DNA of 64,000 bases from assembly GCA_902603555.1 (NCBI GenBank), contig CACKVD010000003.1:1-64000 (forward strand), written 5' to 3'. Shown here in pieces: positions 1 to 64,000 of this stretch. Position 1 is the stretch's first letter. Every line of letters starts with the position of its first letter. The notes below the pieces were generated by a model. That model made no database searches. It worked only from the letters and a program-made list of their open reading frames with translations, and was not told where the DNA came from. The position numbers were made by a program, and so were the translations under genes. The stretch is from an uncultured Pelagibacteraceae bacterium (GTDB taxonomy: Bacteria; Pseudomonadota; Alphaproteobacteria; Pelagibacterales; Pelagibacteraceae).

Positions 1-7
1 AATAAGA

Positions 8-1156
8 ATGGGCAAAATTTATAAAGCAATGGGCCTTATGAGTGGCACTTCATTAGATGGAGTAGATGTATCTATAATTGAGTCAGATGGTAATAGAGAG
101 TTTTCTTCAATTTTAGACAGGTATTTTGAATATGATAAAGAATTAATTCAAAAAATATTGAGCATTAGGGAAAAAATCACACATACTAATAAATTAGATA
201 AATACTCTAAAGAAATCATAGATTTAGACAGAAAAATCACTTTATTTCATGCTGAAGCTGTAAACGAAACCTTAGTATCGTCAAAATTTTCAGTAGATCT
301 AATTGGTTTTCATGGACAAACAATATTTCATGATTCAGAAAAAAAAATTTCTAAACAAGTTGGTGATGGAAATCTATTATCTCAATTAACAAAGAAAAAA
401 ATTGTCTATAACTTTAGACAAAATGATTTAGCAAATGGGGGCCAAGGTGCTCCATTAGCACCAATTTTTCACAACGTACTTGCAAATAAGATAAATAAAA
501 AATTTAATTTAGGCTTTCCTTTAAATATTTTAAATATTGGAGGTATTTCAAATATTACTTCTACTGTAGATTGGAAAAATTTTTTGAGTGAAAAAAATAC
601 TATTGATGCTTATGATATTGGACCGGGAAATTGTTTAATAGACAAATGGATTAGAAAAAATTCTAAGAAGAAATATGACGATGGTGGTTTAATAGCAAGA
701 TCAGGTACAACAGATGAATTAATTTTAAATCAAGCTTTAGAAAATTTTTCTGAAAATAATAATTATAAAAAATCTTTAGATATTAAAGATTTTGATATTT
801 TTTTTGCAAAAGGTCTTTCGTTAGAAAATGGTGCTGCAACTGTTACTAATTTTACTGCTGCACTTATAGCCAATGGAATAAAATATACTCAAAGAACAGA
901 GCAGGCATCTTTATATAAATGGTTAGTGTGTGGTGGTGGAAGAAAAAATAAATATCTTTTAGAAAGTATAAAAAATAACTTTGAAAACATAAGTATTGAA
1001 CCAATTGATCAATATGAAATAAATGGAGATTTTGTAGAGTCCCAAGCTTTTGCTTATTTAGCTATTAGATCTTTTTTAGAATTACCTATTTCTTTTCCAA
1101 CAACAACTGGATGTGAAAAACCTACAACTGGTGGAATGATTATAAAAAATTTTTAA
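8..1156 (+). CDS. anmK: anhydro-N-acetylmuramic acid kinase
   Basis: AnmK phosphorylates and opens 1,6-anhydro-MurNAc released during cell-wall turnover, giving MurNAc-6-phosphate for peptidoglycan recycling in the cytoplasm. The 382-aa length is normal for the family. Seen directly: the N-terminal ATP-binding signature MSGTSLDGVD, NGGQGAPLAP in the middle, DIGPGNCLID, and a late glycine-rich CGGGRKN. The ATG lies only 7 bases from the window edge, so any upstream operon partner is out of view. The 3' end overlaps the convergent hydrolase gene by 4 bases. Confidence 0.95.
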   Translation: MGKIYKAMGLMSGTSLDGVDVSIIESDGNREFSSILDRYFEYDKELIQKILSIREKITHTNKLDKYSKEIIDLDRKITLFHAEAVNETLVSSKFSVDLIGFHGQTIFHDSEKKISKQVGDGNLLSQLTKKKIVYNFRQNDLANGGQGAPLAPIFHNVLANKINKKFNLGFPLNILNIGGISNITSTVDWKNFLSEKNTIDAYDIGPGNCLIDKWIRKNSKKKYDDGGLIARSGTTDELILNQALENFSENNNYKKSLDIKDFDIFFAKGLSLENGAATVTNFTAALIANGIKYTQRTEQASLYKWLVCGGGRKNKYLLESIKNNFENISIEPIDQYEINGDFVESQAFAYLAIRSFLELPISFPTTTGCEKPTTGGMIIKNF

Positions 1157-1809
1157 TAAAGAGCAGTTTCTTTTTTTATATATTTGTCTAAATATTTTAC
1201 AAGTGAGCTTTCATTTTTTGAAAAAAAATGATTGGCATCTGGAATTGATTGGAACTCAACTTTAATTCCTTTTTGGTCACTTAATCTTTTATTTAATTCA
1301 TTTATATTTTCCACTGGCACTAATTCATCTTTTTTTCCATAAATCATCAATCCAGAAGTTGGGCATGGAGATAAAAAAGAAAAATCATAAACATTAGGTT
1401 GAGGTGAAATAGCAACGAATCTATTAATTTCTGGTCTTCTCATTAATAATTGCATAGCAATTAAAGACCCAAAAGAAAATCCTGAAACCCAACATTGAGA
1501 ATTATCAAAATTTTCTCTTTCAAGCCAATCTAAAGCTGCTGCAGCATCTGCAAGTTCACCTTGACCATTGTCAAACTCTCCATCACTTTTTCCCACACCT
1601 CTAAAATTAACACGACATACAGAAAAATCATTTTCCATAAACGTATTAAATGTTTCCACAACAACTTTATTATTCATTGTTCCACCGTATTGAGGATGTG
1701 GTTGAAGAACTAGAGCTACTGGTGAAGTATTTTTTTTACTTTTAAAATATTTTGCTTCAAGTCTTCCAGCTGGACCTGGGATAAATATTTCTAAAATTTT
1801 ATTTTCCAT
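1153..1809 (-). CDS. alpha/beta hydrolase (dienelactone hydrolase-like)
   Basis: Small cytoplasmic serine hydrolase of 218 aa, about the length of the minimal alpha/beta fold. The nucleophile elbow GFSFGS and a late histidine in DANHFF complete a plausible catalytic triad, with the acid probably in the KKDELVP segment. HPQYGG near residue 40 and the FRGVGKS motif are typical of the conserved bacterial 'alpha/beta hydrolase, COG2945' group. Substrate unknown. It is transcribed divergently from iscR, and a Fur-box-like sequence lies just upstream of its start codon, so iron-responsive expression is possible. Confidence 0.8.
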   Translation of the reverse strand: MENKILEIFIPGPAGRLEAKYFKSKKNTSPVALVLQPHPQYGGTMNNKVVVETFNTFMENDFSVCRVNFRGVGKSDGEFDNGQGELADAAAALDWLERENFDNSQCWVSGFSFGSLIAMQLLMRRPEINRFVAISPQPNVYDFSFLSPCPTSGLMIYGKKDELVPVENINELNKRLSDQKGIKVEFQSIPDANHFFSKNESSLVKYLDKYIKKETALY

Positions 1810-1813
1810 AACT

Positions 1814-1832
1814 GTTATTGATTATCATTCTC
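1814..1832 (-). promoter_or_regulatory. Fur-box-like sequence
   Basis: Read on the minus strand this 19-mer is GAGAATGATAATCAATAAC, which matches the classical enterobacterial Fur box GATAATGATAATCATTATC at 16 of 19 positions (counted by hand). It lies 5 bases upstream of the hydrolase start and about 64 bases upstream of the iscR promoter, so it could control either gene. Alphaproteobacterial Fur/Mur sites can differ from the enterobacterial consensus and the genome is AT-rich, so this remains a prediction. Confidence 0.5.
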
Positions 1833-1895
1833 AAAAAAAAAATAGGTTTATCACAACTGCGTGACAAAATGTTAGTTTTTTTTTAACTATGATAC

Positions 1896-1923
1896 TTGAC
1901 TATTTTAGTCAGGTTTATATATA
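1896..1923 (+). promoter_or_regulatory. iscR-suf promoter with overlapping IscR-type dyad operator
   Basis: A TTGACT -35 box (1896-1901) is separated by 16 bases from a TATATA -10 box (1918-1923). The perfect dyad TGACTA-TTT-TAGTCA (1897-1911) overlaps the -35 and spacer, resembling type-1 IscR sites in which TTGACT/AGTCA half-sites face each other. Transcription would start about 13 bases before the iscR ATG at 1943. This placement fits autorepression of iscR and the downstream suf genes by holo-IscR. It also rules out the longer ORF-track start at 1889, which would place the promoter inside the gene. Confidence 0.75.
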
Positions 1924-1942
1924 CCCAATAAAATATAGACTT

Positions 1943-2368
1943 ATGAAACTAACATCCAAAGGCAGATATGCGGTAATGGCTTTAGTAGACCTGGCTAGAT
2001 TTGATAATATCAACCCAGTTTCTCTAAGAGATATCTCATTAAGACAAGGTATTTCCCTGGATTACTTAGAACAAATTTTTTCTAAACTAAGAAAAAAAGA
2101 AATAGTTCAAAGTGTGAGAGGTACTCAGGGTGGTTATATTCTAAATAGAAAAGCTAAAGAAATAAAACTCACAAATATTTTTGATGCCGTAGATGAAAAA
2201 GTTAAAACTGTACAGTGTAAAAAGGACTCTAAAAAAGGATGCAACGGCAAAGCAACAAAATGCGTTACACACAACCTTTGGGATGAGCTTGAAAATCATA
2301 TTAATAATTTTTTTAAAGAAAAAAGTTTAGAAGATTTAGTAAAAGATAATCTGGAGAAAAGAGTTTAA
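1943..2368 (+). CDS. iscR: Rrf2-family Fe-S cluster regulator IscR
   Basis: Transcription factor that senses Fe-S cluster supply and controls suf genes. From the chosen ATG (MKLTSKGRYAVMALVDLA) it is 141 aa, usual for Rrf2 proteins. The winged-helix domain fills the first ~80 residues (ISLDYLEQIFSKLRK, GTQGGYILNR). Three cysteines follow in VQCKKDSKKGC...KC, equivalent to the [2Fe-2S] ligands of IscR, although spaced more widely (8 and 7 residues) than in E. coli. The stop codon abuts the sufB ATG with no gap. An operator-like dyad in its own promoter suggests autoregulation. Confidence 0.88.
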   Translation: MKLTSKGRYAVMALVDLARFDNINPVSLRDISLRQGISLDYLEQIFSKLRKKEIVQSVRGTQGGYILNRKAKEIKLTNIFDAVDEKVKTVQCKKDSKKGCNGKATKCVTHNLWDELENHINNFFKEKSLEDLVKDNLEKRV

Positions 2369-3811
2369 ATGGATAAAAGAGAAAAAGATATAGAAAATTT
2401 AAAAGATTATAAATACGGTTTCACAACTGATATTGAAAATATTCGAGCCCCAAAAGGATTAAATGAAGAAGTAATCAAATTCATTTCTAATATCAAAAAA
2501 GAACCAAAATGGATGTTAGATTTTAGATTAAAAGCATTTGAAAGATTTAAATTATTGAAAGAACCAAATTGGCAAAAGCCTAAATATCCTAAAATTGATT
2601 ATCAAGATTTGTATTACTACTCAGCACCCAAAAGCATGAAAGACAAACCTAAAAGTTTAGATGAATTAGACCCAAAACTTTTGGAGACTTATAAAAAACT
2701 AGGTATACCATTACAAGAACAAGCAAGACTTAATGGTATAGCAGTTGATGCTGTTTTCGACTCTGTTTCTGTTGCAACTACATTCAAAGGTGAGTTAACT
2801 AAACATGGTATAATTTTTTGTTCAATGTCAGAAGCAATACAAAAACATCCCGATCTTGTAAAAAAATATTTAGGAACAGTTATTCCAATAACTGACCATT
2901 TTTTTGCTACTCTTAACTCAGCAGTTTTTACTGATGGATCATTTGTTTATATTCCTGAAGGAGTTAAGTGCCCGATGGAGCTTTCTACTTATTTCAGAAT
3001 TAATGCATCAGAGACAGGTCAATTTGAAAGAACATTAATAATTGCTGATAAAGGGAGTTATGTGAGTTATTTAGAGGGATGCACTGCGCCAATGCGAGAT
3101 GAAAATCAATTACATGCAGCAAATGTTGAATTGATTGCTTTAGACGATGCAGAAATAAAATATTCAACTGTACAAAATTGGTATCCGGGGGACGAGAATG
3201 GTAAAGGAGGAATTTATAATTTTGTGACTAAAAGAGGACTATGTAAGGGTAAAAATTCTAAGATCTCTTGGACTCAAGTAGAAACTGGCTCAGCAATAAC
3301 TTGGAAATATCCTAGTTGCATTCTTAAAGGCGACAATTCGATTGGTGAATTTTATTCAATAGCAATTACTAATAATCACCAAAAAGCAGACACAGGTACC
3401 AAGATGATTCATTTAGGTAAAAATACTAAAAGTAAAATAATTTCAAAAGGGATTAGCGCAGGATTTTCAGATATGACTTATAGAGGACTTGTTGATATTA
3501 ATTCAAAAGCAAAAAACTCAAGTAATTATACTCAATGTGATTCTCTTTTAATGGGAAATAAATGTGGAGCCCATACTGTTCCATATATTAGAAATAAAAA
3601 TTTTGACTCAAATATTGCACATGAGGCAACAACTTCAAAAATAAGTGAGGAACAATTACATTACTGTCAACAAAGAGGATTAAACCCTGAAGAAGCAGTA
3701 GGATTGATTGTTAATGGATTTTGTAAAGAAGTTCTTCAACAACTACCAATGGAGTTTGCAGTAGAGGCACAAAAACTTGTTGGGATTAGTTTGGAAGGGA
3801 GCGTTGGCTAA
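2369..3811 (+). CDS. sufB: Fe-S cluster assembly scaffold SufB
   Basis: Scaffold component of the cytoplasmic SufBC2D complex, on which nascent Fe-S clusters are built. 480 aa is full length. The right-handed beta-helix core is recognisable from [39 protein letters not shown] and the C-terminal [20 protein letters not shown], ending with [14 protein letters not shown]. The gene starts immediately after iscR and overlaps sufC by one base (TAATG), indicating translational coupling within the suf operon. Confidence 0.97.
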
Positions 3812-4545
3812 TGCTTAAGATAAATAATTTAAATGCAAATGTTGAAAATAAATCTATTTTAAAGGGTTTTTCATTAAACATTAATCCTGGGGAAGTGCAT
3901 GCAATTATGGGCCCTAATGGATCTGGCAAAAGTACATTATCAAACATTTTATCAGGTAAAAAGGGTTACGAAGTTTCTGGGGAAATTTTATTTGAGAATA
4001 AAAATTTATTTGATCTTGAAACAGAGGAACGAGCTCACAAAGGTATTTTTTTAGCCTTTCAATATCCTTTAGAAATACCAGGTGTTAATACTAATATTTT
4101 TTTAAAGACTTCTTTAAATGCAATTAGAAAAGCGCGAGGGCAGAAGGAACTTGATGCAATTGAGTTTTTAAAACTTGTAAAAGATAAAGCGAAAGAATTA
4201 AAATTTGATGAAGAAAAGCTTAATAGACAACTCAACGTTGGTTTTTCAGGGGGAGAAAAAAAGAAAAATGAAATTTTACAAATGTCAATGTTATCACCAA
4301 AGTTATCAATTTTAGATGAAACAGACTCAGGTTTAGACATAGATGCACTAAAGATAGTAGCAGATGGAGTAAATACTCTGAGAAATAAAGAGAACTCATT
4401 TTTAATAATTACTCACTATCAAAGATTATTAGATTATATAAAACCAGATTTTGTCCATGTTCTAATGAATGGAAAAATAATAAAATCAGGTGGTCCAGAA
4501 CTTGCAATAGAATTAGAAAAAAAAGGTTACGAAAGTTTTAATTAA
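3811..4545 (+). CDS. sufC: Fe-S cluster assembly ATPase SufC
   Basis: ABC-type ATPase that drives conformational change of SufBC2D during cluster assembly; soluble despite its ABC fold. 244 aa. Walker A GPNGSGKS lies near residue 34, the signature is GFSGGEKKKNE, and Walker B is LSILDETDSGLD, followed by the switch histidine in ITHYQR. All are intact. SufC-specific features are the FQYP Q-loop and the ETDSGLD variant. It overlaps sufB by one base and is immediately followed by sufD. Confidence 0.97.
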   Translation: MLKINNLNANVENKSILKGFSLNINPGEVHAIMGPNGSGKSTLSNILSGKKGYEVSGEILFENKNLFDLETEERAHKGIFLAFQYPLEIPGVNTNIFLKTSLNAIRKARGQKELDAIEFLKLVKDKAKELKFDEEKLNRQLNVGFSGGEKKKNEILQMSMLSPKLSILDETDSGLDIDALKIVADGVNTLRNKENSFLIITHYQRLLDYIKPDFVHVLMNGKIIKSGGPELAIELEKKGYESFN

Positions 4546-5793
4546 ATGAAAGATCAATTAAAGACAGATTTTGAAAAAATAATAAAAATCTCTGATTTTT
4601 CAAAAAAAGATATTGAGTATAAAAAAGATCATCTTAATAAATTTATTAAAAGTGGTTTTCCAAATAAGAAACAAGAAAATTGGAAATTTTTAGACTTAAA
4701 TCAAATTATTCAAAAAAATATTGGGGAACTTAGTTTTTATAATGATTATTCAATTACCAATAAAGTTGACACATCTATTTTTATTGATGGTTTAGAACAC
4801 AATAAAATTATTTTCATAAATGGCAGAATAGAAAAAATTGATTTTGGTTATGAAGATAAAAATCAAATTGAAATTTATGATGATATTAAAATGGCTGATA
4901 AACTTGATAATGAAAATTCTTTAATTGATTTAAATAATGCCTTTAGGAACAAATGTTATAAAATTTTAGTCAAAAAAGGCTATGTAACAAAAAAACCTTT
5001 AATTGTTTATCATTTAACTAATGAAAAAATGAAATCTAAAAGTATTAATCTAAGATTGGATTTTGAATTAGAGCAAAACAGCTCTTTAAAATTGGTTGAT
5101 TTTTTTAATGATACTGCTGATAAAAATTTTATGAATATGTTTTGCAATTTTGAATTAAGGAAAGATTCAATTCTTAAAAATTACAAAATTGACAAGTCAT
5201 TGAATAAAAATCTTAAGTATTCATTTAACAATATTAATCAAGATAAAAATAGTATTTCAGAAATTTTTATTTTTTCAGCAGGTTCAGATTATTTGAAAAA
5301 TGATATAAATTGTAATCTAAATGGTGAATATTCATCAGCTTTTATTAATGGTATTTTCTCATTAAAAGAAGGTCAGCAACATGAAATAAGATCAAAAATT
5401 AATCATTTAGTTAAAAATACTAAAAGTTATCAATTAATTAAAAGTGTACTTGGAAAAAACTCAAAAGCCGCATATCAAGGAAGAATATATGTAGACTCAA
5501 AAGCTCAGAAGACAGATGGTTATCAACTAAGTAAAGCGATATTATTGGATGAAACATCTGAGTTTAATGCAAAACCAGAATTAGAAATCTACGCTGATGA
5601 TGTTAAATGCTCCCACGGATCAGCCTCTGGAAGTCTTAATGAGAATTCAATTTTCTATTTGATGTCTAGAGGACTAAATTACAAACAATCAAAAGAACTT
5701 CTGATTAATGGCTTTATGTTAGATGTTGTTGAAAAAATCACTGACACAGAAATTAAAAATTTAATTAAAAATATGATTGGTTTAAAAGAATGA
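4546..5793 (+). CDS. sufD: Fe-S cluster assembly protein SufD
   Basis: SufB paralogue that completes the SufBC2D scaffold and contributes to iron acquisition. 415 aa, typical. The N-terminal part is lysine/asparagine-rich and poorly conserved; the C-terminal beta-helix shows the family signature KTDGYQLSKAILL, DVKCSHGSASGSL and the closing segment FYLMSRGLNYKQSKELLINGF. It starts directly at the sufC stop and overlaps sufS by 4 bases (ATGA). Confidence 0.95.
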   Translation: MKDQLKTDFEKIIKISDFSKKDIEYKKDHLNKFIKSGFPNKKQENWKFLDLNQIIQKNIGELSFYNDYSITNKVDTSIFIDGLEHNKIIFINGRIEKIDFGYEDKNQIEIYDDIKMADKLDNENSLIDLNNAFRNKCYKILVKKGYVTKKPLIVYHLTNEKMKSKSINLRLDFELEQNSSLKLVDFFNDTADKNFMNMFCNFELRKDSILKNYKIDKSLNKNLKYSFNNINQDKNSISEIFIFSAGSDYLKNDINCNLNGEYSSAFINGIFSLKEGQQHEIRSKINHLVKNTKSYQLIKSVLGKNSKAAYQGRIYVDSKAQKTDGYQLSKAILLDETSEFNAKPELEIYADDVKCSHGSASGSLNENSIFYLMSRGLNYKQSKELLINGFMLDVVEKITDTEIKNLIKNMIGLKE

Positions 5794-7010
5794 AGATAGA
5801 TAATATAAAAAAAGAATTTCCAATTTTTGATGAAAAAATTCAAAACAACGATTTAGTTTATCTAGATAGTGCTAATTCATCACAAAAACCAAAGATTGTT
5901 TTGGATAGAATAAATGACTTTTATTCTAAACAATTTTCTAATGTAGGAAGAAGTTTGCATTATTTGGCTGTTGCAGCGACAAATTTATATGAGAATACAA
6001 GAGTTTCAGTCCAAAAATATATTAATGCAAAAGATAAAAATGAGATTGTTTTTACCAAAGGTGCAACGGAAGCCTTAAACTTAGTAGCAAATACTCTTGG
6101 TCAAACTATTATAGAGCCAAATGATGAAATTTTGATTACTGAATTAGAACATCACTCAAATTATGTGCCTTGGCATTTTTTGAGAAAATCAAAGAATGTA
6201 AAAATAAAGTTTGCTGAAATCAATGAAGATGGTGAAGTTCCGATTGAAAATATAGAAAAAGAAATAACAAATAAAACTAAAGTTATTGCAATTACACATT
6301 TATCAAATGTAACTGGTTCAATTCTTCCTATAAAAGAAATCACTCAATTAGCTCACTCAAAAGGAATAATTGTTGTGGTAGATGGATGTCAAGGAGGACC
6401 TCATCTTAAATTAGATATGCAGGATTTAGATTGTGATTTTTATGCTATTTCATGTCACAAAATGTACGGACCAACAGGATTAGGAGTTTTGTATGGAAAA
6501 AAGAAATGGCTTGAACAACTTCCTCCTTATCAAGGTGGAGGTGGTATGATTAATGAGGTTAAAAAGGATAGAATTTCATATGGAGAACTTCCAAATAAAT
6601 ATGAGGCTGGAACAATGGCAACAGCACAAGTAATTGCTTTTGATAAGTCAATAAAGTTTTTAGAAAGTATTGGAATTGAGAATATTATAAAACATGAAAA
6701 AGAATTAATTGAGTATGGTCAAGAAATTTTACAAAAAAATAATTCTGTTAAATTAATAGGAAATCCAAAAGAACGTGGTGGGGTATTATCATTTACTATT
6801 AAAGGTATTCATCCTCATGATATAGCAACAATTTTAGATGAAACTGGAGTAGCTATTAGGGCAGGTCATCACTGCTGTCAAATACTTCATGATAAATTAG
6901 GTATCCCGGCAAGTGCAAGAGCATCTTTAGGCGTTTATAACACCAAAGATGATTTAGATAAATTAAATGATGGAATTAATAATTGTAAAAAAATTTTTGA
7001 TTTAAAATGA
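5790..7010 (+). CDS. sufS: cysteine desulfurase SufS
   Basis: PLP-dependent type II cysteine desulfurase that removes sulfur from cysteine as a persulfide for SUF. 406 aa. The PLP lysine lies in AISCHKMYGPTGLG, and the catalytic cysteine in the short class II loop RAGHHCCQ, which has two adjacent Cys. TELEHHSNYVPW and VDGCQGGPHLKLD are other family motifs. It overlaps sufD and sufU by 4 bases each. The expected sulfur acceptor is the SufU product encoded next; no sufE gene is seen in this window. Confidence 0.96.
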   Translation: MKIDNIKKEFPIFDEKIQNNDLVYLDSANSSQKPKIVLDRINDFYSKQFSNVGRSLHYLAVAATNLYENTRVSVQKYINAKDKNEIVFTKGATEALNLVANTLGQTIIEPNDEILITELEHHSNYVPWHFLRKSKNVKIKFAEINEDGEVPIENIEKEITNKTKVIAITHLSNVTGSILPIKEITQLAHSKGIIVVVDGCQGGPHLKLDMQDLDCDFYAISCHKMYGPTGLGVLYGKKKWLEQLPPYQGGGGMINEVKKDRISYGELPNKYEAGTMATAQVIAFDKSIKFLESIGIENIIKHEKELIEYGQEILQKNNSVKLIGNPKERGGVLSFTIKGIHPHDIATILDETGVAIRAGHHCCQILHDKLGIPASARASLGVYNTKDDLDKLNDGINNCKKIFDLK

Positions 7011-7471
7011 ATTTAAAAGAACTTTATCAAGAAATAATTTTAGAACACGGAAAAAATCCTAGAAATTTAGGAAAAACTGAAAACTTTAATAAAGATGCAA
7101 AAGGAAATAATCCGTTATGTGGTGATAATGTTCATGTTTATTTAAAACTTAACGATCAAAGAAAAGTTGAAGATATTTCTTTTGAAGGAAGTGGTTGTGC
7201 TATTTCAATGGCATCAGCATCAATAATGACTGATTTAATAAAAGGAAAAAGTGATAACGAAGCTAAGGAAATTATTGAAGACTTTTTAGGAATGATAAAA
7301 AAAAATCCAGAATTAAAAACAAATTTATTAAAAGAAGATGATAAAACTAAATTAATGTGTTTATCAGGAGTTAAACAATACCCAATGAGAGTTAAATGTG
7401 CTACTTTATCTTGGCATACTTTAGTTTCTGCCATGGAAAATGAAGGCAAAGAAGTAAGCACTGAAAGTTAA
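7007..7471 (+). CDS. sufU: SUF sulfur-acceptor/scaffold protein SufU
   Basis: IscU/SufU-family protein of 154 aa that takes persulfide sulfur from SufS and passes it to SufBCD. The first ligand motif NPLCGD, the second Cys in GSGCAISMASAS, and the third in RVKCATLSWHTL are present. The roughly 20-residue insertion between the second and third Cys, and loss of the IscU LPPVK motif, place it with zinc-containing SufU rather than IscU. It overlaps sufS by 4 bases. Confidence 0.92.
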   Translation: MNLKELYQEIILEHGKNPRNLGKTENFNKDAKGNNPLCGDNVHVYLKLNDQRKVEDISFEGSGCAISMASASIMTDLIKGKSDNEAKEIIEDFLGMIKKNPELKTNLLKEDDKTKLMCLSGVKQYPMRVKCATLSWHTLVSAMENEGKEVSTES

Positions 7472-7477
7472 TTATGT

Positions 7478-7774
7478 ATGGAAATAAAGAATAAAATTAT
7501 TGAAGAGATCAGAAAAATTTATGATCCAGAATTACCAGTGAATATTTATGAACTAGGTTTAATATATGATATTAAAGTAGATGGACGAAAAGCTGAAATT
7601 AAAATGACATTAACTACACCCAACTGTCCTGTTGCAGAAAGTTTACCCAAAGAAGTTAAAGAAGGTGCTATGCAAGTAGATGGAATAGATGACGTAGATC
7701 TTCAGTTAGTCTGGGATCCCCCTTGGACCAAAGATATGATGTCTGACGCTGCAAAGTTGGAGCTAAATTTATAA
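7478..7774 (+). CDS. sufT: SUF-associated MIP18/DUF59 protein (SufT-like)
   Basis: 98-aa MIP18-family protein involved in Fe-S cluster maturation or transfer. Family motifs seen: IRKIYDPELPVNIYELGLIYDI at the N-terminus, the single conserved cysteine in TTPNCPVAESLP, and LVWDPPWTKDMMSDAAKLEL at the end. It corresponds to the short stand-alone SUF59 form rather than the long SufT with an extra N-terminal domain. It follows sufU by 6 bases and overlaps the IscA-type gene by one base, supporting SUF membership. The symbol is used loosely. Confidence 0.88.
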   Translation: MEIKNKIIEEIRKIYDPELPVNIYELGLIYDIKVDGRKAEIKMTLTTPNCPVAESLPKEVKEGAMQVDGIDDVDLQLVWDPPWTKDMMSDAAKLELNL

Positions 7775-8109
7775 TGAATGCTATAATTAAACTCAGTGAT
7801 AATGCTGCCTCAAGAATTAAAGAAATAATGTCAGGTGCCCAAAAAGATTCTATTGGTGTTAGGGTTTCGGTTAAATCAGGTGGATGTGCTGGCATGTCAT
7901 ATGTAATGGAATATTCAAAAGAAATAAATCCAAACGATGAAGTAATTGAGGACAAAGGTGTTAGAGTTTTTATAGATTCTGCAGCTGTAATGTATTTATT
8001 AGGAACTGAAATGGATTATAAAAAAGAGGAATTTTCCTCGTCTTTTGTTTTTAATAACCCCAATGAAACCGAGAGGTGTGGTTGTGGGGAGTCTTTTAAA
8101 ATAGACTAA
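7774..8109 (+). CDS. sufA: A-type Fe-S carrier protein (SufA/IscA/HesB)
   Basis: 111-aa carrier that receives clusters from SufBCD and delivers them to apo-proteins. The three invariant cysteines are visible: one in KSGGCAGMSYVMEY and the pair in the C-terminal CGCGESF. FNNPNETERCGCGESF is the standard HesB/IscA tail. It overlaps sufT by one base and is the last gene of the iscR-suf operon; no clear terminator follows. It could equally be named ErpA; genome position suggests SufA. Confidence 0.92.
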   Translation: MNAIIKLSDNAASRIKEIMSGAQKDSIGVRVSVKSGGCAGMSYVMEYSKEINPNDEVIEDKGVRVFIDSAAVMYLLGTEMDYKKEEFSSSFVFNNPNETERCGCGESFKID

Positions 8110-8128
8110 TTAACAATATCCCATAAGT

Positions 8129-8156
8129 TGCATAGCAGTATTGCATAATATGCATA
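8129..8156. promoter_or_regulatory. TGCATA triple repeat with a TGCA-N9-TGCA dyad
   Basis: TGCATA occurs three times at 8129, 8142 and 8151 in the gap between sufA and the 56-aa ORF. The first two create TGCA-N9-TGCA over 17 bases, the spacing of NtrC half-sites (TGCAC-N7-GTGCA). A further TGCATA occurs on the minus strand at 9831-9836 upstream of glnA. No sigma-54 -24/-12 element is apparent. A nitrogen-regulatory role is speculative. Confidence 0.3.
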
Positions 8157-8175
8157 ACTAGTATATGATTCTTTT

Positions 8176-8346
8176 ATGAATAAATTTGAATTTAAAAATC
8201 TTGTTAAAAACCTAAAAGATTCTTTAAAAGAAAAAACTTTTTTTAAAGATCTTCGAAAAGAAGTTAATACTGGTGCTAATGGTACCCAGGATTACGTAGT
8301 TAAAAAAGGTGCTAACAAAGATACAGTTGCTTCAACAAGACAGTAA
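8176..8346 (+). CDS. small basic hypothetical protein (56 aa)
   Basis: Not in the ORF track because of its size. ATG at 8176 opens 56 codons encoding MNKFEFKNLVKNLKDSLKEK followed by a Gly/Asn-rich centre (NTGANGTQDYVVKKGANKD) and ending VASTRQ. No signal peptide or membrane segment is visible; the N-terminal half is likely an amphipathic, Lys-rich helix. The stop codon (8344-8346) directly abuts the stop of convergent glnA (8347), a fit that suggests both are genuine. No family recognised. Confidence 0.55.
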   Translation: MNKFEFKNLVKNLKDSLKEKTFFKDLRKEVNTGANGTQDYVVKKGANKDTVASTRQ

Positions 8347-9753
8347 TTAGCTACTGTAGTACATCTCAAACTCTACTGGATGAGGTGCATGTTCAAACTT
8401 ATGGATTTCTTCAAATTTAAGCGCTATGTAAGCATCAATTTGATCGTCAGAAAAGACACCACCTTGAGTTAAGAATTCTCTATCTTTATCCAAGCTTTCC
8501 ATTGCTTCCCTCAATGATCCACAGACAGTCGGAATAGCTTTTACTTCTTCAGGAGGTAACTCATACAAATCTTTGTCAAAGGATTCACCTGGATGAATTT
8601 TATTTTTAATTCCATCTAAACCTGCCATTAACATTGCAGCAAAAGTTAAATAAGGATTTCCTGAGGCATCGGGAAATCTTATTTCACATCTTGCACCTTT
8701 TTTGCTTAAGGTAATTGGTATACGACAAGATGCAGATCTGTTTCTTGCTGAGTAAGCTAATAATACTGGAGCTTCAAAACCTGGTACTAATCTTTTGTAA
8801 CTATTAGTTGTTGAGTTAGCAAATGCATTTATTGCTTTTGCATGTTTTAATATTCCACCAATATAATGTAATGCAGTTTCAGATAACCCTGCATAAGCAT
8901 CACCAGAAAATACAGGTGTATCACCTTTCCAAATTGATTGATGGATATGCATACCTGATCCATTATCACCGGCTACTGGTTTTGGCATAAAAGTAGCTGT
9001 TTTTCCAAAAGAATGAGTTACCATTTGAACAACATATTTATAAAGTTGAACGTTATCTGCCTGGTTTACCAAAGTACCAAAATACATACCAAGTTCATGT
9101 TGACTTGGAGCTACTTCGTGATGGTGTTTTTCTACTTTAATACCAACCTCTTTTAAATTTTTTAAATATTCTCCTCTCATGTCTTGTTCACTATCAACAG
9201 GAGGAACTGGAAAATATCCACCTTTAATTGGAGGTCTGTGGCCCATGTTTCCATTTTCGTACTCTTTACCTGAATTGTATGGTCCTTCTTTACTATCTAT
9301 TTTAAAACCACATTCATTCATGTCATTTTTAATTCTTACATCATCGAAAACAAAAAACTCAGGTTCAGGACCAAAAAAAGCTTTATCTCCAATACCTGAA
9401 GATTTTAAATATTCCTCAGCTTTTTTTGCTACACCTCTAGGATCTCTTTCATAAGGAGTTTTCTTTACAGCATCTAAAATATCACAAAATAAAACTGCAG
9501 TGTTATGAGATGTGAAGGGATCTAAAAAAAATCTTGAAGTATCAGGTTTTAAAATCATATCAGACTCATTAATTGCCTTCCAACCAGCTATTGATGAACC
9601 ATCAAAGAATACACCGTCTTTCAACATATCCTCATCTACGACTGAAGTATCCATAGTAAGATGTTGTAATTTACCTCTTGGATCAGTAAATCTTAAATCT
9701 ACAAATTCTACATCTTTATCTTTGATAAATTTTAAAACATCATTAGTGCTCAT
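8347..9753 (-). CDS. glnA: glutamine synthetase type I
   Basis: Assimilates ammonium onto glutamate with ATP; the central nitrogen enzyme. The start is set at the internal ATG ([20 protein letters not shown]) because AGGAG lies 6 bases upstream; this gives 468 aa, matching GSI-beta enzymes, whereas the ORF-track start adds 8 unsupported residues. Motifs: DGSSIAGW, metal-binding [13 protein letters not shown] site [25 protein letters not shown]. The adenylylation tyrosine is present in DLYELPPEE, so GlnE control is possible. Divergent from ybaK. Confidence 0.97.
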
Positions 9754-9894
9754 TTTTTCTCCTATGTAATTCTGCAAGTTGTATTAACAAAAAAAGACTG
9801 ATAAATAATGCCCTTTTAGTTAATAACACCTATGCAATTTTCACATAAGTGTATAATTAAATGTTTAAAATAACTAACAATTGAAAGTTGAATA

Positions 9895-10374
9895 ATGACT
9901 TTATTAGACAAAGAGCCAGTCAAAAGAGTTGAGAAGATTTTGAAAGAATTTGAATCATCTCAAAAAGTAATAGTTTTAAACAGTTCTGCTAGAACTGCTC
10001 TCGAAGCAGCTTCATCTTTAGGTTGTGAAGTTGGGGCTATTGTTAAAAGCCTCCTTTTTAAAACAGATAGTTTTTTCATATTATGTTTGGTAGCAGGAGA
10101 TAAAAAAGCTTCACTAAATAAGATTAAAAAAACATTGAATATTAAAGATGCATCAATGGCTTCAGCTGATGATGTTAAAAATATTACTGGTTATACTATT
10201 GGAGGTGTTTCACCTATTGGTCATTTAAATAAGATTGACATTTTTATAGACAATTCTCTAGAAAGATTTACGTCTCTCTTTGCAGCCGCTGGACATCCTA
10301 ATTGTGTTTTTAAAATAGATTTTAAAAATTTGCAAAAAATTACCAATGGATCAATTAAGGAAATAACAGAATGA
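9895..10374 (+). CDS. YbaK/EbsC-family aminoacyl-tRNA deacylase
   Basis: 159-aa trans-editing enzyme family that hydrolyses mischarged tRNAs (for example Cys- or Ala-tRNAPro). The conserved catalytic lysine is in AIVKSLLF, followed by VAGDKKASL, the GYTIGGVSPIGH motif and AAAGHPNCVF. Length and motifs fit the YbaK domain alone, free-standing rather than inserted in ProRS. It overlaps the downstream permease gene by 4 bases. The exact tRNA substrate cannot be inferred. Confidence 0.87.
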   Translation: MTLLDKEPVKRVEKILKEFESSQKVIVLNSSARTALEAASSLGCEVGAIVKSLLFKTDSFFILCLVAGDKKASLNKIKKTLNIKDASMASADDVKNITGYTIGGVSPIGHLNKIDIFIDNSLERFTSLFAAAGHPNCVFKIDFKNLQKITNGSIKEITE

Positions 10375-11258
10375 AGCAACCTAAATTAATAGATTATACT
10401 TTATTAACCATATTATCTTTAATATGGGCATCCGCATTTTTTAATATAAAAATAGCAACTTATTCATTTGGTCCAGTTACTATTGCTTTCCTCAGAGTAT
10501 TTTTTGGAGCAATTCCAGTTTTGATTATTTGTTATTATAAAAAAATAAAAATAGAAGCTTTTTCAGAGGACTGGCATTGGTTTGCCATGATTGGATTTAT
10601 AAATTTAGTTGTACCATTTTTTTTAATTGCTTATGGAGTAAAATCTGTTCAAAGTAATTTGGCTGCAATATTAATGTCAACAACACCATTGAGTTCTACA
10701 ATATTAGGTCATTTTTATACAAAGAATGAAAAATTTAATTTAATCAAAACATTTGGAATTTTAATAGGTTTTTCAGGAATAATTTTTTTATTTTCAGATA
10801 ATCTTTTGATTGATCAAAATAATTTTAGTTCGGCTTTATTAATTTTGTTGGGATCTACATGTTATGTAATTGGCGGAGTATTAACTTTAAGAATTAGCAA
10901 GAAAAAAAATGAAAATGTCACAGGCTCAATATTAATTTGGGCAACAATTATTTTATTACCATTAGTATCATTTATTGAACAGCCATGGCAACAAGTGCCA
11001 AGAACAGACTCATTAATATCTGTAATTTATCTTGGTATTGTCCCAACAGGAATTGCATGGCTATTAAGATTTAAAATATTAAAGGATAATGGTTTGATTT
11101 TTCAGTCTCAAGTATCCTATTTAATACCAATTTTTGGAACAATTTTGGGATACGTTTTCTTAAAAGAATTAATAACAATTAAAGTCTTAATTTCTCTAAC
11201 TGCAGTTTGTATAGGTATCTATTTTGTAAGAAGAGCAGATAGAAAAAAATTATCGTAG
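10371..11258 (+). CDS. DMT-superfamily permease (EamA domain)
   Basis: Integral inner-membrane protein of 295 aa with about ten hydrophobic helices in two EamA repeats (LSLIWASAFFNIKIATYSFGP opens repeat 1; GSTCYVIGGVLTLRISKKK opens repeat 2). Likely exports or imports a small metabolite; substrate unknown. The first repeat has the usual WGS/ASAF-type start. It overlaps ybaK by 4 bases at the start and the convergent homocysteine methyltransferase gene by 9 bases at the end. Confidence 0.85.
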   Translation: MKQPKLIDYTLLTILSLIWASAFFNIKIATYSFGPVTIAFLRVFFGAIPVLIICYYKKIKIEAFSEDWHWFAMIGFINLVVPFFLIAYGVKSVQSNLAAILMSTTPLSSTILGHFYTKNEKFNLIKTFGILIGFSGIIFLFSDNLLIDQNNFSSALLILLGSTCYVIGGVLTLRISKKKNENVTGSILIWATIILLPLVSFIEQPWQQVPRTDSLISVIYLGIVPTGIAWLLRFKILKDNGLIFQSQVSYLIPIFGTILGYVFLKELITIKVLISLTAVCIGIYFVRRADRKKLS

Positions 11259-12167
11259 TTTAACAATTTCTTTAATATCTTCTGGTGTTGTTTCGCAACA
11301 TCCACCAAGTATTGTTGCTCCTTGTACAACAAGCCTTTTTGAAAAATCATAGAATTTTTTAGCTGAGTTATTGTCTCTTTTCCCAAGAGTAATGTTTGGA
11401 TTTGTACCTATTTCATCTGGCTTGGCAGTATTAAATGTTTGAACTGGAGTTGGTTCTTCTACTTTCCAAAGGTTGGCTTTAAAACCAAATGGAATATCCA
11501 ATTTTTTTATTTCAGAGGTACACGCCTCAGCTATTTTTGGAGAAACACATGCAGTAATTATTCCTAGCCAATTATCACTTCTGTATTTATTTAAGACTTC
11601 AGTGATAGTCTCATTAGAGGGGAGCAAGTTATTTTTTTTGATATGAATACCTATTAGAACTGGTTTATTTAATTTAAGAGCAACATTTGATGCTATGTCT
11701 ATTTCTCTTCCGCTTGATAAAACATCTAAATATAAAAAATCTACATATGGAGCAATAATTTTTGCTTGTTCAAAAAAATCTTTTTCTATCTGTTTACTAT
11801 CTCTTTGGTCCTCAACATAAGTATCATTTTGACAAGGTAAACTACCTGCAATTAAAACATCTTTTCCAGATTTTTCTTTTGCTCTAATTGACAAAAGACA
11901 AGCTTGTTCATTTATATATTCAAAATGTTCATCAACTTTATTTTGTATCAATCTAATTTTTCTTGCTGCAAATGTATTTGTAAGTATTACCTCAGATCCA
12001 GCATTTATAAATGACAAATGTACATCTACGACTAGATCATGAAAATTTTTATCTAAATTAGCAGTAGCAGACCACAAAGTACCTTTTGAAATTAGTCCTT
12101 TAGCGAGCAGTTGTTGTCCCATACCACCGTCTAAGATTTTTAATTTATTAAAAAAATTTAAGTCCAT
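11250..12167 (-). CDS. homocysteine S-methyltransferase family protein
   Basis: 305-aa TIM-barrel zinc enzyme that transfers a methyl group to homocysteine to form methionine. The zinc site is complete: a cysteine in ITACVSPK and the double cysteine in GGCCETTPEDI near the C-terminus. N-terminal LDGGMGQQL is the family start. Resembles MmuM/BHMT-like enzymes, so the donor could be S-methylmethionine, betaine or a sulfonium compound; in an organism metabolising methylated compounds any of these is plausible. It follows tauE-like by 6 bases on the same strand. Confidence 0.85.
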   Translation of the reverse strand: MDLNFFNKLKILDGGMGQQLLAKGLISKGTLWSATANLDKNFHDLVVDVHLSFINAGSEVILTNTFAARKIRLIQNKVDEHFEYINEQACLLSIRAKEKSGKDVLIAGSLPCQNDTYVEDQRDSKQIEKDFFEQAKIIAPYVDFLYLDVLSSGREIDIASNVALKLNKPVLIGIHIKKNNLLPSNETITEVLNKYRSDNWLGIITACVSPKIAEACTSEIKKLDIPFGFKANLWKVEEPTPVQTFNTAKPDEIGTNPNITLGKRDNNSAKKFYDFSKRLVVQGATILGGCCETTPEDIKEIVKLR

Positions 12168-12173
12168 TACTCT

Positions 12174-12920
12174 TTATATGAATATTCTAAAACCCATTCT
12201 TATCGCAACAAAAATAACAAGTGTTGATGTTATAATTGCAAGAACTCTATTTGAAAAAACCTTTAGATTTAAATAATTCCCAAAAAGGCCACCGATTAAA
12301 ACAGCTATAAATAAAGGCCAATATAAAAAAATTTCATTCAATACATTCTCTTTTGATAAATGACCTAAAATTCCAGAGATAGAGTTGATTAGTATAAACA
12401 ATGAAGCTGTTGTGATGATAATTTTAGGCTTATCAGCTTTTAATAAAAAAAGTATAGGACTTAAAAAAATTCCACCACCGATACCTATTATTCCAGAGAT
12501 TAATCCTAGAATAGAACCTATAAAAATTGAAATGAATAAATTAAGTTTTTTTATTACTAAATTTTTACCCTCATAAGATTTATTATTCATCAATAAAAAT
12601 ATTCCTGCAATTGATAAAACTAAAAACAATAATATTTCAAATGTCTCTTTGTTAATTATTAAAGTTCCACCAAAAAATGATAACGGAACTGATCCTATTA
12701 AAAAGGGTAATAATAATTTAAAGTTATGATTTCCTGCTCGTACATAATTAATTGAATTGCCTGTAACAACAATAATATTACAAAATAATGCTATGACTGG
12801 AAAAATGTGGTATGGAATGTCCCATATTAGCAGTAGAGCTAAATAAGTAGATCCTCCTCCAAATCCTACACTTGAGTATAAAATAGCTGTTATAAAAAAT
12901 AAAATTGATAATATAATCAT
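12174..12920 (-). CDS. TauE/SafE (TSUP) family permease
   Basis: 248-aa inner-membrane protein with about eight hydrophobic segments. The twin family motifs are seen: SSVGFGGGSTYLALLL near the N-terminus and ISGIIGIGGGIFLSPIL after the midpoint. TSUP proteins commonly move sulfite, sulfoacetate or other small organic anions. Location directly before a homocysteine methyltransferase suggests sulfur metabolism, but the substrate is unproven. Its start codon lies only 14 bases from the divergent moaB start. Confidence 0.87.
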   Translation of the reverse strand: MIILSILFFITAILYSSVGFGGGSTYLALLLIWDIPYHIFPVIALFCNIIVVTGNSINYVRAGNHNFKLLLPFLIGSVPLSFFGGTLIINKETFEILLFLVLSIAGIFLLMNNKSYEGKNLVIKKLNLFISIFIGSILGLISGIIGIGGGIFLSPILFLLKADKPKIIITTASLFILINSISGILGHLSKENVLNEIFLYWPLFIAVLIGGLFGNYLNLKVFSNRVLAIITSTLVIFVAIRMGFRIFI

Positions 12921-12934
12921 CTTAAAAAATTTTT

Positions 12935-13435
12935 ATGAAAGTAAACATAGCATTATTGACAGTAACAGATACTAGAACTTTTGATAATGATAAATCAGGG
13001 GCAATCTTAGTTGAAAAAATAAAGTTAGCCAATCATAATTTATTAGACCGAAAAATTTGCAAAGATAATAAAGATGATATTGTTCTAATTTTAAATGAGT
13101 GGATAAAAAAAGATAATATAGATGTTATAATTACAACTGGAGGAACAGGATTAACAGGTAGAGACATAACTCCAGAAGCAATCGATCAAATAGCAGATAA
13201 ACAAATACCTGGTTTTGGAGAAATTTTTAGAAATATAAGTCTTAAAACTGTTGGCACATCAGCTATTCAATCAAGAGCCAGTGCAGTTTTAGCTAATGGA
13301 AAATATATTTTTGCTCTACCTGGATCATCTGGTGGTGTTACTGATGCATGGGATGGAATTTTAAAACATCAATTAGATATAAATCATAAACCATGCAATT
13401 TTGTTGAACTATTTCCTAGATTAAAAGAAAAATAA
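12935..13435 (+). CDS. moaB: molybdenum cofactor biosynthesis protein B
   Basis: 166-aa MoaB/MogA-fold protein that adenylylates or otherwise processes molybdopterin during Moco synthesis. Signature TTGGTGLTGRDITPEA is intact, as are SRASAVLANGKYIFALPGSSGG. It is separated from the moaA-moaE operon at 17.4-21.3 kb but plausibly supports it. Convergent with the DUF1244 gene, with stop codons back to back. Promoter space is minimal because of the 14-base spacer to the divergent permease gene. Confidence 0.92.
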   Translation: MKVNIALLTVTDTRTFDNDKSGAILVEKIKLANHNLLDRKICKDNKDDIVLILNEWIKKDNIDVIITTGGTGLTGRDITPEAIDQIADKQIPGFGEIFRNISLKTVGTSAIQSRASAVLANGKYIFALPGSSGGVTDAWDGILKHQLDINHKPCNFVELFPRLKEK

Positions 13436-13681
13436 TCATTTTTGATATTTTTCTTTCCACTCAGAGTAGGGCATTCCATAAATATGCTTTCTTGCATCTA
13501 AATCTGAAATAGATACACCTTTTTTTTTAGCCTCTTCTCTGAACCATCTTGATAGACAATTTCTACAAAAATTTGCTAAATTCATAAGATCAATATTTTG
13601 AACATCTTTTCTTTCATCTAGGTGTTTTAACAACCTTTCAAAGGTAGCTGATTGGATTTCTACTTTTTCATTTTCATTCAT
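13436..13681 (-). CDS. DUF1244 family protein
   Basis: 81-aa soluble protein matching the DUF1244 family of alpha- and gammaproteobacteria: ATFERLLKHLDERKDVQNIDLMNLANFCRNCLSRW is followed by the invariant end DARKHIYGMPYSEWKEKYQ. Two cysteines (FCRNC) might bind a metal. Function unknown. It abuts moaB stop-to-stop and is divergent from the aldehyde dehydrogenase gene. Confidence 0.88.
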   Translation of the reverse strand: MNENEKVEIQSATFERLLKHLDERKDVQNIDLMNLANFCRNCLSRWFREEAKKKGVSISDLDARKHIYGMPYSEWKEKYQK

Positions 13682-13798
13682 AAAAAAATATTAATGAATT
13701 TTTTTCTGAGCACAAGATATAGTATTAATACAATTCTAAGTAGAAAGTTTAAATTATTACAAATAGACTTAAGCAAGTATTGTTAGTTTAATTAATAG

Positions 13799-13993
13799 TT
13801 GCGAAAAAAAAAGAAAAACAAACCTAAACTAAAGACCAAAAAGAAAAAAATAAATTTGGTCAAATCATCTAGAAAAAAAATAAAAACGAAAAAAAAAGAT
13901 GTGGGCAAAAAGTCTGCGACTAAGAAACGTTCTAAAAAATCTAGAAAAAATAATAAGCTAAGAACAACTAAAAAAACAAGAGGAGAAAAAAAA
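13799..13993 (+). other. lysine-rich in-frame extension upstream of the aldehyde dehydrogenase
   Basis: From a TTG at 13799 (no SD visible) a 65-codon frame runs without a stop straight into the aldehyde dehydrogenase gene. It encodes a histone-H1-like basic string rich in Lys, Arg, Ser and Thr (for example [17 protein letters not shown]). The other two forward frames close within about ten codons. It may be a real N-terminal tail, a separate small peptide read into the gene, or merely an A-rich 5' leader ending in the AGGAG ribosome site. The preceding 13682-13798 holds nothing I can identify. Confidence 0.4.
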
Positions 13994-15544
13994 ATGAGTA
14001 CAGAAACAATGAAAAGTGCTTCGTCTCCATTGTTGGACACGTCTCACTTAAAAGTACCGTTTCCATATAAAGCTAAATATGGAAATTATATAAACGGGAA
14101 ATTTGTAGAGCCTAAGTCTGGTAAATACTTTGACAATGTTACACCGATTAACAACGAGGTAATTTGTAAAATAGCTAGATCAGACGCAAAAGATGTAGAT
14201 GCAGCTTTAGATGCTGCGCATGCTGCATTTCCAACTTGGGGCAAAACATCAATAACAGAAAGATCAAATATTCTTTTGAAAATAGCTGATGTTATAGAAA
14301 AAAATCTTAACACGTTAGCTACAGCAGAATGTTTAGATAATGGAAAACCTATCAGAGAATGTATGGCTGCAGACTTACCATTGGTAGTTGATCACTGGAG
14401 ATATTTTGCAGGTGTTATTAGAGCTGAAGAAGGTTCTGTTGCAGAGATAAGTAATAGTGAATATTCTTATCACATACCAGAGCCACTAGGTGTAGTTGGT
14501 CAAATTATACCTTGGAACTTTCCACTTTTAATGGCAACTTGGAAACTTGCTCCAGCATTGGCTGCAGGTAACTGTGTTGTTTTAAAACCAGCTGAGCAAA
14601 CTCCAGCTTCTATTATGTTATTAATGGAAATGATTGGTGATTTATTACCTCCAGGAGTTGTTAACGTTGTTAGTGGTTTTGGTTTAGAAGCCGGAAAACC
14701 ATTAGCGTCATCTAAGAGGATCAAAAAGATTGCTTTTACAGGTGAAACAACAACTGGTCGTTTGATTATGCAATATGCATCTCAAAACTTAATTCCAATT
14801 ACTTTAGAGCTTGGTGGAAAATCTCCAAATATTTTCTTCGAAGATGTCATGGCTCAAGATGATGACTTCTTTGACAAATGTTTAGAAGGTTTTGCAATGT
14901 TTACACTTAACCAAGGAGAAGTTTGTACTTGTCCAAGTAGAGTACTAGTTCAAGAATCTATCTATGACAAGTTCATGGAAAGAGCTATTGCTAGAACCAA
15001 AGCTGTTAAACAAGACAATCCTCTAAAAATGGAAACTATGATTGGTGCTCAAGCATCAGTAGAACAAATGGAAAAAATCAAATCTTACTTAGATTTAGGT
15101 AAGAAAGAAGGTGCCAAAGTTCTATGTGGTGGAAATGTTGCTAAAGTTAATAGTGGTTTAGAAAAAGGAAACTATATTGAACCAACTATTTTCGAAGGTG
15201 ATAATTCAATGAGAATCTTCCAAGAAGAAATTTTTGGACCAGTAGTATCAGTAACTAAATTTAAAGACGAAGCAGAAGCATTAAAAATTGCTAATGATAC
15301 TCTTTATGGTTTAGGTGCAGGTGTTTGGACTAGAAATGGAAACATCGCATATAGAATGGGTAGAGAGATACAAGCAGGTAGAGTTTGGACAAACTGTTAC
15401 CATGCATATCCAGCGCATGCGGCATTTGGTGGATACAAACAATCTGGTATCGGAAGAGAAACTCACAAAATGATGCTAAATCATTACAGACAAGTGAAAA
15501 ACTTACACGTGTCTTACAGTGAGAAAAAATTAGGCTTCTTTTAA
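13994..15544 (+). CDS. NAD-dependent aldehyde dehydrogenase (ExaC/AldB type)
   Basis: Oxidises short aldehydes, probably acetaldehyde or similar, to acids. The ATG at 13994 is chosen because AGAGGAG precedes it by 8-9 bases; it gives 516 aa, close to the ~506 aa of ExaC-type enzymes. Motifs: [29 protein letters not shown] coenzyme loop, catalytic Glu in LELGGKSPN, and catalytic Cys in [10 protein letters not shown] with the second Cys characteristic of this group. Followed by DUF779, its usual genomic partner. The upstream lysine-rich frame is described separately. Confidence 0.93.
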
Positions 15545-15557
15545 TAGATATATTATA

Positions 15558-15583
15558 ATGGCCCGTATTAAACTACGGGCCAT
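15558..15583 (+). promoter_or_regulatory. perfect intergenic hairpin before DUF779
   Basis: ATGGCCCGTA and TACGGGCCAT form a perfect 10-bp stem around a 6-base loop (TTAAAC). It begins 13 bases after the aldehyde dehydrogenase stop and ends 6 bases before the DUF779 start codon, so it occupies the ribosome-binding region. No U-run follows, so it looks less like an intrinsic terminator than an mRNA-processing, stability or translation-control element lowering DUF779 expression. Confidence 0.7.
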
Positions 15584-15589
15584 ATAAAT

Positions 15590-15937
15590 ATGAAAGTTAC
15601 AGCAACACCTTCAGCATTAGATTTAATAGAAGAATTAAAAAAAAATCACGGTAAAGAATTGTTATTTCATCAATCAGGTGGATGTTGCGATGGTAGTGCA
15701 CCAATGTGTTATCCGTCAAAAGAATACCAAGTAGGACAAGATGATGTGATGATAGGTAAAATAGGTGGTATTCCTTTTTACATAAGCGAAACACAACATG
15801 AAGCTTGGAAAAATACGGATTTGATAATTGATTGTGTCAAAGGCATGGGTGGAATGTTTTCATTAGATAATGGTACTGGAAGAAGATTTTTAACAAGATC
15901 TGAGATCTGTATACCTGAAGATACTACGATAAATTAA
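15590..15937 (+). CDS. DUF779 family protein
   Basis: 115-aa soluble protein of the DUF779 family, which is almost always encoded next to ExaC-type acetaldehyde dehydrogenase, as here. Conserved features: HQSGGCCDGSAPMCYP with three cysteines, DVMIGKIGGIPFYIS, and the C-terminal GRRFLTRSEICIP. A metal-binding or assembly role is possible but unproven. The 3' end overlaps the convergent msrQ gene by 14 bases. Confidence 0.88.
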   Translation: MKVTATPSALDLIEELKKNHGKELLFHQSGGCCDGSAPMCYPSKEYQVGQDDVMIGKIGGIPFYISETQHEAWKNTDLIIDCVKGMGGMFSLDNGTGRRFLTRSEICIPEDTTIN

Positions 15938-16502
15938 ATTTCCTAAAATTTATTCTGAATAAAAGAAGAATAATTAAGATAATTAAAAAAATTAAAGGTT
16001 TAAAAAATATGGTTTTTGATAACCAAATAAAATGTAAGACCCCAAAAATTGAAACTATATAAATTAATCTATGTAGTTTTTTCCAATTTTTTTTTAAAAT
16101 TCTAACCATCTTATCTGATGAAGTTATTGCTAGAGGAATAAGTAATAACCAAGCAGAAAAACCAATAAAAATAAATTTTTTCTTCAAAACATCATCAATC
16201 AATGGTTCAAAATCAAATCTATAATCTAGACCAACATAACTTAGCATATGAATTGAGGCATAAAAAAAAGTAAATAAACCAAGCATCCTTCTAAATTTGA
16301 TCCACTCTACAGAATTAGTAATTTTCTTAAGAGGTGTCATTGAAAGAGTTAAAAGTACAAATATTAAAGTCCATTCTCCAAAATGATTTATAATCCTATC
16401 GACAGGCTCAGGACCTAATTTATTATATATTAATTGATAAATGATAATGTAAATAGGCCAAAGTGATAATAAGAAAACAGCAGGCTTAAAGTAATTTTTC
16501 AA
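15924..16502 (-). CDS. msrQ: MsrQ heme membrane subunit
   Basis: 192-aa inner-membrane b-type cytochrome that carries electrons from quinol or flavin to periplasmic MsrP. About six hydrophobic helices are apparent. Likely heme-ligand histidines are in NHFGEWTL, YASIHMLSYVG and LHRLIYIVSIFGVLHF, as in the ferric reductase-like fold. It directly follows msrP (5 bases) as last gene of the moa-msr operon. Confidence 0.9.
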   Translation of the reverse strand: MKNYFKPAVFLLSLWPIYIIIYQLIYNKLGPEPVDRIINHFGEWTLIFVLLTLSMTPLKKITNSVEWIKFRRMLGLFTFFYASIHMLSYVGLDYRFDFEPLIDDVLKKKFIFIGFSAWLLLIPLAITSSDKMVRILKKNWKKLHRLIYIVSIFGVLHFIWLSKTIFFKPLIFLIILIILLLFRINFRKFNLS

Positions 16503-16507
16503 TTTAT

Positions 16508-17407
16508 TTAATAATTTTTTTTAAGGTCCATACCACTATAAAGATAAGCAACCTCATCCCCATAACCATTAAACATTAAAGTTTTTATTCTTGGAGCCAA
16601 TATACTTTCTCCGATTACTCTTTCGGTTGCTTGAGACCATCTTGGATGATCAACTTCAGGATTTACATTAGAGTAAAAACCATATTCTCTCGGTGAAGCA
16701 TTTTTCCAAGCAGTGTTAGGCATATTTTTTGTTAATTTGATTTTGACAATTGATTTCGCACTTTTAAAACCATACTTCCACGGAATAAATATTCTTAAAG
16801 GTGCACCATTTTGATTTGGTAGTGACTTGCCGTACAAACCAGTTACAACAGTTGTTAGAGGATGCATTGCTTCATCTAATCTCAAACCTTCAATGTAAGG
16901 CCAGTTTAAAACAGGATATCTCTGTCCAACCATCTCTTCTGGATTATAAACTGTTTCAAATTCTACAAACTTTGCAGTTGATTTAATCTGAACTTTGTTA
17001 AGTAGCTCACTTAGTGAAAAGCCCAACCATGGAATTACCATAGACCAACCTTCAACACATCGAAGTTTTAGGATTCTCTCTTCAGACTTGATATCTAAAA
17101 TTTCTTCAATTGGAAGTTCAATTGACTTTTCAACTTCACCTTCAATTTTAACAGTCCAGGGCCTTGTAGTAAAATTTTTTGCTCTTCTATGAGGATCACT
17201 TTTACCAGTACCAAACTCATAGTAGTTATTATATGTGGTGATATCTTTGTAACTAGTTGGTTCATTTGAATTATTTGCATTGGCATCAATTAAAGGTACC
17301 GAACTTAAGGTAATTGCACTCAATCCATAGCCCATAGACTTTATAAATGATCTTCTTTTATTATAAATTTTTTCTGGAGTAATGTCTGAATGTTTAAATT
17401 TTCTCAT
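16508..17407 (-). CDS. msrP: periplasmic protein-methionine-sulfoxide reductase MsrP
   Basis: Molybdopterin enzyme that repairs oxidised methionines in envelope proteins. The ATG (MRKFKHSDI) is taken rather than the TTG two codons earlier; length 299 aa. A twin-arginine signal is visible (NKRRSFIKSMGYGLSAITLS), the Mo-ligand cysteine lies in LKLRCVEGWSMVIPW, and QRYPVLNWPYIEGLRLDEAMHPL and NGAPLRI are family motifs. It overlaps moaE by 14 bases, so the only Mo enzyme in view is co-transcribed with Moco synthesis genes. Confidence 0.93.
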   Translation of the reverse strand: MRKFKHSDITPEKIYNKRRSFIKSMGYGLSAITLSSVPLIDANANNSNEPTSYKDITTYNNYYEFGTGKSDPHRRAKNFTTRPWTVKIEGEVEKSIELPIEEILDIKSEERILKLRCVEGWSMVIPWLGFSLSELLNKVQIKSTAKFVEFETVYNPEEMVGQRYPVLNWPYIEGLRLDEAMHPLTTVVTGLYGKSLPNQNGAPLRIFIPWKYGFKSAKSIVKIKLTKNMPNTAWKNASPREYGFYSNVNPEVDHPRWSQATERVIGESILAPRIKTLMFNGYGDEVAYLYSGMDLKKNY

Positions 17408-17846
17408 TAGCAATAGTGTTTCCTTTTAACCATTCGCTTTCTTCATTTTCATAATGTTCCTTTTTCCAAATTGGAGATCTTTTTTTTATTTCTTCAATTA
17501 TATATCTAGAAAGCACATAAGCTTGATCACGATGTTTGCAAGCAACTGCGATAATTATACTTACCTCACCTAAGTTTAGATGCCCCTTAGCATGTTCAAT
17601 AAATACAGCTTTATCCTTAATATCTAATTTTTGATCCGCTTCATTGTAAATTTCTTCAAAGCTTTTTATTACCATTTCATCATGACTATCGTAAGTAATT
17701 CCAGTAACTTTTTTATTATCATTTATATTTCTAACAGTACCTAAAAAATAAATTGATGCTCCAAACTTAGAGTCACTTATGAATTTTTCAGCATTTGAAG
17801 TAAGTATCTTCTCTTTTTTAGAATCTACTATTTTTGTATGAAGCAT
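17394..17846 (-). CDS. moaE: molybdopterin synthase catalytic subunit MoaE
   Basis: 150-aa large subunit of molybdopterin synthase, which inserts dithiolene sulfur from MoaD thiocarboxylate into precursor Z. Seen: FLGTVRNINDNKKVTGITYDSH, IEHAKGHLNLGE, and the catalytic lysine region RSPIWKKEHYEN. It shares one base with the moaD stop and overlaps msrP, indicating one polycistronic transcript. Confidence 0.93.
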   Translation of the reverse strand: MLHTKIVDSKKEKILTSNAEKFISDSKFGASIYFLGTVRNINDNKKVTGITYDSHDEMVIKSFEEIYNEADQKLDIKDKAVFIEHAKGHLNLGEVSIIIAVACKHRDQAYVLSRYIIEEIKKRSPIWKKEHYENEESEWLKGNTIANEKI

Positions 17847-18115
17847 TAACCTCCTCCGATAGGAGGTATAATACCAATCTTTTGATTTTTTGTGATTTTA
17901 TAATTGTCGCTAATTATTTCATTATTTTCAGAACAAAAAGCAGAAGATTTTACAACTTTGATAAAACTCTCATTACCTTTGAAATTTTTATATATGTATT
18001 TAATGATTTCGTTCCTTAAATCATCTACTGAAGCTTTATCTTGAACTTCAATCTCTAAATGCTCGTTATCACTTAAATCTCTACTTGCTCCAAATAGTTC
18101 TAGTTTGATTTTCAT
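17846..18115 (-). CDS. moaD: molybdopterin synthase sulfur carrier MoaD
   Basis: 89-aa ubiquitin-fold sulfur carrier. The C-terminus is IPPIGGG, giving the terminal Gly-Gly needed for adenylylation and thiocarboxylation, and the N-terminus MKIKLELFGASRDL fits the family. No MoeB-like activating enzyme is encoded within this window. It overlaps both neighbours by a single base. Confidence 0.92.
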   Translation of the reverse strand: MKIKLELFGASRDLSDNEHLEIEVQDKASVDDLRNEIIKYIYKNFKGNESFIKVVKSSAFCSENNEIISDNYKITKNQKIGIIPPIGGG

Positions 18116-19266
18116 TAATTGGTTTTTTTAATTTTATCGTAAACCATTTTTTTCCAATTATAATTTCTATACAATGAACTAACTACTATTATTCTTTTAT
18201 TATCTAAATCGATTAATATTTGCTGACCTGCAAATCCACTCAATCCTAAAATTTTTCTTGTCTTATCAATTCCAAAAATATCAAAATGGATTTGGCCACC
18301 ATATGATTTTGTATAAAGACCTACATCAGTTGCATGTTTTGTATTATCTTTTTTTTGAACTCTATTCTCGTAAATAGTTTTTAAATATTTACCAGCACAA
18401 GTATCATTGTGCCAATCATCCATCATTGTTTTGGCTATTCTTAAATAATCATATCTATCTGCATAAAAAGAGTATCTTCCAGAAACAAAATCTTCATATT
18501 TTAAATATTTTCTAGATTTTTGAAATTGAACATTGTTTTTAACTCCAACATGTTCATTGAATACTTTATGTAATAATTTATCCCAATCATTACCAGCCTT
18601 ATGTTTTACATAATTCATAATTACATTAGTGGTCAAGGCACTATAATTGTAAATTAATTTACTTTTTTCTGTACCTCTTAAATATTTATTCATTACCTTA
18701 ACTAAACCAATGACGTTTACATTTTCTTCTTTCTTTTCACCTTTGATCCTATTGTCAGAACCAACATTTCTTCTTTCACCAACCCATTTTTGGTCTCCAC
18801 CTTTCATATTTAAAAGATCAAGTAGTACTGCGTCTTCGTAAAGAGTGTTTTTAATTAATGGCCAATCATTCAATTTTACATTTACGCTATCAATGTAACC
18901 TTCACAAATTGCGTGTCCTGTTACATAAGACACTAAACTTTTACCCATTGAATGTGATGGTAATAAACCATCAAGTATTGTGTGTCCGCTGCTAACTTTT
19001 TTAGGAATATCAGACACATCAATAACAATTTTATCGTTCTCAAATAACAAATAACTAATTATTCCTGTATTTTTGTTATTTTTAAATTCTTTTAGAACGT
19101 CTTTATCTTCTCTTAAATTTGATTGAAATTTATAATGACTTTCTGAACCTTTAATTACCCATCCGCTATATTCTAAAAGAGGATAATCCCAAGTATTTTT
19201 ACTTTTTTTTGCGTAAGCAGTAGTTGAAAATATTAAGATAAAAATAAATATAAAAAAATTTTTCAT
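18115..19266 (-). CDS. exported serine hydrolase, beta-lactamase class C/esterase-like
   Basis: 383-aa protein with a clear signal peptide (MKNFFIFIFILIFSTTAYA). The SxxK nucleophile motif is SMGK at residues 106-109 (HSMGKSL), and the second catalytic element is probably YNYSALTTN, where class C enzymes have YxN. The third KTG-like element is not obvious (SYGGQIHF). Acts in the periplasm on an ester or amide of unknown identity. It is embedded between thioesterase and moaD in the Moco operon with one- and four-base overlaps. Confidence 0.75.
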   Translation of the reverse strand: MKNFFIFIFILIFSTTAYAKKSKNTWDYPLLEYSGWVIKGSESHYKFQSNLREDKDVLKEFKNNKNTGIISYLLFENDKIVIDVSDIPKKVSSGHTILDGLLPSHSMGKSLVSYVTGHAICEGYIDSVNVKLNDWPLIKNTLYEDAVLLDLLNMKGGDQKWVGERRNVGSDNRIKGEKKEENVNVIGLVKVMNKYLRGTEKSKLIYNYSALTTNVIMNYVKHKAGNDWDKLLHKVFNEHVGVKNNVQFQKSRKYLKYEDFVSGRYSFYADRYDYLRIAKTMMDDWHNDTCAGKYLKTIYENRVQKKDNTKHATDVGLYTKSYGGQIHFDIFGIDKTRKILGLSGFAGQQILIDLDNKRIIVVSSLYRNYNWKKMVYDKIKKTN

Positions 19267-19733
19267 TTTTTAATTTTAGATGAAAATTTTAAATTTTCAC
19301 TATTAAACTTAGATTTATTCTTATTAATAAATTCATCCATTAACTTGACTTTTTCATCCTCAAATTCTGCAACCTTTCTTTCATTAAGGTCTACATACAA
19401 AGCTAGAATTTCAATTGTTGAGGCTAGATATTTTTTTTCTTTATGTATCATTTCTATTTTATATTGAAGTCGTTTTTTATCATGATCAAAATAAACACAG
19501 TTAATATTAACTTCATCATTTAGTTGGAGTTCTTGATTGTAAGTTATATGAGATTCTACAATCATCGTGCTTTTCTTAGTTGTCTTTGCAGAGTGTTCAC
19601 CCATTTTAAACATATTATTTAGAGTATCAGCACCATATTTATCAAACATTAAAAGATAATATGAAACATTCATATGATCGTTATAATCAATCCAATCTTT
19701 GATAACTTTTTGAGAACTTAAATAAACAGACAT
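19263..19733 (-). CDS. hotdog-fold acyl-CoA thioesterase
   Basis: 156-aa 4HBT-type protein: IDYNDHMNVSYYLLMFDKYGADTL is the typical start with the catalytic Asp/His region, followed by ESHITYNQELQLNDEVN and a long beta-strand IEILALYVDLNERKV. Such proteins hydrolyse acyl-CoA or betainyl-CoA thioesters; the YNDHMN form recalls thioesterases linked to carnitine and betaine metabolism. Its position inside the Moco operon (4-base overlap downstream, 6-base gap to moaC) is unusual. Confidence 0.8.
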   Translation of the reverse strand: MSVYLSSQKVIKDWIDYNDHMNVSYYLLMFDKYGADTLNNMFKMGEHSAKTTKKSTMIVESHITYNQELQLNDEVNINCVYFDHDKKRLQYKIEMIHKEKKYLASTIEILALYVDLNERKVAEFEDEKVKLMDEFINKNKSKFNSENLKFSSKIKK

Positions 19734-19739
19734 TAAATA

Positions 19740-20285
19740 TTAAAAAATATTTTTAAGAAATTCAGGTAATCCATCTGGATTAGTCCACAATTCACTTTTT
19801 CCACCTTCTTTAATTAATAACTTCACGTTATCTATTTTTAGATGTGGATTTACTATTTTACTTAAATCATAAATAGTTATTAAAGCAGCGTTAACACCCA
19901 TTATAGCCTCCATCTCAACACCAGTTTTAGCAACTGCTGAAACAACACAGAAGACCTCTAATGAATTATCAACTTCATTCATGATAATTTTTGTTGCAGT
20001 GTGATCAATTGGTAGTGGGTGACAAAGTGGAATTAATTCACTTGTTTTTTTAACACCTAATACAGCTGATACTTCCGCTAATGTAATAGGATCACCTTTA
20101 GGCATTTTTTTATTTTTAATTAAATCAAAAACTTCTTTTCCAACATAAATTTTACCTGAAGCTAAAGCTCTACGAAATGTTTCTTTCTTAGATGAAACAT
20201 CAACCATATTAAAAGAATTTTTTTGAAAAATTTCTTTCGCCCAATCTTTAAGTTCTTCTTGATTTATAACTTTTAACTTTGTCAT
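19740..20285 (-). CDS. moaC: cyclic pyranopterin monophosphate synthase MoaC
   Basis: Converts the MoaA product to cyclic pyranopterin monophosphate. 181 aa, slightly long for MoaC. Seen: ELIPLCHPLPIDH with the catalytic residues, VKTGVEMEAIMGVNAALITIYD (near-universal active-site segment), and IKEGGKSELW at the C-terminus. One-base overlap with moaA upstream. Confidence 0.94.
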   Translation of the reverse strand: MTKLKVINQEELKDWAKEIFQKNSFNMVDVSSKKETFRRALASGKIYVGKEVFDLIKNKKMPKGDPITLAEVSAVLGVKKTSELIPLCHPLPIDHTATKIIMNEVDNSLEVFCVVSAVAKTGVEMEAIMGVNAALITIYDLSKIVNPHLKIDNVKLLIKEGGKSELWTNPDGLPEFLKNIF

Positions 20286-21277
20286 TAACCGCCTGTTGTA
20301 GATAAATTTTTAGTTAAACCCGTTTCACCTAGTTCTAAATAATGCGACTCTTTTTTAAATTTCATTTGTCCAAGTATTAGATCTTGCAATTCATTAATTT
20401 GATCATCCTTTTGCAATAAATGTCTAATACTTATACCTGTATTTCCAAACAAACATAATCTTAGATCACCTCTAGAGGTAATTCTTAGACGATTACAAGT
20501 TCTACAAAAATCTTTTGAATAAGGAGCTATAATTCCAAATTTCCCTCTATAGTCTGGATTTATGTAATTTAAAGAGGGTCCAGCATCCTTTCCAAAAGTT
20601 TGATAAATCCAATTATTTTTATCCAGATATTCTTTAAAGATTTTAGAGGAAACATGATACTTATTAAAATAATTTAAATTATCCCCAGTTCGCATTAATT
20701 CTATATATCTAAAATCTACTTTATTTTTTTTAATGAAATTTGCCCAAGTATCAAAATCTTTTTCAGATGTGTTGATATTCTTTAAAAGTACAGCATTAAC
20801 CTTTATATTATCAAAATTTAAATCTTGTAGATTTTGAATTCCCCTAAGAATTTCAGACAGTCTATCGTGGCCAGTTATAGTTTTAAAAGTATTTCTATCA
20901 AGACTGTCAATACTTATATTGATACCATTTAAACCACTATCAACTAGCATTTTAGCTTTTTCATCCAAATGATAACCGTTTGTTGTAATTACAACTTTTT
21001 TAATTTCAGCTTCGTTCTTTAAAATCTTAATAATTTCAAAAAAGTCTTTTCTTACTGTTGGCTCTCCTCCAGTAAGTCTAATTTTTTGTACACCTAATTT
21101 TGAGAAAACTTTTGATAATCGTTTTATCTCATCCAAGTGAAGAAATTTTCTATTATCTTTTTTATCAACTTGATAACCGTTTGGTAGACAATAACCACAC
21201 TTAAAGTTACAGACATCGGTAATTGATAGTCTTATATATGGAAATGTTCGTCCAAAAGAGTCTTTTAAAATTTGCAT
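20285..21277 (-). CDS. moaA: GTP 3',8-cyclase MoaA
   Basis: Radical-SAM enzyme for the first step of Moco synthesis. 330 aa. The SAM cluster is CNFKCGYC (CxxxCxxC) near residue 23, the second cluster is FCRTCNRLRITSRGDLRLCLF, and the protein ends in the functionally required Gly-Gly (LSTTGG). RLTGGEPTVRKDF is intact. First gene of the eight-gene moa-msr operon; the upstream hairpin at 21320-21355 separates it from the GYD-domain gene. Confidence 0.95.
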   Translation of the reverse strand: MQILKDSFGRTFPYIRLSITDVCNFKCGYCLPNGYQVDKKDNRKFLHLDEIKRLSKVFSKLGVQKIRLTGGEPTVRKDFFEIIKILKNEAEIKKVVITTNGYHLDEKAKMLVDSGLNGINISIDSLDRNTFKTITGHDRLSEILRGIQNLQDLNFDNIKVNAVLLKNINTSEKDFDTWANFIKKNKVDFRYIELMRTGDNLNYFNKYHVSSKIFKEYLDKNNWIYQTFGKDAGPSLNYINPDYRGKFGIIAPYSKDFCRTCNRLRITSRGDLRLCLFGNTGISIRHLLQKDDQINELQDLILGQMKFKKESHYLELGETGLTKNLSTTGG

Positions 21278-21319
21278 TTAAAAATGATAACACAATCAAT
21301 TTTAACATGCACTAATTAT

Positions 21320-21355
21320 GAAATTACTTCCAGTCCGTAACTGGAAGTTAATTTC
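21320..21355 (-). terminator. hairpin downstream of the GYD-domain gene
   Basis: GAAATTACTTCCAG and CTGGAAGTTAATTTC pair as a 14-bp stem with a single-base bulge around a 7-base loop. It lies 11 bases past the stop of the minus-strand GYD gene and before moaA on the same strand. It lacks a long U tract, but is likely the transcription end or 3' stabilising structure for the GYD mRNA. Confidence 0.65.
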
Positions 21356-21366
21356 TTAAAGTTTTC

Positions 21367-21684
21367 TTACTGCCCTGGTGCTTTATAACCAATTTTACTA
21401 GCTTTTGCTGTAGCTTTACCAAAGTCAATTGCTTCCAAGATTGTTAAATTATCAACTGCTCCTGAAGCTTCTACTACTAATTTGATAGCAGCAAAATCAT
21501 CAAAACTTGGTACATCTGTTACAACTATAAAATCATAAGAACCTCTTACTATATCCATGCTGTGCATAGTGCCACCCATTGCTTCAGTAAGTTGTTTTAC
21601 AATAGCTTTTCTATCACTTGATGGATCTTTAAGAAATCCTTGAAAAGCTTTTGCAGTGTAATTACCCATTATGTATGCTTTCAT
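21367..21684 (-). CDS. GYD domain protein
   Basis: 105-aa soluble protein of the GYD family, a dimeric alpha/beta fold of unknown role. The signature GSYDFIVVTDVPSFDDFAAIKLVVEASG is present. An AGGAG site lies 7-8 bases before the ATG, suggesting good expression. A strong hairpin follows the stop. The gene is divergent from the aldehyde dehydrogenase gene at 21789. Confidence 0.85.
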   Translation of the reverse strand: MKAYIMGNYTAKAFQGFLKDPSSDRKAIVKQLTEAMGGTMHSMDIVRGSYDFIVVTDVPSFDDFAAIKLVVEASGAVDNLTILEAIDFGKATAKASKIGYKAPGQ

Positions 21685-21788
21685 ATTATACTCCTTTTTT
21701 ATAATCTAAATGCTATCATCGTTCTTAAAATATTTGATGTGTAAAAATTACATAGTAGACACAACTTATTGTAATGTTAGATTGAGAA

Positions 21789-23231
21789 ATGTACGAAAAA
21801 TTTGGACAATTTATCGATGGAAAGTGGTCACCTTCATCTAACGGAGAAACCTACGAAGTTATTAATCCTGCTACAGAAGAAGTTTTAGGTAAAGCTTCTA
21901 AAGCTTCTCCAGACGATGTTGATAGAGCATTAAAGTCAGCTGAAAAAGGATTACAAATTTGGAAAAAAACTGCGCCATGGCAAAGAGCTTATATTATCCG
22001 GCGAATTGCCGACAAGATGAGAGAAAAACAAGATGTTCTTGCAAAATGGATGACATTAGAAGTTGGAAAACCTTTGGCTGAAGCAAAAGGTGAAATTTCA
22101 GGAGCTGCAGATATTTTTGAATGGAATGCTGAAGAGACAAAAAGAATTTTTGGTCAGACTGTAGAAAGTAGATTTGAGGATACTAGAGTGCATGTTTATT
22201 ATCAACCAGTCGGCGTTGTTGCTGCATTGTCTCCATGGAATTTTCCAGCTGTATTGTCAGCAAGAAAAATTTCTACGGCATTAGCAGCGGGTTGTTCTGT
22301 TATTATAAAACCAGATGTGATTACTCCTGGTGTTGTGATGGAGATGGTAGATATCTGCCGAGAAAGTGGGGTACCTCCAGGTGTGGTTAATCTTTTATCA
22401 GGAGATCCTCCAAGTATAGCGCAGCAGTTAATTGCATCTGATATAGTAAAAAAAATTTCAATTACAGGTTCATCAAGAGTAGGAAAATTAATATTAAAAC
22501 AAGCTGCAGATAAAGTTCAAAGAGTAACAATGGAGCTTTCAGGTCATTCACCTTTTATTGTTTTTGATGATGCAGATATAAAAAAAGCCGCAGACATGGC
22601 AATTGCTGCAAAGTTTAGAAATAATGGGCAAGTGTGTATTTCACCAAATAGATTTTATATTCATGAAAGTAAAAAGAATGAATTTGTAAATTTGTTTGTA
22701 GACAAAACAAAGAAATTAAAAATTGGCAATGGAATGGATGCTGATACTCAGTTAGGTCCTCTTACAACTCAAAAAAGATTAAACGAAGTTGAAGAATTAG
22801 TTGAAAAGACAAAACAAGAGGGAGCAAAAGTTTTATTGGGTGGCAAAAGACCTGCAGGATTTAACAAAGGTTTTTATTATGAACCTACAATATTTGATAA
22901 TGTAAAAGATGATTATACCATAATGAAACAAGAACCTTTTGGACCTCTAGTTCCAATGCTTTCTTTTAAATCTTTTGATGAAGTTATAGAAAGAGCTAAT
23001 AATCATGAACTTGGTTTATGTAGTTATGTTTGTACAAATTCTATGGAAAAAGCTCATTTAGCTTCAGAACAATTAGAAACTGGAACGGTAGGGGTTAACA
23101 CGGGCATGATTGCAATAGCGGAGGCTCCTTTTGGAGGAATTAAGCAAAGTGGCTATGGCAGAGAAGGTGGTTCCAATGCGATTAAAGATTATCTAAATGT
23201 TAAATACACTCATTTAGGAATTAAAGGTTAA
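21789..23231 (+). CDS. NAD(P)-dependent aldehyde dehydrogenase (succinate-semialdehyde dehydrogenase-like)
   Basis: 480-aa ALDH superfamily enzyme. Seen: SPWNFPAVLSARK, KPDVITPG, ITGSSRVGK, the catalytic glutamate in MELSGHSPFIVFDD (a variant of the common ELGGK), the catalytic cysteine in NNGQVCISPNRF, and EPFGPLVPM. Length and motifs resemble GabD-type enzymes, but the substrate could be another semialdehyde or betaine aldehyde. It is the first gene of a plus-strand run with ccdA (11-base gap) and the flavoprotein. Confidence 0.88.
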   Translation: MYEKFGQFIDGKWSPSSNGETYEVINPATEEVLGKASKASPDDVDRALKSAEKGLQIWKKTAPWQRAYIIRRIADKMREKQDVLAKWMTLEVGKPLAEAKGEISGAADIFEWNAEETKRIFGQTVESRFEDTRVHVYYQPVGVVAALSPWNFPAVLSARKISTALAAGCSVIIKPDVITPGVVMEMVDICRESGVPPGVVNLLSGDPPSIAQQLIASDIVKKISITGSSRVGKLILKQAADKVQRVTMELSGHSPFIVFDDADIKKAADMAIAAKFRNNGQVCISPNRFYIHESKKNEFVNLFVDKTKKLKIGNGMDADTQLGPLTTQKRLNEVEELVEKTKQEGAKVLLGGKRPAGFNKGFYYEPTIFDNVKDDYTIMKQEPFGPLVPMLSFKSFDEVIERANNHELGLCSYVCTNSMEKAHLASEQLETGTVGVNTGMIAIAEAPFGGIKQSGYGREGGSNAIKDYLNVKYTHLGIKG

Positions 23232-23242
23232 TCTTAATTAAA

Positions 23243-23950
23243 ATGATTGAATTATTCGTAGCTTTTGGAGCAGGGTTAATAAGTTTTTTATCTCCTTGTG
23301 TCCTGCCTTTAATTCCTGGATATATATCTTACATTTCAGGAAATTCGTTAAGTGAATTAATTGAAAAAAAAAATGTAAATTTAACACCAATAATTTTATT
23401 TACATTGGGTTTCTCAATTATTTTTATTATTTTTGGAGCTGCTTCAACGTTTTTAGGTCAAGTATTACTTCAAAATTCATATGAACTAAGAATAGCTGCT
23501 GGATTATTAATAGTCATTTTTTCCCTACATATTATTGGAATAATAAATATAAAATTTTTAAATTACGAAAAAAGAATTGAAACAAAGACAAATACAAATT
23601 TTTATAGCCCCATATTAATTGGTATGGCTTTTGCGTTTGGATGGACACCTTGTATAGGACCTATCTTAGGATCAATCTTGGTTTTAGCGGCCACTGAAGA
23701 AAGTATTAATAAAGGTATTTTACTTCTGATTTCATATTCATTGGGATTAGCTTTACCCTTTGTTTTATCCGGTTATTTAATACAAAAGTTTTTAATATTT
23801 TCTAAAAATTTTAAAAAGAATATTAATTTAGTGTCTAAAATTGGTGGAATTATACTATTAATTACCGGTGTTTTAATATTAACTAACCAATTACAAGCTC
23901 TGGGATATTATTTATTAAATATTTTTCCATTCTTACAAAATTTTGGATAA
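23243..23950 (+). CDS. ccdA: CcdA-type thiol-disulfide transmembrane transporter
   Basis: 235-aa inner-membrane protein with six hydrophobic helices that passes reducing equivalents from cytoplasmic thioredoxin to the periplasm, for cytochrome c maturation or thiol repair. The two redox cysteines are in the pseudo-symmetric motifs LSPCVLPLIPGY and WTPCIGPILGS. Length matches CcdA rather than the larger DsbD. Confidence 0.92.
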   Translation: MIELFVAFGAGLISFLSPCVLPLIPGYISYISGNSLSELIEKKNVNLTPIILFTLGFSIIFIIFGAASTFLGQVLLQNSYELRIAAGLLIVIFSLHIIGIINIKFLNYEKRIETKTNTNFYSPILIGMAFAFGWTPCIGPILGSILVLAATEESINKGILLLISYSLGLALPFVLSGYLIQKFLIFSKNFKKNINLVSKIGGIILLITGVLILTNQLQALGYYLLNIFPFLQNFG

Positions 23951-23958
23951 TTATAATT

Positions 23959-24540
23959 ATGAAAATTTACCAAATTGATTCAAGTGCAAGAAAAGATGGC
24001 TCAACTTCAAGAGCTTTGGCAAAAAAACTTTTGGATAAAATAAAAAAACCTGATGATGAAGTTATTTATAGAGATCTAAATGATGAAATGGTTTTTGTGT
24101 CTAATTTGACAGAGTCAGGAATGAAAATAGATCCAAAAGATCAAACAGAAACACATAAAAAAATGTTCAAACTTTCAGATACACTTGTAAATGAATTGAA
24201 AGAGAGTGATATTATAATTATTTCTGCTCCAATTTATAATTATGGACCTCCAGCAACTTTAAAAGCCTGGTCGGATCTTGCAGCAAGAGTAGGGGAAACT
24301 TTTAGATTTAAACCAAATGGAAGAAGGGAAGGGTTACTAAAAAATAAGAAAGCTTATCTAGTAATTACTTCGGGTGGGACAAAACTAAATAGCAATGAGG
24401 ATTTTCTTACTCCTTGGCTGAAGTTTATTTTAAATTTTTTTGGTATAGAAAAGGTTGATGTAGTAAGTGCTGATCAAATGTCCCTAGATTATGAAAAATC
24501 AATAAAAGAAGCTGAGAAACAGATAGAAAATTTATCTTAA
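23959..24540 (+). CDS. FMN-dependent NADH-quinone/azo reductase (AzoR-like)
   Basis: 193-aa flavodoxin-fold protein. The FMN phosphate loop is SSARKDGSTSRALAK, the second flavin loop is APIYNYGPPATLKAWSD, and the third is ITSGGTKLNS. These match AzoR/FMN-dependent NADH:quinone oxidoreductases, which reduce quinones or azo compounds by two electrons. It is convergent with the oxygenase gene, overlapping by 4 bases. Confidence 0.86.
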   Translation: MKIYQIDSSARKDGSTSRALAKKLLDKIKKPDDEVIYRDLNDEMVFVSNLTESGMKIDPKDQTETHKKMFKLSDTLVNELKESDIIIISAPIYNYGPPATLKAWSDLAARVGETFRFKPNGRREGLLKNKKAYLVITSGGTKLNSNEDFLTPWLKFILNFFGIEKVDVVSADQMSLDYEKSIKEAEKQIENLS

Positions 24541-25637
24541 TAATTAAATTTTCTTTTTAAATGTTTAAGCCTTCCCTCAGTGCTATCATAATCAATATAA
24601 CATCCCTGAAGAAAACGATTTCCCTCATTAGCATCATAAGTGGTTCTGCCATGTAACAATCTATAGTTATCCATCATTAACAGATCACCTGGAAGAAGTT
24701 TAAATTCTATTCTATAATTTTCTGAATTATAGAGTTCAGATATTTTTTTTCTTGCAGAATAAAATAAATCTAATTTTTCTTTATCAATTAATGGGACAAA
24801 ATCTAATCTTGGACTAAAACGTACTTGTTTGAAATTACCGTTTTCATCTAACTGAATCATTTCAGCCCAATCTTCTAAAATCACACTTTCATCAATAAAT
24901 TGAAAACGTATTTTTACCTCGGTTAAAATTTTATAATATTCTGGAAAATCTTTTTTTAGTTTCTCAGAAACAGTATATCCATCAACTAGAGTTGATAAAC
25001 CACCCGTTACTTCATTTTTTATACAATGAAGCATTTGAATACATGGCACAGGATTTCTGTATGGATTGTCAGTATGTGGAGCCAATGGTAAAGATGTATA
25101 AGCTAAGTCATTTGGATTTGGTTTTGATTTTACATTAAAAAATTCACCAAAGTTTGTACGTCTCACACTTCCTATAGAATTTGCAAAGTTTATAATAAAA
25201 TTATTTTTTGTTGGTACATTTTTAAAGATTACAAAACCATATTGATAAAAATTAATCAAGGCTTTGTACATTTCATCTGTTTCAAATAAATTTTCTTTGA
25301 ATTTGAAAGTATTTTGATCTTTAAATGAAGAGTCCCATTTTATTTTTTCAATTTGTTTAACATCATTAATATTTGAGAATTCTTTTAAAATATCAATTAT
25401 AGCAATTTTTGTTGAAGTCCCGTCATTGAATTTAATTTCTAAAAAATTACTATTTAAACTTAAATCTTTAATTTGAATGTTTTCTTGTAATTGAGTTGGG
25501 TCAAATAATCTTTGATGAGTAGACTTATCAACAAAGTTTTCTCCGTTTACTCTTTCTCTAAGCCAAAACGGGTGGATCTCTTTTTTAAGACCCTTACTTT
25601 CAAAAAATACCTTGTTATCTTTTAACTCTAATTTCAT
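24537..25637 (-). CDS. gamma-butyrobetaine hydroxylase-like 2-oxoglutarate dioxygenase
   Basis: 366-aa Fe(II)/2OG oxygenase with the two-domain layout of gamma-butyrobetaine or trimethyllysine hydroxylases: an N-terminal GBBH-like domain (HPFWLRERVNGENFVD, QRLFDPTQL) and a C-terminal TauD domain. Iron ligands are HTD in LAPHTDNPYR and the distal His in YRLLHGRT; the 2OG arginine is in NRFLQGCYIDYD. The zinc-binding cysteines normally found in the N-domain (WLRDNC..C form) are missing. Probable role: hydroxylation of a trimethylammonium compound; substrate unproven. Confidence 0.85.
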   Translation of the reverse strand: MKLELKDNKVFFESKGLKKEIHPFWLRERVNGENFVDKSTHQRLFDPTQLQENIQIKDLSLNSNFLEIKFNDGTSTKIAIIDILKEFSNINDVKQIEKIKWDSSFKDQNTFKFKENLFETDEMYKALINFYQYGFVIFKNVPTKNNFIINFANSIGSVRRTNFGEFFNVKSKPNPNDLAYTSLPLAPHTDNPYRNPVPCIQMLHCIKNEVTGGLSTLVDGYTVSEKLKKDFPEYYKILTEVKIRFQFIDESVILEDWAEMIQLDENGNFKQVRFSPRLDFVPLIDKEKLDLFYSARKKISELYNSENYRIEFKLLPGDLLMMDNYRLLHGRTTYDANEGNRFLQGCYIDYDSTEGRLKHLKRKFNY

Positions 25638-25702
25638 GTATTTTTAAATCATTATTTAAAATTTTGCTTTAATCAATAGTAATAAAATAGTATTAGAACG
25701 TT

Positions 25703-26506
25703 GTGCAAATTTTAAAATCATCAGATTATAAACTTTATTCTAAATTCATTGAAAATTTAGCTAAGAAATTAACTAGATTTTATTACTCTAAATTAAACAA
25801 ACCCTTTAAAGTATCGAATAAACTTAGAAGTGGTTATGACCCCGTGACAACTGCGGATAAGGCTTTTGAACGATTCATCAGAAATGAGATTAAAAAAAAG
25901 TTTCCAAGTCACCAAATTATAGGTGAAGAATTTGGTTATAAAAAAACTAAAAGTGATTATTCATGGGTTATTGATCCTATCGATGGAACTCGATCATTTG
26001 TGATAGGAAATCCAACTTGGAGCAACTTAATATCTTTAAATTATAAAGGTAATCCAGTCGTAGGTCTTGCAAATTTTCCAATTCTTAAAAAGTTTTATTT
26101 TAATACTTCTTATAATTCCGCGTATGTTTCAGAAAATGGAAAGAAAAAGAAAATACTTGTTAACCAGAAAGCAACTTATTCTAAAATGAAATTAACTGCA
26201 GCTTTTCACGGCAGCCTGTCATTAAATAAACAAAAAAAAATTCCTCAAATTTTGAGAAGGATGCAATTTCCCTGCTCGGATGCTTTAAGTTATTCTCATT
26301 TTGCTGAGGGCAAACTTGATGTTGTTATTCAATGTGGAAACAAAATTTGGGATATTCATGCTTTAATACCAATTATTGAGGCTGCAAAAGGGATTGTCTC
26401 GACTTGGAAAAATTATGATGCTAAGAAAGCTGGAAATATTATTTGCTCAGCTAATAATAGTTTACATAAAAAAATGCTTAAAATTTTAAAACCAGTTTCT
26501 AGCTAG
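25703..26506 (+). CDS. hisN: histidinol-phosphatase, inositol-monophosphatase family
   Basis: 267-aa Mg2+-dependent phosphatase starting with GTG. Metal motifs: GEEFGYK and DPIDGTRSFVIGNPTWSNLISL; the third is CGNKIWDIHALIPIIEAAKG. The GTRSF...GNPTW form is the alphaproteobacterial HisN signature rather than that of plain inositol monophosphatase, so the likely job is dephosphorylation of histidinol phosphate. hisI is also in the window (62.8 kb) but unlinked. Overlaps the convergent SMR gene by 8 bases. Confidence 0.83.
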   Translation: MQILKSSDYKLYSKFIENLAKKLTRFYYSKLNKPFKVSNKLRSGYDPVTTADKAFERFIRNEIKKKFPSHQIIGEEFGYKKTKSDYSWVIDPIDGTRSFVIGNPTWSNLISLNYKGNPVVGLANFPILKKFYFNTSYNSAYVSENGKKKKILVNQKATYSKMKLTAAFHGSLSLNKQKKIPQILRRMQFPCSDALSYSHFAEGKLDVVIQCGNKIWDIHALIPIIEAAKGIVSTWKNYDAKKAGNIICSANNSLHKKMLKILKPVSS

Positions 26507-26834
26507 TTTTACCCAAGGTATTTAAAAGAATTACACCAATAATTATTAAACTAATTCCAATAATCCCATAAAGATTTGGAATTTGCTGATATTTAAAAAC
26601 ACCAAACAGTGTTACTGCTGTTATGGTTAAACCTCCATATGTCGCGTATGTAAAACCAACTGGGATAATATTCATTGCTTTAGATAAACAAAAAATACAA
26701 GCAACTATAGATATGATACAAAAAATAGTTGGTCCAATTATTGTGAATCCATTAGTAGATTTTAAAAAACCATTTGAAGTTATTCCTAGAATGATCGCTA
26801 AAGCCAAAAAGATATAACCAGATAAATTTACCAT
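26499..26834 (-). CDS. SMR-like transporter, subunit B (catalytic Glu missing)
   Basis: 111-aa protein with four hydrophobic helices, the size and layout of EmrE-type small multidrug resistance proteins, and SMR landmarks KSTNGFT, IPVGFTYATYGG and LIIIGVILLNTLGK. Aligning the conserved lysine (K25 here, K22 in EmrE) places Gly17 where EmrE has the proton- and drug-binding Glu14. It should not work as a standard proton antiporter unless another residue substitutes. Paired with a paralogue 3 bases upstream, as in heterodimeric SMR pairs. Confidence 0.78.
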   Translation of the reverse strand: MVNLSGYIFLALAIILGITSNGFLKSTNGFTIIGPTIFCIISIVACIFCLSKAMNIIPVGFTYATYGGLTITAVTLFGVFKYQQIPNLYGIIGISLIIIGVILLNTLGKTS

Positions 26835-26837
26835 AAA

Positions 26838-27173
26838 TTATCCTGTTTTACCCAGCAGATTAACAATTAAGACTCCTGATATAATTAATATCAAACCAAC
26901 GATTGTGAATAGATCAGGCACTTGATTGAATTTATATATTCCAACAATTGAAGTCGCTACTATGCATAAACCGGCAAAAGATGCATAGGTAATACCAACA
27001 GGTATAGTTTTCATCACTATTGAAAGAGTAAACATGCAGCCAATTATTGTAATCGCAGTAATTAGACTAGGAACTAACAATGTGAAACCATTTGCACTTT
27101 TTGCAAAACTATTTGCTGCAGTTCCTAATATGACAGCAAGTATAAGAATTAAAAAAGCTATAACGTTACTCAC
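26838..27173 (-). CDS. SMR-like transporter, subunit A (catalytic Glu missing)
   Basis: 111-aa four-helix protein with a GTG start, clearly paralogous to the next gene (KSANGFT, IPVGITYASFAG, LIISGVLIVNLLGKTG). As in its partner, Gly17 occupies the position of the essential SMR glutamate. The tandem arrangement with a 3-base gap suggests a heterodimer. The transported substrate, if any, cannot be predicted. It lies 15 bases after the DUF2798 gene in a long minus-strand cluster. Confidence 0.78.
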   Translation of the reverse strand: MSNVIAFLILILAVILGTAANSFAKSANGFTLLVPSLITAITIIGCMFTLSIVMKTIPVGITYASFAGLCIVATSIVGIYKFNQVPDLFTIVGLILIISGVLIVNLLGKTG

Positions 27174-27188
27174 AAATAAAAGATATTC

Positions 27189-27410
27189 TTATTTGGTAAT
27201 TTTATCTACCAATTTTTTAATCGGGGGACCTACAAGAAGAGCAGCAATTATTGCAATTGGAAGACTTATTGACCATGCTTTAAAAAAACGGTCGACATAC
27301 TCATTGTCCATTCCAGTGTTTATATAGGTAATTATTAGTGTCATTAAAAGACTCATCCCAAATCCCATAACTAATATAAATAAAAGATTAGAATATTTTT
27401 TTGGAAACAT
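27189..27410 (-). CDS. DUF2798-like small membrane protein
   Basis: 73-aa protein from MFPKKYSNLLFILVMGFGMS, with two hydrophobic helices and the DUF2798-like core FFKAWSISLPIAIIAALLVGPPIKKLV. The internal ATG at 27410 is chosen because the ORF-track start overlaps the upstream TPR gene by 41 bases; from 27410 the two genes are separated by a single base. Function unknown. Confidence 0.75.
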   Translation of the reverse strand: MFPKKYSNLLFILVMGFGMSLLMTLIITYINTGMDNEYVDRFFKAWSISLPIAIIAALLVGPPIKKLVDKITK

Positions 27411-27411
27411 T

Positions 27412-27963
27412 TTAAATACTTTGTTTTTGTAATTGAAGGTGTAGTTTTTCAATCATGATTAAAGGGGACTTCATAAATGGATGAACTTTATGAGCTTGAA
27501 TATAGCTATCAATAGCTTTTTGGTAATTTTTTAAAGCAGTTTGAACCAATCCTTGTCCTGATAAAGCACCAAAATGTCTTTCTTCAATATCAAGCACTCT
27601 GTCAATATCAGCTTGAGACAATTCATATTTGCCCATTAAATATAAAACTGTAGCTCTTTTATTCCATGCTTCAGCCCAATTTGGATCCATTTCTATTACT
27701 TCAGTAAATTTATTGTAAGCAGTTTCAAGTTTATTATCCATCATAGCAGATGACCCATCTGCTAACAATTTTGTTAAATTGTTTTTAGACGGATGGGTTG
27801 TCCAAAGATTCCAAATTTTGTCTTCAATTTTTTTTGAGTTTTCGAAATTTAGTGCACTTTTTAATTGTATAAATAATTTATCGATTTCTTTTTGGTGATT
27901 ATCATCAGCGAATATCGATGATGAAAATATAAAATATAAGAAAATAAACGAAACTTTTTTCAC
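27412..27963 (-). CDS. exported TPR-repeat protein
   Basis: 183 aa with a signal peptide (MKKVSFIFLYFIFSSSIFA). At least two to three tetratricopeptide repeats follow, most clearly DPNWAEAWNKRATVLYLMGKYELSQADID and HFGALSGQGLVQTALKNYQKAIDSYIQA. Probably a periplasmic protein-interaction module; resembles TPR proteins often annotated as hypothetical in alphaproteobacteria. The stop of the upstream NTF2-like gene abuts its start. Confidence 0.85.
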   Translation of the reverse strand: MKKVSFIFLYFIFSSSIFADDNHQKEIDKLFIQLKSALNFENSKKIEDKIWNLWTTHPSKNNLTKLLADGSSAMMDNKLETAYNKFTEVIEMDPNWAEAWNKRATVLYLMGKYELSQADIDRVLDIEERHFGALSGQGLVQTALKNYQKAIDSYIQAHKVHPFMKSPLIMIEKLHLQLQKQSI

Positions 27964-28284
27964 TTATTTAGATATAGGAGTAGCGCCAGTTTCTAAACTA
28001 ACAATTTTTCCATCTTTATATCTATAAACAGCCATTACAGCTTCAACATTTCCATCATTAAATGTAACTAGTGAATGGTGTACGCCCACCTCATCATTTT
28101 CATAAACAACTCTTGCTTTATCCTGATTAATATCACCACTCATCGCCCATTTAATAACATCAGCTTTTCCTAAAGAATTTCCAGATTTGTGCATTATAAA
28201 CTTAAAATCATCATGTAAAAGTTCATTCATTGTTGCTTCATCTTTCTTATCAATTGCATCAGTATATCTTTTTAATATAGACAT
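27964..28284 (-). CDS. NTF2-like/SnoaL-type protein
   Basis: 106-aa soluble protein with the cone-shaped NTF2-fold pattern: an N-terminal helix pair (RYTDAIDKKDEATMNELLHDDFKFIMH), then beta strands (VGVHHSLVTFNDGN, VEAVMAVYRYKDGKIVSLETGATPI). Members bind small ligands or act as isomerases and hydratases; no specific active site can be named. An AAGGGG ribosome site precedes the ATG. Part of the minus-strand small-protein cluster. Confidence 0.72.
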   Translation of the reverse strand: MSILKRYTDAIDKKDEATMNELLHDDFKFIMHKSGNSLGKADVIKWAMSGDINQDKARVVYENDEVGVHHSLVTFNDGNVEAVMAVYRYKDGKIVSLETGATPISK

Positions 28285-28349
28285 TTATTCCCCTTAATTG
28301 TTAAAGATCACTCTCATTTGTTAATTTTAATTTATCAGAACCTAAACCT

Positions 28350-28664
28350 TTAGTGTTTAATATATGCATCTGGATAGTTAGTAAGATACTCATCTGAAAT
28401 TGGTATCATTGAAGCACTTTCTATAACAGCTCCAGCTTCCCTTCTTTTCTCAGTAAGTTGTTTATCATCCCTAAATGCTTGTAGTGCTTCCATGTTTGGA
28501 AATTGCATTACTGTATGAAGTTTTGATGGATCATCTTTTTGTGTGCCCGCAAAAATAAACTTTATTCCATGTTCTTTTAATTTTCCATCCTGAGCATAAA
28601 CCATCTCTTTCCACGTTTTAAATCCTTTAGTAATTGTAATTTCACCTTTAACTAATATTCCCAT
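28350..28664 (-). CDS. small alpha/beta protein, DUF3764/dimeric-barrel-like
   Basis: 104-aa soluble protein beginning MGILVKGEITITKGFKTWKEM. Alternating strand-helix pattern (KFIFAGTQKDDPSKLHTVMQFPNMEALQAFRDD) resembles dimeric alpha/beta barrel proteins (ABM/DUF3764 group). A perfect AAGGAGG Shine-Dalgarno lies 5 bases before the ATG, unusual strength for this genome. Function unknown; could be a small-molecule-binding or heme/monooxygenase-like fold. Confidence 0.65.
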   Translation of the reverse strand: MGILVKGEITITKGFKTWKEMVYAQDGKLKEHGIKFIFAGTQKDDPSKLHTVMQFPNMEALQAFRDDKQLTEKRREAGAVIESASMIPISDEYLTNYPDAYIKH

Positions 28665-28681
28665 ACGAACCTCCTTAATCG

Positions 28682-29098
28682 TTAAATATAAATTTTATCA
28701 GCTAAACCGTAACAAAGTACAGCACTTAAAATAGTTAAAAATAGCGGAGCATATATCGCTTCATCAGAAGTTTTGTCTGTATGACCAAGTTTATTTATTT
28801 TTATATTATAAAAACCAACTATAAAAGCTGACAAGTTCTGTAAAAATATAAGATTAAAGAATCCCCATGTTGCCTCTAAACCATTAGGTCTTATGAAGCC
28901 CACATAAATAGCCATAGCTACCGAACCAAAAAATATTGATCCAAAAAACCTAACCATTCCTGCACCAGTATCATCAATACCATACTGATCTAAAAAGGAC
29001 TTAGTTTGGAAAACACATCTAAATCCATAAAAAGCAAATCCTATAAAATGAATTATAAAAACTGCTAAATAAAATATTCCATTAAATTGTTCTATCAT
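28682..29098 (-). CDS. four-helix membrane protein of unknown function
   Basis: 138-aa integral membrane protein with four hydrophobic segments (FYLAVFIIHFIGFAFYGF, FFGSIFFGSVAMAIYVGFI, ATWGFFNLIFLQNLSAFIVGF, APLFLTILSAVLCYGLA). No family recognised with certainty. It sits between two small alpha/beta proteins in the cluster, 12-17 bases from each neighbour, so it is likely co-expressed. Confidence 0.65.
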   Translation of the reverse strand: MIEQFNGIFYLAVFIIHFIGFAFYGFRCVFQTKSFLDQYGIDDTGAGMVRFFGSIFFGSVAMAIYVGFIRPNGLEATWGFFNLIFLQNLSAFIVGFYNIKINKLGHTDKTSDEAIYAPLFLTILSAVLCYGLADKIYI

Positions 29099-29110
29099 AT
29101 TTAAAATTCC

Positions 29111-29419
29111 TTAACTAAATATTGGTCTAATCTCATCTTCAATAGTACCCTCTATTGCAACTTCTTTCAGTTGCTCTAAAAGTTTTATATATTCAGGATC
29201 TGCAGACATTTTGGCGTCAGCATCATTATCACCTTCAAACATAGTTCCAATTAAAGTTTCTCTTATTGTTCTTGGGTCCCCACCCATTTGAAAAGAAAAA
29301 TAGACATCATGGTTAGGATAATGTTTTTTTCTAACTGCTGCTAAACCTTTTCCAATTTCCATAGCTTTTCCTAGGCCGTCATCTTTTACTCTCATTGTTC
29401 TAGTATAAATTACTTTCAT
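29111..29419 (-). CDS. small alpha/beta protein, NIPSNAP/dimeric-barrel-like
   Basis: 102-aa soluble protein: MKVIYTRTMRVKDDGLGKAMEIGKGLAAVRKKHYP, then DVYFSFQMGGDPRTIRETLIGTMFEG. The pattern of strand, long helix, strand and a Trp/Phe-poor core looks like a dimeric alpha/beta barrel. An AGGAG site precedes the ATG closely. Function unknown; one of three similar-sized alpha/beta proteins in this operon. Confidence 0.62.
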   Translation of the reverse strand: MKVIYTRTMRVKDDGLGKAMEIGKGLAAVRKKHYPNHDVYFSFQMGGDPRTIRETLIGTMFEGDNDADAKMSADPEYIKLLEQLKEVAIEGTIEDEIRPIFS

Positions 29420-29430
29420 TGTTACTCCTT

Positions 29431-29721
29431 TTATTTAGCATTAAAATCTATAATATTATCTGTACACTCAACAAATTTATGAGGTTCATAGAAATCGTTC
29501 ATAGATTCCAATTGTTTATTTATTGCATCAGGATCAGTTCCTTTCCACCAACAAAACATTGTTAAATTATCACCTGGTGTGATCCAGCTCATTTGACATT
29601 TTGCATTATCACTTGTCATTGCTTTAGTCATATCTTCCATTGACATTGAACCAGTAACTTCAATCATTTTAGCTTTTGCTTCTTTTGATTTAAAAGTATG
29701 TGTTACTATATAGTTTTTCAT
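29431..29721 (-). CDS. small alpha/beta hypothetical protein
   Basis: 96-aa soluble protein beginning MKNYIVTHTFKSKEAKAKMIEV, with CQMSWITPGDNLTMFCWWKGTDPDAINKQLESMNDFYEP in the middle and a late cysteine (FVECTDN). Strand-helix-strand order and size fit a ferredoxin-like dimeric barrel. AAAGGAG lies 6 bases before the ATG. No family named with confidence; co-directional with neighbours at 11-13 base spacing. Confidence 0.62.
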   Translation of the reverse strand: MKNYIVTHTFKSKEAKAKMIEVTGSMSMEDMTKAMTSDNAKCQMSWITPGDNLTMFCWWKGTDPDAINKQLESMNDFYEPHKFVECTDNIIDFNAK

Positions 29722-29734
29722 ATTTCTCCTTTGA

Positions 29735-30115
29735 TTAATATATTCCTGACTCTGCTATTTTTTTGATTTCATCTTTAGATCCAGAAATTAATTTAAAAAT
29801 AAATTCATCACATTTTTTTGTTGTTTCTTCTTCATATGGTTTACCGTAACGAATATCGACAACTTTTAATAATTCTTCGTTAAGTTTTTCTTTCTTAACA
29901 CCTTCCTTTAACAAATAAGAATTTAAAAACTTTTTGGCTGCGAAAGAGTGAACAATCTTTTCTAATTCAAGCTCTCCCTGGGGTATCATGCTATTAGCAT
30001 AATAAATTCCAGTACATTCTATTGTTTTCTCTTTATCTGCTTTGCTTAAATGACCATCAGCAAATGCAGAAAATGTAAAAAATACTAATGATAAAGTAAA
30101 AATTGTTCTTTTCAT
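29735..30115 (-). CDS. exported two-cysteine protein, paralogue 2
   Basis: 126-aa protein with a signal peptide (MKRTIFTLSLVFFTFSAFA). The mature part contains ADKEKTIECTGIYYANSMIPQGE and KVVDIRYGKPYEE...TKKCDEF. It is a tandem paralogue of the preceding gene: shared are the DK-K spacing, C-GIY-AN, P-GE, VD--YG--Y, K-C--F and LI blocks. Two conserved cysteines probably form a disulfide in the periplasm. No known domain recognised. Confidence 0.72.
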   Translation of the reverse strand: MKRTIFTLSLVFFTFSAFADGHLSKADKEKTIECTGIYYANSMIPQGELELEKIVHSFAAKKFLNSYLLKEGVKKEKLNEELLKVVDIRYGKPYEEETTKKCDEFIFKLISGSKDEIKKIAESGIY

Positions 30116-30117
30116 AT

Positions 30118-30489
30118 TTAATATAAAGTTTGAATTACTTTTTTGACTCTTTCAGCTCCGTTAGGGATTAAAGCTTCAACAAACGAATGACATTTATCAG
30201 TTTTAGATTTATCATATTTTGATCCATAATGTTTATCTACTGCCTTATTAACTCCTTCATCCCAATCTTTTTCAGGAATACCCATTTCAAGAGCATAAGT
30301 TTTTAATACTTTTACAGTTGATATAGATTTTTCTTTCATGGCGTATTCAAATGTTTCACCAGAGGGAAGAAAGTAGTTAGCCATATAAATACCAGCACAA
30401 TCCCAAGCTTTAGCTTTATCACCCTCACTCATCCCTGCATTAGCAGAAGTGAAAATAAAAAAAGATAAAAATAAAATAATTTTTTTCAT
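30118..30489 (-). CDS. exported two-cysteine protein, paralogue 1
   Basis: 123-aa exported protein (signal MKKIILFLSFFIFTSANA). Mature sequence has GDKAKAWDCAGIYMANYFLPSGE, AVDKHYGSKYDKSKTDKCHSFVEALIP. Two cysteines are shared with its tandem paralogue, which starts 2 bases after this stop codon. First gene of the minus-strand small-protein cluster, after the cysEK terminator. Function unknown; small helical periplasmic protein is the safest description. Confidence 0.72.
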   Translation of the reverse strand: MKKIILFLSFFIFTSANAGMSEGDKAKAWDCAGIYMANYFLPSGETFEYAMKEKSISTVKVLKTYALEMGIPEKDWDEGVNKAVDKHYGSKYDKSKTDKCHSFVEALIPNGAERVKKVIQTLY

Positions 30490-30542
30490 AATTCTCCAAA
30501 TTTGATTATAGTAATTTTAAGTTAATAAATATTAGTCTAAAA

Positions 30543-30562
30543 ATGTAACTGTTTTGTTACAT
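30543..30562 (-). terminator. intrinsic terminator after cysEK
   Basis: On the minus strand ATGTAAC-AAAACA-GTTACAT is a perfect 7-bp stem with a 6-base loop followed by TTTTTA. It lies 15 bases past the cysK stop and before the small-protein cluster. This is a classical Rho-independent terminator shape, though the stem is AU-rich. Confidence 0.75.
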
Positions 30563-30590
30563 AGCTGGTATGCGATATTATAGCCAGCTA
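30562..30590 (-). other. hairpin spanning the cysK stop codon
   Basis: TAGCTGG (30562-30568) and CCAGCTA (30584-30590) pair around a 15-base loop that contains the cysK stop codon (30578-30580). Two further pairs with a bulge can extend the stem. With the adjacent terminator hairpin it makes a tandem stem-loop at the 3' end of the cysE-cysK mRNA. Confidence 0.5.
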
Positions 30591-31579
30591 GGGAAAGGTA
30601 GTTTTTTTTCTTTTAAAAAAGATTTGTTAAACATCTTTGAGTTGTATTTATCTGATTTATCACAAAGAATTGTAACAATTGTTTTTCCTGGGCCTAATTC
30701 TTTTCCAAGCCTAATAGCACCAGCAATATTTATTCCACAACTTGTTCCTAAACTTAAACCCTCGTTTTGTATTAGGTCATAAAGAATAGGTAAGGCCTCA
30801 TGATCATCAATTGAGAAAGCATCATCAATTTTTGCATTTTCAAAATTTTTTGTAATTCTACTTGATCCAATACCTTCTGTGATTGAACCTCCTTCAGATT
30901 TTAATTCACCATTCTTAATATAATTGTAAAGAGCAGAACCTTTTGGATCAGATAAATAGATCTTTATATCTTTATTCTTTTCTTTAAGAGCATTACTAAC
31001 TCCTGAAATTGTTCCACCTGTTCCTGATGAGCAAACAAATCCGTCTACTTTACCTTCAGTTTGTTCCCAAATTTCTTTACCTGTTCCCTCATAGTGTCCT
31101 TTTGCGTTAGCTGTGTTATCAAATTGATTAGCCCAGACAACTCCATTGTTGTTAGAAGGTCTTAATTCATCAGCAAGTCTTGCAGCAACCTTTACATAAT
31201 TACCATCATCTTTATATGGTTTAGCTGGAACCAGTCTTAACTCTGCACCAAGGTTTCTTAAAGCATCTTTCTTTTCTTGAGTTTGATTATCATTCATTAC
31301 TATAATAGTTTTATAACCAAGTGAATTACCTAATAGACCTAATCCAATACCAGTATTACCTGCCGTTCCCTCAACAACAATCCCACCTTTTGAAATTAAT
31401 TTTTTTTCTTGAGCATCTTTAATTAAAGCTAAAGCAGCCCTATCTTTGACCGAACCACCTGGATTTAAAAACTCTGCTTTACCATAAATATTGCACCCAG
31501 TTATTTCTGAGGCTGCTTTTAGTTTTATAAGAGGAGTATTACCTATAGATTCAATAAAATTATTTCTTATATTTTGCAT
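30578..31579 (-). CDS. cysK: cysteine synthase A (O-acetylserine sulfhydrylase)
   Basis: PLP enzyme making cysteine from O-acetylserine and sulfide. 333 aa. PLP lysine in PGGSVKDRAAL, substrate loop VEGTAGNTGIGL, the phosphate-binding GTGGTISGV, and GTSCGINIAGAI at the C-terminus. The EGTAGNTGI form and extra length resemble the CysK/Cys2B group of alphaproteobacteria. It begins one base into the cysE stop, forming a cysE-cysK operon ended by the hairpins at 30543-30590. Confidence 0.92.
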   Translation of the reverse strand: MQNIRNNFIESIGNTPLIKLKAASEITGCNIYGKAEFLNPGGSVKDRAALALIKDAQEKKLISKGGIVVEGTAGNTGIGLGLLGNSLGYKTIIVMNDNQTQEKKDALRNLGAELRLVPAKPYKDDGNYVKVAARLADELRPSNNNGVVWANQFDNTANAKGHYEGTGKEIWEQTEGKVDGFVCSSGTGGTISGVSNALKEKNKDIKIYLSDPKGSALYNYIKNGELKSEGGSITEGIGSSRITKNFENAKIDDAFSIDDHEALPILYDLIQNEGLSLGTSCGINIAGAIRLGKELGPGKTIVTILCDKSDKYNSKMFNKSFLKEKKLPFPSWL

Positions 31580-32148
31580 TATTTTTTATCTTCGTCTGTT
31601 ACAGCATAAGGTTTAAATCCTTTTGTAGCATCTCCAACTTTTTTGGCTGGGATACCTGCCATCACAGATTTTTCATGTACATTTTTTGTTACAACTGAGT
31701 TAGAACCAATTAAAGAATTTTTCCCTATCGTAATTGGACCTAATATTTGAGCACCTGATCCAATAACAACATTGTCCTCTAAAGTTGGGTGTCTTTTCAT
31801 ATTTCTCTGATCATCAGAGTTTATACTTGGAGCAATTCCTCCCAAAGTTACATTATGATAAATAGTTACATTGTTTCCGATTTCAGATGTTTCACCAATC
31901 ACTACGCCCATACCGTGATCTATAAAAAAATTTTTTCCAATTTTTGCTTTTGGATGAATCTCAATACCAGTTAAAAATCTTGAAAACTGAGAAATTATTC
32001 TTGCAACTAAATCAAATTTTGCGACAGCAAAAAAATTAGCAATTTTATAAAAAAAAATCGCTTTTACACCAGGATAAGTCAATATTAAACTTAACTTAGA
32101 TTTTGCCGCAGGATCTCTGTCAATTATAGATTGTAAATATTCATTCAT
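31579..32148 (-). CDS. cysE: serine O-acetyltransferase
   Basis: Acetylates serine for cysteine synthesis. The start is the internal ATG at 32148 (MNEYLQSIIDRDPAAKSKL), giving 189 aa; the ORF-track start would overlap the divergent VOC gene and its ribosome site. The left-handed beta-helix hexapeptide repeats run through IEIHPKAKIGKNFFIDHGMGVVIGETSEIG and NVVIGSGAQILGPITIG; catalytic His in DHGMG is present. The short N-terminal helical domain matches the alphaproteobacterial short form. Confidence 0.92.
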   Translation of the reverse strand: MNEYLQSIIDRDPAAKSKLSLILTYPGVKAIFFYKIANFFAVAKFDLVARIISQFSRFLTGIEIHPKAKIGKNFFIDHGMGVVIGETSEIGNNVTIYHNVTLGGIAPSINSDDQRNMKRHPTLEDNVVIGSGAQILGPITIGKNSLIGSNSVVTKNVHEKSVMAGIPAKKVGDATKGFKPYAVTDEDKK

Positions 32149-32221
32149 AAAATTTGTACGCTTGATATAAAAATTCGCTTGAGTTATATAGTCTTTATAT
32201 TCAGATTTTAAAGGAGAAATT

Positions 32222-32632
32222 ATGTACAAAAATACTAATTGTTTTCATCTAGCAATACCATGTGGTGATTTAGAAATAGCAAAAAAGTTTTATAGCGAAA
32301 CTTTGGGCTGTCGACTTGATAACTCTGCTCAAGAATGGGCTGATGTTGATTTTTGGGGAAATGAATTAACTCTTCATGCAAGTGAACATAAACTTGATAA
32401 TGAAAGACACGATGTTGATATGGGAAATGTATCTGTACCTCATTTTGGAGTACACCTTTCTAGAAAAGATTTTGATACATTAAAAAATAGACTTAAGAAA
32501 AATGGTCACAAGTATTATGATGAACCATATTTAAGATTTAAAGGCACTAAATACGAACAAGAAACATTTTTTATTAAAGATCCAAATGAAAACGTATTAG
32601 AGATAAAGACTTTAACTGCTAATTCAGAATAA
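32222..32632 (+). CDS. VOC-family (glyoxalase/dioxygenase fold) protein
   Basis: 136-aa protein with two beta-alpha-beta-beta-beta units: CFHLAIPCGDLEIAKKFYSETLGCRLDN and HFGVHLSRKDFDTLKNRLKKNG, ending FFIKDPNENVLEIKT. Putative metal ligands are the histidines in CFHLAIP and LTLHAS plus the last glutamate in VLEIK. AAAGGAG lies 5 bases before the ATG. Substrate unknown. Followed by the LysE gene after 11 bases. Confidence 0.85.
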   Translation: MYKNTNCFHLAIPCGDLEIAKKFYSETLGCRLDNSAQEWADVDFWGNELTLHASEHKLDNERHDVDMGNVSVPHFGVHLSRKDFDTLKNRLKKNGHKYYDEPYLRFKGTKYEQETFFIKDPNENVLEIKTLTANSE

Positions 32633-32643
32633 CCTAATTACAA

Positions 32644-33258
32644 ATGGAATACCTGGTATTAGGTTTTTTTACTGGGTTAAGTCTAATTTTAGCTATTGGT
32701 GCTCAAAATATTTTCGTAATAGAGCAGGGTTTAAAAAAACAATATATCTTCTTAGTTTGTTTTGTATGTTCTTTATCTGATTTACTACTAATTTTTTTAG
32801 GAATACTACTATTCCATTTTTTTCATCAATATTTTAACTTATTTGTAGAATTAACTTTAAATGTATTATTAATAATTTTTTTAGTTTATTTTATTTATTC
32901 AAAAATCAAATTAATTAGCAGAAACATAAGTTTTAATAGTGAAGTTAAAGATATTTCAAAAACTGAAATATTATTTAAAACATTAGGTTTTACATATCTT
33001 AATGCACACGTGTATTCAGATACTGTCTTTTTTTTAGGTAATTTTTCAAAAAATTTTTTGTTTGATGAAAAAATTTATTTTGGAACTGGTGCATCTATTG
33101 CATCTTTTATTTTCTTTTTTCTTCTTGGATATTTATCTGCTTATTTTTCTAAATTTGCTCAAAATGACAAAGTTTGGAAATTTATAAATTTATTTATTAT
33201 TACATTTATGACTTCGCTAGCGATTTATATAATTAGAGAAACTATATATTTTCTTTGA
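32644..33258 (+). CDS. LysE/ArgO-type amino-acid exporter
   Basis: 204-aa inner-membrane protein with about six hydrophobic helices. The N-terminal signature GFFTGLSLILAIGAQNIFVIEQGLKKQY is the LysE/ArgO motif (GAQN), followed by CSLSDLLLIFLGI; the LNAHVYSDTVFFLG segment matches the conserved helix of arginine exporters. Likely exports a basic amino acid. Downstream of a VOC gene, probably co-transcribed. Confidence 0.88.
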   Translation: MEYLVLGFFTGLSLILAIGAQNIFVIEQGLKKQYIFLVCFVCSLSDLLLIFLGILLFHFFHQYFNLFVELTLNVLLIIFLVYFIYSKIKLISRNISFNSEVKDISKTEILFKTLGFTYLNAHVYSDTVFFLGNFSKNFLFDEKIYFGTGASIASFIFFFLLGYLSAYFSKFAQNDKVWKFINLFIITFMTSLAIYIIRETIYFL

Positions 33259-33325
33259 TATACAACAATTTCAGAGGTCAATTTTGGCACATTTTAAAAT
33301 TCTTTAAAGATATTATTTTAAAGGT

Positions 33326-34012
33326 ATGAATGAACTAGATAAACACTTTGAGCCAAAAAATTTAAGTGACAAGGTTGCATTAGGATTTACTAAATTTCTA
33401 AGGCTTTTAGCTGATACCTTTTTCAAAAAGAGATATGGTCATAGAGCAGTTGTACTTGAGACAGTTGCTGCAGTACCAGGCATGGTTGCTGGAATGTTAA
33501 TACATTTAAAATCGTTAAGAAAAATTGAAGATGATAGAGGATGGATTAAAACTTTATTAGAAGAGGCTGAAAATGAGAGAATGCATTTAATGACATTTAT
33601 TCATATAGCTAAGCCCACAGCTATCGAAAGATTTATAATAATGATTGCTCAATTTATATTTATATTTACTTATGGTTTAATTTATTTGCTATCTCAAAGA
33701 ACAGCTCATAGAATTGTTGGATACTTTGAGGAAGAAGCAGTTGTAAGTTATACAGAATATTTAAACGAACTTGAGGCTGGAACAGTACCTGATCAACCAG
33801 CACCAGAAATTGCAATTAATTATTGGAATTTACCATTACATGCTACATTAAAAGATGTGGTAAGAGTGATAAGAGATGATGAAGCTGGTCACAGAGATGT
33901 AAATCATACTTTTGCCGATTTAATTAATTTGAAGAAAACAAAAGAGGTGATTAATAAAAAAGATAAACTTAAGGAAGAAAATAAAAAAGATATTTTAAAT
34001 CAATTAAAATAA
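33326..34012 (+). CDS. aox: alternative oxidase (cyanide-insensitive ubiquinol oxidase)
   Basis: 228-aa diiron membrane-associated quinol oxidase that reduces oxygen to water without proton pumping. All four ligand motifs are intact: [33 protein letters not shown] and [16 protein letters not shown]. The interfacial hydrophobic helix [20 protein letters not shown] anchors it to the membrane. No mitochondrial-like N-terminal extension. Flanked by LysE and, convergently, fhs; overlap with fhs is 9 bases. Confidence 0.94.
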
Positions 34013-35686
34013 ACCTTCTATCTCACCTTTTTTATTAAGCTTAATAGAGTCTGCTGCTGGAACTCTTGGTAATCCTGGCATAGTCATTATTTCTCCACAA
34101 ACAACAACTATGAACTCTGCGCCTGAAGACAATCTTACTTCTCTAACTGGTAACACGTGTCCTGTTGGTGCACCTTTTAAACTTGGATCAGTTGAAAAAC
34201 TATATTGAGTTTTAGCAATACAGACTGGAAGCTTTCCAAAACCTTTTTCTTCAAAATCTTTTAATTGTTGCCTAATTTTTGTATCAGCAACCACTTCACT
34301 TGCATGATAAATTTCTTGAGCTATTTTTTCAATTTTTTTAAATAGAGGTAAGTTATCTTCATATAAATATTTAAATGTATTTTTTTTATCTTCACAAATT
34401 TCAGCAACGTTTTTTGCTAACTCTTTAGTGCCCTCACTTCCGTTAGACCAGTGAGTACATTTTGATGCTTTAACACCTTGTGTTTTACAAAAATCAAGCA
34501 AAGTTTTCATTTCTTTATCTGTATCTGTGATAAAATGATTTACTGCTATAGTAACTGGTAAACCAAATTTTCTAGTATTATTTATATGTCTTTCTAAATT
34601 TACCAGTCCTTTTTTTAATGCATTAACATTTTCATTTTTTAACTCATCTTTAGATACTCCTCCATGCATTTTTAAAGCTCTTATGGTAGCAACAATGACT
34701 ACACAATCTGGTTTAATTCCTGATTTTCTACACTTTATATTTAAAAATTTTTCAGCACCAAGATCTGCACCAAAACCGGCCTCTGTAACAACATAGTCAG
34801 CCAATTTAAGACCTGCTCTAGTTGCAATCACAGAATTACATCCATGAGCAATATTTGCAAAAGGCCCACCATGAATTATTGCTGGATTATTTTCAAGAGT
34901 TTGTGTGATGTTAGGTCTAATAGCCTCCTTTAATAAAACAGTCATCGGGCCTTGTGCATTTAAATCTTTTGCACATATAGCTTTTTTATCTCGAGTGTAA
35001 CCAACTGTAATGTTTCCTATTCTATTTTCTAAATCTTTTAGATCAGTAGCTAAGCAGAAGATAGCCATAATTTCTGATGCTACAGTTATATCAAAACCAT
35101 CTTGTCTTGGATATCCGTTAGCAACTCCGCCAAGATCAACTATAATTGATCTTAAAGATCTGTCATTCATATCCATAACTCTCTTCCAAACAATTCTTCT
35201 TACATCAATATTAAGTTTGTTACCCCAATAAATATGATTATCAATTAAAGCTGATAACAAATTATGTGCAGAAGTTATTGCATGAAAATCTCCTGTGAAA
35301 TGTAAATTTATTTGTTCCATTGGTACAACCTGAGCATAACCACCTCCTGCAGCACCACCTTTCATACCAAATGAAGGACCAAGACTTGGCTCTCTTAAAC
35401 ACACAATCGATTTTTTTCCTATTTTATTTAATCCATCATTTAAACCAACAGAAGTAGTTGTTTTACCCTCTCCAGCAGGAGTCGGTGTAATTGCTGTAAC
35501 TAGAATTAAATTTCCATCATCTTTTTTAAGTGACTCTAGGTACTCTAAATTTATCTTAGCAATATGTCTGCCCATAGGACTAAAAGCTGAACTTTCATCA
35601 GGCACATTTATTTTAGCCAATATATCTTTAATTGGTTGCATTTTTGCTTCTCTTGCTATTTGGATATCTGATTTTACATCGCTCAT
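34004..35686 (-). CDS. fhs: formate-tetrahydrofolate ligase
   Basis: 560-aa monofunctional enzyme interconverting formyl-THF plus ADP/Pi and formate plus ATP plus THF. P-loop [16 protein letters not shown], then [26 protein letters not shown] and [14 protein letters not shown] are family hallmarks; C-terminal [11 protein letters not shown] is complete. In C1-oxidising organisms it runs in the ATP-making direction. It lies divergent from soxBDAG, whose action supplies methylene-THF. Confidence 0.96.
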
Positions 35687-35811
35687 AATAGTCTTTTAAA
35701 ATATAAAAAAGTTGGTCGATTAGTATCTCTTTTTAAGACCTTTGGAAATATCTAAAAATTATATATAAAAAAAATATGAACTATTTATATTCATTATTAT
35801 AAAATTTACTC

Positions 35812-37068
35812 ATGCAAAAATACTCTATTTTCAATCTAGTGAAAAATGCATTTTCAAATCATGAAAATTGGGATTTAGCCTGGAAAGATCCTACGCCAAA
35901 GAAAGAATATGATGTGGTTATTATTGGAGGGGGTGGCCATGGTTTAGCAACTGCTTACTATTTAGCAAAAGAACATAATATTACAAATGTTGCAATTATA
36001 GAGAAAGGCTGGATAGGTGGAGGAAATGTTGGTCGCAACACCACTATAATAAGATCAAATTACATGCACGATGATAATGCTCTTTTCAGTGAATTTGGAA
36101 TGGATCTATGGAGAAAGATGAGTCAGGATTTAAATTATAATGTGATGTTTTCTCCAAGAGGAATTATTAACCTTGCACATTCAGATGCTCAAATGAATGT
36201 TTATGCAAGGAGAGGTAACTCAATGAGATTGAATGGAATTGATGCAGTCTTATTAAATAGAGAAGAAGTAAAAGAAATTATTCCAATGGCAGACTTTACA
36301 GAAAATGTGAGGTTTCCAATTTTTGGAGGTTTAATGCAACCGAGTGCAGGAACAGCAAGACATGATGCTGTAGCTTGGGGTTATGCTCGTCAGGCAGATT
36401 CTATGGGGGTAGATATAATTCAAAATTGTGAAGTAATAGGATTTGATGTATCAGGTGGAAAAATAAAAGGAGTAAGAACTTCTCGTGGAGATATTAAAGC
36501 AAAAAAAATTGGTTTATGTGTTGCAGGCAGTACAAATATTTTAGCTGAAAAATTAAATATGACACTGCCTATTGAAACACATCTTTTACAAGCCTGTGTT
36601 TCTGAACCAGTTAAACCAGTCTTAGATAGAGTAGTTACTTTTGGAGCAGGACATTTTTATATAAGTCAATCTGATAAAGGCGAAATGGTTATGGGTGGAG
36701 ATTTAGATGGCTATAATAGTTATGCACAAAGAGGAAATTTACCAACACTTCAACACGTTTTGACAGAAGGTATAGCAATGATGCCTTTTCTTAGTAAATT
36801 AAAGATGCTTAGAACTTGGGGCGGGATAATGGATATGTCGATGGATGGTTCACCTATTATAGATAAAACACATATTGAAGGTTTATATTTGAATTGTGGT
36901 TGGTGTTATGGTGGATTTAAAGCAACCCCAGCATCTGGTTGGACTTTTGCACATACAATTGCGCAAGATCGAGTTCATGAATTAAACGCAGGATATAGTT
37001 TAAATAGATTTAATACAGGTCACTTACTTGATGAAAAGGGACTTGGTACAAAAACCTGGATTTCATAA
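35812..37068 (+). CDS. soxB: sarcosine oxidase subunit beta
   Basis: 418-aa flavoprotein subunit of heterotetrameric sarcosine oxidase, which demethylates sarcosine to glycine with methylene-THF formation. FAD-binding motif VVIIGGGGHGLATAYYLAKE; FMN-linking histidine is likely H184 in TARHDAVAW. C-terminal GWCYGGFKATPASGW is family-typical. First gene of soxBDAG; the stop is immediately followed by soxD. Confidence 0.95.
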   Translation: MQKYSIFNLVKNAFSNHENWDLAWKDPTPKKEYDVVIIGGGGHGLATAYYLAKEHNITNVAIIEKGWIGGGNVGRNTTIIRSNYMHDDNALFSEFGMDLWRKMSQDLNYNVMFSPRGIINLAHSDAQMNVYARRGNSMRLNGIDAVLLNREEVKEIIPMADFTENVRFPIFGGLMQPSAGTARHDAVAWGYARQADSMGVDIIQNCEVIGFDVSGGKIKGVRTSRGDIKAKKIGLCVAGSTNILAEKLNMTLPIETHLLQACVSEPVKPVLDRVVTFGAGHFYISQSDKGEMVMGGDLDGYNSYAQRGNLPTLQHVLTEGIAMMPFLSKLKMLRTWGGIMDMSMDGSPIIDKTHIEGLYLNCGWCYGGFKATPASGWTFAHTIAQDRVHELNAGYSLNRFNTGHLLDEKGLGTKTWIS

Positions 37069-37338
37069 ATGCTTCATATTAAATGTCCACACTGTGGAAT
37101 GAGATCTCAAAATGAATTTTCTTATGGAGGAGATGCTAGCATCAAAAGACCTGAATTAGGTAAAGAAATATCTGATCAAGACTGGGATAATTTTGTTTAT
37201 AATAGAAAAAGTTTAAGAGGAAAACATTGGGAGTTGTGGCAACATATATCTGGTTGTCGACAATGGATCAAAGTTGAAAGAGATACTTCAACTCATGAAA
37301 TTTTTAATACCCTTAAAGCTAATGAGGATATTTCATAA
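37069..37338 (+). CDS. soxD: sarcosine oxidase subunit delta
   Basis: 89-aa zinc subunit. Ligands visible: CPHCG at the N-terminus, with a later HISGCRQW; EFSYGG and HWELWQHISGCRQWIKVERDTSTHEI are diagnostic of SoxD. Overlaps soxA by one base. Confidence 0.95.
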   Translation: MLHIKCPHCGMRSQNEFSYGGDASIKRPELGKEISDQDWDNFVYNRKSLRGKHWELWQHISGCRQWIKVERDTSTHEIFNTLKANEDIS

Positions 37339-40334
37339 TGACTCAAAGCTTTAGATTAGAAAATGTTGGATTAATAAACAGAGACAAAAAGCTTTCATTT
37401 AAATTTAATGGCAAGACTTACTATGGATTTGAAGGGGATACTTTAGCATCAGCATTAATAGCAAATGGAGTTCATTTGGTGGGAAGAAGTTTTAAGTATC
37501 ATAGACCAAGAGGATTCTTTGGAGCAGGTGTCGATGAACCTTATGCAATTGTTCAACTGTATAGGAATGGAGAAACTGAGCCAAATATTAAAGCTACAGA
37601 ACAAGAACTTTTTGAGGGATTAGAGGCAACGAGTGTAAATTGTTGGCCAAATGTTAATTTTGATATTGGAGCAATAAACAATTTTCTGAAAATTTTTCTT
37701 CCAGCTGGGTTTTATTACAAAACTTTTATGTGGCCAAAAAGCTTCTGGTTTAAAGTTTATGAGCCATTTATTAGAAAAGCAGCAGGACTTGGAGTTGCAT
37801 CTATTAAGCATGATAAAGAAAGATACGAACATAAATACGAATATTGTGATTTATTGATTACTGGCTCAGGTCCATCGGGCTTAGCAAGCGCATATGCTGC
37901 AGCAAAGAATGGAGCAAGAGTAATTTTAGCTGAAGATAAATCAAGATTTGGTGGAACTTTACTTACAAGTGAAGTTAATATTGGAAATAAATCAGGTAAA
38001 GAATGGGCTGAAGGAATTATTGCTGAGTTAAGAGAAATGCCCAACGTCACAGTAAAAAATAGATCACAGGTTTTTGGTTATTATGATCATAACATGCTAG
38101 TAATGTCTGAAAGAATTAGTGATCATTTGCCAAAAACAAAAAAATTTCATCCAAAGCAAAGACTTTGGTATATCAGAGCAAAAGAAGTTTTAATTTCATC
38201 AGGATCAATTGAAAGACCAATAGTATTTGGAAACAATGATACACCTGGTGTAATGCTTTCATCAGCTGCAAAAGAATACTTAAAAGTTTATGGAGTGTTA
38301 GTAGGAAAAAATCCTTTAATTTTCACTAACAATGATAGTGGTTACGAAACCGCAATTGAATTTAAAAAAAATGGTGTAGATCCAGTGATTTTGGATACTA
38401 GAAAAGATCCTCGATCTGAAATAGTCGATGAAGCAAAAAATTTAGGAATAAATATTAAGTTTTCTTATGTAGTTGTAGCCGCCCATGGTTATAAAAAAGT
38501 AAAATCAGCTGATATTGCTAAAATCTCAGATGATAAAGAAAAACTTGGAGTAGTAGAAAACATTAGATGCGATTGCATATGTGTTTCTGGTTTTTGGACA
38601 CCTACAATTCATCTAGCTTCACAATCAGGAAATAAAACAAAATTTAATGAAGATATTGACGCTTTTGTTCCAGGAATATCAAAACAAAATGAAACAACAT
38701 TAGGTGCTGCAAATGGATCTTATACTTTAAATGAAACATTAAAAAGTTCTTTTAAAACAGGTCATGAATTATCAAAAAAGATTACAAATAAAGATAATGA
38801 AATTTCTTTTCCAAATGTTATTGAAAAAAAATCAACATCACACGATAAGTTTTGGTGCGTACCATTACCTCAGGGAAAAAATTATAAAAGATTTTTAGAT
38901 TTTCAAAATGATGTTGCTGTTTCCGATATCGAGATAGCTCTTAAAGAAGGTTACAGATCTATTGAACACGTAAAAAGATATACAACTCTTGGAATGGCAA
39001 CAGATCAAGGTAAAACAAGTAATCTTAATGGTTTACAATTAGTTTCTAAAATAGAGAACAAGGTAGTACCAAATGTTGGTCATACTACTTTTAGACCACC
39101 CTATACTCCAGTTTCTATTGGTGCAATTGTTGGAAGAGAAGTTGGAAAATATTCAAAACCAACCAGAAAATCTCCAATGCATTCATGGCATGAAAAAAAT
39201 AATGCAGTATTTGTTGATGCAGGAGTCTGGTTAAGACCTAGATATTACAAACAAGGAAACGAAAATTTATTTGAAGCATCAAAAAGAGAGGCGAAAAATG
39301 TAAGGACCAATGTGGGTGTTTGTGATGTAACTACATTAGGTAAAATAGATATTAAAGGACCAGATGCAGCGAAGTTGCTTAATAGAGTTTATACAAATGC
39401 ATGGCTAAAGTTACCAATTGGTAAGGCAAGATATGGCGTGATGTTAAGAGAAGATGGAATTGTTATGGATGATGGAACAACCACAAGAATCTCTGAAAAT
39501 CATTACCATATGACAACTACCACTGCACAAGCAGCAAACATACTTTCTCATTTAGAATATTATTTACAGTTAGTATGGCCAGAGCTAAATGTAAATGTAG
39601 TTTCAACTACGGAACAATGGGCAGGAGCAGCTATTGCTGGACCAAGATCAAGAGATTTATTACAAAAACTCTTTCCAAATTCAGATGTATCAAATGAAGG
39701 CCTTCCTTTTATGGGTTACATGGAAGGAGATTTGTTTGGTGTAAGTGCAAGAATTTTCAGAATTTCATTTTCTGGAGAGCTTGCATACGAAGTAAATGTA
39801 GAGTCTGATAATGGAAATTTTATGTGGGAAAAAATTATTGAAGCTGGTCAAGAATTTAAAATTCAACCTTACGGTACAGAAGCTTTATCAACTCTTAGAA
39901 TTGAAATGGGACATGTCGCAGGATCAGAGCTTGATGGAAGAACAATTCCTTATGATAATTCTCTTGAAGGATTGTTGAGTAAAAAGAAAGACTTCATAGG
40001 AAAAAGATCTTTAATTAGAAAAGCATTTACAGCTGAAGATAGACAAAAAGTTGTTGGAGTAGTTCCTTTAGATAAAAAAACAAGTATTCCAGAGGGATCC
40101 CATTTAGTAAAAGACTCAAATGCACCGTTACCAAATCCAAAATTAGGTTATATTTCTGCCTCGTGTTGGAGTGTTGAGCATGACAATCCATTTTCTTTAG
40201 CCATTCTTAAGGATGGAAAAAATATGATTGGAGAAAAATTATTTGTAATGTCTCCACTTAAAAATAAAGTTATTCCAGTTGAGATAGTTTCTTCACATTA
40301 TGTTGATCCAAAAGGTGAAAGGGTTAGATCATGA
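37338..40334 (+). CDS. soxA: sarcosine oxidase subunit alpha
   Basis: 998-aa multidomain subunit. In order: an N-terminal 2Fe-2S-like/Fer2_4 domain without the cysteines (FKFNGKTYYGFEGDTLASALIANG), a pyridine-nucleotide-disulfide-type domain (DLLITGSGPSGLASAYAAAK), and a C-terminal GcvT-like THF-binding region from about residue 620 (SPMHSWHEKNNAVFVDAGVW to HYVDPKGER). It contributes NAD+ and folate sites to the SoxBDAG channelled complex. Four-base overlap with soxG. Confidence 0.95.
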   Translation: MTQSFRLENVGLINRDKKLSFKFNGKTYYGFEGDTLASALIANGVHLVGRSFKYHRPRGFFGAGVDEPYAIVQLYRNGETEPNIKATEQELFEGLEATSVNCWPNVNFDIGAINNFLKIFLPAGFYYKTFMWPKSFWFKVYEPFIRKAAGLGVASIKHDKERYEHKYEYCDLLITGSGPSGLASAYAAAKNGARVILAEDKSRFGGTLLTSEVNIGNKSGKEWAEGIIAELREMPNVTVKNRSQVFGYYDHNMLVMSERISDHLPKTKKFHPKQRLWYIRAKEVLISSGSIERPIVFGNNDTPGVMLSSAAKEYLKVYGVLVGKNPLIFTNNDSGYETAIEFKKNGVDPVILDTRKDPRSEIVDEAKNLGINIKFSYVVVAAHGYKKVKSADIAKISDDKEKLGVVENIRCDCICVSGFWTPTIHLASQSGNKTKFNEDIDAFVPGISKQNETTLGAANGSYTLNETLKSSFKTGHELSKKITNKDNEISFPNVIEKKSTSHDKFWCVPLPQGKNYKRFLDFQNDVAVSDIEIALKEGYRSIEHVKRYTTLGMATDQGKTSNLNGLQLVSKIENKVVPNVGHTTFRPPYTPVSIGAIVGREVGKYSKPTRKSPMHSWHEKNNAVFVDAGVWLRPRYYKQGNENLFEASKREAKNVRTNVGVCDVTTLGKIDIKGPDAAKLLNRVYTNAWLKLPIGKARYGVMLREDGIVMDDGTTTRISENHYHMTTTTAQAANILSHLEYYLQLVWPELNVNVVSTTEQWAGAAIAGPRSRDLLQKLFPNSDVSNEGLPFMGYMEGDLFGVSARIFRISFSGELAYEVNVESDNGNFMWEKIIEAGQEFKIQPYGTEALSTLRIEMGHVAGSELDGRTIPYDNSLEGLLSKKKDFIGKRSLIRKAFTAEDRQKVVGVVPLDKKTSIPEGSHLVKDSNAPLPNPKLGYISASCWSVEHDNPFSLAILKDGKNMIGEKLFVMSPLKNKVIPVEIVSSHYVDPKGERVRS

Positions 40335-40918
40335 ATTTAATATCAGCACTAGCAAATGTTCATTTAACAGGTAAATTTGGTGATCACGAAAGTAAAAATG
40401 AAAATAATCTTTTAAAAATATTAGAAATAAAGAATTTGCTTATAGTTCAAATAACTCAGTACAAAAATTCTACAGTTATGATTGAAAATATTGATGTTGA
40501 TGGTTTAAAATTAAAAGATGAACCATTAAATGTAACAAATAATAACGACACAAGAATTTTATGGAATGGACCAAAAAATTGGCTTTTAGTTTCAACAAAA
40601 AAAAACTTGATCAAAGATATTTTACAAAATTTTAAGGAGTCAGATTTTGCTGTGACAGATTTATCTCACTCAAGAGCTATAATTGAAATAGAAGGTGAAG
40701 AAACTATAGAAGTTTTAAAAAAAGGATGTCCTTTTAATTTTAATAATCTGAAAAAAAATAATTCTATAAATTCTACATACAATGGAATAGCTTTCACAGT
40801 TGATATGTTGGATGAGAGTCCCAATAAAGTAAGATTGTTTACCCTAAGAAGTTTTGGAGAATCTTTATATCACTCTATAACAGACGCATCTTTAGAGTTT
40901 GGTTTTAAATCTATTTAA
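40331..40918 (+). CDS. soxG: sarcosine oxidase subunit gamma
   Basis: 195-aa GcvT-like small subunit of sarcosine oxidase. Seen: NTRILWNGPKNWLLVS-type segment, VTDLSHSRAIIEIEG, LKKGCPFN and LFTLRSFGESLYHSI near the end. It completes the soxBDAG operon. The gene ends 4 bases before the stop of a convergent EamA permease gene. Confidence 0.9.
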   Translation: MNLISALANVHLTGKFGDHESKNENNLLKILEIKNLLIVQITQYKNSTVMIENIDVDGLKLKDEPLNVTNNNDTRILWNGPKNWLLVSTKKNLIKDILQNFKESDFAVTDLSHSRAIIEIEGEETIEVLKKGCPFNFNNLKKNNSINSTYNGIAFTVDMLDESPNKVRLFTLRSFGESLYHSITDASLEFGFKSI

Positions 40919-40922
40919 AATT

Positions 40923-41771
40923 TTAATCTCGAGTAGCAATATAAACACCAATTGTTGTTATTAAAAAACCTAGAAGATCCAGATTAGTCAAATTTTCATT
41001 TAAAAAAAGCCAAGCCATAAAAGCAGATGTTGCTGGTATTAAAAAAAATATAGAAACAGTTTTGCTTGCTGAGTTGTTTTTAATTAAATACATTAGTATT
41101 GTAAAAGCTCCAAATGATACTAAAAATATTTGATGACTCATTGCAATTATAAATGTTTTTGAAAAATCAATATATGGTTTAGCAAAAAATAATATTAATA
41201 TAATATGAAACGAACATCCCCCAACAGCTTGATAAAAATTACTAACAGGCAAAGGTAAGTTGTTACTTAGTTTTTTTTGCCAAATTGTTGAAGTGGTAAT
41301 TGCAATTAATGCCACAATTGTTGCAACTAATCCTAATAAAGGTATATCTGAACCAACATCTAAACCTAAAACCAGTGCTGCACCTAAAAATCCAAGCAAA
41401 ACACCAATCCATTGTTTCACAGTCACCCTTTCACCTAGTATTGGTCCACTAAGTGCATTAGTTAAAACAGGTTGCAGTGTTACTATTAAAGCAGCTATGC
41501 CGGTAGGCATACCAATTGAGATAGAATAAAAAACTCCTCCTAAATATAATCCGTGAAAAAGGACCCCACTAAATACAGATTCAATTAGATTTTTTTGATT
41601 AATAATTATTGAATATTTTGAATAAAGTGAAAACAACAAAAAACCTAAAGCCACAAAAAAAAATCTAAAAGCAAGAGCTGCAAAAGGATCACTGTTATCA
41701 ATAATTGGCTTAGTTGTGATAAAAGCAGATGACCAAAGCAATATAAATATAAGTGGAAAAATTCTGACCAT
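40923..41771 (-). CDS. DMT-superfamily permease (EamA domain)
   Basis: 282-aa membrane protein with about ten hydrophobic helices in two EamA repeats (FILLWSSAFITTKPIID begins repeat 1; IALIAITTSTIWQKKL begins repeat 2). Distinct from the permease at 10.4 kb. Substrate unknown; convergent adjacency to soxG is not evidence of a link. Confidence 0.85.
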   Translation of the reverse strand: MVRIFPLIFILLWSSAFITTKPIIDNSDPFAALAFRFFFVALGFLLFSLYSKYSIIINQKNLIESVFSGVLFHGLYLGGVFYSISIGMPTGIAALIVTLQPVLTNALSGPILGERVTVKQWIGVLLGFLGAALVLGLDVGSDIPLLGLVATIVALIAITTSTIWQKKLSNNLPLPVSNFYQAVGGCSFHIILILFFAKPYIDFSKTFIIAMSHQIFLVSFGAFTILMYLIKNNSASKTVSIFFLIPATSAFMAWLFLNENLTNLDLLGFLITTIGVYIATRD

Positions 41772-41896
41772 TTCAGGTTTTATAGAACATTTATTCTTAC
41801 TTTGAGTCTTTAAATTTAGTTAAATTTAGTATGAAAATAAAGGCCTTAAGTTCTACCTTGAGTTGTATAGTAAAATGTATAAGATTCGCTAGAGCT

Positions 41897-42220
41897 ATGA
41901 TTAATAGAAAAATAATTTTAGGATTATTTATAGTTAGTTTTTTGGGTGCTTGTGCATCTCCTACAGCAATGCTGGGTCCAGCTTATACTTTAACTTCTTC
42001 TGGTAATGTTATTCAGGCCGGTCTTAGTTATGGATCTAATGAAATGATTACAATGTATACAGGAAAAACTCCACTTGAAAATTTACAAGAAATTAGCTCA
42101 ATTGAACAAAACAAGAAAAAAAATATTCATAAAAAAACTTTAGAAAGCGAAGATTTTTATTTTTTAGTAAAAGAAAAAATTGAAAAAACCAATAAAATTT
42201 TAAAATCTTCTAGTCAATAA
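41897..42220 (+). CDS. small putative lipoprotein
   Basis: 107 aa from the internal ATG at 41897 (MINRKIILGLFIVSFLGACAS). This start gives a compact signal with lipobox FLGAC at Cys19; the ORF-track start adds 22 residues without a signal-like arrangement. The mature part has PTAMLGPAYTLTSSGNVIQAGLSYGSNEMI followed by a charged, Lys-rich helix. Probably anchored in the envelope. No known family. The end overlaps the convergent gene by 11 bases. Confidence 0.65.
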   Translation: MINRKIILGLFIVSFLGACASPTAMLGPAYTLTSSGNVIQAGLSYGSNEMITMYTGKTPLENLQEISSIEQNKKKNIHKKTLESEDFYFLVKEKIEKTNKILKSSSQ

Positions 42221-42647
42221 TTTTCAAAAAAATAAGCTTTGTTTGCTTAGTTTCTTTACACCACAATTCATAACTTTCACACATTCTCCATAAATGATTA
42301 AATGCTCTTTGTGAAACTTCTAATGGATAATGACTTTTCGTATAATAGAGACTTGGAAAATGAATTAATTGTTTTATCATCATATCTTTTTGAATTTTTA
42401 GTAATCTTATCGTTTCATCAGGAATCTTTTTTTTAGTATCAACATCAATAAAATTATTTTTTTCTAAAAATTTAAACCATTCATCGTGAAATTGACCATT
42501 ACTAATTTTTTTATAAGTTTCAGTTCCTATAAAACCTTCAACTGCATCAATATTAGAAAAACTAGGATTTTTTTTTTTAATTTCACAAATTTTTGAATAA
42601 ATTACTTCAGCAACAAATAATACATATGGTCTTTCTTTAGACTGCAT
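42210..42647 (-). CDS. conserved-looking hypothetical protein (145 aa)
   Basis: Soluble, helical, basic protein beginning MQSKERPYVLFVAEVIYSKICE, with AFNHLWRMCESYELWCKETKQ near the end. No signal peptide, membrane segment or known motif. It shares one base with the upstream racemase stop, so it is likely co-translated with it. Function unknown. Confidence 0.6.
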   Translation of the reverse strand: MQSKERPYVLFVAEVIYSKICEIKKKNPSFSNIDAVEGFIGTETYKKISNGQFHDEWFKFLEKNNFIDVDTKKKIPDETIRLLKIQKDMMIKQLIHFPSLYYTKSHYPLEVSQRAFNHLWRMCESYELWCKETKQTKLIFLKIID

Positions 42648-43393
42648 TATTTATTATATTTTTTCATAGCAGCATTTGCTAAAATTAAATTTGGATCTAA
42701 AAATATTTTAGATGATTTAATGGTTTTAAACGATTTAAAAGCAAATATTGCAATAGGAAGCTCAGTGCATCCGAGAATAATTTTTTTACATTCTTTTTTT
42801 ATTAAATAATTAATTGCAGGTTTAATAATTTTGCTAGCAGCTTTAACATTTCCCATTTTTACAAGTTTAATAGCTTTGTTCACTGAATTTTTTTGATTTA
42901 CCTTATTTGGAAAAACTAGATCAAAATGTTTATCAAAAAATTTATTATAAACACCTGTTTTTAAAGTACCTTCAGTTGCCAAAAGACCAATCTTAGATTT
43001 TTTTTTACATTTTTTTAAAGTGTATCTAAATACTTCTTGAGGCATATTTATCATTGGTAGATTTATTTTTCTTTTTAAATCATCATACCAATAATGAGCT
43101 GTATTACAGGGGATAACTATAAATTTACACTTACTTTTCTTTAATACCTTACATCCATTCAACAAACTTTTTAAAACTAATAAATATTTTTTTTCACTAA
43201 TTCTATTATTGGGTCTGTTTGACAAACTTTTAGTTTGAACCCCTATAGATTCAGGTCTTCCAGGAATATTTGATTTATTATAAAGAAGAAATAAAGGGTA
43301 TTCTTGATCTATTTTTCCTCTGTATAAAATTGCAAGCTTATTACAAAAGTCTAGGCCTGCTTGCGTTCCCATTCCTCCCAATATACCAATCAT
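42647..43393 (-). CDS. aspartate/glutamate racemase family protein
   Basis: 248-aa PLP-independent racemase fold. Both catalytic cysteines are present: VIPCNTAHYW and LGCTELPIAI. N-terminal ILGGMGTQAGLDF is the standard start. Could make D-Asp or D-Glu, or act on a related acid. Followed by a one-base-overlapping hypothetical gene; preceded by the structured cspA 3' region. Confidence 0.85.
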   Translation of the reverse strand: MIGILGGMGTQAGLDFCNKLAILYRGKIDQEYPLFLLYNKSNIPGRPESIGVQTKSLSNRPNNRISEKKYLLVLKSLLNGCKVLKKSKCKFIVIPCNTAHYWYDDLKRKINLPMINMPQEVFRYTLKKCKKKSKIGLLATEGTLKTGVYNKFFDKHFDLVFPNKVNQKNSVNKAIKLVKMGNVKAASKIIKPAINYLIKKECKKIILGCTELPIAIFAFKSFKTIKSSKIFLDPNLILANAAMKKYNK

Positions 43394-43406
43394 AATAAAA
43401 TTATTT

Positions 43407-43430
43407 TTCTTTTATTAATTAATAAAAGAA
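43407..43430. repeat. 24-bp perfect palindrome
   Basis: TTCTTTTATTAATTAATAAAAGAA reads identically on both strands. It lies 13 bases upstream of the racemase start codon and downstream of the cspA 3' hairpin. It can form a 10-bp AU stem in RNA or serve as a dimeric-protein operator for the racemase gene. Confidence 0.6.
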
Positions 43431-43436
43431 TAAATA

Positions 43437-43493
43437 ATTGGCTATAAAAATAAATCAATTCTTAAAAAAAGAATTAAATAATCTATAGCCAAT
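43437..43493 (-). terminator. nested hairpin in the cspA 3' region
   Basis: ATTGGCTATA (43437-43446) pairs with TATAGCCAAT (43484-43493), a perfect 10-bp outer stem. An inner 7-bp stem AATTCTT/AAGAATT with a 5-base loop sits inside. It begins 17 bases past the cspA stop. It probably marks the 3' end of, or stabilises, the cspA mRNA. Confidence 0.6.
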
Positions 43494-43510
43494 AAATATT
43501 AGTGTGAAAA

Positions 43511-43717
43511 TTATGCAGTTTTTAAGTTAACTGCTGAAGGACCTTTAGGACCATCTTCAACATCGAAAGTCAAAGCTTGACCCTCATCTAAACCGTTCAT
43601 ACCAGCATCTCTTACTGCTGAAACATGTACAAACACATCTTTTTCTTTGTCTTCTCTTTCAATAAAACCAAAACCTTTGGTTGGATTGAACCATTTTACT
43701 TTTCCTTGTAGACTCAT
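43511..43717 (-). CDS. cspA: cold-shock-domain protein
   Basis: 68-aa single-stranded nucleic-acid chaperone. RNP1 is [10 protein letters not shown] and RNP2 is [20 protein letters not shown] and GPSAVNLK at the end complete the beta-barrel. Likely abundant. Both UTRs contain clear hairpins (43748-43771 upstream, 43437-43493 downstream), unusual in this otherwise UTR-poor region and suggestive of post-transcriptional control. The name cspA is generic. Confidence 0.94.
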
Positions 43718-43747
43718 ATTTTTCTTCTTACTTTTTGTTATATTAAT

Positions 43748-43771
43748 TTATTACTTATAATTAAGTAATAA
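43748..43771 (-). promoter_or_regulatory. hairpin in the cspA 5' leader
   Basis: TTATTACTTA and TAAGTAATAA form a perfect 10-bp stem with a 4-base loop, about 30 bases upstream of the cspA ATG. It may terminate the upstream purE-purK-GNAT transcript, or act as a cold-sensitive leader structure in cspA mRNA. Confidence 0.55.
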
Positions 43772-43834
43772 CCGCTTTCTTTAGAATTTAGAGGGTTTTG
43801 TCAACTAAATTGATAGATTAAAGGTATATTTATT

Positions 43835-44302
43835 TTAATCGTTGCTAATAAGCTTGGTTAAATAAATTGAATTAACATCTTCTTTATAATGAGCAAAAGG
43901 TTCACATGGTTCAAAAAGGCATTTTTTGAACAGTTTTCTAGCTGGTTCAAAAAAATTTCCTGCTCCTGTTTCAATGCTCAATCTCTTAATATTTAATTTT
44001 TTTGCTTCAGCAATTAAATGTTCTACAACTTTTATACCATTACCTTTTTGTCTAAATTTATCATGAATTCTTATTGATTTAAATTCACCATGTTCTTTAT
44101 CTAAAAATTTCAAAGCACCACAACCTAACAATTGTTCCTCTTCCCATAAACTCCAAAATTTGATTGAATCATCTTTTAAACCAGGTATATCCAAAACATG
44201 TGCACTTCCTTGGGGAGAAGCTGCTCTTAGTTCAATAAAATGTTTTGTCAAAAGTTCATTTACTTCTGGGTGTTCAAAATTTCCCTCAATTGATTTAAGC
44301 AT
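43835..44302 (-). CDS. GNAT-family N-acetyltransferase
   Basis: 155-aa acetyltransferase. The acetyl-CoA pyrophosphate loop is RQKGNGIKVVEHLI (a Q/RxxGxG/A variant), preceded by EFKSIRIHDKFR and followed by LSIETGAGNFFEPARKLFKK. Resembles PhnO/YitH-like putative amino-acid or small-amine acetyltransferases; substrate unknown. Starts directly after the purK stop, hence third gene of the purE-purK operon. Confidence 0.82.
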   Translation of the reverse strand: MLKSIEGNFEHPEVNELLTKHFIELRAASPQGSAHVLDIPGLKDDSIKFWSLWEEEQLLGCGALKFLDKEHGEFKSIRIHDKFRQKGNGIKVVEHLIAEAKKLNIKRLSIETGAGNFFEPARKLFKKCLFEPCEPFAHYKEDVNSIYLTKLISND

Positions 44303-45349
44303 CTATAATAAAGTAGTTATATGTCCCATTTTTCTTTTTTCTTTTATCTCCTTTTTAAGATAATCAAAGAAAAATTCATTATGATTTAAATTAGTATTAT
44401 TTCTATATTCTTTTATTTGATTTCCAATCAAATTAATCATTTTTGCATTAGATAATTTTTTTAAAGGGATTTTTTCAAAGGAACAAACTGCTCTTACATG
44501 ATTTTCAAATTGACTTACATTATAAGCATTTATTGTTAAATGACCTGAGTTATGAACTCTAGGAGCTATTTCATTAACATATAAATTTTCATTTCTATCA
44601 ATGAAAAATTCCACACATAAAGTACCAATATATTTTAATTCTTCTGCAATCTGTTTTGCCCATTCTTTAGATTGTTCCAATATTTTATTGCTTATTTCTG
44701 CTGGAATTTTTGAATGTTTAAGTATTTGATCTTCATGAGTATTTTCTATTGGTTCATATATCTCATAATTGTTATTGCTAAATCTTGTTATAATGACTGA
44801 AATTTCTTTTTTAAGTTTTACTAGTTTTTCAAGAATATATCCTTTTGAAAAATCTACATTTATCAAATTGAGATCTTCTATCTTTTTAATAGGGTATTGT
44901 CCTTTGCCATCATACCCCATAGTAGTTGTTTTTAAAATTCCTGGAAGAAAATCCTCTAAGGTTTCAATATCAGATTTTTTTTCTATACTTACATACCTGG
45001 TAGTTCGAATATTTAATTTATTTATAAAATCTTTTTCTGCTAATCTATGTTGTATTAGTCTATTTACTGAGGGTTTTGGTAAGACAGTTTTTAATTTATT
45101 CATTTCGTTGAGAGTTTCAAAGGGAATATTTTCAAATTCATAAGTTATAACGTCAACTTTTTTGACGAATTCTAAAATTTTTTCATTGTCTCTATAAGAA
45201 CCAAATATAAATTCATCACAAAAATTTTGTGCAGGTGCATCTTTGTCATCACAGTAAATTGTAGTTTTTATATTCAATTTTTTTGCAGCCACTGAAAGCA
45301 TACTTCCTAATTGACCTCCACCAATAATACCCAGATTTTTATGTGACAT
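44303..45349 (-). CDS. purK: N5-carboxyaminoimidazole ribonucleotide synthase
   Basis: 348-aa ATP-grasp enzyme of purine synthesis converting AIR, ATP and bicarbonate to N5-CAIR. Seen: IIGGGQLGSMLSVAAKKL, ENIPFETL, TMGYDGKGQYPI, EKLVKLKKEISVIITR, and EIAPRVHNSGHLTINAY. Located 4 bases after purE, whose product uses N5-CAIR. Confidence 0.95.
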   Translation of the reverse strand: MSHKNLGIIGGGQLGSMLSVAAKKLNIKTTIYCDDKDAPAQNFCDEFIFGSYRDNEKILEFVKKVDVITYEFENIPFETLNEMNKLKTVLPKPSVNRLIQHRLAEKDFINKLNIRTTRYVSIEKKSDIETLEDFLPGILKTTTMGYDGKGQYPIKKIEDLNLINVDFSKGYILEKLVKLKKEISVIITRFSNNNYEIYEPIENTHEDQILKHSKIPAEISNKILEQSKEWAKQIAEELKYIGTLCVEFFIDRNENLYVNEIAPRVHNSGHLTINAYNVSQFENHVRAVCSFEKIPLKKLSNAKMINLIGNQIKEYRNNTNLNHNEFFFDYLKKEIKEKRKMGHITTLL

Positions 45350-45353
45350 GTTT

Positions 45354-45845
45354 TTACTTAGGTTTTTTTTTAATTGACCTTGTTTGTTTTAATCGCCAAT
45401 TATTTAATCTTTTTTTTATTTTAAAATCATTGTTTGCAATAATTGAAGCTGCCAACAACGCCGCATTTATAGCACCATCTCCACCTATGGCCAAAGTACC
45501 AACTGGGATACCTTTAGGCATTTGAGCTATTGAGAGTAAACTATCTAGACCTTTGAGTTTTTTAGTCTCAATTGGAACACCTAATACTGGTATTGACGTC
45601 AAAGACGATATCATTCCTGGCAAATGTGCTGAACCTCCAGCTCCTGCTATTATTACTCCAATATTATTTTTTTCAACAGATAGGGCAAAATCAAACATTC
45701 TCTTAGGTGTACGATGAGCTGAAATTATTTTAGTTTCATGTTTAATACCCATCATTTTAAGGATTTTGACTGATAATTTCATAGTTTTGTAATCAGATTG
45801 ACTACCCATAACAATTGAAACTTTGAGTTTTTTATTCTTTTTCAT
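45354..45845 (-). CDS. purE: N5-carboxyaminoimidazole ribonucleotide mutase
   Basis: 163-aa class I PurE. Motifs: VMGSQSDYKTMK, SAHRTPKRM, IIAGAGGSAHLPGM and VPIETKKLKGLDSLLSIAQMPKGIPVGTLAIG, nearly identical to the family consensus. First gene of purE-purK-GNAT. Confidence 0.96.
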   Translation of the reverse strand: MKKNKKLKVSIVMGSQSDYKTMKLSVKILKMMGIKHETKIISAHRTPKRMFDFALSVEKNNIGVIIAGAGGSAHLPGMISSLTSIPVLGVPIETKKLKGLDSLLSIAQMPKGIPVGTLAIGGDGAINAALLAASIIANNDFKIKKRLNNWRLKQTRSIKKKPK

Positions 45846-45948
45846 GATTTTGTTTACTTAAACCTTATTTCAAAAATACATAAAAAATTCAATAAAATAA
45901 ATAGAATTTAAAAAAACATATTGGTATGGTTTAAAATTAGTAATCAAA

Positions 45949-46914
45949 ATGAAATTTAAAATAGATAATCTTCAGTACTGCAAATGGTCAAGAGAAATTT
46001 TTGAAATTAATAGACAAGCAGGCCTTGATGCCGTTCATGTGACTATAGTTTATCACGAAGATTATGATGAGTTATTAAATGAAATTAAAAAATGGGAAAA
46101 ATTATTCAAAGATAATGCTGATCTTATTTTTTTAGGAAAAAATTTTAAAGATATTGAAAAAGCAAATACTGAAAAGAAAACAGCAATTTTTTTTGGCTTT
46201 CAAAATTGTTCACCAATAGAGGATGATATAAGTTTAGTTGAAAAAGTTCATGATCTTGGTTGTAGATTTATGCAGCTTACGTATAATAATCAATCTCTAT
46301 TAGCTACAGGTTGCTATGAAAAGATTGATAGTGGTGTAACTAATTTTGGTAGAGAGGTTATAAAAGAAATGAATAGAGTGGGTGTTGTCATTGATATGTC
46401 ACACTCAGCAGAAAAAAGCACTTTTGATGCTATAGAAATAAGTGAAAAACCTATTGTTATTACTCATGCAAACCCATCTTTTTGGCATGCAGCAAAAAGA
46501 AATAAATCTTCCGAATTATTAAAAACTTTAAGTGATAGTGGCGGTATCTTAGGGTTATCACTTTATCCACATCACTTAAAAAACAATACAAACTGTTCTT
46601 TAGAAAGTTTTTGTGAAATGGTAGCTAAAACTGCTGATGTTATGAGCGTTAATAATATTGGCATTGGTTCAGATCTCTGTATGAATCAACCCGATGAGGT
46701 TGTTGAATGGATGAGAAATGGCACTTGGTCAAAAAATAAAAATTATGGAGAAGGTTCAAAAAATAAGCCTGGTTTTCCAAAACAACCAGTCTGGTTTGAG
46801 GATGCGAGAGGTTTTTCTAATTTAGAAATAGGATTAAAAAAAGTAGGTTTTTCAGAAACTGAGACCAATGGGATACTTGGTAATAACTGGTATAATTTTT
46901 ATAAAGCAATTTAG
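45949..46914 (+). CDS. membrane dipeptidase (peptidase M19) family protein
   Basis: 321-aa TIM-barrel zinc hydrolase of the renal dipeptidase family. Seen: DAVHVTIVYHEDYDE (in place of the canonical DGHND), QLTYNNQSLLATGC, VVIDMSHSAEKS, PIVITHANPSFWHA and GIGSDLCMN. In Pseudomonas aeruginosa a homologous dipeptidase gene lies beside the dgcAB dimethylglycine genes (established knowledge); linkage here to an adjacent C1/betaine region is consistent with a role there. It is the first gene of a four-gene plus-strand run. Confidence 0.85.
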   Translation: MKFKIDNLQYCKWSREIFEINRQAGLDAVHVTIVYHEDYDELLNEIKKWEKLFKDNADLIFLGKNFKDIEKANTEKKTAIFFGFQNCSPIEDDISLVEKVHDLGCRFMQLTYNNQSLLATGCYEKIDSGVTNFGREVIKEMNRVGVVIDMSHSAEKSTFDAIEISEKPIVITHANPSFWHAAKRNKSSELLKTLSDSGGILGLSLYPHHLKNNTNCSLESFCEMVAKTADVMSVNNIGIGSDLCMNQPDEVVEWMRNGTWSKNKNYGEGSKNKPGFPKQPVWFEDARGFSNLEIGLKKVGFSETETNGILGNNWYNFYKAI

Positions 46915-46916
46915 AA

Positions 46917-48578
46917 ATGAAAGTAGAATTAAGAGATCCAAATGTAATAATGAAACTTTCAAGACTTGGGTCGTTTCATCAATCAAAATTATCATTTTTA
47001 AGAAGTTTCTTGAGTGAATTTAAGGACTGGGATTATAAAAGAGATGTATTCAATTTAGATAAAGATGGATTTGGAGTAGCGGTATATTCTTTTAAAAAAA
47101 AAGAAAGAGTTTACTCATTAGTATGTTTTGCTAATAAAATTAATGATGATGATAGATCAGATAGGGTTATTGCCACGAAATGGGATGCGGCTTTTACATT
47201 GCATGATGGTGTTCCAGATATCAAAGATATTGAAAGATTAAAAAATGAGGTCCCAAAACAAGAAGTTGGAAGACTATCTTATAAAGAACTTACATTATCA
47301 AGAGCCAATAAATCAGTTAGAATGTTTAACCATGTTGTTGAAAGTTTAAGTAATGGATCTCAACCAAATTTAGAATTATTAGAAAAAGTTGGTTATCTTT
47401 ACAGGACTACTGCAGTTTATGGCTCAGGTAAATTTGGTTTAGCAGATCGCTTTAGAATTAAAAATAGAGAAGAAATAAATGGTCCTTTCAGACTAGAAAT
47501 GATGTTAGTTTATTTAGTAAGACAATTCACCTTTGACCAAGTTAATCATGTTGCGAAATCAAAGAATCCTAAAAAAGCAGTAAAACTAGATCCTAAAATT
47601 TGTAAAAATCTCGGAATAGGAAATTCGACTGGATTAGGTATGGCCCCTTTTATTGTTAATCACCCTACTTTACTTAACAATTGGATTTTCTGTCGGGAAA
47701 CAGCCTTAAAAAAGATTAGAGAAATCAAAATAGTAAAAATTCAAGATAGTGAGTTATTTAAAAGTTGCGTAAGAAACTCAATCAAAAATATAACTAGCTG
47801 GAATACTGAAAGCGAATATCAGCTTAAAAAAATAAATCATTTACTAAGAGATGTAAGAAAATTTTTAGATTTTGTTGAAAATAAATTTAGCTTTGAAACA
47901 GATTATCCATTTAATAAAATTTATTTGTGGTTAGAAAAAGAGGCATGTGAAGAATGTATTGAATATATTGTTTCAATTATGATGGAACCTTTTGGTGAAA
48001 TCACTGAACCTTTAATAAAAAAAATGAGTTCTGATGAGGAAAAATACTTTAATATACCTACGAATAGAACAGCCGGAAATTTAAAAAGCATCATAGAGGC
48101 AAAATACAAAAATATTCTAGAAATTGATTTTGAAAAACAGACAAATTTTAAAAAATTTTGGTTTATTTCAAAAAATAAAGAAGAACCAAGATTAGCTGAT
48201 CGCTTTGAAGAGCAGGGATCAGAATTAGAGCAGCCTCTTGCGATAGCAAGAGATATTAAAAAATTATACAATAAATTGTTATCAACAAAAAAAACTTTAA
48301 GGATAGATAAGTTTTTAAATGAAAATTCAGACTTAAGACATGTTGTAAGAAGAGCTTTTATTATTGAAAAATTTCCTTATTCAGAGATTCAAGATAATAC
48401 AATTAGTGAAAATATTGTTCCAATAGATATGCTTAGATTAAAATTATCTTTTTTTGGAGCTTTAAAATTTGATCCAAGATCAGATAAATGGCTTCGTATA
48501 TGCATGTTTCAAGGTGCACCACTTCCAAATGAGCTTGGTGATTACGATGAACAGTGGGTTTATAAATCTCATTCTTAA
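46917..48578 (+). CDS. uncharacterised 553-aa protein
   Basis: Large soluble protein with no signal peptide, membrane helix or domain I can name. Mixed alpha-helical, charged; N-terminus MKVELRDPNVIMKLSRLGSFHQSKLSFLR. The pentapeptide LADRF occurs twice, at residues 175-179 and 426-430, hinting at an internal repeat. C-terminal LRICMFQGAPLPNELGDYDEQWVY. It begins 2 bases after the dipeptidase stop and is followed 3 bases later by a DUF3726 gene, so the three are probably one functional unit. Confidence 0.78.
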   Translation: MKVELRDPNVIMKLSRLGSFHQSKLSFLRSFLSEFKDWDYKRDVFNLDKDGFGVAVYSFKKKERVYSLVCFANKINDDDRSDRVIATKWDAAFTLHDGVPDIKDIERLKNEVPKQEVGRLSYKELTLSRANKSVRMFNHVVESLSNGSQPNLELLEKVGYLYRTTAVYGSGKFGLADRFRIKNREEINGPFRLEMMLVYLVRQFTFDQVNHVAKSKNPKKAVKLDPKICKNLGIGNSTGLGMAPFIVNHPTLLNNWIFCRETALKKIREIKIVKIQDSELFKSCVRNSIKNITSWNTESEYQLKKINHLLRDVRKFLDFVENKFSFETDYPFNKIYLWLEKEACEECIEYIVSIMMEPFGEITEPLIKKMSSDEEKYFNIPTNRTAGNLKSIIEAKYKNILEIDFEKQTNFKKFWFISKNKEEPRLADRFEEQGSELEQPLAIARDIKKLYNKLLSTKKTLRIDKFLNENSDLRHVVRRAFIIEKFPYSEIQDNTISENIVPIDMLRLKLSFFGALKFDPRSDKWLRICMFQGAPLPNELGDYDEQWVYKSHS

Positions 48579-48581
48579 TTT

Positions 48582-49193
48582 ATGAAATCATTGAGTGAAA
48601 TAGAAACAACATCAAAAAGAGCTAGTCGTGCCATGGGTTTTTCTTGGGGAGTCGCTGAAGAGGTCGCTAAAGGTATAAGATTATTGGAATTTTTTGGTTT
48701 GCCTGGAATTAAAAATTTAAATCAATACTATAAAGATCGTGACAATCGTAATTATGAAAATTCAAAAATAATAAAAAAAAACAATAAACCAAACAAATTA
48801 CCTTATTGTCCAATTACTCTTGGTGTAAGCTTTCTAGATCAAATTAAAAAAATTGAAAAGTTCAAAAAATGCACTTTTCAAAAAATTGCTTATCCAATTT
48901 TATTTTTACCTTTTTTAAGTAGAAGTTCAGAAATCATAGGAAAGAAATTACTATTTCAATTTGATAAGAATGAATTTTTATTAAATTTTAATGTTAATAT
49001 TTCATCTAATTTTATAAGAAAAAAATTTCCATCAATTGCTAAAAAAATTGAAGTAAATTTTTTAGATAATAAAGATTCATTTACTGGAACGGAATGGAAA
49101 AATTTATACAAATTATCTGAAGACACATTTGTTGAGGAAACAGATAGTTTAAAACAAGGAGCTGCAGGGGCTGGTTTAACTGACAATGATTAA
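48582..49193 (+). CDS. DUF3726 family protein
   Basis: 203-aa soluble protein whose N-terminus (SLSEIETTSKRASRAMGFSWGVAEEVAKGIRLLE) matches the DUF3726 family of roseobacters and rhizobia. The middle is Lys/Asn-rich; the C-terminus ends AGAGLTDND. Function unknown; it follows the 553-aa gene by 3 bases and overlaps the zinc-ribbon gene by 8. Confidence 0.75.
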   Translation: MKSLSEIETTSKRASRAMGFSWGVAEEVAKGIRLLEFFGLPGIKNLNQYYKDRDNRNYENSKIIKKNNKPNKLPYCPITLGVSFLDQIKKIEKFKKCTFQKIAYPILFLPFLSRSSEIIGKKLLFQFDKNEFLLNFNVNISSNFIRKKFPSIAKKIEVNFLDNKDSFTGTEWKNLYKLSEDTFVEETDSLKQGAAGAGLTDND

Positions 49194-49347
49194 AGATAAA
49201 GATAATGAAGAAAAGGATTTGAAAGAATTAGATAATATCTGCGAGGAATGTAAAGATGAAAACGAAAGTGTTTCTCAAAATTTAATTCTTATAGGTTATA
49301 AAATTTGTAAATCTTGCAGAGTATCAAAAACAATTTTTCCTATTTAG
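49186..49347 (+). CDS. small zinc-ribbon-like protein (53 aa)
   Basis: Absent from the ORF track. ATG at 49186 overlaps the DUF3726 stop; the 53-aa product starts MIKDKDNEEKDLKELDN and has two CxxC knuckles, ICEEC and ICKSC, 18 residues apart, ending RVSKTIFPI. This spacing fits a small zinc ribbon. Its TAG stop shares bases with the convergent Yip1-family stop. Likely a partner of the two preceding proteins. Confidence 0.65.
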   Translation: MIKDKDNEEKDLKELDNICEECKDENESVSQNLILIGYKICKSCRVSKTIFPI

Positions 49348-49886
49348 ATATGATTGACTGGCATCATGTTCATTCTACTCATTACAAAAGAAATTGATAA
49401 AAAGGCAATAATTAAAAAAGATAAAAAAACTATTCCAAAAGACTTAAAACTTGATTTGAGATTTAAGATTTGTTTCGTTGAAATTATTAAACCTGCAAAA
49501 ATCCAAAATTGCGTTAAAAATATAATTGGTATCATTAAATCAGGAGTTAAAGCGAAAAATCTTAAGAGCCCAGGAGCATGAGCAAAACCTACAGCAGTCA
49601 AAACTTTTTTAAAAGACACCTTAGTTTGTTTATCAGGAAATAATTTTACACCTATTACAAATATAAATAACGCCCAAATAAACCAAGTTATAATTGCTGT
49701 TAACCCAGACATTGCAACTGCAGTTTTAATAACTGTATTGGCAGCAACTGCGCCAGCGATCCCATCTAAAATCATTATTAGTCCAGCAAAATAAATTGAC
49801 GCTTCACCAAAATTTTTATTATCGCTATAGAGAGATTTATCTAACTTAATAGATTTAAAAATAATACTGAGAAATTCACCAAACAT
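49344..49886 (-). CDS. Yip1-domain membrane protein
   Basis: 180-aa integral membrane protein with about five hydrophobic helices. The N-terminal cytoplasmic stretch (MFGEFLSIIFKSIKLDKSLYSDNKNFGEASIYFAGL) and the FKKVLTAVGFAHAPGLLRFF segment match Yip1-family bacterial proteins. Function unknown. It is immediately preceded (TAAATG junction) by a 34-aa single-pass ORF. Confidence 0.75.
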   Translation of the reverse strand: MFGEFLSIIFKSIKLDKSLYSDNKNFGEASIYFAGLIMILDGIAGAVAANTVIKTAVAMSGLTAIITWFIWALFIFVIGVKLFPDKQTKVSFKKVLTAVGFAHAPGLLRFFALTPDLMIPIIFLTQFWIFAGLIISTKQILNLKSSFKSFGIVFLSFLIIAFLSISFVMSRMNMMPVNHI

Positions 49887-49991
49887 TTATTTTTTTTTAT
49901 TTTTTTGTTCTTTGTAAGATACAATTAGTGGAAAGAGTATTAAAGCAATAGCAATTATAATGCAAATTCCAATTAAGAAACCTTTAGTCAT
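49887..49991 (-). CDS. 34-aa single-pass membrane miniprotein
   Basis: Too short for the ORF track. Encodes MTKGFLIGICIIIAIALILF followed by PLIVSYKEQKNKKK: one hydrophobic helix with a basic C-terminal tail. Its TAA stop is immediately followed by the ATG of the Yip1-family gene, suggesting translational coupling. No SD is obvious. Plausible but unproven. Confidence 0.45.
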   Translation of the reverse strand: MTKGFLIGICIIIAIALILFPLIVSYKEQKNKKK

Positions 49992-50001
49992 TAAAATATT
50001 T

Positions 50002-50023
50002 AAGGGGGAGCAAACTCCCCCTT
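50002..50023 (-). terminator. GC-rich terminator hairpin after the DmdA-like gene
   Basis: AAGGGGGAG-CAAA-CTCCCCCTT forms a perfect 9-bp stem with a 4-base loop, by far the most GC-rich element in the surroundings. It lies about 8 bases past the DmdA-like stop (minus strand). The minus strand continues AAATATTTTA, a weak U tract. Likely the transcription terminator of metF-dmdA-like. Confidence 0.8.
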
Positions 50024-50031
50024 TAAAAAAG

Positions 50032-51390
50032 TTAGCCTTTTACAACTTCTCTTGTATTAGCATTGAAAGACTCTTTAAATGGTATATCCACTACTACAGC
50101 ATCTACAGGTTCACCTGCTTTATCTGAGTATTTCTCAGGCAAATGAATTTTATATTTAGTTCCAACTTTTCCTTTTGGAAATCCGTTTGAGTTCAGAGTT
50201 CCATCAAATGGCACATATCCCATTGCTATATTTGTTTTTTTTTCAGGATGGTACCAAGGTGATGTAATAAAACCTATTGGATCCCCACCATCAGCTCCTG
50301 AAATTAACCAAAAATCAGGTGCATAATCTTCAATTGGTTTTCCCCCTAATTCAAGACCGACTAACTGAAGTTTATATGGTTTTTTACCCTCTTTGAGCTC
50401 TTTACCCATTTTTTCTAAAGCAGCTTTACCAACATAATCAGCTTTTTTATTCCATTCTCCTTTACCCGAAAGTGAAACCTGATAACCTAAATTACATTGA
50501 AAAGGATTATGCTGTTGATCCATGTCCTGACCCCATGAAAGAATTCCAGCTTGAATTCTTCTATGGTGCGCTGGAGCAATAACCATAAGTTGATGTTTTT
50601 TTCCAGCTTCAAGAACTGCATTCCACATATCTTCCGCATATAGAGTAGCATTTCTTAAATAAATTTCATACCCAGCTTCACCTGAGAAACCAGATTGAGA
50701 TATAACACAGCTTCTTCCCCCAACTTTTACTTCTGCTAAACCATAAAAAGGCATGTTATCAAAATCAACTTGATCTCCACATAAATCTTTCATTAAAGCT
50801 TTTGATTTAGGTCCTTGTATTTGCACAGGACACGCATCAATTTCTTCAACTGTACAATTAAATCTTCCATCAGCATTAACACCTTGAAGATACATACCTA
50901 TATCCGAGTCTGATAAAGAAAACCAAAACTCATCTTTTGAAATTCTTAAAAGAATTGGATCATTTAAAACTCCACCATAAGTATTACATAAAATTACATA
51001 TCTAGCTCTCATAGGGGAAATTTTAGTTGCATCTCTTGTTATTACATAATCTGTGAATTTTTCTGCATCTGGACCTTTAACTCTTATTTGTCTTTCAACA
51101 GCAACGTTCCACATTGTAACATGATTGACAATAGCATCATATTCTACCATTGCTCCACCGTCTTCAGGTTTTACATAACCTCTTGGATGATAAATACGAT
51201 TGTAAACAGTTGCTCTCCAACAACCAGCTTGCATTGATAAATGCCAATAAGGTGACTTTCTTACCCTTGTTGAAATTAACATCTCAACCTTTGTTGGCCC
51301 ACTTTGTCTTAAATTATATGGTACTTCTCGATCTGATTGATCAACTGAAGTAACATGTTTTAGTTTAGTATAGTCAAATTCTTTAGACAT
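50032..51390 (-). CDS. DmdA/GcvT-family THF-dependent methyltransferase
   Basis: 452 aa from the second ATG (MSKEFDYTKL); AGGAG stands 8 bases before it but only 2 before the ORF-track ATG. GcvT fold: VERQIRVKGPDAEKFTDYVITRD, YVILCNTYGGVLNDPILLRI, SDSDIGMYLQGV, CPVQIQGPKSKALM, SQSGFSGEAGYEIYL, and a C-terminal beta domain. These blocks resemble DMSP demethylase DmdA more than glycine-cleavage T protein, but the protein is roughly 80 residues longer than DmdA. Probably transfers a methyl group from a sulfonium, ammonium or methoxy donor to THF. Overlaps metF-like by 8 bases. Confidence 0.8.
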   Translation of the reverse strand: MSKEFDYTKLKHVTSVDQSDREVPYNLRQSGPTKVEMLISTRVRKSPYWHLSMQAGCWRATVYNRIYHPRGYVKPEDGGAMVEYDAIVNHVTMWNVAVERQIRVKGPDAEKFTDYVITRDATKISPMRARYVILCNTYGGVLNDPILLRISKDEFWFSLSDSDIGMYLQGVNADGRFNCTVEEIDACPVQIQGPKSKALMKDLCGDQVDFDNMPFYGLAEVKVGGRSCVISQSGFSGEAGYEIYLRNATLYAEDMWNAVLEAGKKHQLMVIAPAHHRRIQAGILSWGQDMDQQHNPFQCNLGYQVSLSGKGEWNKKADYVGKAALEKMGKELKEGKKPYKLQLVGLELGGKPIEDYAPDFWLISGADGGDPIGFITSPWYHPEKKTNIAMGYVPFDGTLNSNGFPKGKVGTKYKIHLPEKYSDKAGEPVDAVVVDIPFKESFNANTREVVKG

Positions 51391-52156
51391 AACCATTCTC
51401 CTTCAACCACTTGTTAGTTTCCTTCAAGCCGCCGAATGTATAAATGTGGAAGAAATCAGTATGCGATTTAACTTTCCCAATTAAATCATTAGGGTCTTTA
51501 GGTTTTAATAAATCTAACGCCTTACTAAAATTAGACTTAAGAAAATTAATGGAATTTTTTGCTCCAACAATATTAGCAAATTTAATTAAGCTAGATATTT
51601 TTAGAGGCCCAGTAATTCCCACATGCACTGGTATGCTTTGTTTAGATATAAAATCTATAATAGGCTGGGGATCCAGTAACCATTGAGTTACTATATAATC
51701 AGCATAAGGCTTTTTATCTATCATAGCTTTTTCTAAATCTGAGTCGGATATATCAGGACTCCCCTCAGGGTGTCCAGCAATTCCTATTATCATCTTCTCA
51801 AAATAACCAGTCTCTAAAAGTTGAAACGAGCTATCAAATTTTCCAACTGGCTCTCTACCGCCGCCAATGATTAAGACTTGTTTTACACCCCCGTCTTTAC
51901 ATCTAGAGACATAATCTTTAAGCTCTTCTTCATTATGCATTGATCTTGCAGGAAAATGAGGGACAGGGTTAAAACCTTTTTTAACAAGTTCAATAGCTTT
52001 TTGAGCTGTTTCTTTATAATCTCCACCAGGTAACATAGTTATATACACATCATTTACTGGTGGTACCGTTTCTAGATCTGTATTAGGCCCAATTTCTAAC
52101 GAAAATTTCATTTTCAGATCATTATCTTTTTTGAAAAAGCTGTCAAAGAAATTCAA
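51383..52156 (-). CDS. MetF-family methylenetetrahydrofolate reductase-like protein
   Basis: 257 aa from a TTG start at 52156 preceded by GGGGG; this gives LNFFDSFFKKDNDLKMKFSLEIGP, an N-terminus fitting related short MetF proteins. An ATG at 52111 is the alternative. TIM-barrel motifs: FSLEIGPNTD (conserved Glu), GFNPVPHFPARS, IGIAGHPEGSPD, VTQWLLDPQPIIDF, HVGITGPLKI. It likely oxidises methyl-THF made by the DmdA-like enzyme translated next (8-base overlap). Confidence 0.82.
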   Translation of the reverse strand: MNFFDSFFKKDNDLKMKFSLEIGPNTDLETVPPVNDVYITMLPGGDYKETAQKAIELVKKGFNPVPHFPARSMHNEEELKDYVSRCKDGGVKQVLIIGGGREPVGKFDSSFQLLETGYFEKMIIGIAGHPEGSPDISDSDLEKAMIDKKPYADYIVTQWLLDPQPIIDFISKQSIPVHVGITGPLKISSLIKFANIVGAKNSINFLKSNFSKALDLLKPKDPNDLIGKVKSHTDFFHIYTFGGLKETNKWLKENGYV

Positions 52157-52198
52157 CAATTGACCCCCAACTGATAATTGTTGCCAAAAACGGTGCTC

Positions 52199-53407
52199 AT
52201 GATAATTTTTTTTGTGGACCAAAATTACAAAAATAAAAACCTATCTGAAATCCTAGATATTGAAAAAATAGAGGCTGTTAAGAAGTCAATAGAGATAGCA
52301 AATGGCCTTCCAAATGAATGCTACACGAGTGAGGACTATTTAATTTATGAAAAAAAGAGAATTTTTTGGGATAAATGGACAGTCGTTGGAGTTGGAAGTT
52401 CGATACCAAACCCAGGAGATGCCAAGCCATACAATTTATTGGGGATTCCCTTAATTTTAATTAGAGGGAAAGATATGCGGATCCGAGTTTTTCACAACGT
52501 TTGTAGTCACAGAGGATTTAAACTTTTGGACAAAACCTGTAATTTAAAAAATGTAATCAGATGTCCTTATCATTCTTGGTCATACGACTTTGAAGGAAAT
52601 TTAGTCGCAACACCTCATATTGGTGGACTAAACAAACACCACTCAGAAAAATTTGATAAAATCAAAAGTAATTTAAAAGAGGTTAAAACTAAAGTTTGGA
52701 TGGATATCATTTTTATAAATATTAATTCTAATGAAATTGAATTTGATGAATACATAAAACCTCTTGAACAAAGATGGTCAAAATTCATTAATAAAAATGA
52801 TCAAGAATTGATAGTGCATTCTAACGACTATGGTTATTTTAATTTAGATGTAAATTGTAATTGGAAATTTGCTATAGAAAATTATTGTGAAAGTTATCAT
52901 CTGCCAACTATTCATCCTGAATTAAATAAAGTTTCTAACATTAATGATCATTATCATATCCAAGGTTTACCGAACAGATTTGCTGGACAAGGAAGTAAAA
53001 AATATGAACAACCTGTTAAAGGAAATAAAAAATTTAATACTTTTCCAAACTGGGAAAAAAATATGTTAAAAAATTCTGAATACATCGCGTTATTTCCTAA
53101 TGTAATGATTGGTCTACATGTTGATCATTTTTATGTTTTTTGGTTAGAGCCACTTACCGTAAGTAAAACAAAAGAACATATGCAGATGTATTATGTTGGA
53201 AATCATAGTGCTAATGGAGAAGAGTTAAAAGATTTAAGAAAAGAAAACGCAAGGTTTTGGAAAGACGTTATGTCAGAGGATGTTAATGCAATTGAAGGAA
53301 TGCAAGGGGGAAGAAGCTCTCCAGTTTATAATGGGGGAAATTTTTCACCTGTAATGGATCAACCAACACACCAATTTCATAAGTGGGTAGCTAATAGTTT
53401 AATGTAA
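52199..53407 (+). CDS. Rieske non-heme iron oxygenase, betaine-demethylase-like (GbcA type)
   Basis: 402 aa from the first ATG (MIIFFVDQNY); the track start is an upstream TTG without SD. Rieske ligands C102-x-H104 (CSHRGF) and C122-xx-H125 (CPYHSW). Mononuclear iron site ENYCESYHLPTIHPEL, with a late acidic ligand region DVNAIEGMQGG. Most like oxygenases that N-demethylate glycine betaine, stachydrine or carnitine-type substrates. No GbcB-like reductase is adjacent. Divergent from metF with only about 40 bases between starts. Confidence 0.87.
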   Translation: MIIFFVDQNYKNKNLSEILDIEKIEAVKKSIEIANGLPNECYTSEDYLIYEKKRIFWDKWTVVGVGSSIPNPGDAKPYNLLGIPLILIRGKDMRIRVFHNVCSHRGFKLLDKTCNLKNVIRCPYHSWSYDFEGNLVATPHIGGLNKHHSEKFDKIKSNLKEVKTKVWMDIIFININSNEIEFDEYIKPLEQRWSKFINKNDQELIVHSNDYGYFNLDVNCNWKFAIENYCESYHLPTIHPELNKVSNINDHYHIQGLPNRFAGQGSKKYEQPVKGNKKFNTFPNWEKNMLKNSEYIALFPNVMIGLHVDHFYVFWLEPLTVSKTKEHMQMYYVGNHSANGEELKDLRKENARFWKDVMSEDVNAIEGMQGGRSSPVYNGGNFSPVMDQPTHQFHKWVANSLM

Positions 53408-53408
53408 T

Positions 53409-53816
53409 ATGAAAATAATTCTTATAATGGGTTTACCAGGGTCAGGCAAAACAACTTTAGCAAATGAATTGGGTCCGATGTTAAATGCTAAAAGATTGAA
53501 TGCAGATGAAGTAAGAAAAGAAGCTAACGATTGGGATTTTTCTGAAGAAGGTAGAAAAAGACAAGCTAAAAGAATGGCAGACTTTGCTATTAAATTAAAA
53601 AATGAGGGAAATTATGTTGTTGCTGATTTTATTTGTCCAACACCTGAGGCAAGAAGTTTATTTCCTGCAGATTTTATTATTTGGGTTGATACAATTAAAA
53701 AAGGTAGATTTGATGATACGAATAAAATGTTTGTAAAACCAGATAAGTATGACTTTCATGTTACTACTCAAGATGCTAAAAACTGGGCACCAAAAATATT
53801 AAAGGAGATAAAATAA
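53409..53816 (+). CDS. APS-kinase-like P-loop kinase (135 aa)
   Basis: Small P-loop protein: Walker A GLPGSGKTTLANEL, NADEVRKEANDWDFSEEGRKRQAKRMADFA (APS-kinase-like substrate helix), VVADFICPTPEARSLF, and FIIWVDTIKKGRFDDTNKMF. Much shorter than CysC (about 200 aa) and without neighbouring sulfate-assimilation genes, so classical APS kinase activity is uncertain. Overlaps the nucleotidyltransferase-like gene by one base. Confidence 0.78.
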   Translation: MKIILIMGLPGSGKTTLANELGPMLNAKRLNADEVRKEANDWDFSEEGRKRQAKRMADFAIKLKNEGNYVVADFICPTPEARSLFPADFIIWVDTIKKGRFDDTNKMFVKPDKYDFHVTTQDAKNWAPKILKEIK

Positions 53817-54190
53817 TGACTTATAAATGGGATAATAAAAAACCAACAGCACAAATGTTAGGAAGATGGCAACCGTTTCACGATGGTCATTATAATTTAT
53901 TCAAAGAAATTATAAAAAAAACAGGTCAGGTTTGTATTCAGATTAGAGACGTTCAGGGAGTGGATGACAATCCATTTGATTTTGAGACAGTAAAAAAAAA
54001 TATTGAAGAGAGATTGAACCCAGAGTTTGAGGGGCATTTCAAGATTATGATGGTGCCAAATATTACCAATATTTGTTATGGTAGAGGTGTGGGTTATAAA
54101 ATTGAAGAAATTGAACTTTCTAAAGAAATTCAAGAAATTTCAGCTACTAAAATAAGAGCAAAAATGAGAGAAGAGGGTAAACTTAAATAA
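53816..54190 (+). CDS. nucleotidyltransferase (cytidylyltransferase-like)
   Basis: 124-aa protein of the HxGH superfamily: GRWQPFHDGHYNLFKEI carries the HDGH nucleotide-binding motif and the C-terminal EISATKIRAKMREEG is the ISSTxIR-like motif. NMNAT/CTP-transferase-like enzymes condense a phospho-compound with NTP. Paired with the preceding kinase, it could activate an unknown small molecule as a nucleotide conjugate. Ten bases before an enoyl-CoA hydratase-like gene. Confidence 0.78.
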   Translation: MTYKWDNKKPTAQMLGRWQPFHDGHYNLFKEIIKKTGQVCIQIRDVQGVDDNPFDFETVKKNIEERLNPEFEGHFKIMMVPNITNICYGRGVGYKIEEIELSKEIQEISATKIRAKMREEGKLK

Positions 54191-54200
54191 ATAATCCCTT

Positions 54201-54974
54201 ATGAATATTAAAATAATTAATCAAGGAAAAGACATTTCAAGAGTAATTATTAATGACCCCAAAACATATAATTCTTTATCAACCAGGAACCTTATTGATT
54301 TAATTAAAGTTTTTAAAAAACTTAATAATGATAGAAATATTAAAGTAATAATTCTTGAGGGTGCCGGAAAAGGGTTTAGTGCAGGTCATAATTTAAAGGA
54401 AGTAAGAGGATTAAAGAAAAAAGAAAAATACCAAAAGTTATTTAATCTTTGCTCTAAACTAATGTTACAAATTGTTGAGGGAAAAAAACCAGTTATTGCT
54501 AAGGTACATGGAGCTGCTTATGCAGCGGGTTGTCAACTGGTTGCAAGTTGTGACTTAGCCTATAGCACTAAAGATGCTATGTTCGCGACGCCAGGTGTAA
54601 ATATTGGTTTATTTTGTAGTACTCCAATGGTCGCTGTTAGTAGAAAGATTAATAGAAAATCAATGATGAAAATGTTACTTACAGGGGAACCGATTAAGGC
54701 AAATTATGCGAAAGAAATTGGTTTAATTAACGATAGCTATTCGAAATCTAGATTAAATAATGAAGTATTAAAAGTTGCAAAAAAAATTGCTTCTAAATCA
54801 AATCTTACAATCAAAATTGGTAAGCAAGCTTTTTATAAACAATTAGAAATGCCATTAAAGAAAGCCTATGCTTACACCAGTAAAATGATGACTCTTAATA
54901 TGATGGCTATGGATGCTAAAGAAGGTATTTCAGCATTTCTAGAAAAAAGAAAACCAAAGTGGAAAAATAAATGA
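54201..54974 (+). CDS. enoyl-CoA hydratase/isomerase family protein (ECHDC3-like)
   Basis: 257-aa crotonase-fold protein. The oxyanion-hole segments are GAGKGFSAGHNLKEV and AKVHGAAYAAGCQLVASCDLAYST; ATPGVNIGLFCSTPMVAVSR resembles the ECHDC3-like branch rather than canonical FadB-type hydratase. Catalytic glutamates of standard hydratases are not obvious, so chemistry is uncertain. Overlaps the next small ORF by 4 bases. Confidence 0.82.
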   Translation: MNIKIINQGKDISRVIINDPKTYNSLSTRNLIDLIKVFKKLNNDRNIKVIILEGAGKGFSAGHNLKEVRGLKKKEKYQKLFNLCSKLMLQIVEGKKPVIAKVHGAAYAAGCQLVASCDLAYSTKDAMFATPGVNIGLFCSTPMVAVSRKINRKSMMKMLLTGEPIKANYAKEIGLINDSYSKSRLNNEVLKVAKKIASKSNLTIKIGKQAFYKQLEMPLKKAYAYTSKMMTLNMMAMDAKEGISAFLEKRKPKWKNK

Positions 54975-55168
54975 CCATTAAAAATGGTTTAATCGTAATT
55001 TTTATAATTATTGGGCTTTATATAGTCTTAGACATGCGAGATCATAATTTTAAAAGAGCTGTTGATGCCTGCGTTGCAGGCAGCCAAAAATTATCTGAGA
55101 CTAAAATAATAGATCTGAATGAAGCAAAGAAGTTTTGTGAAGATCAAATAAGAAAAAATAATGAGTGA
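54971..55168 (+). CDS. small N-terminally anchored protein (65 aa)
   Basis: One hydrophobic helix (GLIVIFIIIGLYIVLDM) followed by a soluble segment with two cysteines (VDACVAGSQKL, KKFCEDQIRKNNE) that could form a disulfide in the periplasm. Starts within the hydratase stop and overlaps the CoA-binding gene by 8 bases, supporting expression. No family known to me. Confidence 0.62.
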   Translation: MTIKNGLIVIFIIIGLYIVLDMRDHNFKRAVDACVAGSQKLSETKIIDLNEAKKFCEDQIRKNNE

Positions 55169-55595
55169 TATTAAAGATATTCTTTTTAAGTATAAATCTA
55201 TTGCAATGATAGGAGTAAGTAATGATCCAACTAAAGCATCAACTATTGTAATGAAGTATATGCAGAAGTATGGATTTAAAGTTTTTCCTGTTAATCCTAA
55301 AGCTAAAGGACAAAAAATTTTAGGAGAAGAAGTTTTTGAAAAAATAACTGATATTAAAGACTCAGTTGATATCGTAGATGTTTTTAGACCATCAAAAGAA
55401 GCCTTAGATATTGCAAAAGATGCAGTAAGTATTAAAGCTAAAGTTTTATGGTTACAGTTAGGCATCAAAAGTGAAGAGGCAAAAAAAGTTGTTGAGGAAA
55501 ATAATATTGAATATGTTGAAGATAAGTGCACAAAAATGGAATACCAAAAACACTTTTTAAAAGTACGCCAAGCGTTTCCAGTTTTACAAAATTAA
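55161..55595 (+). CDS. CoA-binding protein (YccU-type)
   Basis: 144-aa Rossmann-fold CoA-binding domain: SIAMIGVSNDPTKASTIVMKYMQKYGFKVFPVNPKA, then VDIVDVFRPSKEALDIA and LWLQLGIKSEEA. This matches YccU-like stand-alone domains related to succinyl-CoA synthetase alpha; physiological role unknown. One base precedes the following flavoprotein gene. Confidence 0.9.
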   Translation: MSDIKDILFKYKSIAMIGVSNDPTKASTIVMKYMQKYGFKVFPVNPKAKGQKILGEEVFEKITDIKDSVDIVDVFRPSKEALDIAKDAVSIKAKVLWLQLGIKSEEAKKVVEENNIEYVEDKCTKMEYQKHFLKVRQAFPVLQN

Positions 55596-55596
55596 T

Positions 55597-56166
55597 ATGA
55601 AAAAAATATTTCTTATATATGGTCATTATAATGATAAATCGTTTAATGCTGCTATAAGAGATACATTTATGAGAACAGCAAAAGATAAAGGACATTCAGT
55701 TGATGTTGTAGATTTATATAAAGAGAAATTCGATCCTGTTTTTGCTGGAGAAGAGCCTGATAAAACTGTTTTAGATCATAGAAAAAGAATTGAAACTTGT
55801 GATACCATTGTTTTGATTGCACCTATTTGGAATTTTAGAATGCCAGCTATTGTAGAGGGGTGGATAGACAAAGTTCTAGCACCCCCATGGGCTTTTAAAT
55901 TTAAACAGTTATGGGGAAACTATGGATATCCAATCGGAAATTTAGGAAATAAAAAAGCAATTATTTTTTGCACATATGGCTCACCAAGATTAGCAATTAC
56001 TACATTTTTTTTAAATCTACCTATTAGGAGATTAAAAAGAGGAGTTTTCCATATGTGCGGCATTTATAATATTAATTATAGAAGATATTTTGCAGTACCA
56101 TTTGTTAGTGAAAAAAAAAGAGAAGAATTTCTTAAAGATGTTAAAAAAACTGCACTTAGCATTTAG
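55597..56166 (+). CDS. NAD(P)H-quinone oxidoreductase-like flavodoxin-fold protein
   Basis: 189-aa protein of the flavodoxin_2/NQO family: IFLIYGHYNDKSFNAAIRDTF phosphate loop, IVLIAPIWNFRMPAIVEGWIDKVL second loop, CTYGSPR third loop. Likely FMN- or FAD-dependent two-electron quinone reductase, substrate unknown. Its C-terminus overlaps the DUF4864 start by 29 bases. Confidence 0.83.
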   Translation: MKKIFLIYGHYNDKSFNAAIRDTFMRTAKDKGHSVDVVDLYKEKFDPVFAGEEPDKTVLDHRKRIETCDTIVLIAPIWNFRMPAIVEGWIDKVLAPPWAFKFKQLWGNYGYPIGNLGNKKAIIFCTYGSPRLAITTFFLNLPIRRLKRGVFHMCGIYNINYRRYFAVPFVSEKKREEFLKDVKKTALSI

Positions 56167-56611
56167 TGTAGTTTTATTTTTTTTCCTTAATATTTCATCA
56201 TTAAAAGCTGATTTATTAATTCCAAATGATTCTATTCAGCCAGCTGAAGTAATAAAAATTCAACTTGTTGCTTTAATGAACAATGACAGTGAATTTAAAG
56301 ATAGCGGTATCGAACAAACTTGGAATTTTGCTCATCCAAATAATAAAAAAAATACTGGCCCTTTACCTAATTTTAAAATGATGATTAAGGGTAATTCCTA
56401 TCAAATGCTCTTAAATCATTTAAGTCACAGTATAACAGAACTTGGAAGTGGTGATGAATGGGCTCAATTTGAGGTAGTTATTTTAGATAAAGAGAAGATT
56501 TATCATAAATTTAATTGGCAAGTTGAAAAATTCACAATGGAAGGACCTTTGCAAGGTTGTTGGTTAACAACAGTCGTTTCCAGCCCAATTCCATTAGGAA
56601 GTTCAATTTAG
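56138..56611 (+). CDS. exported DUF4864-like protein
   Basis: 157 aa from the internal ATG at 56138 (MLKKLHLAFSVVLFFFLNISSLKA), which provides a proper signal peptide; the ORF-track start prefixes a non-signal-like stretch. Mature domain: VIKIQLVALMNNDSEFKDSGIEQTWNFAHPNNKKNTGPLPNF and GPLQGCWLTTVVSS fit DUF4864 (NTF2-like). Periplasmic, unknown function. Last gene before the DMGDH cluster. Confidence 0.75.
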   Translation: MLKKLHLAFSVVLFFFLNISSLKADLLIPNDSIQPAEVIKIQLVALMNNDSEFKDSGIEQTWNFAHPNNKKNTGPLPNFKMMIKGNSYQMLLNHLSHSITELGSGDEWAQFEVVILDKEKIYHKFNWQVEKFTMEGPLQGCWLTTVVSSPIPLGSSI

Positions 56612-56665
56612 TGTCCTCGTACAATTTTGTTTCGTTATGAATAAAAATTTAGTAGGAATCGCTTA

Positions 56666-59098
56666 ATGAAATCAAAAACAAAAGTAGTTGTTGTTGGAGG
56701 TGGTGTTGTTGGAGTTAGTGCACTATATCACCTAGCAAAAAAAGGTTGGTCAAATGTAGTTCTTGTTGAAAGAAAAGAATTAACTTCTGGTTCAACTTGG
56801 CACGCAGCAGGATTATTACCATTGTTTAATATGAGTTATTCTGTTGGACAACTTCATAAATATGCAGTTGATCTTTATAAAAAGTTAGAGGAAGAAACAG
56901 GAAAAAATGTTGGTTTCAGTGTAGTTTCAAATATTCGTTTAGCTTCCACCAAAGATAGGATGGATGAGTATCATCAATATGCCGGTGTAGCTAAAACAAT
57001 TGGTGTTGATGTGAAGTTTTTAACACCTCAACAAGTAAAAGAAATTTGGCCTTTATGTCATACTGACGATTTAGTCGGTGCTATTCAGCATCCTGAGGAT
57101 GGTTATATTCAACCAGCAGACCTAACCCAAGCACTTGCAACAGGTGCTAGAAATATGGGGGCAGAAATTTATCGAAACACAACTGTCGTAGCTATGAAAC
57201 AAACTAAAGATGGTTGGATTGTAGAGACAGACAAAGGATCTATTGAGTGTGAGCATATAATTTCTTGCTCCGGAAATTTCGCAAGACAAACTGGAGAAAT
57301 GGTTGGATTAGATATACCTGTTATACCAGTTGAACACCAATATATTGTTACTGAACCGCATCCAGAAATTCAAAAAAGAAAAAAAGATGGTCTTCCAGAA
57401 ATGGGAGTTCTTAGAGATAGTGATAGCAGATGGTACATGAGGGAAGAAGCTGGAGGATTAATTTTAGGCCCTTATGAAGATGGTGCTCCGGCCTGTTATG
57501 TAGAAGGTCCGTCAAAAAATTCTGAGTACGAACTATTTCAAGAAGATCTAGATAGACTTGCACCCCATATTGAAGGAGCAATACATAGAGTACCTGCCTT
57601 TGGTGAAGTAGGTGTGAAAAAAGTTTACAATGGTGCAATTTGTTATACTCCAGATGGAAATCCAATTGTAGGTCCAGCATGGGGATTAAAAAACTTTTGG
57701 ATAAACGAGGGTCATAGTTTTGGAATTACAGCTGCTGGAGGAGCTGGTTGGCAATTAGCAGAATGGATAGTTGATGGAGAACCAACAATAGATATGCTCG
57801 GTGTTGAACCTAGACGTTATGGAAATTATGCAACTAAATCTTATTTAAAAGCTAAAAATGAGGAGGCATATAGCCATGTTTTTATAACTCACTATCCTGA
57901 TGAAGAAAGACCTGCTGCAAGACCTTTAAGAACTTCACCGTGTTATGAAAGAATGAAAGATCTAGGTGCTGTATTTGGTCAAAAGTTTGGTTGGGAAAGA
58001 CCAAATTTTTTTGCAACGGATGGAATGGAGCAAAAAGATGATTGGTCTTTTAGAAGATCTAAATGGTTTGATGCAATTAAAAAAGAATGTCAGAATGTAA
58101 AAGAAAATGTTGGTCTTTTAGATATGACAGCGTTTGCAAAATGTAGAATTAAAGGACCAAAAGCAGAAGAGTTTCTAGATTACTTGGTAGCAAATAAATT
58201 GCCAAAAAAAATTGGAAGAATTGGATTATGTCACGCACTTAATACAAAAGGCGGTGTTCACTCAGAGTTTACAATTATGAAGGAGGCTGAAAATAGTTAT
58301 TATTTAGTTTCTGCTGGAGCCAATTTAAGACTTGATCATGACTGGATTCAAAAATGGATGCCAACTGATGGATCAGTAATATTTGAAGATTTAACAAACA
58401 GCACAGGTGTACTTGTAATAGCAGGGCCAAAAGCAAGAGAATTAATGCAAAAAGTTTCTACAGATGATTTTTCGAATGAAAACTTTAAATGGCTAACCGC
58501 AAAGAATGTTAATGTAGGATATGCGCCAGTAAACGCAATGAGAGTAAATTTTGTTGGTGAACTTGGATGGGAATTACATCATCCAATTGAATACCAAAAC
58601 CATATTTTTGATAAATTAATGGATGTAGGAAAAGATTTGGGAATAAAACCTTTTGGAATAAGAGCAATGAATAGTTTAAGAGTTGAAAAATCTTATAAAC
58701 TTGTGGGAACAGAATTATCAATAGAATATTCACCCTATGAATCTGGTTTAGATAGATTTATTCATCCAAATAAAGGAAATTTTATAGGGCTTGAAGCTCT
58801 AAACAAATGGAGGGAAAAAGGTTTTGAAAATAAATTAGTAACACTCGAAGTTCACAACACCACGGATTCAGATGTGTTGGGAAATAATCCCATATATAAA
58901 GACGACAAAGTTGTTGGAAGAGCAACAGGTGGTGAGTATGGATTTAGATTAGATAAATCAATTGCTTTAGCAATGGTAAAACCTGATTTAGCTAATGTAG
59001 GTGAGAAACTTAAAGTTGATATATTGGGCAAAATGTATGAGGCTACAATTTTAGAAGAAAGTCCATACGATGTTGAAAATAAATTATTGAGAGCTTAA
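56666..59098 (+). CDS. dmgdh: dimethylglycine dehydrogenase (FAD + GcvT domains)
   Basis: 810-aa enzyme that N-demethylates dimethylglycine to sarcosine. An FAD domain ([21 protein letters not shown]) with the covalent-flavin region [11 protein letters not shown] fills the first ~370 residues, an FAO_M linker follows, and GcvT N and C domains occupy ~430-805 ([47 protein letters not shown]). Electrons go to ETF, encoded directly downstream (one-base overlap). A sarcosine dehydrogenase identity is possible, but SoxBDAG already covers that step. Confidence 0.88.
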
Positions 59099-59847
59099 TG
59101 AAAATTCTCGTCGCAGTAAAAAGAGTAATAGATTATAATGTTCAAATTAGAGTAAAAGAAGATGGATCAGGTATTGTTACTGATAATGTTAAAATGTCAA
59201 CAAACCCACCTGATGATAACGCAATTGAAGAAGCAGTAAAAATTAAAGAGTCTGGAAAAGCAACCGAAGTAGTAGCAATTTCAGTAGGGGAAGAAAAGGC
59301 TCAAGAAACAGTTCGAAAAGCATTAGCTGTTGGAGCTGATAGAGGAATATTGGTCAAAGCAGAAGGTACCGTAGAGCCACTAGCTGTTTCAAAAATTTTA
59401 CAGAAAATTGTTGAAAAAGAAAAACCTGATTTAGTATTTATGGGTAAGCAAGCTATCGACGATGATTGTAATCAAACTGGACAAATGCTAGCAGCATTAT
59501 TGAATTGGCCTCAAGCTACATTCGCATCAAAAATCGAAGTTAAAGAAAAATCTTTAGAAGTGACAAGAGAAATCGACGAAGGTCTTGAGACTATTGAGGT
59601 AAATGTTCCAGCAATAGTAACGTGTGATTTAAGATTAAATGAGCCAAGATATGCTTCTTTACCTAATATAATGAAAGCAAAAAAAAAACCAATCGAGCAA
59701 ATAAATGCTTCTGATTTAGGTATTGATACAAAACCAAGAATTGATCAAATAAAAGTTGAAGAACCTCCTAAGAGAAAAGCAGGGATTAAAGTCGCAAGTG
59801 TAGAAGAATTGGTTCAAAAATTGAAAAATGAGGCTAAAGTAATATAA
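59098..59847 (+). CDS. etfB: electron transfer flavoprotein subunit beta
   Basis: 249-aa AMP-binding ETF subunit. Seen: [58 protein letters not shown], and [32 protein letters not shown]. Overlaps DMGDH and etfA by one base each, implying ETF is the direct acceptor of DMGDH electrons. Confidence 0.96.
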
Positions 59848-60800
59848 TGTCAATTTTATTAATAGCAGAGCATAATAATAAAGAAGTAAAACCTTTTACT
59901 TTAAATGCAATTTCTGCGGCATCTCAAATAAGCGAAGATTTAAATGTTTTAGTATTAGGTTCTAATTCAGACACTGTTGCGAAATCTATTTCTGAATGTC
60001 CTAATGTAAAAAAAGTAATACATATCAATAATGAGCTTTATGAAAATTATTTAGCTGAAAATTATTCATCAGCTATCATTAAACTTTCGAAAAGCTATTC
60101 ACACATTATCTGTTCAGCAAATACTTTTGGTAAGAATCTTATGCCAAGAATTGCCGCTTTATTAGATGTTTCACAAGTTAGCGACATCACAAAAGTTGTT
60201 TCTGAGGATACTTTTATAAGACCAATATATGCAGGAAATGCATTTGCAACAGTAAAAAGTAATGACAAAATTAAATGTGTAACAATAAGACCTACTTCAT
60301 TTGATCCAGCGCCATCATCAGGAGGTTCTGCTGAAATTCAAAATGGTGAACCTGGTGACTCAACAGAGTTGTCTAAGTTTATAAAAAAAGAGGAAATTAA
60401 ATCAGATAGACCTGAATTGGGTACAGCTAGAGTTGTAGTTTCAGGGGGAAGAGGAATGCAGAGTGGAGAGAATTTTAAATTAATAACTGCAGTTGCAGAT
60501 AAATTAAATGCTGCAATAGGAGCATCTAGAGCAGCAGTGGATGCAGGCTATATTACCAATGATCATCAAGTTGGTCAGACGGGTAAAGTGGTAGTTCCTG
60601 ATTTATATATTGCTGTAGGAATTTCTGGAGCAATTCAGCACTTAGCTGGAATGAAAGAGAGCAAAGTGATTGTCGCAATTAATAAAGATGGTGAGGCGCC
60701 AATTTTTAGTGTCGCTGATTATGGTTTAGAAGCAGATCTTTTTGACGCTTTACCTAAGTTCTTAGAGGAATTGAACAAATTAAACACTATACAAAAATAA
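59847..60800 (+). CDS. etfA: electron transfer flavoprotein subunit alpha
   Basis: 317-aa FAD subunit of ETF. FAD domain motifs VVSGGRGMQSGENF, GASRAAVDAGYITNDHQVGQTGKVV, YIAVGISGAIQHLAGM and AINKDGEAPIFSVADYG are intact. Pairs with EtfB to carry electrons to ETF-QO encoded 23 bases downstream. Confidence 0.96.
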   Translation: MSILLIAEHNNKEVKPFTLNAISAASQISEDLNVLVLGSNSDTVAKSISECPNVKKVIHINNELYENYLAENYSSAIIKLSKSYSHIICSANTFGKNLMPRIAALLDVSQVSDITKVVSEDTFIRPIYAGNAFATVKSNDKIKCVTIRPTSFDPAPSSGGSAEIQNGEPGDSTELSKFIKKEEIKSDRPELGTARVVVSGGRGMQSGENFKLITAVADKLNAAIGASRAAVDAGYITNDHQVGQTGKVVVPDLYIAVGISGAIQHLAGMKESKVIVAINKDGEAPIFSVADYGLEADLFDALPKFLEELNKLNTIQK

Positions 60801-60823
60801 TAGAATCTGTAAAAAATTAGATT

Positions 60824-62443
60824 ATGTCCAGAGAGACAATGGAATATGATGTTGTTATTGTAGGTGGTGGCCCCTCAGGTTTATCTACTGCTATTAAATT
60901 GAAACAATTAGACTCAAATTTAAATGTTTGTTTATTAGAAAAAGCATCTGAGATTGGTGCTCATATTCTAAGTGGGAATGTTTTTGAAACAAGAGCTTTA
61001 GATGAATTAATCCCTAATTGGAAAGAATTAAATTCTCCAATTAAAACAAAAGTTAGTAAAGAAAAATTTTTATTCTTAAGTAAATCAAAGTCACTTAGTT
61101 GGCCAACATGGCTATTACCCTCTGTTCAACAAAATCATAATAATTATATTATTAGCTTAGCTAACTTGTGTAGGTGGCTTGCAGAACAAGCTGAGACACT
61201 TGGAGTTGAAATTTTTCCAGGATTTCCAGCAAGCGAAATTTTATATAATGAAGATGGTTCAGTTAGAGGTGTTGCTACTCAAGATATGGGTATCGATAAA
61301 GAAGGTAATAAAAAAGACAGTTTTGAACCTGGCATTGAGCTTTTAGGAAAAGTGACTGTATTTGCAGAAGGATGCAGAGGACATTTAGGTAAACAACTTA
61401 TTCGAAAGTTTGAATTAGATAAAGGAAAAGATCCTCAACAATATGGGATTGGTTTTAAAGAAATATGGGAAGTTGATGAAAAAAATTATGAGGAAGGGCT
61501 AGTAATGCATACGGCTGGATGGCCTTTAGACAATAACACTTATGGTGGTAGTTTTATGTACCACGCTGAAAATAAACAAGTTTTTTTAGGATATGTAATT
61601 GGTTTAGATTACAAGAATCCTCATTTATCTCCTTTTGATGAATTTCAAAGATTCAAAACCCACCCAGCTATAAAAAAAATAATTGAAGGTGGAAAAAGAA
61701 TTTCTTATGGTGCAAGAGCTTTAATTGAAGGTGGCTATCAAAGTTTACCGAAAATGTTTATGCCAGGAGCACTTCTTATTGGATGTGATGCTGGAACACT
61801 TAATATGCCAAAAATTAAAGGTTCACATACTGCAATGAAAAGTGGAATTATTGCTGCAGAAACTATCAATGAACATCTTAATTTTCAAAAAGACTTATCT
61901 ACATTTGAAGAAAAATTTAAAAATAGTTGGCTCTATGACGAACTATTTAAAGCAAGAAATGTAAAACCAAGTTTTAGTTGGGGCTTAATTTTAGGAATTA
62001 TTTTTACTGGAATAGATCAAATTTTATTTAGAGGTAAATTACCTTTTACCCTCAAACATAAACATGCAGATCATGAAACTTTAAAACCAGCAAATGAAAT
62101 GCCAAAAATTGAATATCCAAAACCAGACAATATAATTACATTTGATAAAACAAGTTCAGTTTATTTAACAGGAACAAATCATACTGATAATCAACCAGTT
62201 CATTTACAATTAAAAGATCCAAATTTACCAATTAGTTATACGTTAGATAAATTTGATGAACCAGCACAGAGATATTGTCCAGCTGGAGTATATGAAATTC
62301 AAAAGGAAAATAATGTTAATAAATTTGTGATTAATTCACAAAATTGTATTCATTGTAAAACTTGTGATATAAAAGAACCTTCACAAAACATTAATTGGGT
62401 CACTCCTGAAGGTGGTGGTGGACCAAAATATGGAAATATGTAA
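60824..62443 (+). CDS. etfD: electron transfer flavoprotein-ubiquinone oxidoreductase
   Basis: 539-aa inner-membrane-associated enzyme passing electrons from ETF to ubiquinone. FAD motif VVIVGGGPSGLSTAIKL; C-terminal 4Fe-4S ligands CPAGVYEI and CIHCKTCDIKEPSQNINWVTPEGGGGPKY. A moderately hydrophobic segment (FSWGLILGIIFTGIDQILF) fits the monotopic membrane helix. Completes the DMGDH-ETF-quinone chain. Its stop abuts the DUF2237 stop. Confidence 0.95.
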   Translation: MSRETMEYDVVIVGGGPSGLSTAIKLKQLDSNLNVCLLEKASEIGAHILSGNVFETRALDELIPNWKELNSPIKTKVSKEKFLFLSKSKSLSWPTWLLPSVQQNHNNYIISLANLCRWLAEQAETLGVEIFPGFPASEILYNEDGSVRGVATQDMGIDKEGNKKDSFEPGIELLGKVTVFAEGCRGHLGKQLIRKFELDKGKDPQQYGIGFKEIWEVDEKNYEEGLVMHTAGWPLDNNTYGGSFMYHAENKQVFLGYVIGLDYKNPHLSPFDEFQRFKTHPAIKKIIEGGKRISYGARALIEGGYQSLPKMFMPGALLIGCDAGTLNMPKIKGSHTAMKSGIIAAETINEHLNFQKDLSTFEEKFKNSWLYDELFKARNVKPSFSWGLILGIIFTGIDQILFRGKLPFTLKHKHADHETLKPANEMPKIEYPKPDNIITFDKTSSVYLTGTNHTDNQPVHLQLKDPNLPISYTLDKFDEPAQRYCPAGVYEIQKENNVNKFVINSQNCIHCKTCDIKEPSQNINWVTPEGGGGPKYGNM

Positions 62444-62818
62444 CTAAGAAATATCTATTGCAAACATTTTTAATGTTTCAATGGGTAAAATTTTTAAAGT
62501 ATTCTCATGTGTTCTTTTTAAAAATATTGGACATCCTTTTCCAGCTTCAACAGCTCTAGCATACCATGTTGCGCAAACACACCAGCCATCTCCATCTTTA
62601 AGTCCTGGGAAACCAAATTCAGGGTGAGGAGTAATCAAATCATTACCAGCTTCTTTACACCATTCTAAAAATTCAGTTGTGACTTTAGCACAAACTGTGT
62701 GTAAACCATGATCATTTTCATCTGTATTACAACAACCATCTCTGTACCACCCTGTCATAGGATCTGAAGAACATTCTTCTAGATTTTCACCTAGAACATT
62801 TTTTTGTTTTTTAATCAT
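62444..62818 (-). CDS. DUF2237 family protein
   Basis: 124-aa soluble protein of the DUF2237 family: NVLGENLEECSSDPMTGWYRDGCCNTDENDHGLHTVCAKVT, then LITPHPEFGFPGLKDGDGWCVCATWYARAVEAG. Five or more conserved cysteines suggest metal binding. Function unknown; the family is common beside housekeeping genes in marine bacteria. Start directly follows the hisI stop (TAAATG). Confidence 0.92.
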   Translation of the reverse strand: MIKKQKNVLGENLEECSSDPMTGWYRDGCCNTDENDHGLHTVCAKVTTEFLEWCKEAGNDLITPHPEFGFPGLKDGDGWCVCATWYARAVEAGKGCPIFLKRTHENTLKILPIETLKMFAIDIS

Positions 62819-63286
62819 TTATATTTTTGTAGGATTTGGTTGGTCTTTGTAAACTTTTTCAGGATCAAATTTTTTTTCTTTTTCAGTAAATTTCATTTTA
62901 ATTTCTCTACCATTATCTATTGGACCTAAAGGAATAGATCTATAAAAACAAGATCGGTACCCAACGTGGCAGCTGGCACCATCTCCAATATCAACAGTTA
63001 ACCAAATAGAGTCCTGATCATCATCAATTTTGATTTCAATAACTTTTTGAGTAAAACCACTTGTTTTTCCTTTATGCCAAATAGCTTTTCTTGATCTACT
63101 GAAATAATGAGCTTCTTTAGTTTCAATTGTTTTTTTAAGTGCTTCGATATTCATATATCCATGCATTAAAATTTCCTTAGTTTTCGAGCACATTGTAATG
63201 ACTGGTATTAGCCCGTCATTATCAAATTTTGGTGAAAGAAGATTGCCCTCTTCAATTTCAACTACATTCTCTCTTTTTTTGAACAT
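62819..63286 (-). CDS. hisI: phosphoribosyl-AMP cyclohydrolase
   Basis: 155-aa HisI, opening the purine ring of PR-AMP in histidine synthesis. Seen: EILMHGYMNIEALKKT, AHYFSRSRKAIWHKGKTSG, and zinc/catalytic DIGDGASCHVGYRSCFYRSI. About 25 residues longer than the average bacterial enzyme, with a lysine-rich C-terminal extension. Divergent from folE with a 76-base spacer. Confidence 0.94.
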   Translation of the reverse strand: MFKKRENVVEIEEGNLLSPKFDNDGLIPVITMCSKTKEILMHGYMNIEALKKTIETKEAHYFSRSRKAIWHKGKTSGFTQKVIEIKIDDDQDSIWLTVDIGDGASCHVGYRSCFYRSIPLGPIDNGREIKMKFTEKEKKFDPEKVYKDQPNPTKI

Positions 63287-63362
63287 ATTAAGTTATTATG
63301 TAGCACATATAGGTATATTTTAAATATTTTAAAATTATGAAAATATAGGTATAAAACCTTGC

Positions 63363-63977
63363 ATGAAACTTGTTAAAGATACTAATAATCAAAATCAAAT
63401 TAAACAAATCTCAGATAAAGAAGCTGAAGAAGCTTTTAAAACAATTTTAGCTTGGATGGGTGAAGATCCCAATAGGGAAGGATTGTTAGAAACTCCAAAA
63501 AGAGTTGTTAAAGCGTTTAAAGAATATTTTAAAGGATACAAAGAAGATCCAAATCAAATTTTAGATAAAACTTTTGGTGATGTTGATGGTTATGATGATA
63601 TGGTTATTCAGAAAAATATTTCAGTTCAAAGTCATTGCGAACATCATATGGCGCCTATTATTGGAAAAGCACATGTTGCTTATATACCAAAAGATAGAGT
63701 AGTTGGTTTAAGTAAATTGGCAAGAGTCGTTGAGGTGTTTTCTAAAAGACTGCAAACACAAGAAAGACTTACTATGCAGATTGCGAATACCTTAATGAAA
63801 TCATTAGACGCTAAGGGAGTAGCTGTAACAATTGATTCAACTCATCAATGTATGACTATGAGAGGAATTAAAAAAGAGCAAGCAACAACAGTTACAAATT
63901 ATTATTTAGGTCAATTTAAGGATGATCTTAGTTATCAAAATAGATATTTGAGATTTATAAGTATACCAAAAGATTAA
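63363..63977 (+). CDS. folE: GTP cyclohydrolase I
   Basis: 204-aa zinc enzyme making dihydroneopterin triphosphate, first step of folate synthesis, which this one-carbon-dependent organism needs for THF. Zinc ligands are in QSHCEHHMAP and DSTHQCMTMRG; VVGLSKLARVVEVFSKRLQTQERLT is the conserved core. N-terminal 20 residues are variable. Ends 23 bases before the window edge. Confidence 0.96.
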   Translation: MKLVKDTNNQNQIKQISDKEAEEAFKTILAWMGEDPNREGLLETPKRVVKAFKEYFKGYKEDPNQILDKTFGDVDGYDDMVIQKNISVQSHCEHHMAPIIGKAHVAYIPKDRVVGLSKLARVVEVFSKRLQTQERLTMQIANTLMKSLDAKGVAVTIDSTHQCMTMRGIKKEQATTVTNYYLGQFKDDLSYQNRYLRFISIPKD

Positions 63978-64000
63978 AGTGTCAGATCAATTTAAAGCAT

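Follow-up and report, generated by a model that had tools for sequence, protein, structure and literature searches.

A predicted cobalamin-independent glycine betaine demethylation module in SAR11, pairing a sister family of DmdA with a MetF-like reductase

Sequence comparisons lead us to favor, with moderate confidence, the reading that a two-gene operon of this Pelagibacteraceae genome is a cobalamin-independent glycine betaine (GBT) demethylation module, with a DmdA-like enzyme as the predicted GBT:tetrahydrofolate (THF) methyltransferase and a co-encoded MetF running in the oxidative direction. The operon has been known since 2011, when Sun et al. described it as SAR11_1264/SAR11_1265 of Ca. 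Pelagibacter ubique HTCC1062 and proposed MetF as the methyl-THF oxidizer (PMC3160333); their guess at the substrate was MMPA, whereas the assignment to GBT is what is added here. The DmdA-like enzyme would transfer a quaternary-ammonium methyl of GBT to N5 of THF (GBT + THF -> dimethylglycine + 5-CH3-THF), and MetF would convert 5-methyl-THF to 5,10-methylene-THF, which could proceed to CO2 via FolD, Fhs, and formate dehydrogenase or enter biosynthesis. Dimethylglycine would next be handled by a nearby dimethylglycine dehydrogenase (DMGDH, with ETF), and a subsequent sarcosine oxidase step would give glycine. The window, by which we mean the whole stretch of 64,000 nucleotides analyzed, contains the following features.

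34004..35686, minus strand: formate-THF ligase (Fhs), a later step of THF-linked methyl oxidation (Pfam FTHFS, 890 bits)
35812..40334, plus strand: SoxB-like protein (35812-37068) and SoxA (37338-40334), of the heterotetrameric sarcosine oxidase / N-methylglutamate dehydrogenase type (Pfam DAO; SO_alpha_A3 and GCV_T)
50032..51396, minus strand: DmdA-like GCV_T-family protein, ortholog of SAR11_1265 (454 aa; Pfam GCV_T, PDB 3tfh)
51383..52111, minus strand: MetF-like methylene-THF reductase, ortholog of SAR11_1264 (242 aa from ATG 52111; Pfam MTHFR, PDB 7xg9)
52112..52198, no strand: intergenic stretch separating the divergent MetF and Rieske genes (87 bp between conserved starts; no Rfam match at gathering threshold)
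52199..53407, plus strand: alpha subunit of a CntA/GbcA-type Rieske non-haem iron oxygenase (motifs; PDB 6y9c; GbcA model 116 bits against 670)
56666..59098, plus strand: FAD oxidoreductase with GCV_T protein, DMGDH candidate (Pfam DAO, FAO_M, GCV_T, GCV_T_C)
59098..60800, plus strand: EtfB and EtfA, the dehydrogenase's downstream pair of electron acceptors (named by sequence resemblance and position)
60824..62443, plus strand: ETF-ubiquinone oxidoreductase (Pfam Fer4_ETF_QO, ETFQO_UQ-bd)

An ORF check of the window recovered all three genes where the first-pass annotation had placed a MetF-like and DmdA-like operon with a divergent Rieske gene. The mechanical calls for MetF (51383-52222, minus) and the Rieske gene (52178-53407, plus) begin at TTG codons and overlap each other; the conserved starts are instead ATG 52111, which gives MetF the 242 aa that its relatives also have, and ATG 52199. 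The promoter region originally put at about 40 bases is accordingly 87 bp long. The DmdA-like protein has 452 aa if its second ATG is used and 454 aa otherwise, and this choice also decides whether its gene overlaps MetF by 8 nt or by 14. Neither the window stretch nor four related loci yielded a riboswitch in Rfam searches at gathering thresholds.

The DmdA-like protein belongs to the GCV_T family (PF01571, 136.8 bits against a gathering score of 25.6), and its best solved-structure match is Pelagibacter DmdA (3tfh, E 2.9e-41), in keeping with the resemblance to DmdA first noted. It is also longer than DmdA, as had been said, at most 41% identical to it in matched regions, and scores 227.4 bits with the NCBIfam DmdA model NF009133, under the equivalog cut-off of 410; two orthologs (247.8 and 269.9 bits) fall under it as well. 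In a careful tree the enzyme forms a clade of its own (support 99/97) that is sister to DmdA and lies outside DmdA plus its paralogs, not within DmdA sensu stricto, the placement named beforehand as contrary to a new substrate. The earlier suggestion that a new substrate for a THF-dependent demethylase is plausible survives. The clade has members in further Proteobacteria as well as on megaplasmids of haloarchaea, one of them the Haloarcula hispanica gene at NC_015944.1 226368-227675. The enzyme also falls short of the cut-offs for GcvT (TIGR00528, 126 bits against 235.85), for the aryl O-demethylases LigM and DesA (35.4 and 41.4 bits against 580 and 800), and for the two-domain TMAO demethylase (NF053776, 142.8 bits against 1100), which forms a separate clade; LigM-type aryl demethylation was rejected on its scores. 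LigM and its partner S6MTHFR in Sphingobium lignivorans SYK-6 do resemble the proposed module in coupling a GcvT-derived, THF-dependent demethylase to a reverse-running MTHFR, although the substrates of LigM are aryl methoxy groups.

Positions common to the clade and DmdA (Y133/Y95, S160/S122, E244/E204, and Y246/Y206) are invariant in the alignment, which fits THF-dependent methyl transfer and is one reason for reading the operon as a GBT module; in both enzymes THF would presumably receive the methyl of an onium carboxylate in a redox-neutral reaction. Elsewhere the two diverge. Phe237 is invariant in the clade (32/32) at a DMSP-contact position where the DmdA set has Trp or Tyr; we take the contact residue W171 (Hernandez 2020) to be W197 of P. 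ubique DmdA, matching the numbering by spacing. Residues conserved in other groups are replaced in a clade-specific manner (R194 to Q234, E241 to A/Q282, E259 to Q300). An AlphaFold model built from a shallow, SAR11-only alignment reached a pLDDT of 40.9 and was set aside. The replacements could suit a betaine-making methyltransferase that depends on 5-methyl-THF, or a paralog that binds folate without catalysis and has a regulatory role, but we regard such functions as highly improbable given the retained folate-site residues, the catabolic neighbors described below (GbdR, Fhs, Fdh, serine dehydratase, and DMGDH), and the presence of the operon in 88 of 96 genomes sampled from the window's genus.

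MetF clears the Pfam MTHFR model by a narrow margin (PF02219, 25.1 bits against a gathering score of 24) and stays under the NCBIfam cut-off (TIGR00676, 24.3 bits against 293.7). Its nearest solved relative is the MTHFR 7xg9 (E 1.3e-32), probably an enzyme described as oxidizing methyl-THF, which agrees with the first-pass view of a reductase able to do so, and no second MTHFR was found in its own genome. S6MTHFR of SYK-6 offers a precedent for oxidation of 5-CH3-THF (PMC12585457). Furthermore, SAR11 are without MetE and MetH (PMC12478193), which leaves 5-methyl-THF no sink through methionine synthase, and HTCC1062 oxidizes GBT methyl groups to CO2 (PMC3160333). We infer an oxidative MetF; the structural match, the precedent, the missing sink, and this physiology count in favor of the GBT module.

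The gene neighborhoods of the clade in unrelated lineages bear more directly on the substrate. A DMGDH/sarcosine-oxidase gene occurs at most about 9 kb from the enzyme in 12 of 20 proteobacterial loci (6 of 14 families) and 5 of 7 haloarchaeal loci, as against 0 of 20 true DmdA loci; the 8 proteobacterial families in which none was seen near the enzyme count against GBT. The dehydrogenase at 56666..59098 is probably SAR11_1253; its family is a recurrent neighbor that adjoins orthologs in L119 and L128-L132, and the order DMGDH-EtfB-EtfA also occurs in L119. Haloarchaeal loci hold, in varying combinations, MTHFR, FolD, Fhs, formate dehydrogenase, SHMT, a Ser/Thr dehydratase, two DMGDH-type oxidoreductases, and a BCCT transporter. 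One proteobacterial genus has an enzyme-MetF-Fhs arrangement together with GbdR (500.8 bits against a cut-off of 480), L-serine dehydratase, and a DMGDH-type gene. These recurrent neighbors (DMGDH/sarcosine oxidase, MetF, formate-THF ligase, GbdR, serine dehydratase, and SHMT) indicate GBT catabolism, so the proposed methyltransferase sits in a GBT-catabolism neighborhood in unrelated lineages. A further, purely chemical argument is that no onium methyl donor other than GBT is known to feed a pathway running on through dimethylglycine and sarcosine. On the other side, we know of no precedent for a quaternary ammonium giving its methyl directly to THF with no corrinoid in between.

The SAR11 loci add transport. 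Among 76 informative loci, 36 have an OpuAC-type betaine transporter directly upstream of MetF, with the ABC permease gene ending 59-77 bp away on the same strand, and in these BHMT (best PDB match human BHMT, 1.2e-43) usually lies beside the transporter; we count both neighbors in favor of GBT. The best PDB match of the OpuAC protein is the glycine betaine/proline-type binding protein 7yle, which we take to be a DMSP-binding protein; OpuAC-type transporters can carry DMSP too, and this counts against GBT. A substrate from the DMSP pathway (MMPA, DMSP, or another sulfonium such as dimethylsulfonioacetate) would also suit DmdA as the closest characterized family and the proposal of Sun et al. 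2011 that a second methyl is removed from DMSP. We nevertheless consider it unlikely, since DMGDH/Sox neighbors are missing from all 20 true DmdA loci examined, the clusters in haloarchaea and around GbdR are of a glycine/serine/C1 kind, the DMSP-contact residue has become Phe, and the window's genus already has DmdA. MMPA, moreover, is a thioether and a poor methyl donor. Another betaine or quaternary amine (proline betaine, carnitine, choline, beta-alanine betaine, or homarine) is an improbable substrate as well: many loci do not point to a particular substrate, and BCCT and OpuAC transporters and DMGDH-like oxidoreductases serve other betaines too, but GbdR, SHMT, serine dehydratase, and the BHMT neighbor indicate a pathway ending in glycine. 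The literature found on homarine catabolism gave no support for that lead.

The Rieske gene is incidental to the operon. Its product has intact cluster and iron motifs (CSHR, CPYHSW, and ENYCESYHLPTIH), so that both the CxH...CxxH cluster and the E-x2-H-x4-H iron motif of Rieske non-haem iron oxygenase alpha subunits are present; its nearest structure is the carnitine monooxygenase CntA (6y9c, E 2.1e-36), while it falls short of the GbcA model (NF058607, 115.9 bits against 670). The first-pass annotation had read the shared promoter as a sign that the oxygenase and the methyltransferase are two co-regulated routes for the same or related osmolytes. Divergence across 87 bp, adjacency to MetF in 31 of the 76 SAR11 loci, and a place beside bhmT in other SAR11 would agree with this, but in 9 loci the Rieske gene is lost from the site with the operon retained, in further loci the two are separated, and in 36 the betaine-type transporter stands there instead. 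Outside SAR11, the neighborhoods examined showed no relative of it beside the enzyme, and H. marismortui has a ring-hydroxylating oxygenase at just 26% identity. With the GbcA cut-off also unreached, a shared-osmolyte pairing seems very unlikely, and the census rules out the gene as a pointer to the operon's substrate.

Other known GBT demethylases were looked for in genomes that carry the operon. BHMT, MttB-family proteins, and above-cut-off GbcA are all absent from 10 of 20 near-complete carriers, three of which (G161, G502, and G535) have not even remote GbcA-family matches. The cobalamin-dependent MtgBC(D) system achieves the overall conversion proposed here, GBT to dimethylglycine with the methyl passed on to THF, but uses an MttB-family protein and a corrinoid protein, and the MttB family was not found in 19 of 22 carrier genomes. 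BHMT (SAR11_1173 type), whose gene lies beside the operon in many SAR11, likewise demethylates GBT but with homocysteine as acceptor, and it was not detected in the near-complete SAR11 genomes G207 and G297, both of which keep the operon and DMGDH. Near-complete genomes with no BHMT found are among the 88 operon carriers of the window's genus. Carriers without other GBT demethylases thus favor GBT as the substrate; several carriers that also have BHMT or MttB-family genes count against it.

GBT is among the most abundant marine osmolytes, and the removal of its first methyl by aerobic bacteria of the sea has been an unsettled matter. BHMT is the route assigned to SAR11, and the sole one in a 2025 study (PMC12478193); it yields one methionine per betaine and is ill suited to burning betaine as fuel. 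The operon probably lets SAR11, the ocean's most abundant bacteria, move the GBT methyl to folate and burn it without vitamin B12. We see about an even chance that this sister family of DmdA constitutes a further GBT demethylation route in SAR11, other Proteobacteria, and haloarchaea, requiring neither cobalamin, oxygen, nor homocysteine, and that it is a main entry of GBT carbon in BHMT-free SAR11. If the assignment to GBT holds, the label 'aminomethyltransferase' has since 2011 stood for a B12-independent step of betaine oxidation in the sea's most abundant heterotrophs, and betaine turnover is undercounted wherever metatranscriptomes are interpreted from bhmT, mtgC, and gbcA alone. It would also explain possible betaine use by some haloarchaea, a step left open in 2011 (PMC3102087).

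The GCV_T-family protein resembling DmdA and the MetF gene overlapping it by 8-14 nt were recovered from a Pelagibacteraceae (SAR11) assembly of 937,704 bp (37 contigs, 72% complete). All three reading frames of the first-pass annotation stood where it had placed them, the starts of MetF and the Rieske gene needing only small corrections to conserved positions, and the promoter region between MetF and the Rieske gene, taken there to be about 40 bases, measures 87 bp from these starts. The features are as follows:

33326-34012: alternative oxidase (Pfam AOX, 279 bits), adjoining Fhs
34004-62443: one-carbon/methylamine region of 28 kb with Fhs, SoxB, SoxA, MetF, the DmdA-like gene, a DMGDH candidate, EtfBA and ETF-QO
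50032-51396, minus strand: DmdA-like protein (452/454 aa)
51383-52111, minus strand: MetF by its conserved start (242 aa, as in relatives)
52199-53407, plus strand: Rieske gene by its conserved start
53409-54190: two small genes, almost gapless after the Rieske gene, for an APS-kinase-like P-loop protein and a nucleotidyltransferase-like protein

This last pair is kept in many SAR11 loci, even those without the Rieske gene, and the APS-kinase-like gene adjoins an M24 peptidase in other loci.

Judged by its sequence, the enzyme is not DmdA. The DmdA model, with a cut-off of 410 bits, gives it 227 bits; the models for LigM, DesA, GcvT and TMAO demethylase give it 35-148 bits, all far under their cut-offs. 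In keeping with the first-pass suggestion of a new demethylase substrate, it falls outside DmdA sensu stricto, in a single clade with support of 99/97 (careful IQ-TREE tree, 71 sequences) that is sister to DmdA plus its paralogs in a quick tree of 91 sequences. Across the 385 alphaproteobacteria searched, identity to it is 64-95% for all orthologs but one (51%), and non-orthologs reach at most 41%. The DMSP-contact residue of DmdA is W171 (Hernandez et al. 2020, PMC7487153). The folate/catalytic positions common to DmdA and the enzyme, Y133, S160, E244 and Y246, are retained. From the spacing, we take the published W171 to be W197 of DmdA, and this presumed contact position is Phe in 32/32 aligned clade members, whereas the DmdA set has Trp or Tyr; Q234, A/Q282 and Q300 of the clade stand where other groups have Arg, Glu and Glu/Asp. 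A separate DmdA-type paralog (L007 1153-2307; G000:C3, about 79.5-80.6 kb) scores 396.7 bits, slightly below the cut-off of 410; it groups, with good support, in a clade of paralogs, and its DMSP position is Trp.

By our own count, 125 of 198 sampled Pelagibacteraceae carry an ortholog, as do 88 of 96 genomes of the window's genus. Orthologs extend to other alphaproteobacterial families, other Proteobacteria and haloarchaeal megaplasmids (50-57% identity).

From sequence and gene context, we predict with moderate confidence that the substrate is glycine betaine (GBT). The enzyme would convert GBT and THF to dimethylglycine and 5-CH3-THF, which MetF would oxidize to methylene-THF. Since dimethylglycine and sarcosine are amines and not onium compounds, chemical grounds, as distinct from a test, would leave GBT as the sole plausible donor of a methyl cation in a pathway of this kind. 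MetF is the sole MTHFR found in the incomplete source assembly, and in the PDB it matches best the MTHFR 7xg9, presumably S6MTHFR of Sphingobium lignivorans, the partner of LigM. S6MTHFR oxidizes 5-CH3-THF (PMC12585457), and because MetE and MetH are absent from SAR11 (PMC12478193), an oxidative role for MetF is the sensible one. The overall conversion would equal that of the cobalamin-dependent MtgBC route. Some points weaken the GBT assignment: we know of no precedent for a corrinoid-free enzyme that methylates THF directly with a quaternary ammonium as donor, and betaine transporters also carry DMSP.

Gene neighborhoods outside SAR11 were compared on a matched basis, over flanks of about 9 kb (less on some short contigs). 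DMGDH/sarcosine-oxidase genes accompany 12 of 20 proteobacterial orthologs from outside SAR11 or, by our tally, are found in 6 of 14 families, the safer count since same-genus loci are not independent; they also lie near 5 of 7 haloarchaeal orthologs and none of 20 true DmdA loci. The other 8 families have no such neighbor within this range, a further weak point for GBT. An MTHFR is nearby in 7/20 proteobacterial, 6/7 haloarchaeal and 1/20 true DmdA loci. Taken together, the haloarchaeal loci hold MTHFR, FolD, Fhs, formate dehydrogenase, folate-synthesis genes, SHMT, Ser/Thr dehydratase, two DMGDH-type oxidoreductases and a BCCT transporter; haloarchaeal dimethylglycine oxidases and BCCT transporters were seen by Anderson et al. 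2011, who suggested possible betaine use (PMC3102087). On Haloarcula marismortui pNG700 (L139 17028-18167), two DMGDH-type genes flank a ring-hydroxylating oxygenase alpha subunit closest to CntA (3.6e-42), which shares just 26% identity with the Rieske protein of SAR11. In one proteobacterial genus (G442, G502, G535), the enzyme, MetF and Fhs adjoin an L-serine dehydratase, a DMGDH-type gene and a GbdR-type regulator above its cut-off (500.8 vs 480).

Among 22 genomes carrying the enzyme (20 at least 90% complete), BHMT occurs in 9, MttB-family genes in 3 and a DMGDH ortholog (E <= 1e-150) in 18; 1 has a GbcA above cut-off. All three known GBT-demethylation routes are absent from 10 of the 20 (G207, G297, G161, G120, G258, G075, G286, G442, G502, G535), a count over carriers only and thus a gap argument rather than a tested anti-correlation. 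G364, where a contig ends in an MttB fragment, is not counted among the 10; G161, G502 and G535 have zero GbcA-family matches at E <= 1e-20. In the near-complete SAR11 genomes G207 and G297, where BHMT was undetected, the adjacent Rieske protein is an alternative candidate for GBT demethylation.

The first-pass annotation had tied the Rieske gene to the operon, a link that weakens across SAR11. In 76 informative loci of 80 related ones, grouped by us, the MetF and DmdA-like pair is invariant; the Rieske gene adjoins MetF in 31, is lost from the site in 9, where the next conserved gene takes its place, and the other 36 instead encode an OpuAC-family binding protein, permease or both immediately upstream of MetF on the same strand, the permease ending 59-77 bp before it. 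Most of these 36 have nearby a second DMGDH-type gene and a BHMT-family gene (best PDB match human BHMT). In L036 (637-5808) and L059 (502-5808), a bhmT cluster with a second DMGDH-type gene (801 aa), a SAM-methyltransferase-like gene and an M24 creatinase-like peptidase is divergent from OpuAC-permease-MetF-DmdA-like.

The operon has been described before, under the names SAR11_1264/SAR11_1265 in Ca. P. ubique: Sun et al. 2011 remarked on the likeness of SAR11_1265 to DmdA and the neighboring metF, proposed that MetF is oxidative and guessed that SAR11_1265 demethylates MMPA, in a paper where the word Rieske is absent (PMC3160333). In a study of sulfur limitation, mRNA of both genes fell strongly in parallel to about 0.1-0.2 of control (Smith et al. 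2016, PMC5069961). No further paper among the open-licence ones searched names SAR11_1265, and later characterization could exist beyond them. What is new is the demotion of the Rieske link and, from contexts in unrelated lineages, a specific and testable assignment of GBT as the probable substrate.
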